Of a stretch of 64,000 bases of DNA, positions 1 through 64,000 are shown piece after piece. The position numbers and the translations under genes were made by a program. The DNA is taken from contig NZ_SZQJ01000009.1 of the NCBI RefSeq assembly GCF_013369335.1, forward strand, positions 1 through 64,000, written 5' to 3'. Origin of the DNA: Vibrio sp. JPW-9-11-11 (lineage in GTDB: Bacteria; Pseudomonadota; Gammaproteobacteria; Enterobacterales; Vibrionaceae). Every line of letters begins with the position of its first letter. Position 1 is the stretch's first letter. Below the pieces are notes generated by a model. The model ran no database searches, was not told where the DNA came from, and saw only the letters and a list, made by a program, of their open reading frames with translations.

Positions 1-167
1 AAGCGCTTTTGCTCAACTACTTGAAATACAACTTGCCAACCATCTTGTGCATACTTGTTTAGCTCAGCTTCCATTTTTTGCACAGGTAAACCGCTTGCGC
101 CTAACAAGATTGTTCCGCAGCCACCTTCTACAATGTGAACCACTTTATATTCTGTAAACTTTGTCAT
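1..167 (-). CDS. DUF4177-like protein, 5' part, cut by window edge
   Basis: The ATG is at 167-165 and the frame stays open to base 1. It is the inverted duplicate of the complete gene at 8792-9007 and encodes its first 55 residues identically (it begins [10 protein letters not shown]). The EYKVV start and the downstream [12 protein letters not shown] segment are typical of DUF4177, a small domain of unknown function. Whether the remainder and the two following genes seen in the plus-strand copy are also duplicated lies outside the window. Confidence 0.75.
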   Translation of the reverse strand, partial: MTKFTEYKVVHIVEGGCGTILLGASGLPVQKMEAELNKYAQDGWQVVFQVVEQKR

Positions 168-251
168 TTTATAACCAACTATTTTAGTAAAAACAAAATG
201 TTACAGCATGCAACAAAATGCATCAAGATGAATATTGTGAAATTCGCTGTA

Positions 252-370
252 TAACACCCAATTAAGTAGCCCCAAAACGCGATGACTCACTTTCCGCATT
301 ACTCGGCAACACCTAACCCAACGCAAACCAAAATCGCCACGCGTTGAGGGGCTGCTTGAATTGTTTGTTA
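252..370 (-). repeat. attC recombination site, minus orientation
   Basis: On the minus strand it reads TAACAAACAATTCAAGC and so on to GGGTGTTA, with the imperfect inner dyad of VCR-type attC sites. It is the inverted twin of the attC at 8589-8707. Confidence 0.9.
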
Positions 371-758
371 TGTTTTACCATAAATGACTGACTTACTTAG
401 CAAAGAACTGCGTTGTTAAACGTATTTCAAGAAGTGAACCACAAGCCTAACCTCACTTGGCCGTCAGACGCACGAAACACCAAGCGGGTCAGTCCACGTC
501 CCTGCCCAATGAGGCAACTGCCAAGCTGAAATGATACTTGGAAAATGTGCTGGAAGCGACTTAGAGTCAGCTATATTCAAAACCAACCGCCAGGACGTGC
601 AAATGAAGCAACCCACTGATATTGAGATGTTTTACTGGCTGAAAAATTCACGAATGTAGGCCGATAATGCGGATTTTCTGAGACAATTCAGACGAACTGC
701 CAAAGGGGCAAAGAACATAGATCGAAGAATTTTTAAGTTATTGAAATTAAAGTAAACA
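371..758 (-). other. Orfless cassette body, family A (inverted twin of 8201-8588)
   Basis: This is the cassette body between two attC sites. I see no credible gene. It belongs to the same family as 3207-3665 and 5653-6111 but is shorter, lacking a stretch of about 70 bases near the middle (the segment around CCAAAGCGCAGAACAATGG in the others). The frame that is open in the other copies is interrupted here by a stop, which argues against a shared protein. It may carry a promoter or a non-coding RNA, or may simply be passenger DNA. Confidence 0.7.
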
Positions 759-880
759 TAACGCCCAATTAAAGGGTGAGCAACGCTACCACCCAACCTA
801 AAGCATTGTACCGTAACCATTAAATTTGAAGTAGAAGCAAAAATGCCAAGCGTTGTGAATCCCTCTTAAATTGCTTGTCA
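759..880 (-). repeat. attC recombination site, minus orientation
   Basis: Reads TAACGCCCAATTAAAGGG at the left and ends in GCTTGTCA. The usual terminal GTTA is GTCA here, a one-base change in the core. The outer edge of the long inverted repeat lies inside this site. Confidence 0.88.
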
Positions 881-927
881 TGTGTAACTCAAAGTGCAGA
901 GATGATACTTTTTAGCTGCTCAAGTGC

Positions 928-1113
928 TTATGGAGAGAAGCGGATTGATTGACTCTTTTTACCCGTTTCCTGTCGTTTCGCTGAACCATATGTATCAACT
1001 TGAAGGTATTTCTCTCCATTGTCACCAAGCACTACTGTATATGTAGCGTTTACCTCAGAATGACTAGAATCGCGTTCAAGAGTCAATTTTTCCATTTTTC
1101 TTACAATAGCCAT
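928..1113 (-). CDS. 61-aa cassette protein, probably cut by a late nonsense codon
   Basis: A small hydrophilic cassette protein beginning MAIVRKMEKLTLERD and ending KSQSIRFSP. I recognise it as a hypothetical protein often seen in Vibrio integrons but cannot give it a function. Reading past the TAA at 928-930 continues in frame as ALEQLKSIISAL to a TGA at 889-891, just short of the attC. This suggests the family normally runs about 14 residues longer and that a glutamate or glutamine codon mutated to TAA. A GGGG stretch lies upstream of the ATG at 1113. An internal ATG at residue 7 is an alternative start. Confidence 0.65.
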   Translation of the reverse strand: MAIVRKMEKLTLERDSSHSEVNATYTVVLGDNGEKYLQVDTYGSAKRQETGKKSQSIRFSP

Positions 1114-1202
1114 AGCTGCCCCAGTCTTTTAAATTAGAACTTAGTGTACCGACTAATATGAGTATAGAGTCTTATTCGAGAGCAAAATACCTCTCTGACA
1201 CA

Positions 1203-1324
1203 TAACGCCCAATTAAGGGGTGAGCAACGCTACCACCCAACCTAACGCATTGTACCGTAGCCACTAAAATTGAAGTAGAAGCAAAAATGCCAAGCGTTGT
1301 GAATCCCTCTTAAATTGCTTGTTA
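1203..1324 (-). repeat. attC recombination site, minus orientation
   Basis: Reads TAACGCCCAATTAAGGGG at the left and ends GCTTGTTA. It closely resembles the site at 759-880, with the same GCCAAGCGTTGTGAATCCC inner arm. Confidence 0.9.
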
Positions 1325-1331
1325 TGTGAAT

Positions 1332-1679
1332 TTACACAGCGCACAAATGATTTAAAGGAGCCCATGCCAACTCTTTCGGGCTACCCAATTTACTACCCCA
1401 GATCCAGCCGTTTAACTCATGTTCTTTTACTAGAATTTCACCGATCGCCAAACGATGCTCCTTGGCGAAATAGTCCTCAAGTGCAGTTACCTCGCCATTG
1501 TCGATAGCTAGTATTTGTTTAGGAACCCAACCTTCTTTGTTTTCCCCTCGGCAGAAAATCCAGTTTGCCCAGTCACCTTCTGGATTGGATTCCTCTACAA
1601 ATTGCAATTTTTCGCCTAGAACTATTCGAATAGGCGATTCTGGAGCATCTTGATATTCTTTAACGACTTTGTATTCCAT
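1332..1679 (-). CDS. SH3-domain-like cassette protein
   Basis: A 115-residue soluble protein beginning MEYKVVKEYQDAP. The first half has the layout of a bacterial or variant SH3 fold: a hydrophobic strand, a VLGEKLQFVEES turn, then GDWANWIFCRGENKEGWVPKQIL, which matches the typical W-C-R-G-E-GWVP motif. The second half, from about residue 60, repeats part of this pattern (VKEHELNGWIWG then ELAWAPLNHL), suggesting a second degenerate SH3 unit. It is the only gene of its cassette and its stop lies 8 bases from the attC. Binding partner and role are unknown. Confidence 0.72.
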   Translation of the reverse strand: MEYKVVKEYQDAPESPIRIVLGEKLQFVEESNPEGDWANWIFCRGENKEGWVPKQILAIDNGEVTALEDYFAKEHRLAIGEILVKEHELNGWIWGSKLGSPKELAWAPLNHLCAV

Positions 1680-1701
1680 AGCTTATTCCACTTTGTTCAC
1701 A

Positions 1702-1822
1702 TAACGCTCTGTTAAGGTGTGAGCAACGCAATACCGAAGCTCCCGCATACCACCTTAAACACCAAGCGCAACGCATAGTAAAAATGCCACGCGTTGCGAA
1801 TCACTCTTAAACAGTTTGTTAT
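1702..1822 (-). repeat. attC recombination site, minus orientation
   Basis: Reads TAACGCTCTGTTAAGGTG at the left and ends GTTTGTTA on the plus strand. It follows the toxin-antitoxin cassette. Confidence 0.88.
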
Positions 1823-1831
1823 AACACAGTT

Positions 1832-2119
1832 TTACACGTCATCTTCCGATAAAATTTGACGACAATTACGAACTGTTAGTACGCGAATTTCGTGACTTAA
1901 ACTGTAGATAATACGATAGTGACCAAAGATGATTTCGCGATAATTCGTATGGGGCATTTCAGGAACAAACCGCCCCATTTCAGGCATACTTCCAAGGAGT
2001 TCAGTTTTATCAAAAACTTCGTTTACCCACTTCTCTGCCGCAGGTGGATTATCCAAAGAAATAAACTCCGCTGCATCGCCTAGTTTCTGAAGTGCTAATG
2101 GAGACCAGACTACTTTCAT
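1832..2119 (-). CDS. RelE/ParE-family toxin
   Basis: A 95-residue protein beginning MKVVWSPLALQKL. The strand-helix start, the LDNPPAAEKWVNEVFDKTELL helix, the PEMGRFVPEMPHTNYREIIFGHYRIIYSL core and the final VLTVRNCRQIL are the standard ParE/RelE layout. ParE members poison gyrase while RelE members cut ribosome-bound mRNA; the REIIFGHYRIIY and VLTVRN pattern leans to ParE, but I cannot decide. Its ATG overlaps the antitoxin stop by 4 bases, so the two are translationally coupled. Toxin-antitoxin cassettes are common in superintegrons, where they are thought to stabilise the array. Confidence 0.88.
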   Translation of the reverse strand: MKVVWSPLALQKLGDAAEFISLDNPPAAEKWVNEVFDKTELLGSMPEMGRFVPEMPHTNYREIIFGHYRIIYSLSHEIRVLTVRNCRQILSEDDV

Positions 2120-2397
2120 TTCTTAATGCGCCCAAGTACTTGAGCACGCGCATCATCATTGGAAACACCGAGACCAGAAGCTAACTGAGCTTCTGCTGTG
2201 CGCATTTCTTCCAGTAATTCGATTTTCTCTTGCATTGCTTCATACTCAGCAACATCAAGAACAACAGCAACACCTTTGCCACGTTGCGTAATAACCAATG
2301 GACGACGAGTCTCATTGATCTGTTTGATATATGAAGCTACACCGGCACGAAACTCAGACAAAGGCTGAATATCTTGATCGAAATGAATACGACTCAT
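2116..2397 (-). CDS. Phd/YefM-family antitoxin
   Basis: A 93-residue protein beginning MSRIHFDQDIQPLSEFRAG. The N-terminal DNA-binding part (PLSEFRAGVASYIKQINETRRPLVITQRGKG) followed by VAVVLDVAEYEAM is the classic Phd/YefM fold, and the helical C-terminus (residues about 52-93) should wrap the toxin. The ATG at 2397 was chosen over an upstream in-frame start because the family begins here. It is the first gene of the pair, as expected, and family members usually repress their own operon together with the toxin. Confidence 0.9.
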   Translation of the reverse strand: MSRIHFDQDIQPLSEFRAGVASYIKQINETRRPLVITQRGKGVAVVLDVAEYEAMQEKIELLEEMRTAEAQLASGLGVSNDDARAQVLGRIKK

Positions 2398-2477
2398 ATT
2401 GAACTCCCATTGGTACAAAATAACGTACAAATAATAGTTCAAATGACCGTTTTGAGCAAGAAGTCGATTCTGTGTTA

Positions 2478-2600
2478 TAACGCCACGTTAAGGGGTGCAG
2501 GCACGCAATACAAAAGCTTCTGCAAAGCACCGTAAACACAAAACTCAACGCAAACTAAAAATGCCACGCGTGCCAAATCCCTCTTAAACGCTTTGTTATA
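2478..2600 (-). repeat. attC recombination site, minus orientation
   Basis: Reads TAACGCCACGTTAAGGGG at the left and ends GCTTTGTTA on the plus strand, with a GCCACGCGTGCC inner arm. Confidence 0.88.
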
Positions 2601-3087
2601 TGCGAACGTTTAAGCTTAAGATTTTATGCCAAGCCCCACTTTGAAACCATGATTTTTATGTGCTTTGATGCACTTAAGTCAGGCTTAGACTTGCAGCGAC
2701 TTGCCACTGAAACCACTTGGAATTTTCAACGCCGCAGAAAACGGACTGACGACACCAAAAAGTGCTTTTGGAACGGCAATTTCACAATGAGGACTTTCCA
2801 CAAACTCACTGAAACCACGTGAACTCACCACACCAGAGAAAGCGCCCTTTCAACAAGTAAACCAGCTTTTAGGAAGGCAAACTCTCAGAGCGGAATTTCA
2901 GCAGAAGATGTTGCCTAAATTGACCAGGCATTATCAGCACCAAAGAATAAAACCACCGATAAACGGTAGGCAAAAACTGAACCACGGACCGGAGAAAACG
3001 AGAATTGAAACCGAAAAATCTCGACGCCCAAAGACCTAGACACCAAGGCTGTAAACCTGAATTTTTAGGCTTTCTTCATCTGGCATA
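2601..3087 (-). other. Orfless cassette body, unique in this window
   Basis: About 490 bases between two attC sites with no reading frame of note on either strand. It is not similar to the other gene-less cassettes except for scattered short words such as CACTTGGAATTTTCAACGCC. I see no hairpin-plus-T-run or obvious promoter. It may be a decayed gene or a non-coding cassette. Confidence 0.6.
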
Positions 3088-3206
3088 TAACGCCCAATTA
3101 AGTAGCCCGAAACGCCCTGGCTCACCTTCCGCATAGCAGCGTAAACACTAAACCCGACGCAAACCAAAAGTGCCACGCGTTGAGGGGCTGCTTGAATTGT
3201 TTGTTA
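3088..3206 (-). repeat. attC recombination site, minus orientation
   Basis: Reads TAACGCCCAATTAAGTAG at the left and ends GTTTGTTA. It is very similar to the sites at 252-370, 4340-4457 and 5535-5652, which also sit next to orfless cassettes. Confidence 0.9.
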
Positions 3207-3665
3207 TGTTTTACCACAAACGACTGATTTATTTGGCAAAGAACTGCGTTGTTAAACGTATTTCAAGAAGTGAATCACAAGCCAAACCTCACTTGACCGC
3301 CAGACGCACGAAACACCAAACGCGTAATTCCACTTCCCTGCCCAATGAGGCAACCCGAAAAACGTTCAACAAACGCCCTCTCTTTCCAACCAAAGCGCAG
3401 AACAATGGCAAATTGCCGAGGCAACTGCCAAGCCGAAATGCTAACTGACAAATACGCTGGAAGCGACTTAGAGCCAGTGAGATTTGAACCCAGCCGCCAC
3501 GACCTGCAAATGAAGCAACCCGCGAACATTGACATATTTTACTGGCTGAGAAATTCATGAACTTGGGCCGACAATGCCGATTTGCTGAGGCAACTCGAAC
3601 GAATAGCTAAAGGGACAAAGAACAGAGATCGAAGAATTCTTAAGCCATTGAAATACAAGTAAACA
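3207..3665 (-). other. Orfless cassette body, family A (fullest copy)
   Basis: About 460 bases clearly homologous to 5653-6111 and, with a central deletion, to 371-758 and 8201-8588. An 89-codon minus-strand frame (3289-3558) is open here and in the 5653-6111 copy, but the differences between them change the amino acids freely and the same frame is stopped in the family member at 371-758. I therefore do not call it a gene. The family's spread suggests duplication within the array or repeated capture of a non-coding cassette. Confidence 0.7.
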
Positions 3666-3786
3666 TAACGCCAAATTAAGGTGTGAACAACGCTAACCAC
3701 CCTACCTAAAGCATTGTGCCATAAACACTAAACTTGCATGAAGTGAAAGCGCCGAGCGTTGTGAATCACTCTTAAATTTATTGTTA
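3666..3786 (-). repeat. attC recombination site, minus orientation
   Basis: Reads TAACGCCAAATTAAGGTG at the left and ends TTTATTGTTA. The last bases supply the TAA stop codon of the adjoining ATPase gene. Confidence 0.88.
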
Positions 3787-4332
3787 GCCGTCGCTCATTT
3801 TGCTAACGATGAACTGTGCTCTTTCTTTAACTGAAACCTTAGGTACTTCAATTAAGTCATAGCCAAATTTAATATATGCACTCACCATTTCATGATATGT
3901 CGCTATTGCTTCAGTAAAGTCCTGCTTTCGCTCAGAGTCATTTTCGTAGATTTCTTCCCAAGGCGGAAAAATGAAAACTTTACGGCAATAAGTCAGTTCA
4001 CCACATTTCGCTAACAAGAGATCCGATATAGGTATGTGCTCAAGCTTACTGTACCCATACGAGTCGATAATACTTCGGTCGAAAAACGTAATTTCAGTAC
4101 CACCAAAGTTTTCGTAATTGTCGATTTCTTCAATGACCATTTCGTCGCGGAATGCGGCCCTGTCCAACCAAGGCAATGCTGTACCTTGCAATTCTACTTG
4201 GGCTTGGATAACTTTTCGCCCAACTTCAGGTGCACTGGCGTAACCCATCTGGCGCAAAAATTCGATAACTGAAGTCTTCCCTGAACCTGGGCCACCTGTA
4301 AAAACTACTCGATTATTCAAATAAAACTCCAT
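3784..4332 (-). CDS. AAA_28-type P-loop ATPase (kinase-like)
   Basis: A 182-residue cytoplasmic protein beginning MEFYLNNRVVFTGGPGSGKTS. The Walker A is GGPGSGKTS at residues 13-21. The FDRSIIDSYGY segment near residues 84-94 matches the D-R-S/G motif of AAA_28 and NadR-like kinases, and PPWEEIYENDSERKQ near residue 125 looks like the lid with basic residues. The closest families phosphorylate small molecules, but the substrate cannot be read from the sequence. It is the sole gene of its cassette, and its stop codon is formed by the attC edge. Confidence 0.78.
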   Translation of the reverse strand: MEFYLNNRVVFTGGPGSGKTSVIEFLRQMGYASAPEVGRKVIQAQVELQGTALPWLDRAAFRDEMVIEEIDNYENFGGTEITFFDRSIIDSYGYSKLEHIPISDLLLAKCGELTYCRKVFIFPPWEEIYENDSERKQDFTEAIATYHEMVSAYIKFGYDLIEVPKVSVKERAQFIVSKMSDG

Positions 4333-4339
4333 AGACGGC

Positions 4340-4457
4340 TAACGCCCAATTAAGTAGCCCGATACGCACTGGCTCACTTGCCGCATTGCTCGGCAACACC
4401 AAACCCGACGCAAACCAAAATCGCCGAGCGTTGAGGGTCTGCTTGAATTGTTTGTTA
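4340..4457 (-). repeat. attC recombination site, minus orientation
   Basis: Reads TAACGCCCAATTAAGTAG at the left and ends GTTTGTTA. It is near-identical to the other sites linked to orfless cassettes. Confidence 0.9.
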
Positions 4458-4883
4458 TGCGAATTCACACGCATAAGCCAAGTTGGGCAGATGAAGATTA
4501 CCTCAGACACGAAAAACCACAAACAAACCAAGTACTTTTTGTGAGTCACTGAACAACCGAAGTCACTATGTTACAGACCCACTTCCAACAAGTGACTAAT
4601 GGTGAATTTCAGCCAGTGACTCTGCTTTTACTTCGAGAAACTCAACGCGGCGGAAAACCAGCGAAGAAGAACTGCCGATAAACTTGCCCTTGCCACACTT
4701 TGCGCCAGCCAACCTCGCCACAAACCAACTCTGAAAACCAATGAGGCAACCCACGAAATTTGGCATGTTTTACGGCCTGAGTGATTCAAGAATTTAGGCC
4801 GACAATGCTAAATTGACGACACCGAAAACCGACTGCCAAAGAGAGCGAGAAAGAGAGATATAGAAGATTTTTGCCCAGTCGCA
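4458..4883 (-). other. Orfless cassette body, family E
   Basis: About 425 bases with no convincing gene. Its minus strand is strongly similar to the plus strand of 9717-10040, for example CTTGAATCACTCAGGCCGTA and GAAATTCACCATTAGTCACT occur in both. It contains repeated GTGACT/AGTCAC words that could form small hairpins. Function unknown. Confidence 0.68.
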
Positions 4884-4974
4884 TAACGCCGCATTAAGGT
4901 GTGAGCGACGCTTGGCTATACTTGAGCGAAGCGAAACTGCCAAGCGTTGCGAATCACTCTTAAATGCTTTGTTA
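4884..4974 (-). repeat. Short attC recombination site, minus orientation
   Basis: Reads TAACGCCGCATTAAGGTG at the left and ends GCTTTGTTA. At about 91 bases it is roughly 30 shorter than its neighbours, having a reduced central loop. Its edge supplies the stop codon of the next gene. Confidence 0.85.
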
Positions 4975-5505
4975 TGTGCGTAACTCACCTATGAACGCCT
5001 TTGCCTTTTTAGGGCTTGTTATTCTTACAAATGTGATATGACTATACTTCGGATCGTCTAGCAGTTCTGTGTAACGAGATCGATTTTTACTGTACGTTTT
5101 TAGCGTCCAAAGGATGATAGAATCTTTGCTAAGAAAAGACTTTCTAAACGACTCAACATTACCTGTTTTACCCCATAGCTCCTGCTTGGTCACTGTGCGA
5201 ACTAAAGCCCTTTTCACAGCTTGAAACAGTGTTCTTACGAAGGAGTAATCAACCCAGACAATGGTATCTACTCTGCTCCATTTAATTTCAGCAGTTCGAT
5301 TATAATTACCATCAAGAACCCAGCGTTCGGCGCTCAACCTGTCGGCCAATTTTGCAAAAAACTCATCATCTGAAGATTCTTGCCAATTAGGCTTCCAGAA
5401 TATGGCATCCATTTCTACATAAGGGCACTTTAGCTCACTCGCAAGCATGCGACTGAAAGTACTTTTTCCACTACCACTAGTGCCTATTACATTGATTCTT
5501 TTCAT
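4972..5505 (-). CDS. P-loop adenylate-kinase-like ATPase
   Basis: A 177-residue protein beginning MKRINVIGTSGSGKSTFSRM, with Walker A GTSGSGKST at residues 8-16. The EMDAIFWKPNW segment (residues about 32-42) and DGNYNRT followed by DTIVWVDY (about residues 64-85) are characteristic of the adenylate-kinase-like or topology-modulation (FlaR-like) P-loop family. The ATG at 5505, preceded by AGGTCAGGCG, was preferred over an upstream in-frame ATG. The stop lies in the attC. The substrate is unknown. It is a different family member from the ATPases at 3784 and 6243. Confidence 0.8.
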   Translation of the reverse strand: MKRINVIGTSGSGKSTFSRMLASELKCPYVEMDAIFWKPNWQESSDDEFFAKLADRLSAERWVLDGNYNRTAEIKWSRVDTIVWVDYSFVRTLFQAVKRALVRTVTKQELWGKTGNVESFRKSFLSKDSIILWTLKTYSKNRSRYTELLDDPKYSHITFVRITSPKKAKAFIGELRT

Positions 5506-5534
5506 CGCCTGACCTGATTTTTTGCCTGAGCACA

Positions 5535-5652
5535 TAACGCCCAATTAAGTAGCCCGAAACGCACTGGCTAACTTTCCGCATTGCTCGACAACACAAAAGC
5601 CAACGCAAACCAAAAGTGCCACGCGTTGAGGGTCTGCTTGAATTGTTTGTTA
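5535..5652 (-). repeat. attC recombination site, minus orientation
   Basis: Reads TAACGCCCAATTAAGTAG at the left and ends GTTTGTTA, matching the sites at 3088-3206 and 4340-4457. Confidence 0.9.
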
Positions 5653-6111
5653 TGTTTTACCACAAACGACTGATTTAATTGGCAAAGAACTGCTTTGTTG
5701 AGCGCGTTTCAAGAAGTAAATCACAAGCTCATACTCACTTGGCCGCCAGAAGCACGAAACACCAAACGCGTAATTTCACTTCCCTGCCCGATGAGGCAAC
5801 CCGACTTAACTGCAACAAGCGCCCTCTCTTTCCAACCAAAGCGCAGGACAATGGCAAATTGCCGAGGCAACTACCAAGCTGACATGCTACTTGGCAAATA
5901 TGCTCAAAGCGACTTAGAGCCAGTGATATTTGAAGCCAACCTCCACGACCTGAAAATGAAGCAACCCTCGAACTTTGACATGTTTTACGGGCTGAGAAAT
6001 TCACGAATTTAGGCCGACAATGCGGATTTGCTGAGACAACTCGAACAAACTGCCAAAGGGGCAAAGAACATAGTTAGAAGAAACTTTAAACCGCTGAAAT
6101 ACAAGTAAACA
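5653..6111 (-). other. Orfless cassette body, family A (second full copy)
   Basis: About 460 bases homologous along the whole length to 3207-3665, starting with TTTTACCACAAACGACTGATT in both. No credible gene; see the remarks on the 3207-3665 copy. The two full copies are separated by two gene cassettes and one family E cassette. Confidence 0.7.
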
Positions 6112-6235
6112 TAACGCCGCGTTAAGTAGTGAGCAACGCCACCACATAACCTAACCCATTGTGCCATAAACACTAAAGCCAAACTTTTAACCGAAGCCGC
6201 CATGCGTTGGGAATCTGCCTTAAACGCTTTGTTAT
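6112..6235 (-). repeat. attC recombination site, minus orientation
   Basis: Reads TAACGCCGCGTTAAGTAG at the left and ends GCTTTGTTA. It is the last minus-oriented attC before the IS30 element. Confidence 0.88.
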
Positions 6236-6242
6236 ATGCGTA

Positions 6243-6758
6243 CTATTTAGCATGCGTACAAACAAAATCATTTAGCTCGGACACTGTTTTGATAATGTAG
6301 ACTTCTTTGTCACTAGCGTATTCCATTAGCTTAGAGGTAAATTCATCGTTCCAGAACTTAGGGCTTAACTTGAGCATTTTATAGCTATTTAAAGTGCCTT
6401 TTAAAACTGAACTTCCATCAGGCCAGCCATCTGGCTTCACAAAGAGCCCTTTCAGAAAGCGCTTAGTAACAAACCAATAGCTTACTGAATATGGTATATC
6501 TATGTAAACGAGAGTATCTGCCGCAGCTAAGCGTTCATTAAAAGAGCGTAAAGGACCAAGCCCATCAATGACCCACGACTCTGACTGAAGAATATCATCG
6601 TGAACAGAATCAAATTCTTCTCGAGCTACAAACTCACCGTTTGGTTTGTAAACAATTGAATCTAACTGATGGAGCGGTAAACCGCTCATTTGCGCTAACA
6701 CTTTGCTTACGGTTGATTTTCCACTACCCGGCTTTCCAAAAACAGCTACCTTTTTCAT
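6243..6758 (-). CDS. P-loop adenylate-kinase-like ATPase
   Basis: A 171-residue protein beginning MKKVAVFGKPGSGKST, with Walker A GKPGSGKST at residues 8-16. LHQLDSIVYKPNGEF and WVIDGLGPLRSF followed by DTLVYIDIP have the same order as the L-D-x-I-x-x-K-P and W-V-I-D-G motifs of the cassette ATPase at 4972, so the two are distant relatives. A GGAGG lies 7-11 bases before the ATG at 6758, which fixes the start over an upstream in-frame codon. Upstream there is no attC before the IS30 element, so the 5' part of this cassette may have been altered by the insertion. Confidence 0.8.
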   Translation of the reverse strand: MKKVAVFGKPGSGKSTVSKVLAQMSGLPLHQLDSIVYKPNGEFVAREEFDSVHDDILQSESWVIDGLGPLRSFNERLAAADTLVYIDIPYSVSYWFVTKRFLKGLFVKPDGWPDGSSVLKGTLNSYKMLKLSPKFWNDEFTSKLMEYASDKEVYIIKTVSELNDFVCTHAK

Positions 6759-6989
6759 TTTAAATTCCTCCAAGAGACTAGTTCCCTAAAGGCAGAAAAA
6801 GAAAACCCACCTTATAGGGTGGGGTCGATTTATCCAAAGCACACAAAATCCCACCATTCCTAAGGAGTGATGATAATTCGCTTGTTTAACTGCACTTGTT
6901 TGATTTTCATACAACCACTGTTATATAAATGCACTCTGTTGTCAATTTGTCTTTGAACAGGGTTGAATCGGCTGCCAAAGCACTTAGTA

Positions 6990-8066
6990 TCAAGTTTGAA
7001 GTGCGACACTTTCTACAGATGCGCATGAATATACTCCAATGGTATTCTATAACCAAGTCTTTTGCGTGGGCGCGTATTTAATTTGTGTGCAATTTCATTG
7101 CAGAGCTTCTGTGTCACGTGTGACATAGAAGTTCGTTTTGGTAAGTATTGTCGTATCAAGCCATTGGTGTTTTCATTAGTGCCTCGTTCCCATGAGTGGT
7201 ATGGATTTGCAAAGTAAAACAGACAGTTATGATGTTTTTCTAGTTGTACATAACCATGAAATTCAGTGCCGTTATCCGCAGTTATCGTCTTAAAAGGTAA
7301 GTCAGAGCGGGTCATGATTTTGCTCATTCTTACGTTGAGCGACTCGCTTGTTCTATCGTCCATTTGCCCAATAAAAGTGTAGCCAGTCATTCTGTCGACT
7401 AAAGTCACGATACAGTGCTTGGTTCCGCGGCCAACGACGGTATCAATTTCCCAATGACCAGGCTCTTTTCGATGCTCAGCATTCGCTGGTCTTTCGGTAA
7501 TATGACGCTTATTTGCAAGCCGCCCTCTGCTGTCTTTTGAGTTGTACCTCTTACGCCTTTGCTTAGTCGATTGGCGTAGGTGTTTCCATAGTGTTCCACC
7601 GAGAGCTTTGTCGTTCCAAATGTGCTGATAAATGAGCTCGTGGCTCATTGTTGGATAGCCTCTCATTCTTAGGTATCCGACGATTTGGTCAGGGCTCCAA
7701 TCCAGTCGTAGCAAGGCTTCAGGTAGCCTGAAGTCAAGTTTGGTATAGCGCTTATTTCGGCGTGAACGACTCAGCCGGTTGCGCGCCATTTGCTGTGCCC
7801 GCTCTGGTTGATATGAGTACCTATCGAAGAACTTGTTGTAACGACAATTGCGTTCAATTTCTCGATAGATAGTGGCTTTGTGACGACCCAGTTGTTTAGC
7901 TATTTCAGCGGTACTAATTCCTTGCTTTCTGAGTGCAGAAATCATATACCTTTCGTTCTCAGTGAGGTGCGTGTATTTCATGTTTTTTACTTCTTGGCGG
8001 GAGCAAAGTTCATGATTATCGCACCTTACTGTTTTTATGTTCAGAGGTGTCGCACTTCGTACTTGA
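6990..8066 (-). mobile_element. IS30-family insertion sequence
   Basis: The ends are matching inverted repeats: TCAAGTTTGAAGTGCGACAC from 6990 and, on the other strand, TCAAGTACGAAGTGCGACAC ending at 8066 (18 of 20 identical). The element contains one full-length transposase. The outermost bases and target duplication are uncertain; no clear short direct repeat is visible. Its left flank is cassette DNA without a recognisable attC, and only about a dozen bases separate its right end from the plus-oriented attC at 8079, so it marks the exact point where array polarity flips. Confidence 0.88.
7013..7981 (-). CDS. IS30-family transposase
   Basis: A 322-residue protein beginning MKYTHLTENERYMISALRKQ. 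The N-terminal helix-turn-helix (ISTAEIAKQLGRHKATIYREIERN) is typical of IS30. The DDE catalytic triad is visible as EIDTVVGRG, TADNGTEFHGY and the glutamate in WERGTNENTNGLIRQYLPK. The family usually begins at this methionine; an upstream in-frame start at 8077 would lie outside the IS end and was rejected. No frameshift is present, so the element looks intact and could still move. Confidence 0.95.
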   Translation of the reverse strand: MKYTHLTENERYMISALRKQGISTAEIAKQLGRHKATIYREIERNCRYNKFFDRYSYQPERAQQMARNRLSRSRRNKRYTKLDFRLPEALLRLDWSPDQIVGYLRMRGYPTMSHELIYQHIWNDKALGGTLWKHLRQSTKQRRKRYNSKDSRGRLANKRHITERPANAEHRKEPGHWEIDTVVGRGTKHCIVTLVDRMTGYTFIGQMDDRTSESLNVRMSKIMTRSDLPFKTITADNGTEFHGYVQLEKHHNCLFYFANPYHSWERGTNENTNGLIRQYLPKRTSMSHVTQKLCNEIAHKLNTRPRKRLGYRIPLEYIHAHL

Positions 8067-8078
8067 ATCCAAGGCAAC

Positions 8079-8200
8079 TAACAAAGCATTCAAGAGGGAT
8101 TCACAACGCTTGGCATTTTTGCTTCTACTTCAAATTTAATGGTTACGGTACAATGCTTTAGGTTGGGTGGTAGCGTTGCTCACCCTTTAATTGGGCGTTA
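8079..8200 (+). repeat. attC recombination site, plus orientation
   Basis: Reads TAACAAAGCATTCAAGAGGG to TTGGGCGTTA. It is the first site in the opposite orientation. From 8092 on it is the mirror of 759-867; its first 13 bases differ from that partner. Confidence 0.9.
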
Positions 8201-8588
8201 TGTTTACTTTAATTTCAATAACTTAAAAATTCTTCGATCTATGTTCTTTGCCCCTTTGGCAGTTCGTCTGAATTGTCTCAGAAAATCCGCATTATCGGCC
8301 TACATTCGTGAATTTTTCAGCCAGTAAAACATCTCAATATCAGTGGGTTGCTTCATTTGCACGTCCTGGCGGTTGGTTTTGAATATAGCTGACTCTAAGT
8401 CGCTTCCAGCACATTTTCCAAGTATCATTTCAGCTTGGCAGTTGCCTCATTGGGCAGGGACGTGGACTGACCCGCTTGGTGTTTCGTGCGTCTGACGGCC
8501 AAGTGAGGTTAGGCTTGTGGTTCACTTCTTGAAATACGTTTAACAACGCAGTTCTTTGCTAAGTAAGTCAGTCATTTATGGTAAAACA
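8201..8588 (+). other. Orfless cassette body, family A (inverted twin of 371-758)
   Basis: Identical, inverted, to 371-758. It has no supported gene. A 62-codon frame running out of the preceding attC into this body (8139-8327) is present in both copies only because they are duplicates. Confidence 0.7.
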
Positions 8589-8707
8589 TAACAAACAATT
8601 CAAGCAGCCCCTCAACGCGTGGCGATTTTGGTTTGCGTTGGGTTAGGTGTTGCCGAGTAATGCGGAAAGTGAGTCATCGCGTTTTGGGGCTACTTAATTG
8701 GGTGTTA
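8589..8707 (+). repeat. attC recombination site, plus orientation
   Basis: Reads TAACAAACAATTCAAGCAGC to TTGGGTGTTA, with CAACGCGTGGCGATTTTGG as the inner arm. Mirror of 252-370. Confidence 0.9.
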
Positions 8708-8791
8708 TACAGCGAATTTCACAATATTCATCTTGATGCATTTTGTTGCATGCTGTAACATTTTGTTTTTACTAAAATAGTTGGTTATAAA

Positions 8792-9007
8792 ATGACAAAG
8801 TTTACAGAATATAAAGTGGTTCACATTGTAGAAGGTGGCTGCGGAACAATCTTGTTAGGCGCAAGCGGTTTACCTGTGCAAAAAATGGAAGCTGAGCTAA
8901 ACAAGTATGCACAAGATGGTTGGCAAGTTGTATTTCAAGTAGTTGAGCAAAAGCGCTTTATGCTGTTTTGGAAGCGTGAGGCTGTGATTATCACGCTTGG
9001 CCGATAA
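8792..9007 (+). CDS. DUF4177-like protein (first gene of a three-gene cassette)
   Basis: A 71-residue protein beginning [23 protein letters not shown] near the N-terminus, then [19 protein letters not shown] and a final strand, match the small DUF4177 fold. No signal peptide; one short hydrophobic strand (FMLFW) near the end. The following gene starts 2 bases after its stop, so the three genes of this cassette appear to be one translational unit. Its first 55 codons are duplicated in inverted orientation at the left edge of the window. Function unknown. Confidence 0.78.
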
Positions 9008-9009
9008 GT

Positions 9010-9234
9010 TTGGTTAAATATCTTTCTTTAAAGTTGATCCATCGCTATCAAGCTAGCGGTGGATCAAAACAACTATTGAACATTGAGTGTAATTTTGAGC
9101 CTACTTGCTCAGAGTACACTAAACAATGTATTGAAAAGCATGGGGCTGTCAAAGGTTGGAAGCTAGGCCTAGCTAGAATTAAGCGATGTAATCAACCTGA
9201 CCTCATTGGAAAAATATATGATGAGGTGCCGTAA
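9010..9234 (+). CDS. YidD-like membrane protein insertion factor
   Basis: A 74-residue protein starting at a TTG directly after the upstream stop. The segment [35 protein letters not shown] contains the hallmark of YidD (UPF0161): C-x-F-x-P-T-C-S-x-Y, the HGAVKG helix and an R-x-x-R-C-N/P end. Chromosomal YidD, encoded near yidC, helps insert proteins into the inner membrane. Here the gene is a mobile cassette member between a DUF4177 gene and a small membrane protein gene, so a role in inserting that partner is a reasonable guess. No good ribosome site precedes it; translational coupling is likely. Confidence 0.85.
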
Positions 9235-9623
9235 TGCGTTTATTCGAACCGATCGAACAATTGGAAAAAAATGAAGAGCTCTTGAGGAACCAGGTCAATT
9301 CATTGCCTGAAGGTCAAAAGAAAGAGTTCTATAAGCAACAATCTAAAAAGCTCAAAGATCCAGACACCTATGCTACTTTGAACTGGTTTTTTCTTGGTGG
9401 CTTTCATCATTGTTATTTAGGTAAGTACGCTTTATTTGCTCTAGAGTTGACACTGCTAACGATAAGTATCGTAGGCTTAACTCTAGGCCACTCAAGCGCA
9501 TTTATTATCCTCGGGTTACTTGTTCTCTATGAGTTGCCGCAACTGTTTTTTTCGCAGAAGATCGCCAGGCAGCATAATTATCAAGTTTCTTGTGACATAT
9601 TTAATGATGTACGAAGAGGATAG
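9234..9623 (+). CDS. Small membrane protein, TM2-domain-like
   Basis: A 129-residue protein beginning [17 protein letters not shown]. Residues 1-40 are charged and helical. Then LNWFFLGGFHHCYLGKY (about 46-62) resembles the glycine-rich turn of TM2-domain proteins, followed by two hydrophobic spans (about 63-82 and 86-104). Its ATG overlaps the YidD-like stop by one base (TAATG), showing tight coupling. It ends 15 bases before the attC. The substrate or partner is unknown. Confidence 0.72.
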   Translation: MRLFEPIEQLEKNEELLRNQVNSLPEGQKKEFYKQQSKKLKDPDTYATLNWFFLGGFHHCYLGKYALFALELTLLTISIVGLTLGHSSAFIILGLLVLYELPQLFFSQKIARQHNYQVSCDIFNDVRRG

Positions 9624-9638
9624 GTGGAAAGTGCTGTA

Positions 9639-9716
9639 TAACAAAGCGTTTAAGAGGGCTCCATACGCTTGCTGGTTTCGCTTCACTCACGTTTAGCAAG
9701 CGCATGTCGCCCCAAG
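9639..9716 (+). repeat. Truncated attC, plus orientation
   Basis: Begins TAACAAAGCGTTTAAGAGGG and holds GCTTGC and GCAAGC inner arms, but the expected right half ending in GGCGTTA is missing. Sequence of the next cassette begins directly after CATGTCGCCCC. The site is probably non-functional or needs checking. Confidence 0.7.
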
Positions 9717-10040
9717 TTCTTGAATCACTCAGGCCGTAAAACATGCCAAATTTCATGGGTTGCCTCATTGGTTTTCAGAGTTGGTTCGTGGCGAGTTTAG
9801 CTGGCGCAAAGTGTGGTAAGGGCAAGTTTATCGGAAGTTCTTCTTCGCTGGTCTTTCGCTGCGTTAAGTTTCGAGAAGCAAAAGCAGAGTCGTGCGCTGA
9901 AATTCACCATTAGTCACTTGTGGGAAGCTGGTCTGCAACATAGTGACTTCGTCTGTTCAGTGACTCACAAAAAGTGCTTGGTTTATTTGTGGTTTTCGTG
10001 TCTAAGGTAGTTTTCACGTGCTTAACTTGGCTTATGCGCA
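9717..10040 (+). other. Orfless cassette body, family E (5' truncated)
   Basis: Homologous to the minus strand of 4458-4883 but lacking that copy's first 100 or so bases. No gene is supported. The junction with the truncated attC at its left indicates a deletion between two cassettes. Confidence 0.68.
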
Positions 10041-10080
10041 TAACAAACACTTTAAAACGGATTCGCAACGCTTGGCACTT
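10041..10080 (+). repeat. Partial attC at the end of the array
   Basis: TAACAAACACTTTAAAACGG followed by ATTCGCAACGCTTGGCACTT is the left half of a VCR-type attC. No right half follows. It is the last attC-like sequence in the window, so the superintegron boundary is near 10,080. Confidence 0.72.
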
Positions 10081-10140
10081 ATTCTTCTACTTTACTTATA
10101 TACTATGCTGTTTGTGTTAACTCAATTGGAGATAGTCGCT

Positions 10141-10521
10141 ATGAGTACAGAACGTCATGGGATCACATTGGGCATTGAGCGCATTGGCTCGGAGCCTGTT
10201 TTAGTGTTTAAAGCCAGAGGTAAGCTTACGCATGAAGACTACGAAGCGATTGTTCCAGTGTTGGATGCGACTATAGAGAAGGTTAACTTAAAGCATCTAA
10301 AAATGCTGGTTGATATTACTGAGTTTTCTGGCTGGGAGCTTCGTGCGGCGTGGGATGATTTTCAGCTTGGGTTAAAGATTGGCGTTACGATAGAGAAAAT
10401 AGCCATCTACGGTGATAAGAACTGGCAGGAACTAGCCGCCAAAATAGCAAGTTGGTTTATAGCGGGTGAAGTAAAGGCATTTGGTAATTACGACTCTGCA
10501 GTGAACTGGCTAACTGATTGA
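10141..10521 (+). CDS. SpoIIAA-like (STAS-fold) protein
   Basis: A 126-residue cytoplasmic protein beginning MSTERHGITLGIERIGSEPV. The pattern VFKARGKLTHEDYEAIVPVLDATI, LKMLVDITEFSGWELRAAWDDFQLGL and KIAIYGDKNWQELAAKI is that of the SpoIIAA-like/DUF3478 family (STAS fold), often found near stress or lipid-related genes. The ATG at 10141 is preceded by GGAGATAG, better than an upstream in-frame start lying in the attC fragment. It stands alone next to the array end and is probably the first chromosomal gene. Precise role unknown. Confidence 0.85.
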   Translation: MSTERHGITLGIERIGSEPVLVFKARGKLTHEDYEAIVPVLDATIEKVNLKHLKMLVDITEFSGWELRAAWDDFQLGLKIGVTIEKIAIYGDKNWQELAAKIASWFIAGEVKAFGNYDSAVNWLTD

Positions 10522-10762
10522 CCTTAGGTACGATTTTATCGGTGTTTCCAGTGGCATGAGGAGTGTGCCCGTTTAGATCCTCGGCTTAAAAGGGGCTTGT
10601 TGAGAACATACTGAGTTCATAGAAGTGAACAAGAATACAACCCACTGACTTGAGGCGGGTCATTAGCGTGTGATAGTTTTTAGTTCAAGTCAACGTTTGT
10701 GATTACGCCAAAGGCTTGGTTTTATCTGAGCGTAAAGCAAGGTTAAGTATCAGGGAGAGGGT

Positions 10763-11368
10763 ATGGAGATTGTGTTGTACAGCGCGCAAGATTCTAACAG
10801 CTCACGTCGAGTGGAGTGGGTGTTAAACTATAAAGCGCTCATCTATCGCAGAGTGGAAGTAGACGTCTCAGCAAATAACTCAAGCTATTTGGCGATCAAC
10901 CCGTTTGGCTATGTCCCCTCTTTGTCCATCGATGGTTTTGTGGTCTGTGAGTCGATGGCAATTATTGAATACCTTGAAGAGTGTTTTCCTGACCGCCTTT
11001 TAATCGGTCGATGCCCTAAAGAGCGAGCACAAGTGCGCCAAGTCTGTGAGTTCGTCAATGCGACGATTCATACGCCTCAAAATCGAACCGTGTTGGCATT
11101 TCTGCGCCCTGAGCTAGAAGAAGAACAAAAACGAAGATTGAGGGCAGAGTGGGTGGTGCAATGCCTCAACAAGTTGCGCCCCAGTTTATGCGTAGACTCC
11201 GGCTATGCAGTCGCCACCTATTTCACCATCGCTGATATTTTTGTCGCTTGTATGTACACTAAGGCTCGTCAGCACGGCGCTGAACCCATCGCTTTCTACG
11301 AACGTCACTTGTCTAAGCTACGCAGCGATAGTCAAGTAGCGTCTGCCGAGCCGCAACCCCGAATATGA
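10763..11368 (+). CDS. Glutathione S-transferase family protein
   Basis: A 201-residue protein beginning MEIVLYSAQDSNSSRRVEWV. The N-terminal thioredoxin-like domain shows the S-S/R-x-x-W-V-L start, NPFGYVPSL with the cis-proline, and ESMAIIEYLEE, the glutathione-binding E-S motif. The all-helical C-terminal domain follows from about residue 90, with TIADIFVACM at about 150. The order resembles maleylacetoacetate isomerase/zeta-class GSTs, but no catabolic partners are adjacent. GGGAGAGGGT precedes the ATG. Physiological substrate unknown. Confidence 0.85.
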   Translation: MEIVLYSAQDSNSSRRVEWVLNYKALIYRRVEVDVSANNSSYLAINPFGYVPSLSIDGFVVCESMAIIEYLEECFPDRLLIGRCPKERAQVRQVCEFVNATIHTPQNRTVLAFLRPELEEEQKRRLRAEWVVQCLNKLRPSLCVDSGYAVATYFTIADIFVACMYTKARQHGAEPIAFYERHLSKLRSDSQVASAEPQPRI

Positions 11369-11423
11369 CATACCACCGCTTGCTTTTGAGAATGAAGCGT
11401 AAGAGCCTTGTTGCAAGATGGAA

Positions 11424-11579
11424 CTAAAAAATACAGTGTTTGGTAAAGTCTTTGGCTTCGTTTGCGGTCCAATCCCCTTTCGGCTTCTGTTTCAAATCTT
11501 CGCACCAAGCTTCACTTCCGACCTCAGTACAGGCTGAGAGGGCGAAACTTAATGCTAGCATTGCAATGATTTTATTCAT
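11424..11579 (-). CDS. DUF3012 small lipoprotein
   Basis: A 51-residue protein on the minus strand beginning MNKIIAMLALSFALSACTEV. The lipobox LSAC puts the lipidated cysteine at residue 17. The mature part, VGSEAWCEDLKQKPKGDWTANEAKDFTKHC, fits DUF3012, a tiny lipoprotein family common in Vibrio and other gammaproteobacteria. GGAGTAGG lies before the ATG on the minus strand. Membrane-anchored; function unknown. Confidence 0.85.
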   Translation of the reverse strand: MNKIIAMLALSFALSACTEVGSEAWCEDLKQKPKGDWTANEAKDFTKHCIF

Positions 11580-11806
11580 GAACCTACTCCTTAATCACTT
11601 TTTATTACTAACTATTAGAGTCTTGCTATCAATAAAAGTCAACGTAGTTAAACGTTTAGCGATGGCAGGTGCGCGTGTTATGGCGACAGCCACTGCTGCT
11701 TGTATCGCTATCTCTCAGCGAGATGGATTGTATGAAAAGGGCTTCATCACGGAAACGAGTATTGTTAGTATGCTCAGTGTTCTCCACATCACTACCCAGG
11801 AAGAGT

Positions 11807-12154
11807 ATGGATACGCCAAAACGGCCGATTAATCGCCACGACCACTATCATGCCCACGTTTATTTCGACGCACCAAGCTTGGCATTCGCCCGCCAGTTGC
11901 GAAATGAGCTCGAACAGGAGTTTGAGCTTGAATTGGGAACCATGCATCAACGTCTAGTTGGTCCCCACACCATGTGGAGTTTTCAAGTGTTATTTGATAG
12001 CACTCAGTTCGAGTCGCTAATCACATGGCTAGACGTTCATCGTGGAGCGCTAAGTGTATTGGTTCATGCCGACACCGGAGATGATTTGGTGGATCATACA
12101 CAATACGCCTATTGGTTGGGGTGCCCTGTCAAACTTGATTTAAGCCAGTTTTAA
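11807..12154 (+). CDS. DOPA 4,5-dioxygenase family protein
   Basis: A 115-residue protein beginning MDTPKRPINRHDHYHAHVYF. HDHYHAHVYFD, GPHTMWSFQVLF and VHADTGDDLVDHT carry the histidines of the DOPA-dioxygenase-like fold (extradiol ring cleavage, metal binding). Bacterial members are mostly untested, so the substrate is open. AGGAAGAG precedes the ATG at 11807, which is the family's usual start; the open frame extending upstream is not supported. Confidence 0.85.
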   Translation: MDTPKRPINRHDHYHAHVYFDAPSLAFARQLRNELEQEFELELGTMHQRLVGPHTMWSFQVLFDSTQFESLITWLDVHRGALSVLVHADTGDDLVDHTQYAYWLGCPVKLDLSQF

Positions 12155-12236
12155 GAAAAGGGATTGACTCCAAACAAGCGGCACGCTGGCTCTGTCGGCA
12201 GGTTTATTCTAGTGCTAGTAAGAGGCGCCAATTGCG

Positions 12237-12788
12237 ATGACGACTTACCATCAACAATTGATATCACTGATCACACAAGACATGCACCGTGTGGCGGCCC
12301 TGGATGCCGTGGCGAGGTTAGATTTACCTCAATGCTACATAGCGGCGGGGTTTGTGCGTAACCTCGTTTGGGATTACCTGCACAATAACGTCCTTCCAAC
12401 ACCACTTAGCGATGTAGATGTTATCTATTTTGATCGCTCAGAAGACGACGCCATGCAACAGTCGCACTACGAGAAGCGGCTTTCAGCAGTGATGCCTGAA
12501 CTTAACTGGCAGGTTCGAAATCAGGCCATCATGCATGTACGCAATGGGGATCCTGTTTATGAAAGTACGCTCGATGCGATGAGGTATTGGCCAGAGCAAG
12601 AAACCGCGGTGGCAGTCAGAAAAGTCGACGACAACACCTATCAAGTTATTAGTGCTTTTGGATTAGCCTCACTTTTTGCAGGCATGATCACGCCTAATCC
12701 TAGACGTTGCTTGGAAACATTCAACGATCGCTTAGTGAGTAAAGGCTGGCTCGAGCAATGGCCGAAACTTCACGTGGCCAGGGCTTAA
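12237..12788 (+). CDS. Nucleotidyltransferase family protein (DUF925-like)
   Basis: A 183-residue protein. CYIAAGFVRNLVWDYL followed by PLSDVDVIYFD has the G-F/G-x-V-R and D-x-D layout of minimal nucleotidyltransferases, and the later TLDAMRYWPEQETAVAVRK and NPRRCLETFNDRLVSKGW match the DUF925 type found in many bacteria. It probably transfers a nucleotide to an unknown acceptor. It lies 82 bases after the dioxygenase-like gene, same direction. Confidence 0.82.
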   Translation: MTTYHQQLISLITQDMHRVAALDAVARLDLPQCYIAAGFVRNLVWDYLHNNVLPTPLSDVDVIYFDRSEDDAMQQSHYEKRLSAVMPELNWQVRNQAIMHVRNGDPVYESTLDAMRYWPEQETAVAVRKVDDNTYQVISAFGLASLFAGMITPNPRRCLETFNDRLVSKGWLEQWPKLHVARA

Positions 12789-12917
12789 ACGCAGGAGGCG
12801 ACGATGGCAGAAAATGAGTAGTCTGCGAGTAAGATCGCCTCAATCAGTCCGGGTTGGCTGGAGGGCGTGTTAGACTGGCGTGCCCGAGACATAGAAACGA
12901 ATAAGTGAGTGATACGA

Positions 12918-13361
12918 ATGGAAATCAGCTTGAGACCGGCGGTTGAATCCGACATTGATTTTTTGGTGGCGCTACGCGATGCAACCATGCGTGAATACCT
13001 AGAACAAGTCGGTATGCCGACGACGTTAGAAGACTACCTGAATCGCATCGAATACAAGTTTGATTGTGCCGAAATCGTGTTGCTTGATCATTTGCCGGTG
13101 GGTTTGTTCAAAGCTGAGTATCAACCGGAGAAGCGCTGTTGGTATTTGATTCAAATCCAAATTCATCCCGGATATCAAAACTTAAAGATTGGAACTCAGT
13201 TAATTGAGCGTTTGATTGCTCGAACTGAGCAGCAAGGAACAACACTGGCACTGAGTGTCATTAAAACCAATCCCGCGTATCATCTGTATCAAAAGCTCGG
13301 TTTTAGTAAAGTCGCAGAAAATCAATCTGAGTATCTATTGGAGCGCTCACCTAGACGCTAA
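12918..13361 (+). CDS. GNAT-family N-acetyltransferase
   Basis: A 147-residue protein beginning MEISLRPAVESDIDFLVALR. The central acetyl-CoA site is QIHPGYQNLKIGTQLIERLI (the Q/R-x-x-G-x-G/A loop as YQNLKIG), and NPAYHLYQKLGFSK near the end is the typical C-terminal GNAT signature. A GTG three codons upstream (12909) is an alternative start. Substrate unknown. Confidence 0.87.
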   Translation: MEISLRPAVESDIDFLVALRDATMREYLEQVGMPTTLEDYLNRIEYKFDCAEIVLLDHLPVGLFKAEYQPEKRCWYLIQIQIHPGYQNLKIGTQLIERLIARTEQQGTTLALSVIKTNPAYHLYQKLGFSKVAENQSEYLLERSPRR

Positions 13362-13599
13362 TTAGTGACGTCAATCTTCACAACTTACTAGGCAGCATTG
13401 CGCTGCCTCACTTTCCTTACGCTTACCTCTCGCTCTTATCCTTAGCCTACATAAAAATGTGCCCTGGTCGACAAATTGACACAAAATCTGGATCTTTGTC
13501 ATTTTACAGCCACAATTTAGTTATAAATATAATAATAGCGTTATCTGAATGGTCACTTTGGCGCTGTCTAATGTACTTGTTTTATAAGGATTATAAACG

Positions 13600-15513
13600 A
13601 TGCGAAACCTAGGATTTAAGACGTTACTACTTATTGCCATCATTGCTTTGGTAGTGGTGTCTGTTTCGACGTCGAGCTACGTTGCTTACGTGAAGCAGCG
13701 AGACGCACTGGTTGAGTTAATAACGAAAAGCAACCAAAACTACGTAGATGCGGAAGCGGAACAGATTGCAAGTCGCCTAAATGAGAAAGTGGCCGGGCTA
13801 GAAAAGCTTGGCCAACGTTTCCAGAACGAGCCGATTACGGGTGAGCCGCAAGATTTCATTGAAATGACGCATATGTTTGCTGCCGCAATGAACTTAAATA
13901 GCTCAGTTGTCGCCTTCACTAATGGTGATGCCTACTGGAACCAAACCGCAAACACTTGGCCGAATCACAAGTTTGATGGGGATGTGACGACGCGCGGTTG
14001 GTATCAAGCTGGCCGACAAGCCACGACGACCAGTATTACTGAACCCTATCTTGGCAGTGAAGCGGGCGGTATCTACTGGGTATCAATCGTCAGGAAAACC
14101 TTTAGCGGCATGATTTCTGCTGATATGCAGTTAGATTTTCTCAATGACATAGTGAAATCGGCCAATGAAGTCGCGGGAAAAACGGCGTTCATTCTAAACC
14201 ACGATGGCACCATATTGGCGTCTTCGCTTCAAGCGGTGAAAGCAGGTGAAAAAACCGACCGCTACCCTTGGCTTAGCAAAGTGTCGCAACAGGTTTTAGG
14301 CAAGGACAATGCCCACTTTGAATCATTAGTGGATGATAGGGAAAAGCTGTTTTTTTCCCATCAAATTCGTATCGCTGATAAAAGCTGGTATCTACTCGTT
14401 GGGTTAGATAAAGAGATTGTTTTCGCTGATCTATCGGCGGCTAAACGTAATGCGATCGTTACGGCTCTGATTGCCACTGCGGTCAGTGTCATCATCGCAC
14501 TGCTTATTCTTCGCGTTTTATATCGTCCAATCTTAGTTCTAAAAGAGACGGTTATGAGCTTGAGTCAAGGCAACGGAGATTTGACTCAGCGGATTGAAGT
14601 GAAAACCAATGATGACTTGGGCCAAATTTCGCAAGGTGTGAATGCCTTCATTGAGAACTTGCAAACCATGATGCTGGAAATTCGTCAGGTGACGGACCAG
14701 CTCAATGAAAACGTCGATAGGATGAAAGATCAGAGTCAACGTAACAGTGCGATTCTACAAAATCATGTACAGGAGACTGAGCAGGTTGTTACTGCGATTG
14801 AAGAAATGAACTCGACCGCAGACTCCATGGCGACCGATGCGGCGAACACCGCTGACTTGACCAATAAAGCTAACGAAGCCAGTGCCGAGTCGAAGAGGAC
14901 GGTAACGCAGGCTCAAACGAATGTCCAAGAGTTGGTTGATGATGTCGGCGCTGCGTCTGAGAACGTGAATAAAATGGCTTCAGAAACCGATGGTATTAAC
15001 ACCATCCTAGGTGTGATCGGTGATATTGCCGAACAAACTAATTTATTGGCGTTGAATGCAGCCATAGAGGCCGCTCGTGCTGGGGAGCAAGGACGAGGAT
15101 TTGCGGTGGTGGCCGATGAGGTGCGCAACTTAGCCAGTCGTACTAAAACCAGTACCGAAGAGATTGAAGCCGCGCTATCGAGTTTACAGCGTGGTAGTCA
15201 GTCTGTAGTGAACTCTATGGAGACCACCAAACAGAAATGTGCTCAAACCGCAGAGGGTGCAGGAGAGGTGGCCGAAAGTCTTGATGTTATGACTCAGTTC
15301 GTCACCGACATTAACGACTTGAGTACCCAAATCGCGACTGCCGCTGAGGAGCAAAGTAGCGTGACGCAAGAGCTCAGTCGTAATATGTCGGCTATCAACG
15401 ATATTGTTGGAGAGCTCGATAGCAATGGTCAGCAAGCCCTTGAAGAAGCGCAAACTATCTCGGATATGAACCAAACGCTAACCGGGATCGTCAGGCGCTT
15501 TAAGTTGAGTTAA
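13600..15513 (+). CDS. Methyl-accepting chemotaxis protein, dCache type
   Basis: A 637-residue chemoreceptor. TM1 is about residues 7-27. The periplasmic region to about 280 contains a dCache domain ([56 protein letters not shown]), a fold that often binds amino acids or other small ligands. TM2 is about 285-308, followed by HAMP. The signalling tip [20 protein letters not shown] sits near residue 478. TAAGGATTATAAACG precedes the ATG. It is monocistronic and ends with a bidirectional terminator. Confidence 0.95.
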
Positions 15514-15531
15514 TGAAACTAGAGCAAAGAG

Positions 15532-15556
15532 TAAAGGCGCAAATAGCGCCTTTATT
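15532..15556. terminator. Bidirectional terminator between chemoreceptor and MFS gene
   Basis: Stem AAAGGCGC / GCGCCTTT with loop AAATA, followed by TATT on the plus strand and TACTC on the other. It overlaps the last bases of the convergent MFS gene. Confidence 0.75.
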
Positions 15557-16760
15557 CATTCTGCCATTGGGGCGAGAGAGTCGGTGAACGGCTGATCAGC
15601 CACATCAAACAGACCGCGCCGAAGATGCTCATCGCCGCCAAAATAAACCCATATTGCGTGAGTCCCCATTTCGATAACAGAGCAATAAGCACGTAACTAA
15701 TACTCTGCATGGAGGTTGAGAACAGAGCCAACCCACCGTCGACTCGGCCACGCTGACCAATATCTATACTATTATGCATCCAGTTGGTGCGCGCAATGCG
15801 GTTGAGGGCGTTAAAAAAGCCAAACACTAGGGTGAACATGAGCAGGTGACTGGGGTGTACGGCTTGGCTCATGCCAACTAAACTCAAGGCCACCGCTAGC
15901 ATCGAATACAGCATAGTGGTTGGGTGAGGGTGCGCAGCAAGCAGCTTGATAACCAACGCGCCGCTAAAGAGGGAGCCTAAGCCAAAGGCCATACTATAGC
16001 CCGCAAACCATTCTCCTGATATTCCCGTTTCGGCAAACCATATGGGCACGAGCTTAAGTAAGAACGTCAGCACGGGATAGCATAAACAAGATAACAACAA
16101 GAACGCAAAGAAGCGTGGTTGGGCTGAAAATATGTCGCGACTTTGCTTGAGTTGGGCGAAGAAAGGTTCAGAGGTATGCGACGTCAATTGACGGTGATAG
16201 TAAGTGACGGCGTAACTTAATCCGGATAATGTCGAAGCCAAGGCGGCGAAGAGTGCAAACTGAACTATTCCCCACTTCTGCAGCAATACGACACCAAGAG
16301 CACCCGCGCCCAATGTCGTGACTTGCATAACGATTTCTTGCTTACCTGAAATCGCGGCATACTCGTGGCGTTGGTAGTTCTCCTGAGTGAACGCGTTGTT
16401 GGTGGCCCAAGCTAGGTTACTCGACACCCAAAATACCAACTGTGCGCCAGCTAAAATCCATGGGCTTAGCATATTAAGAGTAGCGCTGAGCAATACGCAT
16501 AATGCGGTAGCGGCTTGAACGACTTGAACTAAAATCAGCAGTTGTTTACGTGAGTGTCGGTCGATCAACGTGGCGAAGAAGGGGGTGAGTATAAAAGAGG
16601 TCAGCGTGCATGTAAGTGCCACCAAAGCGACGAATGAGCCCATATTGGGACTTTGCAGCATAATCCAAGGTAGCGCCATCATAAACAGGCCAGAAGAGAG
16701 TCCATCAAAAAAGCGTCCGCTTAGGTAGCTAGCGGTTTTGTGCCGTGAAAGATTAAACAT
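15552..16760 (-). CDS. MFS transporter under SoxR-type control
   Basis: A 402-residue inner-membrane protein with about 12 hydrophobic segments, beginning MFNLSRHKTASYLSGRFFDG. The TPFFATLIDRHSRKQLLI loop between TM2 and TM3 is the MFS D-R-x-x-R-K signature. It resembles drug or enterobactin-type exporters of the MFS_3/EntS kind; the substrate is unknown. It diverges from soxR, and its promoter has a SoxR box in a 19-base spacer, so expression is expected to rise with redox-active compounds. Export of a redox-cycling drug is a natural inference. Confidence 0.9.
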   Translation of the reverse strand: MFNLSRHKTASYLSGRFFDGLSSGLFMMALPWIMLQSPNMGSFVALVALTCTLTSFILTPFFATLIDRHSRKQLLILVQVVQAATALCVLLSATLNMLSPWILAGAQLVFWVSSNLAWATNNAFTQENYQRHEYAAISGKQEIVMQVTTLGAGALGVVLLQKWGIVQFALFAALASTLSGLSYAVTYYHRQLTSHTSEPFFAQLKQSRDIFSAQPRFFAFLLLSCLCYPVLTFLLKLVPIWFAETGISGEWFAGYSMAFGLGSLFSGALVIKLLAAHPHPTTMLYSMLAVALSLVGMSQAVHPSHLLMFTLVFGFFNALNRIARTNWMHNSIDIGQRGRVDGGLALFSTSMQSISYVLIALLSKWGLTQYGFILAAMSIFGAVCLMWLISRSPTLSPQWQNE

Positions 16761-16794
16761 GTTTTTTCCTTGTATCAGCTTGGGTATAACTGCT

Positions 16795-16825
16795 ACTGTA
16801 AAACCTCAAGTTAACTTAAGGTAAA
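16795..16825 (-). promoter_or_regulatory. SoxR-regulated promoter of the MFS gene
   Basis: On the minus strand the -35 is TTTACC (16825-16820) and the -10 is TACAGT (16800-16795) with a 19-base spacer, the overlong spacing of MerR-type activation. The SoxR box CCTCAAGTTAACTTAAGG (16804-16821, plus strand) fills the spacer and differs at one base from CCTCAAGTTAACTTGAGG, the known soxS operator. It probably also serves soxR autoregulation. Confidence 0.9.
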
Positions 16826-16853
16826 GAAGTTTTTATTGATTCGAGGGATTGAG

Positions 16854-17321
16854 ATGGACTTAAGTGTTGGGCAAGTGGCTAAGCGTGCAGGTGTAAAAGT
16901 GTCTGCGCTGCATTTCTATGAACAGAAAGGTTTGATACATAGCTGGCGCAATCAGGGCAATCAGCGTCGCTATGATCGTAGCGTATTGAGACGAATTGCG
17001 GTGATAAAAGCGGCGAAAGAGGTCGGGCTTACACTGGAGGAGATCGTGCAATCGTTAGCCCATTTGCCCAAGCATCAAGCGCCGAATCGCCGCGAATGGG
17101 AGCAGATGGCGTCTGGTTGGAAGCAGATGCTCGAACATCGAATCCAACAGTTAAAAGCACTGCAACAAGATTTGGGGGGATGCATTGGTTGTGGTTGCTT
17201 ATCGATGGAATCGTGCGCAATTTACAACCCAAAAGACATTCGTGCTGAAACCTATCAAGGAAAAACGTTACTCAGTCACCCCGAAGAGTGGTTACAAGGA
17301 CAGAGCGAACCCGAGCAATAA
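16854..17321 (+). CDS. soxR: Redox-sensing MerR-family regulator SoxR
   Basis: A 155-residue regulator. The N-terminal winged helix starts LSVGQVAKRAGVKVSALHFYE, a coiled dimerisation helix follows at about 80-108, and the [2Fe-2S] ligands are in CIGCGCLSMESC (Cys110, 113, 115, 121), the specific signature of SoxR. Oxidation of the cluster by redox-cycling compounds turns it into an activator. The ATG at 16854 follows GAGGGATTGAG. It is divergent from the MFS exporter, with a SoxR box between. Its 3' end overlaps the convergent AEC transporter gene by 30 bases. No soxS is visible, as expected outside enterics. Confidence 0.96.
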   Translation: MDLSVGQVAKRAGVKVSALHFYEQKGLIHSWRNQGNQRRYDRSVLRRIAVIKAAKEVGLTLEEIVQSLAHLPKHQAPNRREWEQMASGWKQMLEHRIQQLKALQQDLGGCIGCGCLSMESCAIYNPKDIRAETYQGKTLLSHPEEWLQGQSEPEQ

Positions 17322-18167
17322 TGGTAAAGTCACAATACTAAAAAAGTTGCCAAACAAGACCATGGAGGCCACTTTGGCCGGCTCGATGTGTAAGCGCTCG
17401 GCAAACAAATAGTTCATCACGGCAGGGGGAAGCATAGTGAATAAAACCATCATTTGTAGCTGCATCGTAGGTAAAGGGATAAACCAATAGATGACGGCAA
17501 ATGCTATCGCTCCGGTAAACAATGATTGTAACGTGCAAAGTACCCCTATTTTGAGGCCGCTCAAACGCATGTGACACATCTGCGCGCCGAGTGACAGCAA
17601 CATGACAGGCACGGCCGCTTGACCAAGCAAAGCGGTCGCTTCATAAAGTGGGGACCATACCTGGGTGCCTGAAAGGTTAAGCATCAGCGCAGCCGCAGCG
17701 GCTAAGAAAATAGGCATCTTGATAATCTGTTTGAATGGGTTTCCTTCACTCAGCAATGCTAAGCCCAAACTGATATGAACACAGGCCGAAACCACAAACA
17801 ACAAAACCGCAGAAGCTAAGGCGCTGTCGCCAAAGGTATAGGTAAAAAGAGGAATGGCGAGGTTGCCGCTATTGCGAAACATGTGCGGAGGTGCCCAAGC
17901 TTTGAAATTCAACCCTGACAGACGGCAGATAGGGATCATCACCACTCCTGGCAGCAAGACCGCGACGAGCGAGGCGCTGAGGAGAGGAACCTGGTCAAGA
18001 TCGAGTGGCATGGCGACAAGAGACGAAAATACCAACGCAGGGGTAAAGGTATCCATATTGATACGATTAATTGGGCGAAAATCTGGCTTTAGCCACTTAC
18101 CTACCGAAAAACCGACTAACACCAGTGCAAACACTGGAAACAGTATCCCTACGACTTGCTCTAACAT
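17292..18167 (-). CDS. AEC-family auxin-efflux-type transporter
   Basis: A 291-residue membrane protein with about ten hydrophobic spans. The start FPVFALVLVGFSVGKWLKP, FRNSGNLAIPLF in the middle (the conserved N-x-G-N-x-x-I/L-P) and MLPPAVMNYLFAERLHIEP near the end are typical of the AEC (auxin efflux carrier) family, which moves carboxylates and other small acids. Convergent with soxR and overlapping its coding end by 30 bases. Substrate unknown. Confidence 0.9.
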   Translation of the reverse strand: MLEQVVGILFPVFALVLVGFSVGKWLKPDFRPINRINMDTFTPALVFSSLVAMPLDLDQVPLLSASLVAVLLPGVVMIPICRLSGLNFKAWAPPHMFRNSGNLAIPLFTYTFGDSALASAVLLFVVSACVHISLGLALLSEGNPFKQIIKMPIFLAAAAALMLNLSGTQVWSPLYEATALLGQAAVPVMLLSLGAQMCHMRLSGLKIGVLCTLQSLFTGAIAFAVIYWFIPLPTMQLQMMVLFTMLPPAVMNYLFAERLHIEPAKVASMVLFGNFFSIVTLPLLLGFALSL

Positions 18168-18279
18168 GTCTCTTCCTGAGGCTGCGTTTAACTCTGTCGT
18201 TCAAACTACCTGATTTGTCAGTAATAAAACAGAAAAAATGCCTAAATGCTGCGTTAAAGCCTCAGTAAGCTGCTCATCG

Positions 18280-18585
18280 TCAATAGTACTGATTATCGTG
18301 CAGCGGGACTTCGAGTTGGTTACTTTGTTGACGTATCGGCGTACCAATCATTTCATCGTAGGCGCTCTGATGACGTAACACTTGAGCTTTGGCTTTGATA
18401 CGGCTGCACTGGCGTTGAAGGTCGACTATGGAGTGGGTGCGCAGAAACTGACCTTGGTCATCGATGATATAGAACTCTTCCCCATCGACCACCACTGAAG
18501 CGTGATAGAGCGCCATATCCAGTGAGTGAATGACAAGCTTATCGACATAGAAAAACTTTTCTAACTTACTGAGTGCCAGTTTCAT
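18280..18585 (-). CDS. DUF6482-like small protein
   Basis: A 101-residue protein beginning [51 protein letters not shown] is characteristic of a short gammaproteobacterial family (DUF6482) with no known function. It is soluble, with no signal peptide. It diverges from the photolyase gene 70 bases away. Confidence 0.75.
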
Positions 18586-18655
18586 GCCTAATCCCTTATT
18601 GCTGTTGATGCCTAGGTACGTTTTTTACGTATCTATGGCTGTTACGGGGAGTACG

Positions 18656-20119
18656 ATGAAAAAGATTAACTTAGTTTGGTTTAAACGTGACCTACGCCTG
18701 ACGGATCACCTACCTTTGCAGCTCGCGCTTGAAAGCGATACACCTTGTGCGCTGTTTTATCTGTTTGAGCCGAGTTTGATGGCCAACCCACACTATGACG
18801 AGCGGCACTGGCGCTTTGTTTATCAGTCTTTGCAAGACATCAATTCGCAGCTGAAACCTTTTGGCCACCAAGTTTTGATGGTCGAAAGCGAGGCGATTGA
18901 ATTTTTCGAGGCTGTCGCTAAACACTACCGCATCGAGACTTTATACTCGCATCAAGAGGTAGGGTTACAAATCACTTTTGAACGCGACAAGCGAGTGGGG
19001 CAATATTGTCGAGACAGAGGCATCACGTGGCGAGAAACGCCTTCTGGAGCCGTGAACCGTGGTGCGAAGAGTCGTGAGCAATGGGACAGCCATTGGCAAA
19101 AAGTGATGAGGGCGCCTTTAGCAACGCCAGTACTGGATGGCAGAAGGATGTTGTCGCTTGACGCCACATCGCTAGATCTAGGCCAACAGGTTGCTAGCGC
19201 TTGGCGTGAGAAACGAGCAGGCATGCAAACAGGAGGCCCGTCATTAGCTTGGCGAACGTTAGATGACTTTTTTCAGCGCCGAGGACGAGGATACTATCGC
19301 TCGATTTCTAGCCCCAGTTTGGCGCGCAGTGCCTGTAGTCGAATGTCACCTTATCTTGCTTGGGGCAATATCTCGCTAAGGGAAATGTATCAGTCATTAC
19401 TCAGTCATTGGTCTCAACCCGGCTGGCGACGCAGTTTATCGGCACTTTCATCACGCCTACATTGGCACTGTCATTTTATCCAAAAGTTTGAGTCTCAGCA
19501 TGAGATGGAAGTGAGATGCGTTAACCTGGCGTATGAGCCATTGCTTGCCCGAGGTTGCCGACAAAACAGCCATGATCTACAAGCATGGATGCAAGGCAAA
19601 ACGGGCGTTCCCTTGGTGGATGCCTGTATGCGTTGCTTAGTACACACCGGGTATCTCAACTTTCGTATGCGAGCCATGCTAGTCAGTTTTTTAACTCACC
19701 ACTTGGCGATAGATTGGCGTCATGGCGTGCACCACTTAGCGCGTCTTTTTCTCGACTTCGAGCCTGGAATACACTATGCCCAATTCCAAATGCAAGCCGG
19801 GGTGACGGGTATCAATACCATTCGTATTTACAACCCTGTTAAACAAGCTCAAGAGCATGATAGCGATGGCGCATTTATCTATCGTTGGCTGCCTGAGCTC
19901 AAGTCGGTGCCCGTCCCATTGCTGTTTTCTCCATGGCAGATGACGTCCATGGAAGCGATCTTGTATCAACTGGATCCAGAGAGTTGCTATTTACAGCCGA
20001 TTGTTGACGTTGAGCAGAGTGGTCGAGAAGCAAGAGATCGTTTGTGGACATGGAAAAAGCGCACCGATGTGCAAGCCGCGGCGCAGAAGGTGTTAGCTAC
20101 CCATGTGCGAAATGAATGA
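18656..20119 (+). CDS. Cryptochrome/photolyase family protein
   Basis: A 487-residue flavoprotein. The N-terminal Rossmann domain begins [17 protein letters not shown], the antenna-binding photolyase domain. The C-terminal FAD domain contains [46 protein letters not shown] and [29 protein letters not shown], the FAD-binding core. It uses blue light to repair UV photoproducts or acts as a cryptochrome; subclass is not clear. Start at 18656, with GGGGAG upstream, preferred to an in-frame ATG at 18584. TACGT-N5-ACGTA (18617-18631) in the leader could be a regulator site. Neighbours are oxidative-damage genes. Confidence 0.9.
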
Positions 20120-20204
20120 TCTATTTTGAAACTGACTGCGTAACAGCTCTACGAAGCAACAATAATGCTAACTGGAGCTAGGCTCCTCACTTAAGGATGG
20201 ACTC

Positions 20205-20702
20205 ATGGTTAAATACACACTTTCAATTGCCCTCGCGCTGGTCGCACTGTTTACTTACATTTTGCCCGCGCAAGCTCACAATCACGGAATGAAGGCAGAC
20301 ATCGTTGACGTTGCCGTGGAAAATGGATCGTTCAACACGCTCGTGGCGGCGGTGAAAGCGGCCGGTCTCGTGGATACTCTTAAAGGCGAAGGTCCGTTCA
20401 CCGTTTTCGCTCCGACTGACGAAGCTTTCGCCAAGCTACCGGAAGGCACCGTCGAATCTCTGCTTTTACCAGAGAATAAAGATAAGTTGGTCGCGGTACT
20501 TACTTACCATGTTGTTGCGGGTAAAGTGATGGCGGCCGATGTTGTGAAGCTCGACAAAGCAACCACAGTTCAAGGCCAAGATGTGATGGTTAAAACCATG
20601 GGCGGTAGCGTGATGGTCGACAATGCCAACGTTGTGGCGACCGATGTGAAAGCGAGCAACGGCGTGATTCATGTCATTGACCAAGTAATTCTCCCTAAGT
20701 AG
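20205..20702 (+). CDS. Secreted fasciclin-domain protein
   Basis: A 165-residue protein with an N-terminal signal peptide ([19 protein letters not shown], cleavage near residue 24). The rest is one FAS1 domain: [33 protein letters not shown] is the H1 box, [11 protein letters not shown] the central YH motif, and [14 protein letters not shown] the H2 box. FAS1 proteins mediate adhesion and, in several bacteria, sit near light- or oxidative-stress genes, as here. TAAGGA precedes the ATG. Confidence 0.93.
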
Positions 20703-20727
20703 CGACCACCCAACGCTACGTTCCCCT

Positions 20728-20754
20728 GGGCAAAGCCACGCTTTGCCCTTTCTT
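20728..20754 (+). terminator. Terminator after the fasciclin gene
   Basis: Stem GGGCAAAG / CTTTGCCC with a short loop, followed by TTTCTT. It separates the fasciclin gene from the flavin reductase gene. Confidence 0.75.
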
Positions 20755-20762
20755 ATATTCGT

Positions 20763-21464
20763 ATGGTGCCAATAATGCAGCAACAAACTTTGAACGCCCA
20801 GCAGATCGCACAGATGGAAAATCGTTATAGAGCACGGTTGGTCAATAGTTTAAGTGGTTTCAAAAGTGCAAACTTAGTCGGCACGGTCGATGCCAAAGGA
20901 CAAGCAAACCTTGCCATTGTTAGCTCTGTGACCCATATTGGTTCGAATCCGCCCTTGCTCAGCTTTATTAGCCGTCCTAACTCGGTAGAGCGTCACACTT
21001 TAGAAAACATTCTTGAAACAGGCGTGTTTAGCTTAAATTCGGTTGAAGCTGACTTCGCGTCTCTGGCCCACCAAACGTCTGCGCGTTATCCGAAATATCA
21101 AAGCGAGTTTGATGCGGTGGGTTTGACACCCCAGTACCAATCTGGCTTTGCTGCGCCGTTTGTATTAGAGAGTAACGTCAACATTGGCCTAAACCTCAAA
21201 GAGCACCACACCATCAAAGCAAACAATACCGAAATGGTGATAGGCCAAGTGGAACATATCCAATTACCGACTGAGATCATTCAGGCAGATGGTTATCTCG
21301 ACATTGAGTCGATGGAATGGGTCACCGTCAGTGGCCTAGACAGCTATCACGTGACTCAGCGCTTGTTTCGCTTGCAGTACGCCAAACCGGATAAGGCTCT
21401 AAGGCCACTCTCTGTCTCTGGTGATAACAGCGAGTGGCCAAGCCGAGTGGATGAGCTGTGTTAA
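20763..21464 (+). CDS. Flavin reductase-like (FMN-binding split-barrel) protein
   Basis: A 233-residue protein. LVNSLSGFKSANLVGTVDAKGQANLAIVSSVTHIGSNPPLLSFISRP is the FMN-binding split barrel of the flavin reductase-like family. Such proteins reduce flavin with NAD(P)H or hold FMN in an oxidoreductase; the reaction here is not known. The first ATG (20763) sits just after the terminator; a second in-frame ATG at 20775 starts MQQQTLN and is equally plausible. It is near photolyase and MsrA genes. Confidence 0.85.
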   Translation: MVPIMQQQTLNAQQIAQMENRYRARLVNSLSGFKSANLVGTVDAKGQANLAIVSSVTHIGSNPPLLSFISRPNSVERHTLENILETGVFSLNSVEADFASLAHQTSARYPKYQSEFDAVGLTPQYQSGFAAPFVLESNVNIGLNLKEHHTIKANNTEMVIGQVEHIQLPTEIIQADGYLDIESMEWVTVSGLDSYHVTQRLFRLQYAKPDKALRPLSVSGDNSEWPSRVDELC

Positions 21465-21500
21465 CTTCCGAAAGCTGAGGAAGGCGCTGTCGAGACAGGG

Positions 21501-21977
21501 TTAGACTTGACGGTACTTCCGCAGTAGGTCGAGTGGTATGTGGCAGTAGTCGTCAGGAAAACGGGTCAATCTGTCTTGGTGCTCAGGATCGCTCGTCACG
21601 TAGTTGGTGAGAGGTAACACCTCAACCGCGATTTTATCCGCGTCAGGTCTTGCGCTCAAATGACGACGCGCGGTGTTCAAATGGCTCGGGTCGCGGCTGT
21701 AAATGCCGGTACGATATTTGGCCCCCATATCAGCGCCTTGTCGATTCACGCTGTATGGATCGATGATTTCAAACAGATGATCAATGAGTTGTTCGAGTGT
21801 AATTTGGCTTTCATCGAAGCGGGTTTTTACGCATTCGGCATAACCATCATATTCGCCTTTCGTGGTGTGACTGCTGCCATTGGCACGTCCAGCTTCAGTC
21901 TCAATAACACCGGGTAGGTGGCGGAAAAACTCTTGAACGCCCCACAGGCACCCGCCTGCAAAATAGACCTCTTGCAC
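21501..21977 (-). CDS. msrA: Peptide-methionine (S)-S-oxide reductase MsrA
   Basis: A 158-residue enzyme that reduces methionine-S-sulfoxide. The catalytic motif is GGCLWGVQEFF with Cys10; most MsrA have GCFWG, so the Phe is Leu here. EAGRANGSS, YDGYAECVKT, DPYSVNRQGADMGAKYRTGIY are the other conserved blocks. It is convergent with the flavin reductase gene. It may be a second MsrA beside a housekeeping one, which cannot be judged here. Confidence 0.9.
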   Translation of the reverse strand: MQEVYFAGGCLWGVQEFFRHLPGVIETEAGRANGSSHTTKGEYDGYAECVKTRFDESQITLEQLIDHLFEIIDPYSVNRQGADMGAKYRTGIYSRDPSHLNTARRHLSARPDADKIAVEVLPLTNYVTSDPEHQDRLTRFPDDYCHIPLDLLRKYRQV

Positions 21978-22246
21978 TCATTTACTCCTTGAGCTCTCTC
22001 ATTTCTGCAGAGCAGTGTGCCTGTAAATAGACCGTGAGTCTAGTTGTGGTTTTTAAGCCAGCGTGTGGCCTAAATGACGGTTATTGCCGTAACAATAAAT
22101 AGAAAATATTCATTAATCACAGCCAATTAGGGGGTTCGCCTCCGCAATCTTGCTTATTTAAGAGGACATTCTGTTGGTCAATCTATTTGCATCCCTGTTC
22201 GACCATGTCGTCAAACGGGCTAACATTTCACGGCGCCAGTCTCGCT

Positions 22247-22405
22247 ATGCCAAGTAACATTAAAAAACAGCACCTCCCTGTAAAGGTATGTGCGGCGTGC
22301 CAGCGCCCATTTACTTGGAGAAAAAAGTGGCAAAAGTGTTGGCACGAGGTCAAATATTGCTCTAAACGCTGTCGTGGTCTGCGCCAAGGAGTATCACCAC
22401 GGTAG
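22247..22405 (+). CDS. DUF2256 small zinc-ribbon-like protein
   Basis: A 52-residue protein beginning [49 protein letters not shown] carries C-x2-C and C-x3-C pairs typical of DUF2256, probably a small metal-binding protein. DUF2256 genes are frequently found next to photolyase/cryptochrome genes, which fits here. An in-frame ATG at 22187 or 22205 would add residues not usual in the family. It overlaps the end of the convergent SDR gene by 12 bases. Confidence 0.85.
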
Positions 22406-23104
22406 CGCTTCGCCACTGTAACTATAAAAAAGACCGCTGTCGTCGGGCGTACTGCGCTCGATGATAGCCAGTAAGTCTTGGGCGACATTTCCCGGCGTAA
22501 ACAGCTTGCCAGTGGGGACATTGGTCTGGAAAGGTTTGGATAATGCCGTATCCGTTGTCCCAGGGTGTAAGGCCAGTATCACTCCCTTTCTAAGGGTTCG
22601 GTGCCACTCTATTGAAATCGTTTTGATAAGCATATTAAGTGCGGCTTTCGATGCGCGATAGCTATACCAACCTCCGAGACGATTGTCACTGATGCTACCC
22701 ACTTTAGCGGACAAACTGGCAAACTTAGGCGCTGCGCTTTTTTTGAGCGGGGCGGAAAAGTGCTTGGCGAGTAACAGGGTCGGCAGGGTGTTGCGGCTGA
22801 TATTGTGGTAAAAGAAGTTCGCGTCGACACTGTTGAGGTTTTTCTCGGGGCCTTGTTCCTCATTATGAAGAAAGCCAACGCAGTTGATCACCCAGTCCAG
22901 TTGCGCAAAATGTTGGCTCAAGTTTTTGATGTCAGCTTCACAGCTTGCATCAAACTGGTGCCATGTTGGGTTCATCTCGTTAGATGCAGGCGGTGGCGTA
23001 GTAAAATAGGTGGCGTGTAGTTCAGCGTTGGGATAGCGCTGTTGGCAATGTTTTAGTATGGCCGCGCCTATCCCACCGCTGGCGCCGATAATTAGAATCT
23101 TCAT
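22394..23104 (-). CDS. Short-chain dehydrogenase/reductase (C-factor-like)
   Basis: A 236-residue SDR beginning [20 protein letters not shown], with the GASGGIG NAD(P)-binding motif (residues 7-13). The catalytic YxxxK is [11 protein letters not shown] (Y-R-A-S-K), with an upstream Ser in [15 protein letters not shown]. Members of this subgroup are grouped with C-factor of myxobacteria and are often near photolyase genes. Start chosen at 23104 because the fold begins there. Substrate unknown. Confidence 0.88.
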
Positions 23105-23332
23105 ACTCGGTCTCATTCTTCTTTGATAGCCTGTCGTTGTGAACACTCATTATTGTGATTAGGTACGTAAAAATGGGGCAGACTCACTAATACGACCAAA
23201 ACAATGTGATCTATCGCAAAATTATCACGGTTAGTCTTATTCATTGTGCGAGCAAAACGTCGATTTATGCATGAACAACGAATAGTGGTCTAAATTAATA
23301 TGAGATAGGTTTCTTATTTTTAGGCGCGTTGA

Positions 23333-24328
23333 ATGCAGGCTTGGTCAAAAAAACATTGGGTTTCAGGGATGGTCATCCTCGCGTTGACTGTCTCTGCTCT
23401 GTTGTTCTACCAGCAAAAAACGCGTTCGCAGGGGCCAGTCGAGAAAACCAAAATCGGGGTGTCTTTAACCCCTCTATCGGCGCCTTTTTTCGTCGCAGAT
23501 CAAATGGGGCTGTTTAAACAGTTTGGTCTTAATGTAACGCTAGTGCCTTGCTCAAGTGGTGTGAGTTGCGCGGATTTAATGCTGAGTAGCGATGTTGATT
23601 ATGCCACTGCGTCTGAATCCGTGGTGATGTTCAAAAGCTTTCAACGTGACGATATTCTGCTGTTGGCCAGTTTTGTTGAGTCAGATAACGATCTTAAATT
23701 GCTCAGTTTGGTGCCTTCGAAGATTACGCATGTAGCGCAGTTGGAAGGCAAGCGAGTTGGGTTGATTAAAGGGTCGGCCAGCGAGTTCTATTTCGATTCC
23801 GTACTGATCGGCAGTAATTTGCGCAACTTGAAGGTAGAGAAAGTCTACTTGCAAACCAAAGAGCTGGTGCCAGCGCTTTTATCTTATAAGGTCGATGCGA
23901 TTTCTGCATGGGAGCCGATGGGCTTCCAAGTCGATTTGCTTTCAGTGGCAAAAGTGAACAACTTGGGTATCGATGGGGTTTATCAACTCTCGTTTAACCT
24001 CATTTCACGACCCTCGCACATCGAGTTTGCTGGTGAAGAACCGACTTACTTGTTGCAAGCACTGCAAGTGGCGATTGATTGGATAAAAACACACCCCGAT
24101 CAAGCCATGACCTTACTGTCACAACGACTCGACGTTCCTGTCGAGCAAATTGATTGGTCGTGGGACGACTATGTATTTCGTTTGTCTCTTGGGAACTCAC
24201 TGTTGTCAAACCTCCAACTTCAAGCACGATGGGCGATAGACAGTGGCCTGGTCACTAGATCGCCACCAGACTTTAGGCGAGTATTCTACTCTCACCCTTA
24301 TCAACAAATGTTGGCAGAAAGGAACTAA
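23333..24328 (+). CDS. Periplasmic substrate-binding protein, NMT1/SsuA-like
   Basis: A 331-residue protein. A single N-terminal hydrophobic helix (MVILALTVSALLFY) looks like a signal anchor. The mature domain is a two-lobed NMT1/SsuA-like binding fold: KIGVSLTPLSAPFFVADQMGLFKQFGLNVTLVPC, ATASESVVMFKS, LEGKRVGLIKGSASEFYFDSVL, ISAWEPMGFQVDLL. Relatives bind sulfonates, thiamin precursors or nitrate for ABC importers. No ABC permease or ATPase genes are near. Instead a diguanylate cyclase gene starts 4 bases later, suggesting a sensing rather than transport role. Confidence 0.88.
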   Translation: MQAWSKKHWVSGMVILALTVSALLFYQQKTRSQGPVEKTKIGVSLTPLSAPFFVADQMGLFKQFGLNVTLVPCSSGVSCADLMLSSDVDYATASESVVMFKSFQRDDILLLASFVESDNDLKLLSLVPSKITHVAQLEGKRVGLIKGSASEFYFDSVLIGSNLRNLKVEKVYLQTKELVPALLSYKVDAISAWEPMGFQVDLLSVAKVNNLGIDGVYQLSFNLISRPSHIEFAGEEPTYLLQALQVAIDWIKTHPDQAMTLLSQRLDVPVEQIDWSWDDYVFRLSLGNSLLSNLQLQARWAIDSGLVTRSPPDFRRVFYSHPYQQMLAERN

Positions 24329-24332
24329 CGTC

Positions 24333-25700
24333 ATGCTTGATTCGATGTTTAAGAAGATGTTCGTTCTATCCACTACCACTATGCTGTTGACCTTGTTTAT
24401 TGTGGTGTCGTTTACCAAAATTCACGCGGAGCATAAATCAACCAAGATAGAGCTTGATCAAGTGATAGACTTGCAATTGAGCGTGGACTTACTCCGCAGC
24501 CAATTGTGGGCGTTTATGCAATTTCGTGACAAACCAAGTTTAGAGCAAGTTGAAATGGCTCAAGCTGAGCTCGATACCAAGCTTACCGCCTACAAACATG
24601 ACGACATTCAGTTGGACAATCTTCAGCGCATGAATACTGGTTTGCTCAACCTGATTGAACAAGAAAAGTCACTGTTTCTCGTTCATCCCCAAGATATGAG
24701 CCCAGCGTTAGAAAGCGCGTTGGATACAAGAGGCTTATTGCAATCTCGCTACAATATGATTGTACAAAACATGACCGAAGAGCTGGCTTACATCCACAAA
24801 CAAGTACTCAACAATAACACCCACGGTCTCCAGCAGGTGATGCGCACGGCTGCAGTATGGTTGATCGCGTGTTCTCTGTTAGTCAGTGGTGTGGCTTGGT
24901 TAATTTTGTTTCGCTTCAAATCGGGCGCTGGAGCAATTAAACAAGCGATACTAAATCTCGCGAGTGGTCAGCTTGATACCAAAGTGGAAGAGGTTCAAAT
25001 GGACAGCGAGTTTAAGGTGATTTCGAGTTTCTTTAACCAGATGACGGTGTCACTGCGTCAATCGACGGTGACCAAGCAAGAGTTAGAGGAAGAAGTTAAG
25101 CGTCAAACTAAGCAGTTACAAAGTAAGCAAGAGCAACTGCTTTTTCTTTCCGAACATGATCCTTTGACCAATTTGATGAATCGCAGGGCATTTGATAAGC
25201 AGGTCGAGAGCGCACTGGTTAAAGCGAATCGCACCGAGCGTAAGTTGGCGATTATGTTTTTAGATCTCGATGGCTTTAAGCAAGTGAATGACACTTATGG
25301 CCACAATGCGGGTGATTTGGTACTGACCACAGTGGCAAGACGGTTGGAAGAGTGTATTCGAGAATCTGATTTTATCGGTCGTTTGGGCGGAGACGAGTTT
25401 GTCGTTTGCCTCGATTTGTTAACGAACTTCGATATTGTGGCGCGTAAGGTTGAGCAAATTCAACAGGCTATCCATCGGCCAATCCATTTTAATGATCGAA
25501 CCTTGCAAGTGAGTGTGAGTATTGGCGTGAGTTATTATCCGGATGACAGCAAGAACAAAGAGACGCTGATGAGCTTAGCCGACGAAGCCATGTACCGGAC
25601 CAAAGAACAACCGATTAAACAGACCAAAGGAAAGGGGGCCGGCGAGTCAACTACGAATGACATTAATGTTGTTAGCCTACACACCAGTAAACACTCATAG
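24333..25700 (+). CDS. Membrane diguanylate cyclase with HAMP
   Basis: A 455-residue protein. TM1 is about residues 10-30, a periplasmic helical domain follows, TM2 is about 172-193, then HAMP and a coiled coil, then GGDEF. The active site is intact (GGDEF at 352-356), and an allosteric I-site RxxD (RESD) lies exactly five residues before it, so product inhibition by c-di-GMP is likely. It should make c-di-GMP in response to a periplasmic signal. AAAGGAACTAACGTC precedes the ATG. The gene is coupled to the upstream binding-protein gene. Confidence 0.94.
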   Translation: MLDSMFKKMFVLSTTTMLLTLFIVVSFTKIHAEHKSTKIELDQVIDLQLSVDLLRSQLWAFMQFRDKPSLEQVEMAQAELDTKLTAYKHDDIQLDNLQRMNTGLLNLIEQEKSLFLVHPQDMSPALESALDTRGLLQSRYNMIVQNMTEELAYIHKQVLNNNTHGLQQVMRTAAVWLIACSLLVSGVAWLILFRFKSGAGAIKQAILNLASGQLDTKVEEVQMDSEFKVISSFFNQMTVSLRQSTVTKQELEEEVKRQTKQLQSKQEQLLFLSEHDPLTNLMNRRAFDKQVESALVKANRTERKLAIMFLDLDGFKQVNDTYGHNAGDLVLTTVARRLEECIRESDFIGRLGGDEFVVCLDLLTNFDIVARKVEQIQQAIHRPIHFNDRTLQVSVSIGVSYYPDDSKNKETLMSLADEAMYRTKEQPIKQTKGKGAGESTTNDINVVSLHTSKHS

Positions 25701-25852
25701 CCCAACTCAATCACAAAAGTGTAAATAATACTTAACACTGTTCATTATCAAGTTTTTGGCGACTCCTCTCGACATCAATATCAATAATCGACATCTTATG
25801 CGGGTTTGACCTGTGCCTATTTTGCGGGTCGTTAAGGGATAGGAAGCCTGAT

Positions 25853-26461
25853 ATGGATAAAGAACATAGTTTGCGCGAGAATTTACTCGCATTATTACTC
25901 GGGAGTGCCTTAGTGTCTCTCGGTGTTATCTTTTTTAACAAAGTGGGTTTGTTAACAGGTGGTACGGCTGGATTGGCGATTTTTCTTACCAAAGTCAGTG
26001 ATTTCAGTTTTGGCCAGATGTTTTTTGCCCTCAACTTACCTTTCTATATCTTATCAGTGATGAGAATGGGTTGGCGTTTTACTCTCAATACTTTTATCGC
26101 GGTATCGATTGTCTCGTTTGCCGTTGACCACCTTTATCATGTGATTGAAATTGCACGAATTGACCCCTTCTATGCCGCGTTACTTGGTGGTGGCATGATA
26201 GGCATTGGTATGCTTGTGATATTTCGTCATAAAATGAGTTTGGGTGGTTTTAATATTTTAGCGCTTTTTCTCCAAGAGCGTTTTGGTATCCGTGCGGGCA
26301 AAGTTCAGATGGCGCTTGATTGCACCATTGTTGTTTTGTCGCTATTTATCGTCGATATCTCGTTAATTTTGCTCTCGGTTATGGGAGCAGTGGCGACGAA
26401 TCTGATTTTGGCCATGAACCACAAGCCAGGCCGATATCAACCGCAACCGACCACTGCTTAG
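25853..26461 (+). CDS. YitT-family membrane protein
   Basis: A 202-residue protein with five or six hydrophobic segments. GLLTGGTAGLAIFLTK and LGGGMIGIGMLVIFRHKMSLGGFNILA are the conserved glycine-rich blocks of the YitT/DUF161 family. The common C-terminal cytoplasmic DUF2179 domain is absent, so this is the short form. Function is unknown in the family. It ends with a strong bidirectional terminator. Confidence 0.87.
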   Translation: MDKEHSLRENLLALLLGSALVSLGVIFFNKVGLLTGGTAGLAIFLTKVSDFSFGQMFFALNLPFYILSVMRMGWRFTLNTFIAVSIVSFAVDHLYHVIEIARIDPFYAALLGGGMIGIGMLVIFRHKMSLGGFNILALFLQERFGIRAGKVQMALDCTIVVLSLFIVDISLILLSVMGAVATNLILAMNHKPGRYQPQPTTA

Positions 26462-26475
26462 TAAAATATATAATC

Positions 26476-26508
26476 AAAGGCTTAGCCACTGTGGCTAAGC
26501 CTTTTTTT
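26476..26508. terminator. Bidirectional terminator
   Basis: Stem AAAGGCTTAGCCAC / GTGGCTAAGCCTTT with a minimal loop and seven T. It lies between convergent yitT-like and flavodoxin-fold genes and serves the plus strand best. Confidence 0.88.
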
Positions 26509-27013
26509 ATCCTTGATTGAGGATTTGATTAAAGCGCTCAACTTCATCGCTTGTTAGCGAGAACCCAGACTGACAAGGCGCATGCAAAGTGGCGACAAAC
26601 GGTATATCAAAGTAAGCAAATAAGCCGCTGAACAAGCCGTGAAAGGTGGGACACAGCTCTGCACTGCCAGAGCTTGCAATTAAAAAGCCGCGCTTAGTCG
26701 CCAAAGCACGAGCTGTGGGCCTTAAATGCTTAACGTCGAGCAGTTCGGTAAGACGGTCAATGAAGGCTTTCATCGGCGCTGTAACGGAATACCAATAGAC
26801 GGGTGAAGCAAACACTAGGTTGTCTGCATCGAGAAGTCGCTCAATGAGCGGGTGGAAATCGTCGTCTGGGTATTGGTTACCGTAGTTGTAGGGCGTTATC
26901 GTCATATCGTCAATGTCAATCAACTCGAACTCATGGTTAGCCTCAACGCTTGCCACTGCCTGCGCGGTATTGCCTTCCTTATTCGCACTCGAAAATAACA
27001 CGATAGTTTTCAT
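26507..27013 (-). CDS. Flavodoxin-fold NAD(P)H-dependent reductase under SoxR-type control
   Basis: A 168-residue protein beginning MKTIVLFSSANKEGNTAQAV; SSANKEGNT is the FMN phosphate-binding loop. FASPVYWYSVTAPMKAFIDRLTEL is typical of the NADPH-dependent FMN reductase/flavodoxin_2 family. It likely reduces quinones or similar acceptors by two electrons. Its promoter carries a SoxR-like box in a 19-base spacer, the same design as the MFS promoter at 16.8 kb. A quinone-detoxifying role under redox stress is a reasonable inference. Confidence 0.88.
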   Translation of the reverse strand: MKTIVLFSSANKEGNTAQAVASVEANHEFELIDIDDMTITPYNYGNQYPDDDFHPLIERLLDADNLVFASPVYWYSVTAPMKAFIDRLTELLDVKHLRPTARALATKRGFLIASSGSAELCPTFHGLFSGLFAYFDIPFVATLHAPCQSGFSLTSDEVERFNQILNQG

Positions 27014-27048
27014 TTATTTAAGTCCTTGTTTATTAAATAGAGGATGAA

Positions 27049-27079
27049 ACTATAAAACCTCAAGTGTGGTTGAGGTAAA
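27049..27079 (-). promoter_or_regulatory. SoxR-type promoter of the flavodoxin-fold reductase gene
   Basis: On the minus strand -35 TTTACC (27079-27074) and -10 TATAGT (27054-27049) are 19 bases apart. CCTCAAGTGTGGTTGAGG (27058-27075) in the spacer has perfect CCTCAA/TTGAGG arms, with a non-symmetric centre. The -35, spacer length and arms match the MFS/soxR promoter. Confidence 0.85.
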
Positions 27080-27434
27080 GCGGAAGTTACGATTTTCTAC
27101 ACGGCTGAGCGATTGGGTGGTGTGGCGTATTTCGCCAAAGGTAGGAAATATTCACCAGGTTAATAGATTTACTGAGTGGTTGGTTAACGTAAGGTTATGA
27201 AATTTAAAAGCATAATCATGGATCTATTCTTGCTGATACCTGTTACCAAAGTGTGGAAATGGTCATAATGAATCGAAACTGAGAAAAGATACAAGATTCA
27301 TATAAAAGTGGTCTTATGTATGGATAGTTTGGTTCTCATTGATGTCGAACCTCTGTACATTCGTATGACAACAATAATAACGTTCTGATTTTTGACGACT
27401 ATTTTTATGTATTACAAACAGATAAGGAACTCAC
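27080..27434. other. Intergenic region upstream of the first RND operon
   Basis: About 355 bases between the SoxR-type promoter and the adaptor gene. It is AT-rich. I see no gene and no further clear operator. GATAAGGAACTCAC immediately before 27435 supplies the adaptor ribosome site. Confidence 0.6.
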
Positions 27435-28586
27435 ATGACGATCAAGCCGTTACGTTGGCTAGTGCCGTTGTTTATTTTAGCCGGGGCTTACGCGGGTTAT
27501 GCGGCGATTGCCTCCAGTGCCCCAGAGCCTCTTGAGAGCAAGCCACCTAAGGCACCTCCGCTGGTGCAAGTTGTCAAAGCGCAATCGAGCGATCACAAAG
27601 TGGTGATCACCGGTCATGGTGAGCTAAAGCCTGTCGAGGTGACACAGTTATCTGCGCAAGTGTCGGGAGAGGTCACGAGCTGGCACCCCAATTTCGTCGT
27701 CGGAGGGGTAGTGAAGCGAGGTGAAGTACTGTTTACTCTCGAAAGTGATAACTATCAGGCCGCTGTGTTGCAGGCCGAAGCGAACTTAGCGGTTGCGCAG
27801 GCTGCGCTTATCGAAGAACGTGCACGTGCCGAAGTGGCTAAACGCCAGGCCCGGAACTTGCCAAAGCAACAGGTCACCGACTTATACTTACGTAAGCCCC
27901 AAGTGCTGAGTGCGCAGGCGCAGCTCAAATCGGCTCAAGCGGCGCTGAAACGCGCCAAACGTGACTTGGAAAACTGCCAAGTCGTGGCGCCCTTCGACGC
28001 TTTAGTGGTCGACAAAACGATTGGTGTTGGCCAATTTATTTCTACGGGTAGTCATGTCGCCACGTTGAACAATGTGGAAGCGGGTGAAGTACATATCCCT
28101 ATCGCGGGTTTCGATAGCGAGTTTTTGCCACAACAGTTCGCCGGTCAACCCGCTCACGTAATTCAGCGTGGTATTACGACGACACAACGTGATGGTGTTA
28201 TTGACCGCGATCTCGGTATCGTTGACAGCAGTACCCGCATGACCAGTTTAGTGATACGAGTTGACGACCCGTACGCCATTGATAGCGATCTCGCTCCGAT
28301 CCAATTTGGTTCTTATGTTGAAGTTCAGTTTAACGGTAAAGAGTTCAAACATATTTACCGCCTTCCTCAAGAACTGGTCAACAATCGCCAAGTTTGGGTA
28401 GTCAATCAAGATAACCAGCTAGAGCCAAGAACAGTCAATGTGTTACGTGCAGAAAAAGAGTTCATGTTGATCAATCAAGGCTTACAAGACAACGATCAAG
28501 TCGTGCTCACGGTCCCCGAGTATCCACAACAAGGCCTAGAAGTCACGATCAATCATACGGATAGCCAGCAGCACGCTCAGGACTAA
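27435..28586 (+). CDS. RND efflux periplasmic adaptor (system 1)
   Basis: A 383-residue membrane-fusion protein with an N-terminal signal anchor (LVPLFILAGAYAGYAAIASS). VTGHGELKPVEVTQLSAQVSGEV begins the lipoyl half, the helical hairpin lies at about 115-180 (QAEANLAVAQAALIEERARAEVAKRQ), and the barrel follows at about 200-290. It links the inner-membrane RND pump to an outer-membrane channel. The permease gene starts 3 bases after its stop. No outer-membrane factor gene is nearby, so the system probably uses a TolC homolog elsewhere. Confidence 0.92.
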   Translation: MTIKPLRWLVPLFILAGAYAGYAAIASSAPEPLESKPPKAPPLVQVVKAQSSDHKVVITGHGELKPVEVTQLSAQVSGEVTSWHPNFVVGGVVKRGEVLFTLESDNYQAAVLQAEANLAVAQAALIEERARAEVAKRQARNLPKQQVTDLYLRKPQVLSAQAQLKSAQAALKRAKRDLENCQVVAPFDALVVDKTIGVGQFISTGSHVATLNNVEAGEVHIPIAGFDSEFLPQQFAGQPAHVIQRGITTTQRDGVIDRDLGIVDSSTRMTSLVIRVDDPYAIDSDLAPIQFGSYVEVQFNGKEFKHIYRLPQELVNNRQVWVVNQDNQLEPRTVNVLRAEKEFMLINQGLQDNDQVVLTVPEYPQQGLEVTINHTDSQQHAQD

Positions 28587-28589
28587 CAG

Positions 28590-31500
28590 ATGCAACAGAC
28601 AAAACAGACAGGCTTGATTGCCTATTTTGCCAACAACCCCGTCGCGGCCAATTTGTTGATGGTGTTTGTATTGATCGTGGGTACGGTGAGTTTCTTTTTT
28701 ATTCAGCGCCAAATGTTTCCCAACATTGAAGTGAATTACATCAATGTGAGTGCTCAGTATCCGGGCTCTTCTCCACAAGAAGTGGAAGAGAGCATTCTGA
28801 TTAAGCTTGAAGAATCACTGAAGGATGTCACTGGTATCAAGAAAGCAGTATCTAGTGCTTATCGTGGTAGCGGCAATATTGAGTTAGAGATTGATGTTGA
28901 TGAAGACATCGACGATGTACTGGTTAAGGTGAAGCAGAAGATCGATTCAGTGTCCAATTTGCCTGCGGGTATGGAGCCCATTCAAGTTTATCAGTATGAA
29001 TATCGTCAAGATGTGATTGAAATGGCGCTGGTCGGTGACCGTGATTTGCTTGAACTCAAACCGATTGCCAAACAAATCGAAGATGAACTTTTGCAATTAG
29101 GCAACGTGGCGCTGGTGGATTTGAGCGCGCCTGAATACGAAATTGCCATTGAAGTTGAACCGAGGATCTTGCAGAAATACAGTCTGACGTTGAATGACAT
29201 CGTTAACGCGATTCAGCGATATTCGGCCAACTATTCAGCCGGTGAGGTCAGAACCAACGCCGGGATGATCTCGGTGCGAATTGAAAACCAATATTACCGC
29301 GGTGATGAGTTTCGCGACATCCCAGTGAAAATCGGCGCAAATGGTGGCAAAGTTCTTCTACAAGACATCGCAACGATCAAAGATGGATTTACGGAACAGG
29401 ATCGCTATTTCAAATATTCGGGTCAAAACGCGATATATTTATCGGTGAAAGCAACCAAAGACCAGAATATGGTGGCGGTGGCCGAAACAGTAAGAACCTA
29501 CCTAGAGCAGAAAAATCAAACCTTGCCCAGCGATCTTGAAGTCAAAACCTTGGTCGACATGACGTACTATCTGAATGCTCGCCTCGACATGATGCTGAAA
29601 AATTTACTGCAAGGCGCGGTGCTGGTGGCATTGATGTTGAGTCTGTTTTTACGGGTTAAGCTGGCGATGTGGGTCATGATAGGGCTGCCCGTCTGCTTTC
29701 TCGGCGCTGTTATGCTGATGCCCGCGATTGGCGTGAGTATTAATATTGTCTCTCTATTTGCATTTATTATGGTACTCGGCATTGTGGTCGATGATGCGAT
29801 AGTGATCGGTGAGAGTGCGTACAGTGAGATAGAGAAGAATGGGGGTGGGGTCGACAATGTTGTTCGTGGCGTGAAGCGCGTGGTAACGCCAGCCACGTTT
29901 GGTGTGTTGACCACCATGGCGGTGTTCGCACCATTTTTAATGTCAAAAGGGATAGAGCGAGCCTTTTTCTTCGGCATTGCGGCCATCGTAATGCTTTGCC
30001 TGCTATTTAGCTTGATTGAATCCAAACTGATTTTGCCAGCTCACCTTGCACATTCCAAATTCGCACCAATTAAACCAGGCAGTTGGCGAGAACGCTTCAA
30101 TACGCGTTTCTTTCGCTTGGTCAATGGTCCTTACAAACGCTTTGTTGAGCTCTGTACTCACTGGCGTTGGAGTGTGTTAGCCAGCTTTGTGGCTGTTTTG
30201 GCGATCAGTGTGTCGCTGGTGATGTCGAACTGCGTACGCATCGTTCCGTCTCCTAAAGTACCGCACGATTTCCCCAGTATTAAATTGGTGATGAACGACA
30301 ACATCTCGAGTCAACAGACCATCGAAGCACTGAAGTTGGTCGAGTCGGCAGTGAACCAAGTTGACAGTGAAATTGAGCAACAGACTGGGCAAAAGATGGT
30401 GCGCGATATTTTGACGTTCAACCAAGGACGCAAAGAGGGAATGCTGGTGATTCCTTTGGTAGACGAAGAGCAACGCCCGTTTGATACCTTTGAACTGGCC
30501 AGGCGCTGGCGTGAGCGTATTCCAACGATTCCTGGAATGAAGACCTTTACTATTGCCGATGATGTCAACGGTGGTGGCAAAGGCGACGAATTTGGTTTCT
30601 TACTCTATGGCTCTGATATCGACGCGCTTAATCGTGCTGGAAGGGCGTTAATTGAGGCGTTGCAGCAGCAGCAAGGATTGTTTGATATTTCATCTTCGAT
30701 TGATTCGGGAAGCCAAGAGGTACAACTTTCTCTTGCGCCGGTTGCGTACAATCTGGGTCTCGATCTGTTTGATATTGCCACTCAAGTGGGCGGCAGTTTC
30801 TACGGCGGGGAAGCCGAACGTGTGCTGCGTGACGGGGAAGAAGTTAAGGTGATGGTGCGTTATCCGAAACTCACCCGTGAAGCATTCTCCTCTCTGCGCT
30901 ATGCGATAATCACTACGCCAGCAGGTAAGAAAGTGATGCTAGGCGACGTGGTCGAGATCAGCCAAAAACCAGGCGTGAGTAGTATTCGTCGTGAAGGCGG
31001 TTATCGCAGTGTTTATGTGTATGGTTCGATTGATGAGGAGCTAGTGGAGCCAAACGCAATTGTCGAACGTGTCTCGAGCGAGATCATTCCCGATCTTTTA
31101 GCCGATTACCCAGGGGTGAAGAGCGAACTCGGTGGTACGATTGAGGAGCAACAGGCTCAGCAAAATGAGCAGATCATTTTCTTTGTCGCGGGGATGATAC
31201 TGGTTTATATCCTGTTGGCGGTGCCGCTTAAAAGTTACAGTCAGCCGCTTATTATTATGTCGGTGATCCCGTTCAGCCTCACGGGGGCGATTTGGGGGCA
31301 TTACTGGTTTGGACTCGATCTAAGCATGATGTCGACCTTTGGCTTGATTGCCGCTGCGGGGGTGGTGGTGAACGATTCGCTAGTGATGACCGACTACGTC
31401 AATCAAGTCAGACGTGAGGGGGTGAGTATTAAGCAGGCGGTGATCGATGCAGGTTGTGCCCGCTTCAGAGCGATTACATTAACTTCGATCACGACCTTTG

Positions 31501-31715
31501 TTGGTGTATTGCCGATCATGTTCGAAACCAGCTTGCAGGCACGGTTTGTCATCCCTATGGCGGTGGCACTTGGCTTTGCGGTCTTGTTTGCGACCTTGCT
31601 GACGTTAGTCTTGGTACCGTGTCTGTATCTTATTCTCGAAGACATTAAAGGGCTGTTTACCAAGCTCAAACACTTGGTGCTGCGCCGAAGTAAACCGGTT
31701 CAGTCTTCTGTATAA
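28590..31715 (+). CDS. RND efflux permease (system 1)
   Basis: A 1041-residue inner-membrane pump with 12 transmembrane spans in two halves and two large periplasmic loops. YPGSSPQEVEESI at about 53 is the conserved pore-domain start. TM4 carries the adjacent acidic pair in VLGIVVDDAIVIGE needed for proton relay, and GVVVNDSLVM is the matching site in the second half. Substrate (drug, bile salt or other) cannot be told from sequence. Operon with the upstream adaptor; a strong terminator follows. Confidence 0.94.
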   Translation: MQQTKQTGLIAYFANNPVAANLLMVFVLIVGTVSFFFIQRQMFPNIEVNYINVSAQYPGSSPQEVEESILIKLEESLKDVTGIKKAVSSAYRGSGNIELEIDVDEDIDDVLVKVKQKIDSVSNLPAGMEPIQVYQYEYRQDVIEMALVGDRDLLELKPIAKQIEDELLQLGNVALVDLSAPEYEIAIEVEPRILQKYSLTLNDIVNAIQRYSANYSAGEVRTNAGMISVRIENQYYRGDEFRDIPVKIGANGGKVLLQDIATIKDGFTEQDRYFKYSGQNAIYLSVKATKDQNMVAVAETVRTYLEQKNQTLPSDLEVKTLVDMTYYLNARLDMMLKNLLQGAVLVALMLSLFLRVKLAMWVMIGLPVCFLGAVMLMPAIGVSINIVSLFAFIMVLGIVVDDAIVIGESAYSEIEKNGGGVDNVVRGVKRVVTPATFGVLTTMAVFAPFLMSKGIERAFFFGIAAIVMLCLLFSLIESKLILPAHLAHSKFAPIKPGSWRERFNTRFFRLVNGPYKRFVELCTHWRWSVLASFVAVLAISVSLVMSNCVRIVPSPKVPHDFPSIKLVMNDNISSQQTIEALKLVESAVNQVDSEIEQQTGQKMVRDILTFNQGRKEGMLVIPLVDEEQRPFDTFELARRWRERIPTIPGMKTFTIADDVNGGGKGDEFGFLLYGSDIDALNRAGRALIEALQQQQGLFDISSSIDSGSQEVQLSLAPVAYNLGLDLFDIATQVGGSFYGGEAERVLRDGEEVKVMVRYPKLTREAFSSLRYAIITTPAGKKVMLGDVVEISQKPGVSSIRREGGYRSVYVYGSIDEELVEPNAIVERVSSEIIPDLLADYPGVKSELGGTIEEQQAQQNEQIIFFVAGMILVYILLAVPLKSYSQPLIIMSVIPFSLTGAIWGHYWFGLDLSMMSTFGLIAAAGVVVNDSLVMTDYVNQVRREGVSIKQAVIDAGCARFRAITLTSITTFVGVLPIMFETSLQARFVIPMAVALGFAVLFATLLTLVLVPCLYLILEDIKGLFTKLKHLVLRRSKPVQSSV

Positions 31716-31720
31716 CTCTC

Positions 31721-31747
31721 AAAGCGGGCATTCAGCCCGCTTTTTTT
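31721..31747 (+). terminator. Terminator after RND system 1
   Basis: Stem AAAGCGGGC / GCCCGCTTT with loop ATTCA and a run of seven T. It stands between the convergent ends of the two RND operons. Confidence 0.88.
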
Positions 31748-31769
31748 ATCTCCTTAAGCGAGTGCTCGC

Positions 31770-34700
31770 TTAGATTTCTTGATGCTTATGCACTAAGCCA
31801 AAGTCTGCCAGTACGGCATACGCGGCTGGAATCATAAACAGCACCAGTAGCGTTGAGGCGAAAATACCAAACACGATCGAAATCACCAGAGGCTGAATCA
31901 CTTGCGCTTGCAAACTGGTTTCGGTCAGAAGTGGTAACAGGCCTGCCGCAGTCGTCATAGAGGTCAAAAATACCGCTCTAAAGCGCTCTCGGCTCGCCTT
32001 GACGACCGAGTCATGCACGTTATCGCCTTCATCAACGTGATGGCGAATGTACTGCACCAGTAAAATGGAATCATTGACCACGATCCCCGCCAGTGACACG
32101 AACCCCATCAAACTTGGCATACTGAGCGAATGGCCGAGGAGAATGTGGCCCCAGACCACGCCAATAAAGGCCAGAGGAATGGCGAGCATGACTACAAAGG
32201 GCTCAAGATAACTGCGAAATTGATAACTCAAAATGGCGAATACACCAAACAGCCCTAACAGAAACCCTTTGCCCATTGAGGCGCCGGTTTCTGCGGTATC
32301 TTTGGCTTCACCTTCAAAGTCAAAGCGTAGCCCAGGATACTTGGCCATCAGCTTAGGCGCTTCTTGGCTTTGAAACTGAGCGATAATCGCGGTGGAATTG
32401 GCCTTGGTGTTATCGGTATCACCAAACACGCTGATGGTACGTAGGCCGTCGATTCGTTGGATACGTACGTAGTTACGCTGGAAGTCGAGGGTCGCGATAG
32501 TGGCAAGTGGGATCTGGCTACCATTCGCTAGGATAATCGGAAAGTTTGCCAGTTGTTGTAAGTCGCCGGCTTGGACCTTGTTTAATCGCACTTCTATCGA
32601 GATGTTTTCTACGCCGACTTGTATCTCGTCTGCGGTCTGACCAAAAAATGCGCCGCGCAGTTGTGTGGCAACCAACTGACCATTTACTCCGTAGCTTTCA
32701 GCGCCCGGGCGTAGTTTAACTAACACCTCTTCTTTACCCATGCGCATGTCATCGAGTACGCCGTGTACGCCATCGAACTCGTTGAGGTACTGTTGAATAT
32801 CGATTGAGGCGGCTTTGAGTGCGTCGAGATCATCGTGTTTGGCGCGTATTTCTATCGCGCGTCCACCAGGCCCCATGGTCGGCTGCTTAAAAACCAAAGA
32901 AATCGGGTCTGCCAAGTCGCCCACGTCGTCGCGCCATGCGGCAATGAACTCATCGATAAGGGTATTGCGACTTTCAGCGCCGAGTAGGTCTAGTCTTACC
33001 GTGGCGATATGTGGACCCGATTCGTTGGCATCGGCGTTGGCATTAAACTGGCTGGTCACATGCTCGATCAACGGCGTTCCGTTTTCTACCTGTTGCGACC
33101 ATTCAGCGCCTAGTTTGCGCGCCGAGGCTACAATTTTATCGACCACCGCTTCGGTTTGAGACAGTGATGAGCCTGGCGGCAGAATGATCCGCGCTTCGGC
33201 AATGTCGCCATCTAGCTCTGGGAAAGGTTGAAACTTAAGTAGCCCACCTGCGATGGTGGCAATGGATATTAGCAATAGAGTGACGATACTGCCCAAAAAG
33301 GCGTAACGATATTTCACTACGCGCTCGACGCCATTGACGAGACTGGTGTTACGAAAATGCTCAAAACGTGTAAGGAGTACTTGTTTAAACTTGGCGCTCG
33401 GTTTGTCGCGTTTCTCTTTGTGTAGAGAGTGTGAAAGGTGATTTGGCAGAATTAAGAACGCCTCTACCAAACTTAAAATTAGCACTAAAATCAGCACTTG
33501 AGGAACGGCTTTGAGTACCGCCCCCATTTCACCTTGCAAGAACAATAAGCTACCAAAAATACACACGGTGGTGAGAAAGGAGGAGATAACACCCGGTAGC
33601 ACTTTTTTCACTCCTTTAATGACCGCATTGTCGACATCCTCTCCGCGATCGAGATGCGCGGCGATCGATTCGGCGATAACGATCGCATCATCCATCATAA
33701 TACCAATGGCCATCAGCAAACCGACCAGTGACATGATATTGATCGATAGCCCGAGTTGAGCCATTAAAAACAGTCCGCCAAGAAAAGCGACAGGTAGACC
33801 TGCCGCTACCCAAAATGAGTAGCGTAAGGTAAAGAACAGCCACATGGTTGCGAAGACCAAGACAATACCTTGCCAGCCATTGCGTACCATCATCGAGAGG
33901 CGATCCCAGAGCACTGAAGAAAGGTCATTGGTCAATTCTAGTTTCACCCCACCCGGTGCCATTGCCTGCTGATCTTGGACGAACTGCTCGACGCGTTCTT
34001 TGATTCGCAGTGCGTCGTCTTCTTTATTTTTACTGACTTTAAGCAACGCTGAGGGGTGGCCATCAAACAGGACTTTTTGTTCATCAAGTTCAAAACGGTC
34101 AGTGATGGTCGCGATGTCTTTGAGGCGAATGAGCGACCCATTAGCACCAGAGCCGATAACGATATTCTCTAACTGCTGCGGGGTCGTACGGCGTTCATCG
34201 AAACGAATCAGAAAATTCTTGTCTGGTGTTTCCACGTTGCCACTTGGCAGCTTAATGTTTTGTCGGCCAATTTGGTCGGCGATGTCGACCACACTTAAGC
34301 CGAGTTGACGAATTGCTTGAGTGTCGAGCTCGACACGATATTGGTGGTCAGAAAAGCCTGCAACATCGACTAAGGACACGTCGTAATCGAGCTTTAACGT
34401 TCGCTTAAGCTGCTCTGCATAAGCTTTGAGCTCTGGCCAAGTGGTATCGGCAGTAATGGCGACATCGACGACTGGCTCGTTCCAATCAAGCTCTTGAACG
34501 ACCGGCGACTCAATTTGCTGAGGAAAGTCATTAATGGAGTTGATTTGCGTCTGAACGTCGACCAACATACGACCTATATCGGCTTTTTCGTTGAGTTTCA
34601 AAATCAAGCGTGCTGAGCCTTCAATCGCTTCGCATTGGGTCTCTTCAATATTGGCCAAACCGTCGACGGCATCTTCCATACGGACGCAGATACTCTCTTC

Positions 34701-34871
34701 GACCTCTTGCGGTGACGCACCTGGGTAGACGACACCCGCCATAATGTATGGAGGGTCGAACTCTGGAAAGGTTTCTCGTTTGATGGTGGGCAATGAAGTG
34801 ATACCCAATAGCAGCAGAGTGAGCATCAACAAGTTTGCTGCAGTAGGGTGTTTCGCAAAAAATCGAATCAT
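31770..34871 (-). CDS. RND efflux permease (system 2)
   Basis: A 1033-residue pump in the opposite direction to system 1. YPGASPQEVEESIC marks the pore domain, IGIMMDDAIVIAES the TM4 proton-relay aspartates, and AGIVVNDSILLVQY the second-half counterpart. It is only loosely similar to the system 1 pump, so this is not a recent tandem duplication. It overlaps the adaptor gene by one base. Regulated by the TetR gene at the head of its operon. Confidence 0.94.
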   Translation of the reverse strand: MIRFFAKHPTAANLLMLTLLLLGITSLPTIKRETFPEFDPPYIMAGVVYPGASPQEVEESICVRMEDAVDGLANIEETQCEAIEGSARLILKLNEKADIGRMLVDVQTQINSINDFPQQIESPVVQELDWNEPVVDVAITADTTWPELKAYAEQLKRTLKLDYDVSLVDVAGFSDHQYRVELDTQAIRQLGLSVVDIADQIGRQNIKLPSGNVETPDKNFLIRFDERRTTPQQLENIVIGSGANGSLIRLKDIATITDRFELDEQKVLFDGHPSALLKVSKNKEDDALRIKERVEQFVQDQQAMAPGGVKLELTNDLSSVLWDRLSMMVRNGWQGIVLVFATMWLFFTLRYSFWVAAGLPVAFLGGLFLMAQLGLSINIMSLVGLLMAIGIMMDDAIVIAESIAAHLDRGEDVDNAVIKGVKKVLPGVISSFLTTVCIFGSLLFLQGEMGAVLKAVPQVLILVLILSLVEAFLILPNHLSHSLHKEKRDKPSAKFKQVLLTRFEHFRNTSLVNGVERVVKYRYAFLGSIVTLLLISIATIAGGLLKFQPFPELDGDIAEARIILPPGSSLSQTEAVVDKIVASARKLGAEWSQQVENGTPLIEHVTSQFNANADANESGPHIATVRLDLLGAESRNTLIDEFIAAWRDDVGDLADPISLVFKQPTMGPGGRAIEIRAKHDDLDALKAASIDIQQYLNEFDGVHGVLDDMRMGKEEVLVKLRPGAESYGVNGQLVATQLRGAFFGQTADEIQVGVENISIEVRLNKVQAGDLQQLANFPIILANGSQIPLATIATLDFQRNYVRIQRIDGLRTISVFGDTDNTKANSTAIIAQFQSQEAPKLMAKYPGLRFDFEGEAKDTAETGASMGKGFLLGLFGVFAILSYQFRSYLEPFVVMLAIPLAFIGVVWGHILLGHSLSMPSLMGFVSLAGIVVNDSILLVQYIRHHVDEGDNVHDSVVKASRERFRAVFLTSMTTAAGLLPLLTETSLQAQVIQPLVISIVFGIFASTLLVLFMIPAAYAVLADFGLVHKHQEI

Positions 34872-36184
34872 TACAACGGCTCCTGTGCAGTACGCTCAGA
34901 CTGTTTGAGCGACATCCCCTCAATCGCTGGTAGCAAGTCGTTGAGGATCAGTCGTTGACCCTGTTCAAACTCACCATCGATGACTACCTGATTGTCACGG
35001 CGATAAAGAACATCGACGGTTTTCATCCTGAGTGTATCGTCACTCGCCATTAAGTAGACTTTGTCACCGTGTAACGCGCGCTCTGGGATCACCCAGCTTG
35101 GGTTCGCTTGGCCTTCAATCACTGCACGGACAAACATCCCATTGACCAAAGGTGGCACATTGGTAGGGTCGAGATGACGATAATCTTGATTGATCTCCAG
35201 AATCACGCCTGCTGTAGCTTGGCTCGGGTCGACCGTTTCACTGATGCGGCTTACTTTTGCAGGCCAGCTCGCGATAAGGTTGCCACTGCTCAGCTCTATG
35301 CTTGCGTTAATAAAGGTCATATCGGGCTGAGGAATACCCGATTCATCACGACGAATGTCGCCAATGCTTGCCGCCAGTGTTTGCATATCGTGAATGGACA
35401 ACTGCGCTTCCACTTCCATTACGTTCATTCCGTGGGCGGTGACCATGGTCTGTTGCATGTTCACTACCTGATCTTGTTCGATGTCGACGTCGGCAATACG
35501 CAAGTCATAGGGCAGGGTGACAATGGTTTTATTCAATGAACGTTCTGCTTCTTCAACCTTTGATGCGTTGACTTTAACCAGCGCTTGCGCCACGCGTTTT
35601 TCATCCGGCATTAAGGCGATTTGGTTTTCGATGTCTTGCACGAGTTTGCGCTGAGAGAGGGCACTTTGTTGCTGCTGGTCGACGTCGGACTGTGAGGTTA
35701 AGCCTTTTTTACGCAAGTTGAGTTTGCGCTCAAGCTCTTTGTTGGCGATCTCCAAGCGATTGCGCTCAATACTTAAGGTTTGCTTGAGGTTAGACTCTTC
35801 TTGAGACAGCTTGGCCAGTGAGGTCTGAGCGGATTTATAGTCGGCTTGCGCTTGTACCAGCTTGAGTTCATAGTCGAGCGGGTCAATACGCAGAATCTCG
35901 GTGCCAGCGGTGAGAATTTGGCCTTTCTCCAGCTTTGGATGGCGATAAACCACTTTCCCCGTTACTTCTGCAATCGCCTTCCACTCGACCTTGGGGGTGA
36001 TTTTCCCAAAACCGATAGCGATCGGAGCCATCGCGCGCAGTTCGAGGGGAATAGTTTCAACCAGGCGCGCGCGCTCTCCCGCCGGTTTAACCGGAAGGTC
36101 TGGCTTGAGTTTAATGGCCATCACCAATACGAATATTCCAACGGCAACCGCTGGAAAAAACAGGCGTTTTCTATTGAGGTTCAT
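34871..36184 (-). CDS. RND efflux periplasmic adaptor (system 2)
   Basis: A 437-residue membrane-fusion protein with one N-terminal membrane anchor (LFFPAVAVGIFVLVMAIKL). KITPKVEWKAIAEVTGKVVYRHPKLEKGQIL begins the lipoyl domain; the long coiled hairpin runs at about 110-210 (LKQTLSIERNRLEIANKELERKL). It ends one base into the permease start and itself begins one base into the regulator stop, showing a compact tetR-adaptor-permease operon. Confidence 0.92.
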   Translation of the reverse strand: MNLNRKRLFFPAVAVGIFVLVMAIKLKPDLPVKPAGERARLVETIPLELRAMAPIAIGFGKITPKVEWKAIAEVTGKVVYRHPKLEKGQILTAGTEILRIDPLDYELKLVQAQADYKSAQTSLAKLSQEESNLKQTLSIERNRLEIANKELERKLNLRKKGLTSQSDVDQQQQSALSQRKLVQDIENQIALMPDEKRVAQALVKVNASKVEEAERSLNKTIVTLPYDLRIADVDIEQDQVVNMQQTMVTAHGMNVMEVEAQLSIHDMQTLAASIGDIRRDESGIPQPDMTFINASIELSSGNLIASWPAKVSRISETVDPSQATAGVILEINQDYRHLDPTNVPPLVNGMFVRAVIEGQANPSWVIPERALHGDKVYLMASDDTLRMKTVDVLYRRDNQVVIDGEFEQGQRLILNDLLPAIEGMSLKQSERTAQEPL

Positions 36185-36840
36185 TATGAGTTGTCCTGGT
36201 TGTCGTGGGTTTGGAGAAATCCATGTTTCATCAAATTAATATTGTGCTCGAGTAGTTGATTCAAAAAGTGTTCATTGAGTTCGATACCGTGTACAGCCAG
36301 CAGCGCAGGGGGGGCAATGAATGGAAAAACCATCAGGCTGATGTAAGAGACTCGACAAAGACTAGGGTCAGCATCTGGGCGTAAAATGTCGCTGTTGACT
36401 AAACGCTCAAACATCACCTTTTGCATTGGTTGGGTAATGTCGATGAAAACCTTTTCGAGCAGTTTGCGTTGAGTTTCCGATGGGTTCATGTGCATCACTT
36501 GCGCGACCAAACGCGGGAACTGCGGGACTTTGATCATTTCTCGGTAGTAGGTTTTCATTAAGTCGAGAAAGTTCTGTTGAGAGCTGTCTTTGAGCAGTAA
36601 CTGCATTTGACGCTTCATCGGCGCAAGCGTTTCTCTTAGCATGGTTTCGAACAAGCCGTCTTTAGACCCGAAGTAGTAGCGAATCATGGCAGCATTGACG
36701 CCGGCTCGCGTAGCGACTAAGCGTGTTGACACCTTGTCGTAGGGCATTACGGTAAACAGCTCTCGGGCGTGGTAGATCAGTTGCTCTCGCACATCAATGG
36801 AGTCGTTCGGGCGTCCAGCTTTGCGATTCGATGGGGTCAC
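36184..36840 (-). CDS. TetR-family regulator of RND system 2
   Basis: A 218-residue regulator. SIDVREQLIYHARELFTVMPYDKVSTRLVATRAGVNAAMIRYYFGSKDGLF is the TetR helix-turn-helix (about 15-65). The rest is a ligand-binding helical domain of the kind paired with efflux operons. First gene of the operon with the adaptor and permease. Two near-identical palindromes upstream are its likely operators, one of them overlapping the -10 TATAAT. Confidence 0.92.
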   Translation of the reverse strand: MTPSNRKAGRPNDSIDVREQLIYHARELFTVMPYDKVSTRLVATRAGVNAAMIRYYFGSKDGLFETMLRETLAPMKRQMQLLLKDSSQQNFLDLMKTYYREMIKVPQFPRLVAQVMHMNPSETQRKLLEKVFIDITQPMQKVMFERLVNSDILRPDADPSLCRVSYISLMVFPFIAPPALLAVHGIELNEHFLNQLLEHNINLMKHGFLQTHDNQDNS

Positions 36841-36856
36841 AGAGGCACTCTCAAAA

Positions 36857-36874
36857 ATTAATCAGATGATTAAT
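36857..36874. promoter_or_regulatory. Palindromic operator, promoter-proximal
   Basis: ATTAATCAGATGATTAAT, 8-base perfect arms around GA. On the minus strand it overlaps the end of a TATAAT -10 for the tetR operon, a classic position for autorepression. Confidence 0.75.
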
Positions 36875-36921
36875 TATAGTGTGCGAACGCTCTGTCTGAT
36901 ATGACAAAAATTAACCGACAT

Positions 36922-36937
36922 TTAATCAAGTGATTAA
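36922..36937. promoter_or_regulatory. Palindromic operator, distal copy
   Basis: TTAATCAAGTGATTAA, 7-base perfect arms around AG, the same TTAATCA-N2-TGATTAA pattern as 36857-36874, centred 64 bases away (about six helical turns). Confidence 0.7.
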
Positions 36938-37033
36938 TTAATTGCGTTCTTATCAATATAGGTAAGCACAATCGCCCATGCAGAGGAACACAGCATGGGC
37001 GATTTGAAGAGCGTTGTATTGGCTTCGCGTTCG

Positions 37034-38236
37034 TTACAGTTTGTCGGATATTACTGAAAAGAGAGGTGATGATTGGTAGTGAGTCGGGTCCGGCGTACCA
37101 TTTTGCTCAGCTTTCCAGTAATCCCACCCCACCGTGCCTTTTTCTCCCAGCTCATAGTTCATCGCATCCCAGGCGTCTTCGCGAAAACTGTAAAACGCCC
37201 AATGAAGTTGGTTCGAATCAAGCGCAGTGATCACGTCATCTAAATAGGTCGCACAACTGTTCATTTTTCTCACACAGCCAAACTCACCGGCGACGAGATG
37301 TTGTGTTGGGATGCCGTGCATGTTGGCCCAATCGACAGGTTGCTGTAGATAGCGCGCAACACGGCTCTTATCCCAGCGCTGTGGCTTGGCGTCTGCGAAG
37401 GGGACTTCTCCCGGGTACACGTAAGGTTGGTCCCTGCGCAAGTTCGGAGAGCTGGTCGCTTGGTAAGGTTCGTACATATGGAAGCTATATAGAACCTTGT
37501 CATCGTTAATCGGCTTAAGCCAGTAGTTAAAGCCGTCGGCTGCCGCATACCAACCTGAGTCGAGCATAATCGGTGTTACTGGGTCGACGTCACGGATCGC
37601 ATCCGTGATGGTTTGGTAGAACAGAGGAAGATCGCGACTGCCGCCCTGATGCTGTTGGTACCAGGCTTTCATCTGCTCGCTGGATGCATGCTCTGCAAGA
37701 CCATGGCGCTTTTCAGGAGCGGGTTCGTTGAGGATGTTATAGGCTGCCACATAAGGGCTGTCTTTAAGCGCGAGAGCCAGATCAACCCAAAATTGGATAG
37801 CGACTTGCCAATTTTGCTTGGAATCGAACAATCGGCTGTCGAACTGATTCCCATTGTTTTGCGACCAGCGATAGAGTGGCAGTGAGAGTGGCGCAATCAC
37901 CACTTTGAGCCCGGCTTGACCCGCTTTTTCAATCTCTTGTTTAAGCAGGGCGAGGTCTTCTTTAACGAGACCTTGGTAGTTGTCGGCATCACCAATCAGG
38001 AAGTCCCGTTGTTTGCTCGGCCATTTATCATAGGCTAAACGAATCCAACTGGCGTTGTAGTCATGTAAGTCTGGGTAGACATCTGCGTTTGCGGGTAAAC
38101 GATTAAAGATGTTGGCACCGTGCTGCGGCGTGTGCCAAAACTCAATGAGGTCAGCGGCGGTGACGTTTGCACTGACCAACATAGAGAGACTAAGCGCGGT
38201 GAGGGTCATCAGTGGTCGAGGTGTAAAGCGAGACAT
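37034..38236 (-). CDS. Secreted GH5 endoglucanase-like enzyme
   Basis: A 400-residue exported protein. Signal peptide MTLTALSLSMLVSANVTAA, cleaved near residue 28. GH5 (cellulase) catalytic residues are visible: acid/base Glu171 in YNILNEPAP and nucleophile Glu318 in VAGEFGC. It probably hydrolyses a beta-glucan. The ATG at 38236 follows TTGGAGCTGATT; an in-frame TTG upstream was rejected. It lies 71 bases downstream of the two-component operon on the same strand. A symmetrical stem (AATCGCCCATGC / GCATGGGCGATT, 36970-37004) follows it. Confidence 0.9.
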   Translation of the reverse strand: MSRFTPRPLMTLTALSLSMLVSANVTAADLIEFWHTPQHGANIFNRLPANADVYPDLHDYNASWIRLAYDKWPSKQRDFLIGDADNYQGLVKEDLALLKQEIEKAGQAGLKVVIAPLSLPLYRWSQNNGNQFDSRLFDSKQNWQVAIQFWVDLALALKDSPYVAAYNILNEPAPEKRHGLAEHASSEQMKAWYQQHQGGSRDLPLFYQTITDAIRDVDPVTPIMLDSGWYAAADGFNYWLKPINDDKVLYSFHMYEPYQATSSPNLRRDQPYVYPGEVPFADAKPQRWDKSRVARYLQQPVDWANMHGIPTQHLVAGEFGCVRKMNSCATYLDDVITALDSNQLHWAFYSFREDAWDAMNYELGEKGTVGWDYWKAEQNGTPDPTHYQSSPLFSVISDKL

Positions 38237-38306
38237 AATCAGCTCCAAGTCGTGAATGAACCTGTACTATGCGCTCGAACTTGCAAGCAATTGTCACCTC
38301 ACTGTC

Positions 38307-39134
38307 TCATTGACTGACAGGGAGAACATCGGTCAATGTGACGCGCTGAATATACTCAATTTTGATGTTCGCTTGGTATTCATATAACAAGGCAGAGGCG
38401 CTTAGGTATTGAGCATTATCGCGAAATAGATTATCTGGTAACTGAACGTGTGTTTGATTGAGCGTTAGAGGCGTACGTTCGCCGACCTGATCATAGTGGT
38501 CGTCAAACCATTGCAACAAGACTTGCAGAGGCTGGCAAGTTTGCGTGGTACTTGGTACATCGACATTTAAACGATTCGGCTTTGCCCCATCACGCATCAA
38601 CCAACCCGACGTATCGAAGTCAGACAGCAGCAGAGAAATAGTCTGACTGGCAAAACTCAGTTGATAAAGTCCAGGCTTTGGCTTTAACAGTAAATCACGG
38701 GTTTCCCACTCCTGATAAAACTTACCGGGCAATACGTCGCCGTGAATTAACCGCTCTCCATCTGGTGAGGTCAGCAACAATGGGCCGCTTTGTTGCGCAC
38801 TCTCGATAGAGATTTTAAGCTGATAACTACTGCTTGAATGCCCCTTTCTACTAATTAAGCTGAGAGTAAAAGGGGGGAATGGATGAGCGCTTGTCAGTCG
38901 GTGCCCGCATTCAGAGCGGGACAATATGACTTGTTTGACAGGTTGCCACTGTTCGCTAGCCACCGAATGACTGTCGAGTGCGACAAGCAGCTCTTGCCAT
39001 GCACGTTGAGGGTTTTGCTGCAACAAAGCCTCAAGTGCTGGCCTAATTGGCGTAGGACGAAACCAGGGCGATTCGGCTTGTACTGGCCAACCGCTCACGA
39101 GTAGCAAAACGACGACTAACCAATACGGATTCAT
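38307..39134 (-). CDS. DUF2861 protein, VxrC-like
   Basis: A 275-residue exported protein with a signal peptide (LVVVLLLVSGWPVQA). WFRPTPIRPALEALLQQNPQRAWQELLVAL is the DUF2861 start; a beta-rich C-terminal region follows. Its start overlaps the response regulator stop by 4 bases. In V. cholerae a DUF2861 protein (VxrC) follows the VxrAB pair, which matches this order. Cell-envelope role inferred, not shown. Confidence 0.8.
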   Translation of the reverse strand: MNPYWLVVVLLLVSGWPVQAESPWFRPTPIRPALEALLQQNPQRAWQELLVALDSHSVASEQWQPVKQVILSRSECGHRLTSAHPFPPFTLSLISRKGHSSSSYQLKISIESAQQSGPLLLTSPDGERLIHGDVLPGKFYQEWETRDLLLKPKPGLYQLSFASQTISLLLSDFDTSGWLMRDGAKPNRLNVDVPSTTQTCQPLQVLLQWFDDHYDQVGERTPLTLNQTHVQLPDNLFRDNAQYLSASALLYEYQANIKIEYIQRVTLTDVLPVSQ

Positions 39135-39781
39135 GGTAGCTCCTTACGTAAGCGATAACCGATACCGCGGTGAGTTTCAATCTCTAAGCAGGGAAGCGCT
39201 TGGCGAAGTCGCAGCACATGATTATCAACGGTTCGCGTGGTTGGAAATGCTTGATAGCCCCAAATCTTATTGAGTAGTTCATCTCGATGAAACACTCGCC
39301 CCTGATTGTTTAATAACAGTACCAGTAACTGGAACTCCTTTGGCTTTAGCGTCACAGCCACGTCTTGGTGTGAAACGGTACGACTGGAAACGTCAACGCT
39401 CAAAGACTTATAGCAAAGCGTGTTGGCCCCAACAGGGCGCAGTTGAGCCACAACTCGTGCGAGCAACTCTTGGTGTGAGAAAGGTTTCGTCAGGTAGTCT
39501 CGAGCGCCTGCCATCAATCCTTCCACGCGTTGGTCTACGTCGATTTTAGCGGTCAGCATGATGACTGGTATCGCCTTAAGGCTTAGCCAATGTGACAAGT
39601 GACGAATACTGTCTCCATCTGGCAACTGACGGTCTAGAATCACTAACTCTGCGTTGTACCAATGCTGAGCGACATCCTTAGCGTCGGTTACCCAGTGACA
39701 CTGATAGCCTTGGCGTTCGAGAAAGTGTGCGAGCCCTTCTCCAAGAAGGCGGTCGTCTTCAATAATTAACAGTGAACTCAA
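39131..39781 (-). CDS. OmpR-family response regulator, VxrB/WigR-like
   Basis: A 216-residue regulator. The receiver domain has acidic pocket IIEDD (8-10) and phosphoacceptor Asp50 in LVILDRQLPDGD; the switch Thr is in IPVIMLTAK and the Lys in YLTKPF. The DNA-binding wing (LSVDVSSRTVSHQDVAVTLKPKEFQLL to RTVDNHVLRLRQAL) is OmpR type. VxrB controls cell-wall, type VI secretion and biofilm genes in V. cholerae; identity here rests on gene order and sensor family. Confidence 0.9.
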   Translation of the reverse strand: MSSLLIIEDDRLLGEGLAHFLERQGYQCHWVTDAKDVAQHWYNAELVILDRQLPDGDSIRHLSHWLSLKAIPVIMLTAKIDVDQRVEGLMAGARDYLTKPFSHQELLARVVAQLRPVGANTLCYKSLSVDVSSRTVSHQDVAVTLKPKEFQLLVLLLNNQGRVFHRDELLNKIWGYQAFPTTRTVDNHVLRLRQALPCLEIETHRGIGYRLRKELP

Positions 39782-41163
39782 AGGGGTAGCTCCATAGTCA
39801 CTCGAGTGGGTTGGGTCTCTATCTTCAGTCGTCCGCCCATTTTTTGGATTAAATGACGGACCAATTTAAGGCCAATTCCCATGTTGTCTGGGTTTGGCGA
39901 ACGTTTAAACCAGCGTTGGTAGCGTGGCGGGAAGTGGCCTTGATCGCAAACCGTGATCCGCAACTGCTGGTTGATACTCGCGTTGACGTGGACGGGTCGC
40001 GTCCCGTGATGGAGTGCATTGATAATTAAATTGTTCAGGCAAACACTCAACCAGTAGTAAGGGAGGGTCAATTGCTGATCGTGATTGAGTGTGTAGGGAA
40101 CTTGGTGAGCGCTGCATACTTGCGCCAACCAATCCTCTAGTGATGCGGTTTGTATCGCGTAGTCGCCTGTTTCACTGAGGTAAGTTTTACTCTGTTCGGT
40201 CAGTTGTGATAAGCGTTGGTAGTCTTCCGTTAGGCGCCAAAAGGCACGCTGCGCCTCTTCATTGAGATGGTCAAACTGGTCGCGCAGCATTTCTGTCGTT
40301 AAACCCAAACTGGCAATTGGCGTTCTCAACTCGTGGGTTAAGAGTTGTAAAACGAAACGCCGAATGTTGCTTTGCTGGCGCTTTACATACCAAGCGCGGA
40401 GCAGCAGGGCAAAGAGGCATATCGACAGCAGCGCTAGTGCAACTTGACTAATCGTTAGGACTGAGTCGCGCCTAGCGATGCAGAGGTTACTGTAGCGAAA
40501 GTCACACTGCGTTTGATCGAGTGTGATATTAAGCTGCTTGGCAATTGGACGCCAGCTTGAGCTCGGAACTTGCTTCCAACCCCGCTCTCCACTTAGCCAT
40601 AGGGTTTGGCCTTCTAGCCACGCGCGAGAGCCCGTTAACAACGCATCGCGTCCGGGCGGCGAAACTTGCTCGAAGATGTCGGCCAATGGGTGACGAGGGC
40701 TATTGCCGCTTGTCAGCATCAGTAAGGTTGCTTGCTGCTCTGGTGACAAAACTGCTTGGTTGTGTTCTAGGTATCTATCGACATAACTGCCTCCAGCAGG
40801 ATGAAGGAAAGCGCCATCCGAAAACCATTGAAAAGGGAGAACGCGCTGGGCGCAGAGTGCTAACTCAAACTCGACCGCCTTTTTTAACCTGTCGCTGATT
40901 GGTGTTGAAGCTATACAGCTTTGCCTGATGGCATACAGCGCCTCTATGGTATCCCAAGAAGTTTGAGTGAAGTTGGGGTAATCACTACTGCTGAGTAGAA
41001 GAGGAAGCGGGTATTGAGAGAGCTCAGTCTGGGTAACGAGTAGTGCGTTTGAATCCCAACTGCGTTGATAAAGACTCTGCCATAGAGCTTGTATTGATGA
41101 GGCCTGCAATGGCATCGAAGTGCAAACAGAAATAAGGGTGACTAACAGGTTTTTTTGCATCAA
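39778..41163 (-). CDS. Sensor histidine kinase, VxrA/WigK-like
   Basis: A 461-residue inner-membrane kinase. A signal-like start is followed by a periplasmic sensor of about 215 residues (SLYQRSWDSNALLVTQTELSQYPLPLLLSS), which looks like the DUF3404 sensor of VxrA. The single clear TM is about 237-258. The phosphorylated His277 is in LLTHELRTPIASLGL, and the ATPase has NNLIINALHHG and MGIGLKLVRHLIQKMGG. It overlaps the response regulator by 4 bases. In Vibrio cholerae this pair senses cell-wall damage. Confidence 0.9.
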   Translation of the reverse strand: MMQKNLLVTLISVCTSMPLQASSIQALWQSLYQRSWDSNALLVTQTELSQYPLPLLLSSSDYPNFTQTSWDTIEALYAIRQSCIASTPISDRLKKAVEFELALCAQRVLPFQWFSDGAFLHPAGGSYVDRYLEHNQAVLSPEQQATLLMLTSGNSPRHPLADIFEQVSPPGRDALLTGSRAWLEGQTLWLSGERGWKQVPSSSWRPIAKQLNITLDQTQCDFRYSNLCIARRDSVLTISQVALALLSICLFALLLRAWYVKRQQSNIRRFVLQLLTHELRTPIASLGLTTEMLRDQFDHLNEEAQRAFWRLTEDYQRLSQLTEQSKTYLSETGDYAIQTASLEDWLAQVCSAHQVPYTLNHDQQLTLPYYWLSVCLNNLIINALHHGTRPVHVNASINQQLRITVCDQGHFPPRYQRWFKRSPNPDNMGIGLKLVRHLIQKMGGRLKIETQPTRVTMELPL

Positions 41164-41256
41164 TCGCTTGGCTGATTAAGAGCTGGATAGATAAAGAGTA
41201 GTGATTTTTGGCGGAGATTTGTAACCTCTCTGTCAACAAATGGGAGATTTAGCTCA

Positions 41257-41279
41257 AGAGAGGTGCCCGGCACCTCTCT
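41257..41279 (-). terminator. Hairpin after the EF-hand gene
   Basis: AGAGAGGTGCC and GGCACCTCTCT are perfect inverted arms around one base, located between the EF-hand gene and the kinase gene on the minus strand. No long T-run follows, so it may limit rather than stop transcription. Confidence 0.5.
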
Positions 41280-41286
41280 GGTTGTA

Positions 41287-41706
41287 TTAGGAGTTTGAGC
41301 GTCGCATCGTGCCACGATGAGCTTGAAACTCTTGTTCATCAATGATTTGATCTTGGTTGGTGTCGATGCGCTCGAACATCCACTCACTCTGGTTGGCATT
41401 TTTCATCAATCGGCCTTCGGCTTGGCGTGCTTGCTTTTTCGCTTGCTGAAAGTCAGTAAACTCTTGCTCAGTAATGACGCCGTCTTGATTGAGATCGATA
41501 TCAGTAAAGATAGGGGGTTGCTGCATGTTCATCGGGCCATTGCCCTTTGCTTGTAGAGTAAAAGGCAATGAGAGTGCGACGAGAGTGAGCATGGCAGAGA
41601 CGAGATAGCGGTTCATGGTATCCTCCGATTCCTTGGGGTTCACTATAAGTATACCGTTTAATAACCACTTGAAGTGTAAGGTTATGTAAAGATGGCACAC
41701 GTGCAC
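41287..41706 (-). CDS. Secreted EF-hand calcium-binding protein
   Basis: A 139-residue frame; the ATG at residue 31 (41616) starts MNRYLVSAMLTLVALSLPFTLQA, a clear signal peptide preceded by GGAGGATACC, so the real protein is 109 residues. Two EF-hands are visible: DIDLNQDGVITEQEF and DTNQDQIIDEQEF. It is probably periplasmic. It lies 124 bases upstream of the kinase gene on the same strand, separated by a hairpin, and could modulate the sensor through calcium, which is inference. Confidence 0.85.
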   Translation of the reverse strand: MHVCHLYITLHFKWLLNGILIVNPKESEDTMNRYLVSAMLTLVALSLPFTLQAKGNGPMNMQQPPIFTDIDLNQDGVITEQEFTDFQQAKKQARQAEGRLMKNANQSEWMFERIDTNQDQIIDEQEFQAHRGTMRRSNS

Positions 41707-41731
41707 ACCCAGCTCTCACCGTTGAGACAGC

Positions 41732-44206
41732 TTAAGGTCGATATTTTGCCGCTAGTTGCTCAATCGAGATCGGACGTTCAATTAAGAAACCTTGTAGCAC
41801 TTCACAGCCGTAACTCTCTAAGACTTGTTTCTGTGCTTCGGTTTCAACCCCCTCGGCAACGACTCGCATGTGGGCAGATTGAGCGATTGCTAGGATGGCT
41901 TTGACCAATGAATCACTGTGTTTTGAAGAGACCATTTTATCAACAAAGACTCGGTCGACCTTTAGTTCGTCTAGCGGCAAGCTACTAAGGTAGCTAAGTG
42001 ATGAGTAGCCGGTACCAAAGTCATCCAGAGAAATAGTAAAGCCGAGCTCCTTCAATTGACTGATGATCGGGCCGGCTTTAGGTAAGTCACTAATGAGCAC
42101 GTTCTCGGTGATCTCAAGAGTAATGCGATGCGTCGGGATGTTGTGCTTGGCGACAATCCCGCTTAACTGGTGAGTAAAACCTTCACTCATCAGCTGCACT
42201 GGCGAAATGTTGATCGACAACATAGTACTGTAATCGGGTGACGGGAATAGATGACTAAACTCATCACAGGCGCGATCGATGACAAAATGCCCCAGTTTAC
42301 CGATCAAGCCGATTTCTTCTGCGAGAGTAATAAACTCCAGTGGGGAAACGTGACCCAACTGCCGGTTGTGCCAACGCAGAAGGGCTTCGACGCCATAGAG
42401 CTCACCGGAGCGAGCGTAGACCTGTGGTTGATAGACGATAGAGAGCTCGCCTCGGTCAATTGCGCCCCTTAGCTCACGCTCAAGTAGAAAATCGTACTGC
42501 ACTTGTTTGTTGATCGAAGAGTCAAAGAAGAGCACATCGCCCTTCTGACGCGCTTTAGATTTGTAGAGTACGATGTCAGCTTTAGAAATCAACTCTTCGG
42601 GATCGTCACCGTCATTAGGGAACATGGACACACCAATTGAACAACTGGCAAACAGTACTTTGCCATCGATGACAAACTGGCGTTTGAACACGTTTTTGAT
42701 ATTGTCAACTTTGCCTTGGGTTTCGCCAATATCATTCAAACCGGCAAAACAGAAGATAAACTCATCGCCGCCAAATCGGGCCACAAAGTCGTTGGGTCCC
42801 ATAAAACTCTCAAACTTGTCGCCAATTTCACTGAGGAGTTTATCACCCGCGGTATGGCCGTATAAGTCATTGACTTTTTTAAAGTCATCTAAGTCAACAA
42901 ACATCACTGCTAGCTGCTGGCAATGCTCAGTCGAGTAGGCGATGCCTTGGGCGATCTTTTGATGTAGTTGCGATCGGTTGGGCAGGCCAGTAAGCTCATC
43001 ATGACTGGCGAGGTATTCGAGTTTGTCCTTAGTGGTTTGCAAGCTTGCAAAGTCATGATTGATACGGCGTTCAAAGCGTTTGAACCTTTGGGCAATCATT
43101 CGGCTTAGCGCGATAGAGAAAATACCGACAAACAAAGTGGTGACCACGCCAATAATGGCCATCTGTTGCATACTTTGGCGCTGTTCTACACGCGCAGTTT
43201 GTTCGCGTTGAGCAAGAAAGCGTTGGCTGAGCTCGTCGTATACACCGGCGCCGATACTCCACCCCCAGCTTTGATCTTGAACCACATAGCTGGTCTTAGA
43301 CAAGTCCCTCAGTTCAGGCGGACCTGAGGGGGCAATATAATGGACAAACTCTTCGTTGGCCGACATTAGGGCCTTAGCACCCTCAATGTTGGCCTCGCTG
43401 CCCACGCTGAGCGCATTTTGGCCCAGTAAATCGGAGTTGATGTGTGACAGAATAGTGCCATCTCTGTCGAGCACAAAGACATAACCGAACTCACCAAAGC
43501 GCAGATTGGTTAACCAACTCAGAACGGTTTTCTTGATATCGTTTTCAACGTCTACCACATAGTCGCCGGTGCCAATGAACCAATCGTAAGGTTCGAAGTA
43601 TTTGCCGAAGCCAATTTTTTCAAACTCTTTGTTTTTGTTATCGGGCTTTACAAACCACCAGCGATAAAACGCCTCTCCTTGCGCTTTGACTATCTCGCCC
43701 ATCTCACGCACGATGTAGCTGCCCCTAACATCTTTGAAGTCCCACAGCGACGTTCCTTCAACCCGGGGTAGCAGCGGGTGCATGATATTGAGCCCATCGG
43801 TTTTGTAGATAAAAAAGTACCCGCGGCCGTCATTAAAACGTATGTCGCGTAGGGCGTCGGTGATTAATCGAGTGACCTCGGCTTCTGGTAAATGCTTATT
43901 GCTTTGGTAAAGGCGGGTGGCGATGTTATGCGCTTCGTAGATTCGCGCTTGAATGGTGCTCTCTAGCTGCTGTTCTGTTTGCGCGCGAGCGTGAGCAATC
44001 TGTTGCTGAACGTACTCAACGCGGTTGGTCAGTGTGACATATTGGCGCTGCTCGGCCTCTTCTCTTAGTGACACTAACTCTTGCTGAGAACTGAGTAGTT
44101 GATCTCTGGCGGCGACGGCAACCCAAACTAAGGTAAAAAACGCAACAATTAAAGCGGGAGCGTAGGTGATCAGGTTGAGTAGTTTTTTGTCGGTTAACGT
44201 GGTCAT
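41732..44206 (-). CDS. Cache-GGDEF-EAL c-di-GMP enzyme
   Basis: An 824-residue inner-membrane protein. TM1 is about residues 14-32, the periplasmic Cache region about 33-345 (DGRGYFFIYKTDGLNIMHP, DWFIGTGDYV, YVFVLDRDGTILSH), TM2 about 350-368. The cyclase site GGDEF is intact in ARFGGDEFIFCF, but the RxxD I-site is replaced by GPND. The phosphodiesterase keeps EALLRW, ENVL, LDDFGTGYSSL, KVDRVFV and AEGVET. Both reactions may be possible; the net effect cannot be read. Monocistronic. Confidence 0.94.
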   Translation of the reverse strand: MTTLTDKKLLNLITYAPALIVAFFTLVWVAVAARDQLLSSQQELVSLREEAEQRQYVTLTNRVEYVQQQIAHARAQTEQQLESTIQARIYEAHNIATRLYQSNKHLPEAEVTRLITDALRDIRFNDGRGYFFIYKTDGLNIMHPLLPRVEGTSLWDFKDVRGSYIVREMGEIVKAQGEAFYRWWFVKPDNKNKEFEKIGFGKYFEPYDWFIGTGDYVVDVENDIKKTVLSWLTNLRFGEFGYVFVLDRDGTILSHINSDLLGQNALSVGSEANIEGAKALMSANEEFVHYIAPSGPPELRDLSKTSYVVQDQSWGWSIGAGVYDELSQRFLAQREQTARVEQRQSMQQMAIIGVVTTLFVGIFSIALSRMIAQRFKRFERRINHDFASLQTTKDKLEYLASHDELTGLPNRSQLHQKIAQGIAYSTEHCQQLAVMFVDLDDFKKVNDLYGHTAGDKLLSEIGDKFESFMGPNDFVARFGGDEFIFCFAGLNDIGETQGKVDNIKNVFKRQFVIDGKVLFASCSIGVSMFPNDGDDPEELISKADIVLYKSKARQKGDVLFFDSSINKQVQYDFLLERELRGAIDRGELSIVYQPQVYARSGELYGVEALLRWHNRQLGHVSPLEFITLAEEIGLIGKLGHFVIDRACDEFSHLFPSPDYSTMLSINISPVQLMSEGFTHQLSGIVAKHNIPTHRITLEITENVLISDLPKAGPIISQLKELGFTISLDDFGTGYSSLSYLSSLPLDELKVDRVFVDKMVSSKHSDSLVKAILAIAQSAHMRVVAEGVETEAQKQVLESYGCEVLQGFLIERPISIEQLAAKYRP

Positions 44207-44455
44207 AGAGCTCCGCGTATCAGGCAGTCAAACATTTGTTCTTGTTATAATAATGAATGACTTTATTACAGCTAAATTCGCTTTTGGTCTAAAAAAGTAA
44301 AAAATTAGTGACAGCAAGGTCAATTTTATACATATCTCGATCTCTGTCTCATTTCTGAGATGGTGACGCGTGTCTCACTGTGATGATTAGCGTACGCTTT
44401 TTCCTCCCGCCGATGATTTTCAACCATACTTGGTGTAGGTATCGAGGGAGAGTGA

Positions 44456-45391
44456 GTGCGAGTGAAGCGAATATTACTCTGGTTGACGGTTTTTACACCG
44501 ACACTGTTGTGGATCAGTTTGACCTTCTATGAGGCTACGTGGTGGATTGAGAATCTGGTCGCTTTTCCGGCGCTGTTTCTAATCGTCAACCTGTGCCTGT
44601 TTTTGGCTATGACACTATTACGAGCGTGGGCGCCAGCAGCTTTATGTGTGATTTTTGCTTTGACTTTCTTTTTGTTGAGTCCAAAAAACAACCATGATTT
44701 CGTCGTCAACTGTGTGAATCCAATCACTGTTGCGCAATACAACCTCTACTACGAAAATCCAGACATCAACGCGTTTATCAATGACCTACTTTCTTCTTCT
44801 TATGATCTGGTGGTATTGCAAGAAGTCGCGCCGGAAGTGGGAGAAAAATTGCATTCTTTGGACGACCACTATCCTTACTATTTTGGCGGTCAAGAAGGGG
44901 TGGGCTACCCTGCGAGTCAGATGATTTTAAGCCGTTACCCTCTCAAGGCAATATCGGTTTATATGACACCGGATCAGCAGGCGATCATTCGTGGTGTCTG
45001 GTACCCCAATACGCAAAAAGCGATCGATTTTATCGCCGCTCATCCTCCATCACCAAGGACAAAAGCTTTGTGGTATCGGCGCAACGCGCTAATCCGTACA
45101 ATAGAGTCACTCATCGAGATTTATCCGAGCAAAGAGTTGTTGGTTGTTGGAGACTTCAATCTGTCATCGGTTAGTTTGCGTTTTGGTAAAATCTTGCCCA
45201 GTTTCCAGACTGCGCCTGTTGCAAGTTGGCCCAACGTTGTGCCGTTTGAGACACCGAGCTTTTTGAAAATTGCGATTGACCACTTGTGGTTAAAAGCGAC
45301 TGAAACGGGTAGAAGGATTTGTCAGCGAACCAGTTTCACTGAGCCGAAAGGCTCGGATCACAACCTTGTTGTTACCACCATAGGGTACTGA
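44456..45391 (+). CDS. Membrane-anchored endonuclease/exonuclease/phosphatase family protein
   Basis: A 311-residue protein starting at GTG with GGGAGAG upstream. Three hydrophobic helices lie in residues 5-80, followed by an EEP domain: VAQYNLYYEN, VVLQEVAPEVG (metal-binding Glu), VVGDFNLSS and the terminal GSDHNLVVT (catalytic Asp-His). The enzyme fold cuts phosphodiester or phosphoester bonds; in membrane-anchored members the substrate is usually unknown. The domain is on the outer face by the likely topology, which is inference. Confidence 0.88.
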   Translation: MRVKRILLWLTVFTPTLLWISLTFYEATWWIENLVAFPALFLIVNLCLFLAMTLLRAWAPAALCVIFALTFFLLSPKNNHDFVVNCVNPITVAQYNLYYENPDINAFINDLLSSSYDLVVLQEVAPEVGEKLHSLDDHYPYYFGGQEGVGYPASQMILSRYPLKAISVYMTPDQQAIIRGVWYPNTQKAIDFIAAHPPSPRTKALWYRRNALIRTIESLIEIYPSKELLVVGDFNLSSVSLRFGKILPSFQTAPVASWPNVVPFETPSFLKIAIDHLWLKATETGRRICQRTSFTEPKGSDHNLVVTTIGY

Positions 45392-45490
45392 AGCCATCAG
45401 GCTAGCAAAAATGGCATCGCGGATAGCTCTACCATTCTTGCTAGGGTGTTGGGTTTGGTGCTAACCCTGCACAAGGACGTGTGGTTTTGC

Positions 45491-46351
45491 TTATTGAGGT
45501 TTTCGAGCGAGCACTTGGTCAATATCTTCCGCGCAGTGTCGTTCTGCTAATTGCTCCCACTCTTCACCGAAAGTACGGTTAACAATGCGCCCGCGTTGAA
45601 CACCTAGACGGGCTTCAACTTGTTTGGCCCAGCGCACAACATGAGTGTATGAACTCACTTGTAAGAATTCAGCGGCATCATAGAGTTTCCCTAGCACTAA
45701 GTTCCCATACCAAGGCCAAATTGCCATATCGGCGATAGTGTAGTCTTCACCCGCGACATAAGTGTGTTTCGCTAGTTGTTTATCCAGTACATCTAACTGG
45801 CGTTTTGCTTCCATCGCAAAGCGGTTAATTGGGTATTCTTGCTTTTCATCTGCGTAAGCATAGAAGTGGCCAAAACCACCACCGAGGAACGGGGCGGATC
45901 CTTGAGCCCAAAATAACCAATTGAGGGTTTGAGTGCGCTCAGGACCGCTGGCGGGTAAGAAATGACCGAATTTTTCGGCTAAGTGAACTAATATAGAGGC
46001 CGACTCAAACACATTCACCGCTTGTTCGCCACTCAGGTCTAGTAGCGCTGGAATCTTTGAATTGGGGTTAATGTCAACAAAGCCAGAAGAAAACTGCTCT
46101 GCTTCACCTATGTTGATTAAAAACGCGTCGTACTCGGCCTCCTTGATGCCAAGAGCAAGCAGCTCTTCGAGTAGGATCGTCACCTTTTGCCCATTTGGCG
46201 TGCCCAATGAATACAGTTGAAGGGCGTGTTCACCTTTGGAAAGCTCTTGCTCGTATCGGGCCCCTGATTCTGGGCTGTTGATGTTTGCCCACTTGTTCCC
46301 TCCACTGACATTATTGACCCATACTTTTGGCGGTACATATTGGTTTGTCAT
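45491..46351 (-). CDS. yghU: Glutathione-dependent disulfide-bond oxidoreductase YghU
   Basis: A 286-residue GST-superfamily enzyme. The long N-terminal extension (YVPPKVWVNNVSGGNKWANINSP) and LQLYSLGTPNGQKVTILLEELLALG with NPNSKIPALLD and ASILVHLAEKFGHFLP closely match E. coli YghU. It reduces disulfides with glutathione. The C-terminal FLGGGFGHFYAYA and DYTIADMAIWPWYGNLV blocks are conserved. Monocistronic. Confidence 0.92.
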   Translation of the reverse strand: MTNQYVPPKVWVNNVSGGNKWANINSPESGARYEQELSKGEHALQLYSLGTPNGQKVTILLEELLALGIKEAEYDAFLINIGEAEQFSSGFVDINPNSKIPALLDLSGEQAVNVFESASILVHLAEKFGHFLPASGPERTQTLNWLFWAQGSAPFLGGGFGHFYAYADEKQEYPINRFAMEAKRQLDVLDKQLAKHTYVAGEDYTIADMAIWPWYGNLVLGKLYDAAEFLQVSSYTHVVRWAKQVEARLGVQRGRIVNRTFGEEWEQLAERHCAEDIDQVLARKPQ

Positions 46352-46515
46352 CGTGAATCCTCGGTTGATTATTGTCCGGCATGATCAGAGATTGGGCTAA
46401 GGTGATGGGATTAAAACCCTTGCTGGTGGTTTTTATTAGAACGCTTGGTTATTGGACAACAACAAAGGGTATAAAGCGGGCAAGGCAAGCACAGCCAACA
46501 CTGTGCTTGTAGAGA

Positions 46516-47166
46516 TCAAGGGTGCGACTTTAGATAACTGAGCGCATGGTTCAAGGAAGGCACAATATGATGACCGAGTGCCTTAACCTCGTCACTCGGT
46601 TCAACCAAGTCTGGGACTTGAAACGTTGTCATGTTGGCAGCGACTGCACTGCGCACGCCGTTATTTGAATCTTCAAATGCGATGCATTGTTGAGGGTCGA
46701 CTCCCAGCCTTGAAGCCGCCAGCAGGTATATTTCTGGGTGGGGCTTGCCATGGCTCACTTCACAGCCACAGGTGAGATTGGTGAAGTATTGGCTGAGGTT
46801 GGCAAGTTCAAGCTTGACCTGCGCCACCTCACGGTGGGTGGAGGTCGCCACTGCAACGGGGATCTGCTTTGCATTAAGCCACTCAAGCAGTGCCACGACG
46901 CCTTCTTTTACCGGAATAGCCTGATGCTTAACGACACTGTCGTATTGCGTGCGCCACTCTTGATGGAGTCGCTCATAGTTCTCGCCATACGCTCGGCGAA
47001 AAATGGGCTCAATCCCGGCAGAGTTTCGACCGATGATTGACAGATAAATGTCTTCATAAAATGGCACATTGACGGTTTGGCAAGCTTGTTTAAAAACGTG
47101 CATACAGAGACGTTCTGTATCGAGGAGTAGGCCATCCATATCAAAGATGGCGGCTTGAAATTTCAT
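46516..47166 (-). CDS. HAD-family hydrolase, beta-phosphoglucomutase-like
   Basis: A 216-residue HAD protein. Nucleophile and acid aspartates are in FDMDGLLLDTE (Asp9, Asp11), motif II in VAVATSTHRE, the Lys in HGKPHPEIY, and the metal-binding acids in AFEDSNNGVRSAVAA. The cap type resembles beta-phosphoglucomutase and sugar phosphatases. It lies 153 bases downstream of the amylase on the same strand, and a sugar-phosphate substrate is a fair inference. Confidence 0.9.
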   Translation of the reverse strand: MKFQAAIFDMDGLLLDTERLCMHVFKQACQTVNVPFYEDIYLSIIGRNSAGIEPIFRRAYGENYERLHQEWRTQYDSVVKHQAIPVKEGVVALLEWLNAKQIPVAVATSTHREVAQVKLELANLSQYFTNLTCGCEVSHGKPHPEIYLLAASRLGVDPQQCIAFEDSNNGVRSAVAANMTTFQVPDLVEPSDEVKALGHHIVPSLNHALSYLKSHP

Positions 47167-47283
47167 AGGTACAGCTCAATCCACAACAAAGGTGGCCAGT
47201 ATTCTTGCACAGTTGGAGCAGAGAGTAAAAATGATTGAATGGGCGTAAAAAGCGAACACGCGCATTGGTGGGCTGAATGAACC

Positions 47284-47311
47284 TTTGGCCCAGCAGACGC
47301 GCTGGGCCAAA
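47284..47311 (-). terminator. Hairpin after the amylase gene
   Basis: TTTGGCCCAGC / GCTGGGCCAAA stem of 11 pairs around AGACGC, 8 bases past the amylase stop. The T-run after it is weak. Confidence 0.6.
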
Positions 47312-47318
47312 GCGTGGA

Positions 47319-48716
47319 TTACAACATCCACATTCTTGCGCTGCGGGCAGGCAATGTAAAGTTGTGATAACGTGAGCTAACGGTCGTACTCTCACCACTC
47401 AATGGGTCTTTATAAGGGGTGTACCAATTGAACTCATGTTGGTAGGTATCCACCGTGACTTGTTTGCTCTCGCCACATTTATTGATCCCGACGACCCCTT
47501 GTTTGCCGCGCTTGAACAGTAAAGTGCACTGATCGCTTGAGAGTACAGTCATACTCTGTCCTTGCATCGCGTTATGGAATCTGAGCATGTTGATCATAGT
47601 GGCGTCTCGCCATACATCAGCCCAACGGCCATTATCTCTGTCTTCATTGTCCGGTAAGTCGTCGCTATAAATAAGCGGGGTTCCACCATCTTTTCCTAAA
47701 ATGTAAGCATAAGCGAGCTGTTCATCTGTTGAGTCCATTATTTGATAGCGAAAGCCATCATTGGTCGGAATATCGTGGGTGATGGTAAAAGTGATCGCAC
47801 GTGAGTCATCTAATGCTTGACCATAGGCTTGTGGGTCGTGAAGTTGGTTCATTCCACCAGAGAATGAAAAGGCCGCTCGAATGGATGCAAACAACGGGAA
47901 GTCATAAGCCGCGTGATCGGTGTTATTAAGATAAGGGGCAAGAAAAGCTTCATAGCCGCTATCGCCTTGTCCGCCACTGGTAATCACCTCTCCGAAGATA
48001 TGCATGCCTGCGGTGATCTCTGAGCTGAATATTTGGTCGATTTGATACTGGCTCATATGCTTGACAGCATCAATGCGAAACCCTTTGATTCCCATCGCTT
48101 TCAGTGCGTTTAAGTAGTGTTGTTGTTGGCTAATAACCCATTGATTAGGGTCGAGATCGGGCAAGCCACTATCGCCTTGATCCCCGCATAAGCGCCAATA
48201 CTGAACATGGCCTGGATCACTCCAATTGGTAATACAGCCTGCTGGATGGAAATCATCGGCGGAAAAAAGATTGTCCTGCAGATCACCGAAAAGCGTTTGA
48301 GCTTGATAGTAATCCGAGCGGTTCTGATAGTCGTTGAGCACTTCAGTACCTGGATAGTTGAGGTCACTGCGCTGCCATGATTCATTCGCCATGTGGTTGA
48401 GTACGACATCGGCGTAAACGTCAACACCGACTTTGTTGAGTGCTTGGATCATGACGTTGAGATCTTGCTTGTTTCCCAATGGCGAATCGATGACTCGCAA
48501 ATCTTGAGGCTGATATCGAGCCCACCATTGACTGCCGCTGGATTTCATCGCGGGTGATATCAACACTTTCTTGAAACCGTTCGCGGCAATCTGAGTCGCG
48601 TTGGCAGTGACATCGGTATATTTCCAGTTAAATGCGTGCAAGATCGCATCGGCGTAACTGATAGGCGAAACGGTGAGTATCGCGCTGGCAGCGCATAGTC
48701 GTATTATATTTTTCAT
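47319..48716 (-). CDS. Secreted GH13 alpha-amylase
   Basis: A 465-residue exported enzyme with a signal peptide (LCAASAILTVSPISYADA). GH13 catalytic residues are visible: nucleophile Asp216 in GFRIDAVKH, acid/base Glu243 in IFGEVIT, and the transition-state His314-Asp315 in FTITHDIPTND; VYADVVLNHMA is region I. The C-terminal all-beta domain is present (KQGVVGINKCGESKQV). It hydrolyses internal alpha-1,4 bonds of starch or glycogen. AGGATATTCTCG lies near its start on the other strand. Confidence 0.93.
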   Translation of the reverse strand: MKNIIRLCAASAILTVSPISYADAILHAFNWKYTDVTANATQIAANGFKKVLISPAMKSSGSQWWARYQPQDLRVIDSPLGNKQDLNVMIQALNKVGVDVYADVVLNHMANESWQRSDLNYPGTEVLNDYQNRSDYYQAQTLFGDLQDNLFSADDFHPAGCITNWSDPGHVQYWRLCGDQGDSGLPDLDPNQWVISQQQHYLNALKAMGIKGFRIDAVKHMSQYQIDQIFSSEITAGMHIFGEVITSGGQGDSGYEAFLAPYLNNTDHAAYDFPLFASIRAAFSFSGGMNQLHDPQAYGQALDDSRAITFTITHDIPTNDGFRYQIMDSTDEQLAYAYILGKDGGTPLIYSDDLPDNEDRDNGRWADVWRDATMINMLRFHNAMQGQSMTVLSSDQCTLLFKRGKQGVVGINKCGESKQVTVDTYQHEFNWYTPYKDPLSGESTTVSSRYHNFTLPARSARMWML

Positions 48717-49004
48717 AGGATATTCTCGTTATTGGTATTCAGTAAAATGATATTTTTTTGCGTTTTTATGGGTAGTGACGAGCCGCGGCTGCGGAATCCT
48801 GATCACCTTCGGTAGGGGCGAAAATGCCAACTTTGTTAGCGCGATAGTAGTTTGTACTAACTGGTTAATATTTGTACGTTTACCGTATGCACGGAGGTTG
48901 GCACAGCGCAAAGTGAGCGCCGAGTCACGTTTATATCCGCTGTAAACTAGGAGGGGTCTAGTGGTAAAGTGAACGTTCGCACGATAAACATAGAAAGGAA
49001 GAAA

Positions 49005-49880
49005 ATGAGTCAGCATAATGTCGCTTTTATTGGCCTAGGCGTGATGGGCTATCCAATGGCTGGATTTCTAAGTCGAGCAGGCTTTACCACCAAGGTGTAT
49101 AACCGTACTACCGCCAAAGCTCAGCAGTGGGTTACGCAGCATAAAGGCCAAGCCTGTGACAACCCGCGACAAGCGGCCGAAAACGCTGATATTGTGTTTG
49201 TCTGTGTCGGCAATGACGACGATGTGCGCAGTGTGGTCTACGGCGAGAACGGAATATTGGCAGGAATGAAACCAGGGGCAATTCTTGTTGATCATACCAC
49301 CACTTCCGCCGAATTAGCCGTCGAGTTGGGGCTGGCTGCAGATAAGCAAGGCAACGCGTTCATTGATGCCCCGGTTTCTGGTGGGCAAGCCGGTGCGGAA
49401 AATGGAGTACTGACGATTATGTGTGGCGGCGAGCAAGCGGTGTTTGACACGATCAAACCTGTCATGGACGTGTATGCCAAGCAGATCTCTTTGATGGGTG
49501 AGAATGGCCAAGGACAGCGCTGTAAAATGGTCAACCAAATTTGCATCGGCGGTATTTTACAAGGCTTGAGCGAGGCCTTATTGCTGGCCGAAAAATCAGG
49601 GTTAGACATCGCACAAGTGGTTGAGACATTGAAACACGGCGCTGCTGGGTCTTGGCAAATGGAAAATCGCGCAGTGACTATGTCACAAGGCCAATTTGAT
49701 TTTGGTTTTGCCATCGATTGGATGCGCAAAGATCTAGGCATTTGCCTAGACGAGGCACAGCGTGCAGGGTTGTCACTGCCTCTTACACAACGAGTTGACC
49801 AGCAATATGCACAGCTACAGCAAGACGGCTTGGGGCGAATGGATACCTCGGTGTTGATCAAAGCCGTGGCCAAGGGTTAG
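49005..49880 (+). CDS. NAD(P)-dependent beta-hydroxyacid dehydrogenase
   Basis: A 291-residue enzyme beginning MSQHNVAFIGLGVMGYPMAG, with the Rossmann motif GLGVMG (10-15). DAPVSGGQAGAENG is the substrate site and GQGQRCKMVNQICIGG contains the catalytic Lys. It belongs to the 3-hydroxyisobutyrate/tartronate semialdehyde/GLYR dehydrogenase family; exact substrate open. GGAAGAAA precedes the ATG at 49005. Confidence 0.9.
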   Translation: MSQHNVAFIGLGVMGYPMAGFLSRAGFTTKVYNRTTAKAQQWVTQHKGQACDNPRQAAENADIVFVCVGNDDDVRSVVYGENGILAGMKPGAILVDHTTTSAELAVELGLAADKQGNAFIDAPVSGGQAGAENGVLTIMCGGEQAVFDTIKPVMDVYAKQISLMGENGQGQRCKMVNQICIGGILQGLSEALLLAEKSGLDIAQVVETLKHGAAGSWQMENRAVTMSQGQFDFGFAIDWMRKDLGICLDEAQRAGLSLPLTQRVDQQYAQLQQDGLGRMDTSVLIKAVAKG

Positions 49881-50132
49881 TAAAAGATAAACAACTCTTT
49901 GGTATCAAATAGTTTGAAGAAGTTGAAATCACTCATCGCATTTTCCTTCTCTAATCGGGTGACAGCCGCATCGATAGTTATGCATCATTGCACTTATCTG
50001 TGCGGACTCTTTAAACTTAGTGCAGCTTTGTTGCTTTCGCCACAATGTGCTGTGTTACTAGAGAGAATAGGACTGGAGTAAGGGGATGGCTAATCGCTAG
50101 TTTGGATTAGTTTGATAGGCCAAAGTGATGAT

Positions 50133-50156
50133 AAAGGGGAGCATGCAGCTCCCCTT
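50133..50156 (-). terminator. Terminator after the GST/CurA operon
   Basis: AAAGGGGAGC and GCTCCCCTT arms around ATGCA, ending in TTTATC on the minus strand, 8 bases past the GST stop. Confidence 0.72.
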
Positions 50157-50163
50157 AGTGTTA

Positions 50164-50781
50164 TCAGCCATATTTGACTTCAAGTTCCAGTGCTTTTTGG
50201 TAACACGGATGTTGAGCCAGTTGCTGTTGATATCGGGCGATATTAGGGTAGTGCTCGAGTAGGCCAAACTTGGTCAATACATCAAACACAAACGACATCA
50301 TGATGTCTGCTCCGGTTAAACGCTCTTCTACCAGGTAGGTTTTGCCTTCCAATCGCTCGTTGACGTAAGTCATCACTTTTTTGATTTCTGCGTCGGCATA
50401 ATCTGCGACAAAGTTGGTCGGCGCACCATCTTTCGCGATAAACACTTTTAGCAGCAGCGGTAAAATGGCAGAGCTTTCTGCAAAATGCAGCCACTGCAGG
50501 TAGTCGATATACTCAGGGCTCTGTTTCTCTGGCGCGAGTTGTGTTGGTGCATATTTTTCAATTAAATATTCGGTAATCGCACCAGATTCGGTTATCACGC
50601 GGCCATCTTCTTCAATCACGGGTGATTTACCCAGCGGATGGACCGATTTCAACTCTGGTGGCGCTAAAAACGAGACGTTGTCACGTTGGTAAGGCACAAT
50701 CTGGTAGTCGACTTCTAGCTCTTCTAGTAACCAAATAATACGCATAGAGCGCGATTGGTTGAGGTGATGTAATTTGATCAT
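50164..50781 (-). CDS. Glutathione S-transferase
   Basis: A 205-residue GST beginning MIKLHHLNQSRSMRIIWLLE. HLNQSRSMRI gives the active-site Ser, HPLGKSPVIEEDG the cis-Pro loop and ITESGAITEYLIEKY the E-S glutathione site. C-terminal helices include LTGADIMMSFVF. It follows the CurA-like reductase gene by 9 bases and shares its operator-controlled promoter, so the two probably act on the same toxic electrophiles. Confidence 0.92.
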   Translation of the reverse strand: MIKLHHLNQSRSMRIIWLLEELEVDYQIVPYQRDNVSFLAPPELKSVHPLGKSPVIEEDGRVITESGAITEYLIEKYAPTQLAPEKQSPEYIDYLQWLHFAESSAILPLLLKVFIAKDGAPTNFVADYADAEIKKVMTYVNERLEGKTYLVEERLTGADIMMSFVFDVLTKFGLLEHYPNIARYQQQLAQHPCYQKALELEVKYG

Positions 50782-50790
50782 TGTCGCTCC

Positions 50791-51822
50791 TTACAATGGT
50801 TGGTTCGTTTGCACGACTAACTTGCCAAAGTTCTTCCCTTCAAGAAGACCAATAAAGGCTTGTGGCGCGTTTTCAAAACCTTCAACCAAGTGTTCACGGT
50901 AATGAATTTTGCCTTGCGCAAGCCACTGAGTCATGTCGGTGGCGAACTCGTTGTAGCGGTGCGCGTAGTCATCAAAAATGATGAAGCCTTGCATTTTAAT
51001 ACGCTTGACCAGTAACTGGCCCATCAACATTGATAAACGATCCGGTCCCTCAGGTAGAGAAGTGGCGTTGTATTGAGAGATAAGTCCACAGAGTGGGATA
51101 CGCGCGCTAGTGTTAAGCAAAGGCATAACCGCATCAAACACTTTGCCACCCACGTTCTCAAAATAGATATCAATGCCTTGATCACAGGCTTTGGCTAACT
51201 GCTCGGCAAAATTGTCGGCTTTGTGATCGATACACTCATCAAATCCGAGCTGCTGTTTGGCGAACTGACATTTTTCTTCGCCGCCAGCGATACCGATGAC
51301 TTTGCAGCCTTTGAGTTTGCCAATTTGGCCGACCATTGATCCAACCGCGCCGGTCGCCGCGGCAACCACTAAGGTTTCACCTGCTTTAGGCTGGCCGATA
51401 TCAAGTAGTCCCATATAGGCGGTAAAACCTGGCATTCCCATTACACCCAAGGCGTAAGAAGGATGGCTTGGATTTTTACCCAGCTTGATCAGTCCTTCGC
51501 CATCAGAAAGGCCATAGTCTTGCCAACCTGTGTATGCCAGCACCCATTCGCCAACCTCGAAGTCAGCGTGATTGGATTGTTCAACTTGACACACGGTCCC
51601 CCCAACCATCACATCATTGATTGCTACTGGTTCGGCGTAAGATTTCGCATCGCTCATTCGACCACGCATATAAGGGTCGAGAGAAAGATAAACAGAGCGA
51701 AGGAGCATTTGACCTTGGCCTGGTTGCGGTTTATTCGTGTTTTCTAGGCGAAAATCGGACTCTTTGGGCGCACCTACGGGTCTTGAAGCCAATACAATGC
51801 GTCGGTTTGTCGTCGTTGTCAT
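50791..51822 (-). CDS. curA: CurA-like NADP-dependent oxidoreductase
   Basis: A 343-residue zinc-free MDR-family reductase. NRRIVLASRPVGAPKESDFRLE, YLSLDPYMRGRMSD, LGVMGMPGFTAYMGLLDIGQPKAGETLVVAAATGAVGSMVGQIGKLKGCKVIG match E. coli CurA (YncB), an NADPH-dependent curcumin and enone reductase. It reduces alpha,beta-unsaturated carbonyls. Operator ATTAGACCAGTCGTCTAGT lies 15 bases before its start, shared with the regulator gene upstream. The symbol is by similarity. Confidence 0.9.
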   Translation of the reverse strand: MTTTTNRRIVLASRPVGAPKESDFRLENTNKPQPGQGQMLLRSVYLSLDPYMRGRMSDAKSYAEPVAINDVMVGGTVCQVEQSNHADFEVGEWVLAYTGWQDYGLSDGEGLIKLGKNPSHPSYALGVMGMPGFTAYMGLLDIGQPKAGETLVVAAATGAVGSMVGQIGKLKGCKVIGIAGGEEKCQFAKQQLGFDECIDHKADNFAEQLAKACDQGIDIYFENVGGKVFDAVMPLLNTSARIPLCGLISQYNATSLPEGPDRLSMLMGQLLVKRIKMQGFIIFDDYAHRYNEFATDMTQWLAQGKIHYREHLVEGFENAPQAFIGLLEGKNFGKLVVQTNQPL

Positions 51823-51836
51823 GGTTGTTTCCTGTT

Positions 51837-51855
51837 ATTAGACCAGTCGTCTAGT
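51837..51855. promoter_or_regulatory. TetR-type operator before curA
   Basis: ATTAGACCAGTCGTCTAGT, identical over 19 bases to 52500-52518. TAGAC and GTCTA are the imperfect inverted arms. Confidence 0.8.
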
Positions 51856-51870
51856 TGTGGTGTTAAAAAA

Positions 51871-51892
51871 TCCCGTCGTATCTTCGACGGGA
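51871..51892 (-). terminator. Terminator after the TetR gene
   Basis: On the minus strand TCCCGTCG / CGACGGGA with loop AAGATA, then six T. It separates the regulator from curA, so curA needs its own promoter. Confidence 0.8.
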
Positions 51893-51896
51893 AGGA

Positions 51897-52481
51897 TTAG
51901 GCGTTGAGTAACTGCTTGGTTGCTTCAAAGCAGTGGTGCAAATTCACTTGATCTTGATTGAGCTTATTGAGCAGGCTTGCACCGAGCCATTGTTGGTAAA
52001 GAATGCGCGCCGTTACGGCCGAATCCAATGTTGCAATCGAACCATCTTGCACGCCCGACTCAATACTGGCTGCCAGTTGCTCAATAATTTTATCCGCGCC
52101 TTGGGCCAAAGTGACTCGCATTGTGTCGGATAAGTCAGAGACCTCAGCGCTCAGTTTAACGACTAAGCATTTGTTGGCGTTACATACACCGTTTTCGATC
52201 TCCAGCCAACGTGAAAAATAGTTCAATACACGTTCACGACCGCATGCTTCTCCACCATGAAGTACATCACGAGCGCGAACTATATAAGTCTTGAAATACT
52301 CTTCGATCAGCGCCTGACCAAACTGCTCTTTCGATTTGAAGTAATGGTAGAACGATCCTTTGGGAACGTCAGCGGTTTTGAGTAGTTCGCTTAGACCAAC
52401 AGCGGTGAAGCCTTTGGTGACCACTAGTTGATAACCGACTTCGAGAATATGTTGGCGCGTGTCTTGAGTTTTTGCATTCAT
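51897..52481 (-). CDS. TetR-family regulator of the curA-GST operon
   Basis: A 194-residue regulator beginning MNAKTQDTRQHILEVGYQLV. The helix-turn-helix is TAVGLSELLKTADVPKGSFYHYFKSKEQFG. The CNANKCLVVKLSAEV segment has a cysteine that in NemR-like regulators can sense electrophiles, a parallel only. It starts 19 bases from an identical operator to the one before curA, so it probably represses itself and curA-GST and responds to reactive carbonyls. Confidence 0.9.
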   Translation of the reverse strand: MNAKTQDTRQHILEVGYQLVVTKGFTAVGLSELLKTADVPKGSFYHYFKSKEQFGQALIEEYFKTYIVRARDVLHGGEACGRERVLNYFSRWLEIENGVCNANKCLVVKLSAEVSDLSDTMRVTLAQGADKIIEQLAASIESGVQDGSIATLDSAVTARILYQQWLGASLLNKLNQDQVNLHHCFEATKQLLNA

Positions 52482-52499
52482 GGGTGGACTATAATGCAA

Positions 52500-52518
52500 A
52501 TTAGACCAGTCGTCTAGT
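52500..52518. promoter_or_regulatory. TetR-type operator before the regulator gene
   Basis: ATTAGACCAGTCGTCTAGT, second copy in the same orientation as 51837-51855, immediately upstream of the regulator start. Confidence 0.8.
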
Positions 52519-52545
52519 GTCGATTGGCAAGCTATAGGCGATAAA

Positions 52546-52578
52546 CAGTCAAGCCAGTCTCATTGTCTGGCTTGACTG
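52546..52578 (-). terminator. Terminator after the yqfB gene
   Basis: CAGTCAAGCCAG / CTGGCTTGACTG, a 12-pair stem with a 9-base loop, followed by TTTAT on the minus strand. Confidence 0.75.
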
Positions 52579-52585
52579 CGATGGA

Positions 52586-52900
52586 TTAAATCAGCTCGTA
52601 GCGGATTTCGAATAGGGCGTCGGTATTGGGATAAATCTCACGAATGAGCTGTTTGAGCTTTGGTAGCTCAATGGCCTCTTGTTCGGCGTGAAATTCATTG
52701 ATCTCTTCAAACTTCAGCGGCGTGACCGATAAAATGCGAATGTCACACACTTTTTGATCCGTTTCTAAAGTGAACACTTCCACTTCAGTGCCAGGAACAT
52801 AATCGGACTCAGACTCATCACGGATAGTGATGGTTTTCATCCCCGAGGTAATCAGGGGAGTGAGGAACTCGAAAAAGGTGATTTTCGTCGGCGCGCTCAT
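52586..52900 (-). CDS. yqfB: N4-acetylcytidine amidohydrolase YqfB (ASCH fold)
   Basis: A 104-residue ASCH-domain enzyme. KITFFEFLTPLITSGMKTITIRDESES contains the Lys-Thr pair and the catalytic acid region of YqfB, and LTEKHAEQE is seen here as INEFHAEQEAIELPKLKQLIREIYPN. It deacetylates N4-acetylcytidine. Its ATG overlaps the helicase stop by 4 bases, an uncommon pairing of RNA-related functions. Confidence 0.88.
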   Translation of the reverse strand: MSAPTKITFFEFLTPLITSGMKTITIRDESESDYVPGTEVEVFTLETDQKVCDIRILSVTPLKFEEINEFHAEQEAIELPKLKQLIREIYPNTDALFEIRYELI

Positions 52901-54096
52901 GAATTCTCCTTCGCTTGACGTTTATGTTTGGGCACGTAGTTGAGGATTGACACAGGCACAGGTTTACGTGGCTCGAACCCTTCCACTTCACGACGTTCAA
53001 TTAGGTGGCCTAAACGCGATTCGATCATGCATAGGTTTTTAAAGTTATCTTTAGCGACAAAAGAGATCGCTTCACCTTGAGCATCTGCGCGACCGGTACG
53101 ACCAATGCGGTGAACGTATTCATCTGCTGGGAACGGAAGATCGTAGTTGACCACGCGGGTTAAACCTTCGATGTCGATGCCACGCGCACCAACGCCCGTG
53201 GCGATCATGTACTTGATTTTGCCTGCTTTAAAATCTTCTAACAGTTTTGCGCGCACTGCTTGACTGCGACCACTATGAAAGGCTTCAGCGTGGATACCAC
53301 GTTTTTCAAGCTGAGTCGCAAGCTTAGCGGCACCATGTTTGGTTTCGATAAAGATCAGCGCTTGGTCCCAGTCATTTTCTTTAATTAGGTGACTAAGTAG
53401 TGCTGACTTCTTATCTTTATCGACGGTAATTAACCATTGCTCGATGTTCTTTTTCGAGGCTTGGTTGGCAGCAATAGAGATCTCGTAAGGGTTGTAAACC
53501 GCGGTTTTGGCTAAATCGCGTACCTTGTTCGAGAGCGTCGCTGAAAACAGTAGGTGCTGAATATCGGTTGGTAAGCGGTCGAGGATTTTGTTGATGTCTT
53601 CGATAAAGCCCATATCGAGCATACGGTCAGCTTCATCAAGCACTAATACTTCGATCTCTTCAAAGTAAACCGCGCGTTTGCCATACATGTCGAGTAGACG
53701 ACCAGGCGTTGCCACCAGAATATCAACACCGTCAATCAAGGCTTGTTTTTGCGCTTGTTCATCAACGCCGCCGTACATTGCCAATGAAGTCAGGTTTAGG
53801 TGCTTACTGTAGTCTTTCACTTTTTGATCGACTTGCATTGCCAGTTCGCGAGTTGGAGCAAGAATAAGGGCACGAACGCGCTTCTTACGCTGTGTTTCAC
53901 CTTGCGCTAATTTCTCTAGAATCGGCAGCACAAAGCTTGCTGTCTTACCCGTACCGGTTTGCGCCGCTGCAATGAGATCTTGGCCTTCGAGAATGACAGG
54001 GATCGCTTTGGTTTGAATATGGGTTGGTTTGTCGTAACCAAGTTCAGAAATCGCGTTAGTGATAGGTTGGCTTAAGCCAAGTTTTGAGAATGACAT
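52897..54096 (-). CDS. DEAD-box RNA helicase, RhlE-like
   Basis: A 399-residue helicase. Q motif PTHIQTKAIP, Walker A AAQTGTGKT, DEAD in LVLDEADRMLDMG, SAT in LLFSATLSNKV, and motif VI HRIGRTGRA are all intact. It ends shortly after the core with a short basic tail (PKHKRQAKENS), unlike the longer RhlE tails. It unwinds structured RNA. Operon with yqfB. Confidence 0.93.
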   Translation of the reverse strand: MSFSKLGLSQPITNAISELGYDKPTHIQTKAIPVILEGQDLIAAAQTGTGKTASFVLPILEKLAQGETQRKKRVRALILAPTRELAMQVDQKVKDYSKHLNLTSLAMYGGVDEQAQKQALIDGVDILVATPGRLLDMYGKRAVYFEEIEVLVLDEADRMLDMGFIEDINKILDRLPTDIQHLLFSATLSNKVRDLAKTAVYNPYEISIAANQASKKNIEQWLITVDKDKKSALLSHLIKENDWDQALIFIETKHGAAKLATQLEKRGIHAEAFHSGRSQAVRAKLLEDFKAGKIKYMIATGVGARGIDIEGLTRVVNYDLPFPADEYVHRIGRTGRADAQGEAISFVAKDNFKNLCMIESRLGHLIERREVEGFEPRKPVPVSILNYVPKHKRQAKENS

Positions 54097-54183
54097 GTTT
54101 ACACTCTGTATCTAGTCGGTTCGTTACCCGTATATTGGACGCAAAGTGTAACAGAAAGCGTGGTGATGCTCAGCTTTGTTTCA

Positions 54184-54630
54184 TCAGCTTGAAAGGTCAA
54201 CTCGCGTTAAATACCAAGTCCCTTTACATGGCCCATTAGTTAAGTACCATTGGCCTTGGATTTTATTTCGATTAGCGACGCCACTGAATCGGTAGTCCCA
54301 TTGCCGGTGGGTTGCATAAAGAGTCAGGTTGCCACCTTCCTCTGCGACCCAACCTTTCAGTGACGTGCCATTGTACGTGAGAGTTAAACTGGCTAATCCG
54401 TCTTGAATAGTGCCAGTGATAGTGGTTCGCTCGCACATGTTGTTACCACTAACATCGACTCGTCTGCCGACCCATTCTCCGTCAAACTGATGAGAGATCA
54501 CGAAATCCGGTTGACTGGGCAACTTAGGAAAGGACTCTGGTTTATGAGAGCCAAATAGCCCTTTTTGTTGACCGACCACGACAAAAAGCCCAAAGGCGAG
54601 TGTGGTAGCAACAAGCAATGGTTTTTTCAT
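54184..54630 (-). CDS. Exported hypothetical protein
   Basis: A 148-residue protein with an N-terminal hydrophobic segment (LLVATTLAFGLFVVVG) that could be a signal peptide or anchor. The mature part is beta-rich with two cysteines (MCERTTI and GPCKGTW), which could form a disulfide. I do not recognise a family. Its ATG directly abuts the OsmC stop codon, so the two are co-transcribed. Confidence 0.72.
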   Translation of the reverse strand: MKKPLLVATTLAFGLFVVVGQQKGLFGSHKPESFPKLPSQPDFVISHQFDGEWVGRRVDVSGNNMCERTTITGTIQDGLASLTLTYNGTSLKGWVAEEGGNLTLYATHRQWDYRFSGVANRNKIQGQWYLTNGPCKGTWYLTRVDLSS

Positions 54631-55104
54631 TTAGGGCGACTCTATGATCTCTGTGGTGATCTCAGTCTTAACCGAGTTGGCGATAAAACAGTGTTGATGG
54701 GCAAGGTGGTGGAGTTTTTCGAGTTGTGCTTTATTGGGTTTATTTCCGACGAAGACAATAACGGGCTTGAGCGTCACCTTAGTGACCGAAGTTTTACCAT
54801 TGGCATCCTCCTCCATAACACCTTGCGCAAGATCGGTGTAGCTATCTATCACATAGCGTCTCTTTGCGGCGATACCAAGAAACGTGAGCATATGACAGCT
54901 AGAAATCGACGCAATAAACGCTTCTTCGGGGTCGACATTTTCTTCTACTGAAAAAGGTAGCGGTACCACATGCGGAGAAGCAGATGCAGGAACGCTTACG
55001 CCACCATCGAACTCCCAGGTGTGGGCTCGGCTGTATTGGTTGTCGTTAAATGCTTCTTGAGCATTACGCTGCCATTTTATCGTGGCAACAAAATGTTGAG
55101 ACAT
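54631..55104 (-). CDS. OsmC-family peroxiredoxin-like protein
   Basis: A 157-residue protein beginning MSQHFVATIKWQRNAQ. The EEAFIASISSCHMLTFLGIAAKR segment holds the first reactive Cys and the HQHCFIANSVKTEI end the second, the OsmC/Ohr arrangement. It reduces organic hydroperoxides. Start at 55104 chosen over upstream in-frame ATGs because the family starts here and GGAGGTTACT precedes it. Confidence 0.9.
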   Translation of the reverse strand: MSQHFVATIKWQRNAQEAFNDNQYSRAHTWEFDGGVSVPASASPHVVPLPFSVEENVDPEEAFIASISSCHMLTFLGIAAKRRYVIDSYTDLAQGVMEEDANGKTSVTKVTLKPVIVFVGNKPNKAQLEKLHHLAHQHCFIANSVKTEITTEIIESP

Positions 55105-55178
55105 AGTAACCTCCATGTTGTGTGTCATGGAGGTTAACTCATCATTGTGCCCAGTGTAAACGCGCTAATGCTTACCTG

Positions 55179-55931
55179 CTATTGCTTGTACTCACCACGG
55201 AAAGAAGCATCTCGATACGCTTCGAGTTTGCCTTGTGCTTTCAGTTTGGCCAGCCCGCGATTAAATGCATCAACCAATTCTTGTGCACGCGGGGATTGTT
55301 TAGAAATAATGACAAAATAATCTCGGTCTGAGAGTGTTTTGGCATGGGGTTCAATCACGTCGGTCAGGTTTAGCTGAGTGATCAGTTCCATACCGACATC
55401 TTTATCCTCTAACACCACATCTAACCGCCCGGCACTGAGCTTTTTATAGTTGTTTTCCGCGCTGGCAATACGCTGGATTTTAACTTGGCCAGACTTTTCG
55501 TACTCTTCGATGCCATAGGCGTATCCAGTCACACCGCCAACTTTGAGTGCCCCAAGGTCGCTGGGATCACTCCAAGATACTGGATTGCTTTTTTGTTGAA
55601 ATAGGGCAGTACTCAAGGTGATGACTGGATCGGTAAAGTGAAATGATTGCTCGCGCTCTGAGTTGCGGCCCCAAATAAGCGAGCCGTCAAACTTGCCCGC
55701 TTTGGCCTCTTCAAACCCCCGCTTCCAAGGCAGGTAAGCAAATTCAACTTGATATCCCTCTGCCTCAAAAGCCTCTTTGACGACTTGAGTGATAAAGCCA
55801 CCTTCTTTTAAAGACTTAGACATATAAGGAGCCCACTCACCGTTGGCAAGGGTGACGGTGTTGGCCTGGCTCAGACCGCTAAGTGACATTGCAGTTGCAA
55901 AGCAAAATAAAACGACGGTTCTCATCAACAT
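55179..55931 (-). CDS. Periplasmic solute-binding protein (SBP_bac_3 type)
   Basis: A 250-residue exported protein; signal peptide LFCFATAMSLSGLSQA, then NGEWAPYMSKSLKEGGFITQVVKEAFEAEGYQVEFAYLPWKRGFEEAKAGKFDGSLIWG, typical of the family 3 amino-acid-binding fold. No transporter genes are near, so it may work as a free-standing sensor or scavenger protein, a type common in Vibrio. Ligand unknown. Confidence 0.88.
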   Translation of the reverse strand: MLMRTVVLFCFATAMSLSGLSQANTVTLANGEWAPYMSKSLKEGGFITQVVKEAFEAEGYQVEFAYLPWKRGFEEAKAGKFDGSLIWGRNSEREQSFHFTDPVITLSTALFQQKSNPVSWSDPSDLGALKVGGVTGYAYGIEEYEKSGQVKIQRIASAENNYKKLSAGRLDVVLEDKDVGMELITQLNLTDVIEPHAKTLSDRDYFVIISKQSPRAQELVDAFNRGLAKLKAQGKLEAYRDASFRGEYKQ

Positions 55932-56034
55932 TTGAGTATCCTCTGGAGTGTTCTTTCTCCTAAAGAATAGTTGTTGATTTAATTATCACCAAAAACCGTT
56001 TTCACTTGGTCACTATCACAAGACTAATTAGTGG

Positions 56035-57729
56035 CTAAAAGCTTTCCGCAACTTGAAACGTCATTCTCTGCTTGGTGTAGGGGTGGTCAAGCTCAAGACG
56101 CTCGGCATGTAAATGTAAGCGATTGGCCTTTTCACCGTATAAAGTATCCCCAACCATAGGCGTCGCTAGGCCAAGATGATGGGCGCAGTGGACACGTAAC
56201 TGGTGAGTGCGGCCGGTCTTGGGTTCAAGATAGAGTTTGGTTCGCCCATCGTCCTGCGCAATTTTTTGCCATGTGGTAAAAGCGGGCTTACCGTGCTCAA
56301 AGCAAACCAACTGGCGAGGTCTGTCGACAGGGTCGCCGCGCATGGGTAAATCTATCGTCCCTTCCTCGCCATCTATCCGTCCTTCTAGGAGTGCAACGTA
56401 ACGTTTATGTACCCCACGAGACATAAACTGCTTTTGTAAGCTCTTGTTGGCGCGTCTGGTAAGTGCAAATACCAATAGGCCGGATGTTGCCATATCAAGA
56501 CGATGAATGACAAATGGCCCTTCCACATCAGGGAATTGGGCTTGTAATCGGGTGTAGGCTGAATCGGTGATCACCTTACCCGGCACCGAGAGCAGCCCCG
56601 AGGGTTTGTTCACCACAACCATCGCCTCGTCTTGATAGAGGATTTCGAGGGGCTTGTCCTCGGCCCAGTTCTCTTCTAATGGATTGTCGTCAACCTCTAG
56701 ACCTTGCAGCATATGGCCCAGAATCGGCTGACACTTGCTGTTGCAAGATGGATAGAACTGACCATGCTGGCGAACTTCCGATTTTGGTGATGCTCCCCAC
56801 CAGAACTCGGCGAGTGCGAGCGGTTGATACCCGTTGGCATAGGCATAATGAAGCAACTTAGGGGCAGCGCACTCACCTGCACCCGCTGGAGGGGTTGGCG
56901 AGCTGGTATCGGCAAAGATAGATTTGAGTGAGCGCGTCTCTCCTCGAGCATTCAAGAATCGATACTGTTCAAACAGTTTGTTTTGCAGCGCGTTAGATAA
57001 ACTCGCGCGTTGAGTGATGAGCTGCTCAAGCTGTTGCTCTAGTTGTAACAGCTCGTTTTCGACACCCGCTAGCTTCTGTTGCCACTCAAGCTTGAGGTAC
57101 TTAAGTTGGTTTTTGTCCGCGACACTTTGTTTGCCTAGTTCATTATTTAGCTTAGCCAAAGCTTGAGGTTCGAGGGTTTTCTCGCCATTTAAGCGCTCAG
57201 CTTTGCGTTTTGCGCGACGCTCAATCATCGTATTTCGGTGCGTTGCTTCTTGTTGCTGAAAATCATCTTGAAGCTGTGTCAATCTCTGTTTGAGCGCTGC
57301 GCGTTTAGGGCATTGCTCTAGCGATGTGATTTGCTCGCTTAGTGTGGTGATCTCCGCCAGCTCAGAGTGAAAAAAGCTCTGCTCAGTTAACATGTCAAAC
57401 ACCGGAGGTACGAACCCGGGCAGTAGATTTTGCTCGGCCACTTTTCCTGAGAAAGCCGAGAGAAAACCGATTTCTCCCGATGGATTTTTAACCAGAAGTA
57501 CGCCGAACATCTTTCCAGTACCATTGTGACTTGATCCAAGGCCAAAATTATGCTGCCACTGAGTTTGTGTGCTGAGGTGGTGCTGTAGCTGTTTCGCGGC
57601 CAATACACAAAGTGGATGGGGCTGGTAGTAAAAAGGAAAAGTAAACTTCTCTGGCAAAGCGAGGTCTTCAATGGGTTGATTGAAGCGGGTAAAACGGGAA
57701 ACAATGTGCGACATACGACTATTTAACAT
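56035..57729 (-). CDS. RluA-family pseudouridine synthase with long N-terminal coiled coil
   Basis: A 564-residue protein. Residues about 1-340 hold an N-terminal region with a long Glu/Gln-rich coiled coil (about 120-235: LKQRLTQLQDDFQQQE, KLEWQQKLAGVENELLQLEQQLEQL). A C-x-S-K-C motif (YPSCNSKCQP) near 330 precedes the RluA catalytic domain, with the catalytic Asp in FVIHRLDMATSGLLVFA and KTGRTHQLRVH. It modifies uridine in rRNA or tRNA; target unknown. Most RluA proteins are half this length. Confidence 0.9.
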   Translation of the reverse strand: MLNSRMSHIVSRFTRFNQPIEDLALPEKFTFPFYYQPHPLCVLAAKQLQHHLSTQTQWQHNFGLGSSHNGTGKMFGVLLVKNPSGEIGFLSAFSGKVAEQNLLPGFVPPVFDMLTEQSFFHSELAEITTLSEQITSLEQCPKRAALKQRLTQLQDDFQQQEATHRNTMIERRAKRKAERLNGEKTLEPQALAKLNNELGKQSVADKNQLKYLKLEWQQKLAGVENELLQLEQQLEQLITQRASLSNALQNKLFEQYRFLNARGETRSLKSIFADTSSPTPPAGAGECAAPKLLHYAYANGYQPLALAEFWWGASPKSEVRQHGQFYPSCNSKCQPILGHMLQGLEVDDNPLEENWAEDKPLEILYQDEAMVVVNKPSGLLSVPGKVITDSAYTRLQAQFPDVEGPFVIHRLDMATSGLLVFALTRRANKSLQKQFMSRGVHKRYVALLEGRIDGEEGTIDLPMRGDPVDRPRQLVCFEHGKPAFTTWQKIAQDDGRTKLYLEPKTGRTHQLRVHCAHHLGLATPMVGDTLYGEKANRLHLHAERLELDHPYTKQRMTFQVAESF

Positions 57730-57730
57730 C

Positions 57731-57760
57731 GGGTAAAATCAACTGACGCTGATTTTACCC
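57731..57760. terminator. Symmetrical stem between LysE and RluA-family genes
   Basis: GGGTAAAATCA and TGATTTTACCC, an 11-pair stem with loop ACTGACGC. It lacks a clear T-run on either strand but lies in the right place to end the LysE transcript. Confidence 0.5.
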
Positions 57761-57786
57761 GTTTGTGCTGGGATTGCTAGGTCAGG

Positions 57787-58371
57787 TTAGATCATGGGTA
57801 ACGTTGAGCCGACAAGCAGCAAAGCCATCGCGAGGTTAAAACTACGCACTCTCCACTGGGTGGTCAGCCAGCGCTGTAGCTCGCGCCCCGCCAAAATCCA
57901 AAACGTGCCTGATGGAAAGTTGATCACAAGAAAGGTCAGCGAGATCACCGCGAGTTCTAACCAACTACCGCCATTACTGTACAAAGTGACCGAGCTTAGT
58001 GCCATTGACCATCCTTTAGGGTTGACCCATTGAAAGCTGGCGGCTGCGAAGAAACTCATAGGCTTAAAGCTCGCGACATCTTTGGCTTGCCCACTTAGCG
58101 CAATTTTAAACGCCAGATAGGCTAAGTAGGCCAAGCTGACATATTTTAGAATCATGTGGGCTAATGGATAGGCGTCAAACACCGCTGAGAGACCAAGCCC
58201 GACCAACAACACCATAAACGCAAAACCAAAGGCAATACCGCACATGTGGGGAAGCGTGCGCTTGTAGCCGACATTGGCACCTGATGTCATCAACATCAGA
58301 TTATTGGGCCCTGGAGTAAAGGTCGAAACGAAAGCAAATACGATAAGTGCGCCGAGTTGTTCAAATTCCAT
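57787..58371 (-). CDS. LysE-family amino acid exporter
   Basis: A 194-residue membrane protein with five or six hydrophobic spans. FVSTFTPGPNNLMLMTSGANVGYKRTLPHMCGIAFGF is the LysE/RhtB signature (TPGPNN). It likely exports an amino acid or homoserine lactone-like compound. It is divergent from an Lrp-family regulator, which is the usual control arrangement. Confidence 0.92.
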   Translation of the reverse strand: MEFEQLGALIVFAFVSTFTPGPNNLMLMTSGANVGYKRTLPHMCGIAFGFAFMVLLVGLGLSAVFDAYPLAHMILKYVSLAYLAYLAFKIALSGQAKDVASFKPMSFFAAASFQWVNPKGWSMALSSVTLYSNGGSWLELAVISLTFLVINFPSGTFWILAGRELQRWLTTQWRVRSFNLAMALLLVGSTLPMI

Positions 58372-58510
58372 GTCATGTTCCTAAAAGTAATCACAATAAA
58401 ATTGCGCGTCGTGACTGAATGATTGATGAATATTTAGTTTATTTGGATATTGGTGCAATTGTGTGCTTTTATTGATGGTGAAATCGGTGTTGACGCAATA
58501 AAGGTGAGGT

Positions 58511-58951
58511 ATGGATCGATTTGACGAAAGAATATTGCATGAACTCAAGCGTGACGGAAAAATGTCAAATGTCGAGTTAGCGGAAAGAATTGGGCTTTCT
58601 CCCTCAGCGACATTGAGAAGAGTACAAGAACTAGAAAAGAACGGGGTCATCAAAGGCTATCGCGTGGTGTTAGACAACAACTTGCTCGGTGTTGGCTTTA
58701 TCGCTTATGTCTCGATTGGCTTGGCGAGCCACAGTAAACAAGCTCAGCAGGAGTTTGAACAGCACGTACGCTTTGTTGACCAAGTAGTGGAGTGCCACAA
58801 TATTACTGGCGCTAATGAATACTTACTTCGAATTGAAACAACCGATCTCCCAAGTTATAGACGAATTCACGCCGATGTGCTTGGCGAGTGTCGTCAGGTT
58901 CAATCTATTACAACTATGGTGGTGATGGACTCCCCAAAAGATCACAGATAA
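58511..58951 (+). CDS. Lrp/AsnC-family regulator
   Basis: A 146-residue regulator. The N-terminal helix-turn-helix (MSNVELAERIGLSPSATLRRVQELEKNGVIKGY) is followed by an effector-binding RAM domain (LLGVGFIAYVSIGLASHS, ITGANEYLLRIETTDLPSY). It probably senses an amino acid and controls the divergent LysE-type exporter from the 139-base region between them. Confidence 0.92.
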   Translation: MDRFDERILHELKRDGKMSNVELAERIGLSPSATLRRVQELEKNGVIKGYRVVLDNNLLGVGFIAYVSIGLASHSKQAQQEFEQHVRFVDQVVECHNITGANEYLLRIETTDLPSYRRIHADVLGECRQVQSITTMVVMDSPKDHR

Positions 58952-58987
58952 CTTTCGCTCTCCAATAAACTAACGTTTTAGTGTCGC

Positions 58988-59036
58988 TTAATGCCCAGCA
59001 GTTAATAACTTCCACTTATTAACTGCTGGGCATTAA
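58988..59036. terminator. Perfect 21-pair stem-loop after the Lrp gene
   Basis: Arms 58988-59008 and 59016-59036 are exact reverse complements (they begin TTAATGCCCAGC), with a 7-base loop CTTCCAC. TTAATTG follows. The length is well beyond a normal terminator. Confidence 0.75.
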
Positions 59037-59326
59037 TTGTGTTGGTCTATCAATATTTGTTTCGGTTTTGTATTTTTGTGTCAAGTAGTTATTGCAAGCT
59101 TGAGAACGCCTAACTGCTTGATTAATAAGTGTGCAAATTGACGCTATACACCCATTTTATAAATTGATTGCATAATTGGGTTTCAGTATCCTTGCTCGGC
59201 CAAGGGGTATCACCCAACGTGAAAAAGCGCCTCGTTTTTAAGTGAGTGATGCGCCTTTGGTTAGGTCGCCCGAGAGTAGAGCCTTTTTTAGTCGCCTGCT
59301 GATACAACATCAAGAGAACCAAAATA
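59037..59326. other. Leader region of the second chemoreceptor gene
   Basis: AT-rich stretch without a gene. GGCCAAGGGGTATCACCCAA and AAAAAGCGCC / GGCGC segments could fold, but I see no c-di-GMP riboswitch core or recognisable operator. Confidence 0.5.
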
Positions 59327-60955
59327 ATGAATATGTCCTTGAAAAACTTGTCCATTCGAGCACAGGTGTTGCTGCCTGTACTTTTCACCACGCTCACACT
59401 TGTTGTCGCATTGTGGGTAACCAAAGCGAATCTTGATCACGAGCAACAAGCGGTAAAAAACAACACCGACGCGTTGGTGTTGTATAAAGATGTGTTGGCC
59501 GATATTGATGATCAGCTCTACCCATTGCGAATCAGTGCCGTGTACGCGATATACGATGCGTCGCGTCGCGAGCAGTTTCTTAAAGAGATCCAGACGACAT
59601 TGACACAAGTTCATAAAGATCTCGATAGCATGGCCGGTCAGCCAGAGTTTAAGCAGCAAGTGGCTATAGCGCGCAAAGCGATTGACCACTATGTCGAATC
59701 CTCAAACAAAGCGGTCGCCATGTTTGCGCGCCGCGATACAGGGCAGGTGACTGAGCAAGAGTACAACGCGTTTATTAGCCAATACCGTCAAGCGGGTGGA
59801 GCGATGATCACGGCGACCAATCAGCTGTCGGTGAAAGTGAACGACTATGTCAGTGACGCCATGGCCCGAAGCGATGCGCAGAATGCCAAGGTGAAAAACA
59901 CGGCGATGGTGTTGGTACTTGGCGTACTGACAATATCGCTCATTGTCGCATGGTTGCTATCGGGCATGATCGTCAATCCAATTCTGTTGCTGCAGCAGGT
60001 GATGCGTAAACTCGCCCAAGGTGAGCTCTCTGTCCGCGCCGAAGTGAAAGGTGATAATGAAATTGCCAAGTTGGGTAAAGACGTCAATCAAACCGCTGAG
60101 CAGTTGCACTTTACAGTAGAAGAACTCAGCCGCATCAGTGAAGAGGTCGCATCGGCGTCTACTGAGCTGGCTGCCGTAATGACTCAAGCACAGGCCAACG
60201 CCGAGCAAGAGCTCGCCGAAATTGAACAAGTGGCGTCGGCGGTCAACGAGCTGTCGAGTACCGCAGACAACGTGAGCGATAATGCGCAACTGGCAGACTC
60301 AACAGCACGTGAGGCCGATCAGCTTGCGCAGTCGGGCATGAACATAGCGCAAGAGAGTAAACTCGCCAGTCAACAGATGGGCAGTGCACTCAATGAGGCA
60401 GCACAAGTGGTAACAAACTTGAAGCAGCAGTCTGAGCAGATCAACGACGTAATTGAAGTGATTCGAAGTGTTTCCGAGCAGACTAACTTGTTGGCGTTGA
60501 ACGCGGCGATTGAAGCGGCGAGAGCAGGAGAGTCGGGACGCGGATTTGCGGTCGTTGCTGATGAAGTGCGGATGTTGGCGGCAAGAACGCAAGAATCGAC
60601 TGGTCAAATTCAAACTATTATTGAAGAGTTGCAAAAGCAATCGGGCCAAGCCAACGATAGTATGCAAGCCAGTCTAGACCTGCTAGACAAGAATAATCAA
60701 TTGGCAGAACAGACCAATGGAGCACTGTTGGGTATCACAGAGTCGGTATCAAACATCAATGATGCTAACACCCAAGTGGCGACGGCTGCCGAGCAGCAAT
60801 CTCAGGTCACCCAGGATATCAATCGTAATGTGGTGAACATGTCTGAACTGGTCAATCAAAATGTTTCAGGTATTTGTCAAAGTGCCAGTGCCAGCCAAGA
60901 GCTATCAACCTTGGCAGAGAAACAAAAAGCCCAGCTGGCGTTTTTTAAGCTCTAG
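59327..60955 (+). CDS. Methyl-accepting chemotaxis protein, four-helix-bundle type
   Basis: A 542-residue chemoreceptor. TM1 is about 12-32; a helical periplasmic four-helix-bundle region follows (about 35-187); TM2 is about 189-211; then HAMP and a signalling domain with tip [20 protein letters not shown] near 385. Ends with [13 protein letters not shown], without a CheR-docking pentapeptide. Ligand unknown. Followed by a strong terminator. Confidence 0.94.
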
Positions 60956-60973
60956 AGAGACGTATATCAGCCT

Positions 60974-61000
60974 AAAAGCAGTCTTTTGACTGCTTTTTTT
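60974..61000 (+). terminator. Terminator after the second chemoreceptor gene
   Basis: AAAAGCAGTC / GACTGCTTTT stem with TTTT loop and a T-run. Confidence 0.88.
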
Positions 61001-61099
61001 GTTTGTTCCCCGCTATTTGAGGAGGGCAAAATATTAGCCAAATATCGAATAATGCCAACTGGAACGGGCTCATCACTGGCTAGCTTGAGTTAGTAGAGA

Positions 61100-61115
61100 A
61101 CGCAAAGGTTTGCGC
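61100..61115. promoter_or_regulatory. PurR-like operator upstream of guaC
   Basis: ACGCAAAGGTTTGCGC matches 14 of 16 positions of the PurR consensus ACGCAAACGTTTGCGT. It is about 145 bases before the -35 proposed for guaC, which is farther than usual. Confidence 0.45.
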
Positions 61116-61243
61116 GTTCATGGTACATAAGTCCAATAACCTATTGTAAAAATAAGAGTTTATTGGAATTTGTACGACGATGGGAAGTGATTAGGTATGC
61201 AACTTAACCGGACTGTAACATAAAAAAATTGCAAATATCAGTC

Positions 61244-61270
61244 TTGCGAGAATGAAATCACAGCCTATAA
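61244..61270 (+). promoter_or_regulatory. Candidate guaC promoter
   Basis: Perfect -10 TATAAT (61265-61270) and a -35 TTGCGA (61244-61249) with a 15-base spacer, shorter than optimal. A transcript from here would begin almost at the hairpin at 61279. Confidence 0.5.
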
Positions 61271-61278
61271 TGCTGAAA

Positions 61279-61310
61279 ACCGGAGCGTCTGCCAACGCTC
61301 CGGTTTTTTT
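61279..61310 (+). terminator. Terminator-like hairpin in the guaC leader
   Basis: ACCGGAGCG / CGCTCCGGT stem with loop TCTGCCAA and seven T, 86 bases before the guaC ATG. A 16-base copy of its core, AGCGTCTGCCAACGCT, recurs at 61329-61344 and could compete for pairing. Either an attenuator or an upstream transcript stop. Confidence 0.7.
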
Positions 61311-61395
61311 GTGTCCGAAACTCAGTAAAGCGTCTGCCAACGCTTACCGAAAACGCACCGACACTCCGATTTTTAAGAGAAAGGAACTGTAATCA

Positions 61396-62442
61396 ATGCG
61401 TATCGAACAAGAACTTAAGTTAGGTTTTAAAGACGTGCTATTTCGCCCTAAGCGATCAACGTTAAAAAGCCGCTCTCAAGTTGAATTAACCCGCGAGTTT
61501 ACCTTCAAGCATAGTGGTCGTCAATGGTCGGGGACCCCCGTCATCGCTGCCAATATGGATTCAGTCGGAAGCTTTGAAATGGCGCAAGCGCTTGCAGAGC
61601 ATGATGTAATGACCGCGGTACACAAGCACTACACGGTTGAAGAGTGGGCTGAGTTTGTTAAAGGCGCAAACAGCGCGACGCTAAAGCATGTGATGGTATC
61701 TACTGGGACGTCAGACGCTGATTTCCAGAAAACCCAAGATATTCTGGCGCTTAGCGACGATTTAATCTTTATCTGCATCGATATTGCCAACGGTTACTCG
61801 GAGCACTTAGTCGAGTATGTTGAAAAAGTACGTGCGGCTTTCCCAGACAAGGTGATTACCGCGGGTAATGTTGTCACTGGGGATATGTGTGAAGAGCTTA
61901 TTCTCGCGGGCGCAGACATCGTAAAAGTCGGCATCGGCCCAGGCTCTGTATGTACTACACGCGTGAAAACAGGCGTGGGTTACCCTCAGCTTTCAGCAAT
62001 TATCGAATGTGGTGATGCCGCGCATGGCCTTGGCGGTATGATCATCGGTGACGGCGGCTGCTCTTGTGCCGGTGACGTAGCGAAAGCCTTTGGCGGCGGC
62101 GCAGACTTTGTTATGCTCGGTGGTATGTTAGCGGGCCATGAAGAAGCTGGTGGTGAACTCGTGGTCAAAGATGGTGAGACCTTCATGAAGTTCTACGGCA
62201 TGTCTTCTCAGTCGGCTATGGACAAGCACTCAGGTGGTGTAGCTAAGTACCGCGCCGCTGAAGGTAAAACCGTACTTCTTCCATTCCGTGGCAGCGTTCA
62301 CGGCACTATCTCAGACATCCTGGGTGGTGTACGCTCAACCTGCACATACGTAGGCGCAGCAAAGCTTAAAGAGCTAACTAAGCGTACGACTTTCATCCGT
62401 GTACAAGAGCAAGAGAACAACGTATTCGGTAAAGAGAAGTAA
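61396..62442 (+). CDS. guaC: GMP reductase
   Basis: A 348-residue enzyme converting GMP to IMP with NADPH. The first residues [31 protein letters not shown] and [11 protein letters not shown] are the GuaC signature. The catalytic Cys186 is in [18 protein letters not shown], and the flap [18 protein letters not shown] matches GuaC rather than IMP dehydrogenase; no CBS domains are present. AAAGGAACTGTAATC precedes the ATG. Its 3' end is the attachment site of the Tn7-like relic that begins 18 bases after the stop. Confidence 0.97.
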
Positions 62443-62459
62443 TCCAATACTTCGGAAAA

Positions 62460-62543
62460 TGTTGAAACAACCATAAATTGATATTGCCTCTTCATAGTCT
62501 AGACTTACGTAAGTTTACGTCAAAATCGTGATGAGGCAATATT
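62460..62543 (+). mobile_element. Tn7-like transposon end next to guaC
   Basis: The end starts TGTTGAAACAACCATAAATT and continues GATATTGCC. Repeated ACAACCATAAATTGATATT-like words are the TnsB sites seen in Tn7-like CRISPR-associated (I-F3) elements, as I recall them. It lies 18 bases past the guaC stop, the attachment position known for such elements. The tnsA start codon follows at 62544. A 12-base palindrome ACTTACGTAAGT (62503-62514) and inverted ATATTGCCTC / GAGGCAATAT lie between. Confidence 0.75.
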
Positions 62544-62840
62544 ATGTCTGATCTACCTTCTCCTTCTACTGCCACCCTGCTTGAACTTGAAAGTGCGTTT
62601 GACACCCCTGCTCGGAACTTAACTAAGTCACGCGGAAAAAACATACACCGTTACGTCAGTGCTAAGACGGGAAAAAAGAATCACGGTAGAATCTTTTTTA
62701 GAATGTGCCGCTTGTTATCATTTTGATTCGAACCTAGTATCGTTCGCTTTTGTTCTCAACCCATAAGATTTTCATGCAGCCTAAATGGTAAGACTCATAC
62801 TTATGTTCCAGACTTTCTAGTTCAATTTGATACCGGTGAA
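62544..62840 (+). pseudogene. tnsA: tnsA remnant, frameshifted and truncated
   Basis: Three reading-frame pieces make up one TnsA N-terminus: about 44 residues from the ATG (SRGKNIHRYVSAKTGKK), then ITVESFLECAACYHFD after a shift near the A-run at 62672-62678, then SQPIRF and NGKTHTYVPDFLVQFDTGE (62754-62840) after a second shift. The VESFLE glutamate and PDF aspartate match TnsA catalytic positions. TnsA cuts the 5' ends of Tn7-like donors. GAGG lies 8-11 bases before the ATG. It stops where an IS5-family end begins. Confidence 0.82.
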
Positions 62841-63206
62841 GGCTTTGTTGCTTAAATCGATGGAACTAAATCAAGAAGCTGCGATCTGATCGGCTACACC
62901 CATCAATCGTTGTAACCTCATGCCTAAACCTCGTTACAAAACAACTAACTGGAAGCAGTACAGAAGCAGTACAATAAAGCCTTAATCAACCGTGGTTCTT
63001 TGAACTTTTGGATTGATGAGGAAGCGATAGCCGAGTGGAAACAAACAAGACAAGCGTGGTAGACCTCGCCGATTCAGCGACCTAGCCATTACTACTGCAC
63101 TGATGGTGAAGAACGTTTTCTCTATTCCATTGAGAGTGTTGCAAGGTTTTCTAGACTCCGTATTTAAGCTTGCTAACGTCCCACTAGTTTGTCTGCACTA
63201 GATCTG
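62841..63206 (+). pseudogene. IS5-family (IS903-like) remnant
   Basis: GGCTTTGTTGCTTAAATCGA at 62841 is the IS903-type end. From an ATG at 62920 the transposase N-terminus reads MPKPRYKTTNWKQY, then after shifts NKALINRGSLNFWIDEEAIAEWKQ and RPRRFSDLAITTALMVKNVFSIPLRVLQGFLDSVFKLANVP. A local duplication (AGCAGTAC twice) and another shift break it, and the C-terminal two thirds are gone. It interrupts the tnsA remnant. Confidence 0.82.
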
Positions 63207-63717
63207 TATACCCGTGATCATTGAAGATACTTGCTTTTCAATAGAATCAGAATCATGCTGCGCACCATGAAAATTACGCTGACTCCTCAACAGAAAATAC
63301 AACTCGAACATATGCACGACATTGAACGTGATAGTCGAGTCTGCGACCGTATTAAGGCTGTTTTGCTTGCTTCCGAAGGTTGGAGTCAGACCATGAACGC
63401 GCAAGCTCTTCGCATTCATGAATCGACCGTTGCACGTCACCGCAGTGACTTAGTCAGAGATGCGGCGTTTGTCCTTAATATTGAACTGCATTATCTTCCA
63501 CCTTAATAGCCCAAACCTCAACCCAATATAGCGGTTATGGAAAGTAATGAATGGGAAGTCGAGGAACAACGTGTACTTCAAAAGAAAACGGGACTTCAAG
63601 GCGGCAATAGACCAATTTTTTGCAGTGACTCTTCCAGAGATCTCAGGCTCTTTGACATCTCGAATTAATGATAATTTTCAAGCTCTCAAACCTGCATCTT
63701 CAAGTTGATTCGGTATA
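63207..63717 (+). pseudogene. IS630-family element with internal deletion
   Basis: The N-terminus (MKITLTPQQKIQLEHMHDIERDSRVCDRIKAVLLASEGWSQT) is fused after about 65 residues to a C-terminal part (FVLNIELHYLPP, then frames for PNLNPI and FKRKRDFKAAIDQFFAVTLPEI). The central DDE core is lost and the tail has stop codons. TATACC ends with shared TTGAAGAT words are seen at 63207 and, inverted, at 63717. Confidence 0.8.
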
Positions 63718-63786
63718 CATAAGAAAGCAACGTTAAGATAGAGTTTCACATCTACTTAACATTGCCCGTTTTAGCTAATACTTACT

Positions 63787-64000
63787 TTATTTTGCGTGAG
63801 GTGGTTTGACATCAGAACCGTATTTCTCGTTCGCATCTTTATAAATATCGGTTACTACGTCTTTAAAAACTTCGCGACCTTCTGCAATGAACTTAGTAAA
63901 ACCAACTCGGTCTTTTCCATCTGCCGGTTTTTTCTTCGTCAATGAAGGCTGTGGCCAAGTGTGCTCATCCACCACTGTCATTCGAGTTTTGATTTCATCT
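63787..64000 (-). CDS. Unidentified protein, C-terminal part
   Basis: Open from base 64000 to the TAA at 63789-63787. The visible end reads EIKTRMTVVDEHTWPQPS and EGREVFKDVVTDIYKDANEKYG to PPHAK. It is hydrophilic and helix-prone. No family recognised. The start lies outside the window. Whether it is cargo of the Tn7-like element or ordinary chromosome is not clear. Confidence 0.6.
   Translation of the reverse strand, partial: DEIKTRMTVVDEHTWPQPSLTKKKPADGKDRVGFTKFIAEGREVFKDVVTDIYKDANEKYGSDVKPPHAK

Follow-up and report, generated by a model that had tools for sequence, protein, structure and literature searches.

A 381-base stump behind guaC in Vibrio sp. JPW-9-11-11: very probable relic of a type I-F3 CRISPR-associated transposon

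CRISPR-associated transposons (CASTs) of type I-F3 are known from guaC, which is counted among four main attachment genes and placed with type I-F3a (guaC/yciA; PMC11406308), is named as an attachment gene in a further source (PMC12774636), and is occupied, as guaC/IMPDH, by the mini type I-F element of V. cholerae HE-45 (PMC6360697). Excerpts of two other sources describe Tn6677 (VchCAST) as having a TG terminus and TnsB sites of approximately 20 bp, three at each end (PMC10201428, PMC13370975). This element inserts 46–52 bp from its target, and a palindrome lying approximately 100 bp inward in its right end is discussed as a possible promoter element of tnsABC (PMC10201428). By the Tn7 convention, the end on the side of tnsA is the right end (PMC6360697).

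The window analysed here, a stretch of 64,000 nucleotides, contains at 62460–62840 what is very probably the guaC-proximal, tnsA-side end of a relic of a type I-F3 CAST, together with the first 43% of its tnsA. This grade covers the identification of a relic of a CAST of type I-F3 at guaC; the step-by-step history proposed below is less sure. The features are as follows (G numbers denote congeners):

61396–62442, + strand: intact guaC (GMP reductase), an ORF of 348 aa, whose 3′ end is the attachment site
62380–62411, + strand: putative protospacer of the relatives' guide within guaC, with edges placed from the repeat edges
62455–62459, no strand assigned: GAAAA, candidate copy of a 5-bp target duplication, the partner lost with the distal end
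62460–62485, + strand: transposon right end, terminal TGTTGAA and one TnsB-type site (offset 7), those at offsets 27 and 50 of three-site relatives being absent
62486–62543, + strand: tnsA leader with inverted repeat (TTGCCTC ... GAGGCAA), from sequence and reverse-strand self-match
62544–62840, + strand: tnsA pseudogene that retains codons 1–99 of 229, carries two single-base frameshifts and breaks off at 62840
62841–63210, + strand: truncated IS ending the relic (called IS5-like in an earlier reading), 87% to phage-record features annotated as transposase
63207–63722, + strand: degraded second IS-like stretch (called IS630-like in the same reading), with repeated copies in G006, G014, G015 and others

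The stump and its insertion point

As in the type I-F3 CASTs at guaC (PMC11406308; PMC6360697), tnsA adjoins guaC at this same site, and the right end of HE-45 (tgttgatacaaccataaaatgataattaca; PMC6360697) resembles the ends found here by eye; the likeness to Tn6677 is one of description. Unlike the CASTs at guaC, the stump measures 381 bp, has one TnsB-type site instead of three and a broken tnsA, and tnsB, tnsC, tniQ, cas genes and a left end were not found with it. Tn6677 is active, whereas the element in the window is a relic, which has left guaC intact.

The terminus TGTTGAAACAACCATAAATTGATA begins at 62460, with 17 bases between it and the guaC stop codon (ending at 62442), and occurs once in the genome of 4.14 Mb when up to 3 mismatches are allowed; the reversed pattern, used as a control, gave 0 matches in the same 4.14 Mb. 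The inverted repeat of the leader extends into the final bases of the TnsB-type site (62480–62543), is also present in relatives, and may correspond to the right-end palindrome of Tn6677; a tnsA leader was listed for 22 elements. An ATG at 62544 then opens three frame pieces of TnsA. This arrangement, an end directly after guaC followed by a start codon and a broken tnsA, had been read from the letters of the window in an earlier note, which also proposed a comparison with TnsA profiles. The comparison bore the reading out: Pfam PF08722 (TnsA-like N-terminal) matches at 62733–62843 with 28.3 bits, above the cut-off of 26.5, against 0 of 14 control genomes, and the tnsA stretch with X in place of its stop scores 27.7 bits. 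The first gene, of the TnsA endonuclease family, is present as a pseudogene, which covers 43% of the tnsA of G005 at 78% amino acid identity. Chance likeness was rejected on account of an exact 24-mer, a profile score above the cut-off and 93% identity over 375 bp. Rfam yielded nothing at the gathering threshold between 61,000 and 64,000.

The guaC junction of the window represents an insertion, because element-free congeners (e.g. G132 and G134) show the empty site that the earlier note had suggested seeking, with guaC, CTTCGGAAAATACGAA and the terminator following one another directly. A possible guide for this insertion is found in related elements, whose neighbouring guaC ORFs share 87–92% amino acid identity with that of the window. 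In 10 of 12 such elements, a 32-nt spacer-like stretch near cas6, lying between divergent repeat-like flanks, matches the 3′ end of the host guaC. The place of the match is the same across the ten, and it comprises 22–27 of 32 bases, each exceeding the top score among 10 shuffled versions of the respective region by margins that are as small as 1 base in G047 and G017 and 2 in G174; G047 also has an equally good match elsewhere. The remaining two elements, G217 and G177, gave matches at background only within the 1.2 kb searched, and the G177 stretch contains no guaC. The guaC of the window agrees with the ten spacers at 22–26 of 32 bases, a count made with no separate shuffles, and the best ungapped alignments start at 62380–62383. 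The end of the putative target lies 48 nt from the insertion point by the repeat edges, or 45–48 nt by the differing best alignments. RNA-guided homing would be the best account of the insertion, since the spacers of relatives match guaC, the distance fits and guaC is a published attachment gene.

Homology to the elements of relatives ends at 62840, and the IS-like stretch begins at 62841. Its 370 bases match "transposase" features in 12 of the 18 phage records among the matches listed, and repeated copies occur in G006, G008, G011 and others. Beyond the second IS-like stretch lies an opposite-strand gene with a metallo-beta-lactamase superfamily fold (C9:63787–65016), and approximately 8.5 kb downstream of the relic an inverted 130-bp piece (C9:71418–71547) shares 86% identity with the beginning of the IS bordering the relic.

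The earlier note had also placed a right end, tnsB and tnsC, and any TniQ-Cascade possibly past 64,000. The end it called right is, by the convention cited above, the one that is present, so that the missing end is the left (distal) one, and none of these parts was recovered in searches of C9 to 100,000 (core genes) or 120,000 (ends), or in genome-wide searches for cas7, the terminus and tnsB. Beyond the stump, none of the seven core genes (tnsA, tnsB, tnsC, cas6, cas7, cas8-5 and tniQ) was found in C9:60,001–100,000, cas7 has no match anywhere in the genome, and tnsB has no close match, the single tnsB-like match being 26% identical. Substitution-tolerant patterns for a distal end and a displaced guaC terminator recovered the known end in C9:60,001–120,000 and, besides it, no more than a weak match to a single site at 66,689. 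The repeat of the relatives has one match in the genome, on another contig and at 3 of 3 allowed mismatches, and no guide belonging to the stump was found. Because tnsA is frameshifted and cut by an IS, and cas7, a close tnsB and a distal end are missing, the copy in the window is dead.

The DNA behind the stump appears to be variable ground. When window-side proteins 100 aa or longer from C9:60,001–100,000 were compared with 11–17 kb around guaC in 9 element-free congeners (E of 1e-20 or better, identity above 45%), only guaC and the preceding gene were matched. DNA behind guaC in G132 matches C9:105,125–108,013 (77%), and within the intervening 42.7 kb no transposon boundary could be placed. 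Elsewhere in the same genome (C36:92201–99122), a distant second Tn7-like operon encodes TnsA, a transposase with a Mu C-terminal domain, a TniB-type ATPase, a TniQ protein and a TnsD protein, and adjoins a Gabija pair (GajA and GajB). The ORFs upstream of it resemble what we take to be gcvT/H/P.

Complete and decayed relatives in the genus

A DNA search with the stump covered 196 genomes of the genus, from which stretches of 2 to 60 kb were then fetched. Some match was present in 61 of them, in many of them confined to the guaC 3′ terminus or a transposon end; hosts named below include V. atypicus (G029), V. hangzhouensis (G219), V. diabolicus (G085), V. methylphosphonaticus (G148) and Vibrio sp. 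ES.051 (G126). Identity to the stump is highest behind guaC in G005, G029, G165, G174 and G115 (92–93% in the first four and 90% in G115 in this search; 91–93% over 375–391 bp in all five when the stretches were aligned) and is lower elsewhere. All of these closest relatives except G115 carry tnsABC, tniQ and cas6/7/8-5; in those four and in G047 the seven core genes are covered at 96–100%, the cas8-5 of G165 matching in two pieces, and all seven are also present in G217 and G219. In G005, the Pfam families TnsA-like N-terminal, Mu-type transposase C-terminal, TniB, AAA, Cas_Csy4, Cas_Csy3, Cas_Csy2 and TniQ score above their cut-offs, while rve falls below; NCBIfam supports Csy4 and Csy3, places Csy2 below its cut-off (48 vs 154.1 bits) and has no match for TniQ. 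The earlier reading of a Tn7-like and possibly CRISPR-associated relic is thus supported by TnsA homology, by the position at guaC and by type I-F3 relatives, with the link to cas genes running through those relatives. The contrary case that it had raised, the same sequence in many vibrios with no Tn7-like context, is absent for the best matches, although decayed copies with an end and a tnsA piece alone do exist (e.g. G095, G119, G126, G010 and G006).

Other relatives are intermediate or rearranged. G215 has tnsB and tnsC, an interrupted tnsA, a partial cas8-5 and, over 20 kb, nothing matching tniQ, and tnsB and tnsC of G085 each match in two pieces (probable frameshifts). In G017 and G215, approximately 1.5–1.6 kb interrupts tnsA, with full-length tnsB and tnsC following; the tnsA parts of G017 overlap. 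An even shorter stump occurs in G001 (C3:89812–89877), where guaC is followed by the terminus and a TnsB-type site and then by unrelated sequence. The guaC element of G031 (C2:1235001–1295000) combines a distant tnsABC (35–43% to G005) with close cas and tniQ genes (66–84%), which suggests a possible swap of the transposase and CRISPR modules; end-like stretches stand back to back near C2:1267633–1267811. In G047 (C2:222001–282000), the distal end is present twice (positions 44972 and 57456 of the joined stretch), with a guaC-type terminator copy behind each, a pattern that points to tandem or nested insertion. An exact 5-bp target duplication flanks the element in four of six relatives with the distal end in view (ATAGT in G005, GTTTA in G174, AAAAT in G047 and AAATT in G148); that of G115 is one base off and G029 has none.

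Proposed history of the stump

In the best-fitting model, the guide RNA of an incoming type I-F3 CAST would have base-paired with the guaC 3′ end, and the element would have inserted approximately 48 bp beyond, with its tnsA end towards guaC. Its three right-end TnsB sites would have been reduced to one through slippage or recombination involving the first and third of them, tnsA would have gained frameshifts and received an IS, and everything from tnsB onward, including cas genes, cargo and the left end, would have been lost, leaving an immobile stump beside an intact guaC. The order of these events, the former presence of cas genes in this copy, the mechanism of the 43-bp loss and the failure to transpose from one site are points that we infer.

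The CRISPR association of the stump rests on its relatives, because neither a cas gene nor an array nor a distal end was recovered here. Its ancestor may have been CRISPR-free: in G077, tnsABC stands at guaC and the 20 kb fetched contain nothing that matches a cas gene; the genome of the window likewise has no cas7 match, and modules can separate, as the divergent tnsABC and cas/tniQ identities of G031 illustrate. That the stump derives from a Tn7-like element of the same end and tnsA type without CRISPR genes is nevertheless very unlikely in our estimation, since its nearest complete relatives in a tree of leader and tnsA starts (G005, G029, G165, G174 and G217) have cas genes and the spacing between the guaC target and the insertion is approximately that set by a guide. 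An import of the fragment with a guaC allele by homologous recombination, which overlaps the preferred model in the identity of the DNA, would be in keeping with the occurrence of closely related elements in different species and with guaC as a shared homologous tract; we regard it as unlikely, given that the guaC flank in the window (CTTCGGAAAA) is like that of the element-free G132 and G134 and unlike that of G005 or G115. The well-preserved terminus and TnsB-type site might instead suggest a small non-autonomous element still mobilised in trans by other CASTs, and the decayed G115 and G148 do retain a three-site left end, G148 with its exact target duplication. However, the genome of the window yielded no distal end, its right end has one TnsB-type site only, and its sole tnsB-like match is the 26% identical one, so that this reading appears extremely improbable.

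Loss of TnsB-type sites from the right end

In 14 three-site relatives (G005, G029, G165, G174, G047, G017, G010, G085, G217, G219, G215, G006, G030 and G077), TnsB-type sites lie at offsets 7, 27 and 50. In the window, the site at offset 7 is joined directly to the sequence past offset 50, and the 43 bp lost correspond to the distance from site 1 to site 3. This one-site form of the right end is shared by the decayed guaC elements of G115, G148, G095, G119 and G180 and, in degraded form, by that of G126, none of which has a full tnsB or tnsC in the sequence examined. G115 and G148 differ from the stump in keeping approximately 45 and 24 kb of cargo, respectively, and a three-site left end.

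A pattern census of 227 genomes of the genus gave 6 matches for the one-site pattern and 13 for the junction of sites 1 and 2; G126 (one site) and G077 (three sites, with tnsABC) lie outside it and come from the DNA search. Both tnsB and tnsC at 90% coverage or more stand behind 10 of the 13 three-site ends vs none of the 6 one-site ends (Fisher, 0.0031; 0.0065 without G119; 0.036 with G085 and G215 additionally scored as broken), values that overstate independence, as the elements are related and G005, G165, G174 and G217 are near-identical sisters, and that serve as a guide only. With G126 included, full tnsB and tnsC are found in 0 of 7 one-site ends within the sequence examined, in which the contigs of G119 and G095 end approximately 0.3 and 5 kb past the tnsA match, so that the absence of tnsB there is partly unseen. 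Decay is also possible without collapse of the end, because the three-site G006, G010 and G030 (3 of 13) have neither tnsB nor tnsC within the fetched 20 kb. Two sites are present in G167 and a damaged first site in G091, G092 being similar by eye; none of the three has a tnsB or tnsC match in the sequence examined. Across the family, a 37-base one-site pattern (up to 3 mismatches) occurred in 4 of 329 genomes, all four within the genus.

In the tree of leader and tnsA starts from 22 elements (22 of 24 sequences; the start motif was not matched in G219 and G177), the one-site G126 groups with the three-site G085 (support 0.99), and the window and G115 are placed together with the three-site clade of G005 (0.979), the other placements being weak. 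Since one-site ends group with separate three-site relatives, the collapse would by parsimony have occurred at least twice. For Tn6677, a two-site minimum is reported at the right end (PMC10201428) and, in a passage of a preprint, all TnsB sites except RE3 are required (PMC13370975); by analogy, a right end with one site would be expected not to move. It is conceivable, though we put it forward tentatively and rate it as somewhat doubtful, that collapse from three sites to one by recombination between sites 1 and 3 is a recurrent, one-step locking of guaC CASTs. On the same speculative footing, cargo could stay in place, as in G115 and G148, while the machinery rots, and the closely packed right-end sites would be the weak point.

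The kind of element is already known, and what is new here is the pattern of TnsB-site loss at the right end. No account of decayed CASTs or lost end sites was found in the titles and abstract starts of the literature searched, whose limited coverage of I-F3 makes this weak evidence of novelty, and a word search of PMC8649781 and PMC12452197 for terms of decay and inactivation gave no relevant match. If collapse immobilises, the count of sites on the tnsA side would help to tell live from dead CASTs in genomes, and engineered CAST donors would face a stability limit, given that recombination between their tandem sites could occur in the same manner. One-step collapse of an end may fix the cargo of a CAST in its host, and the stump behind guaC would illustrate how CRISPR-guided transposons die in nature.
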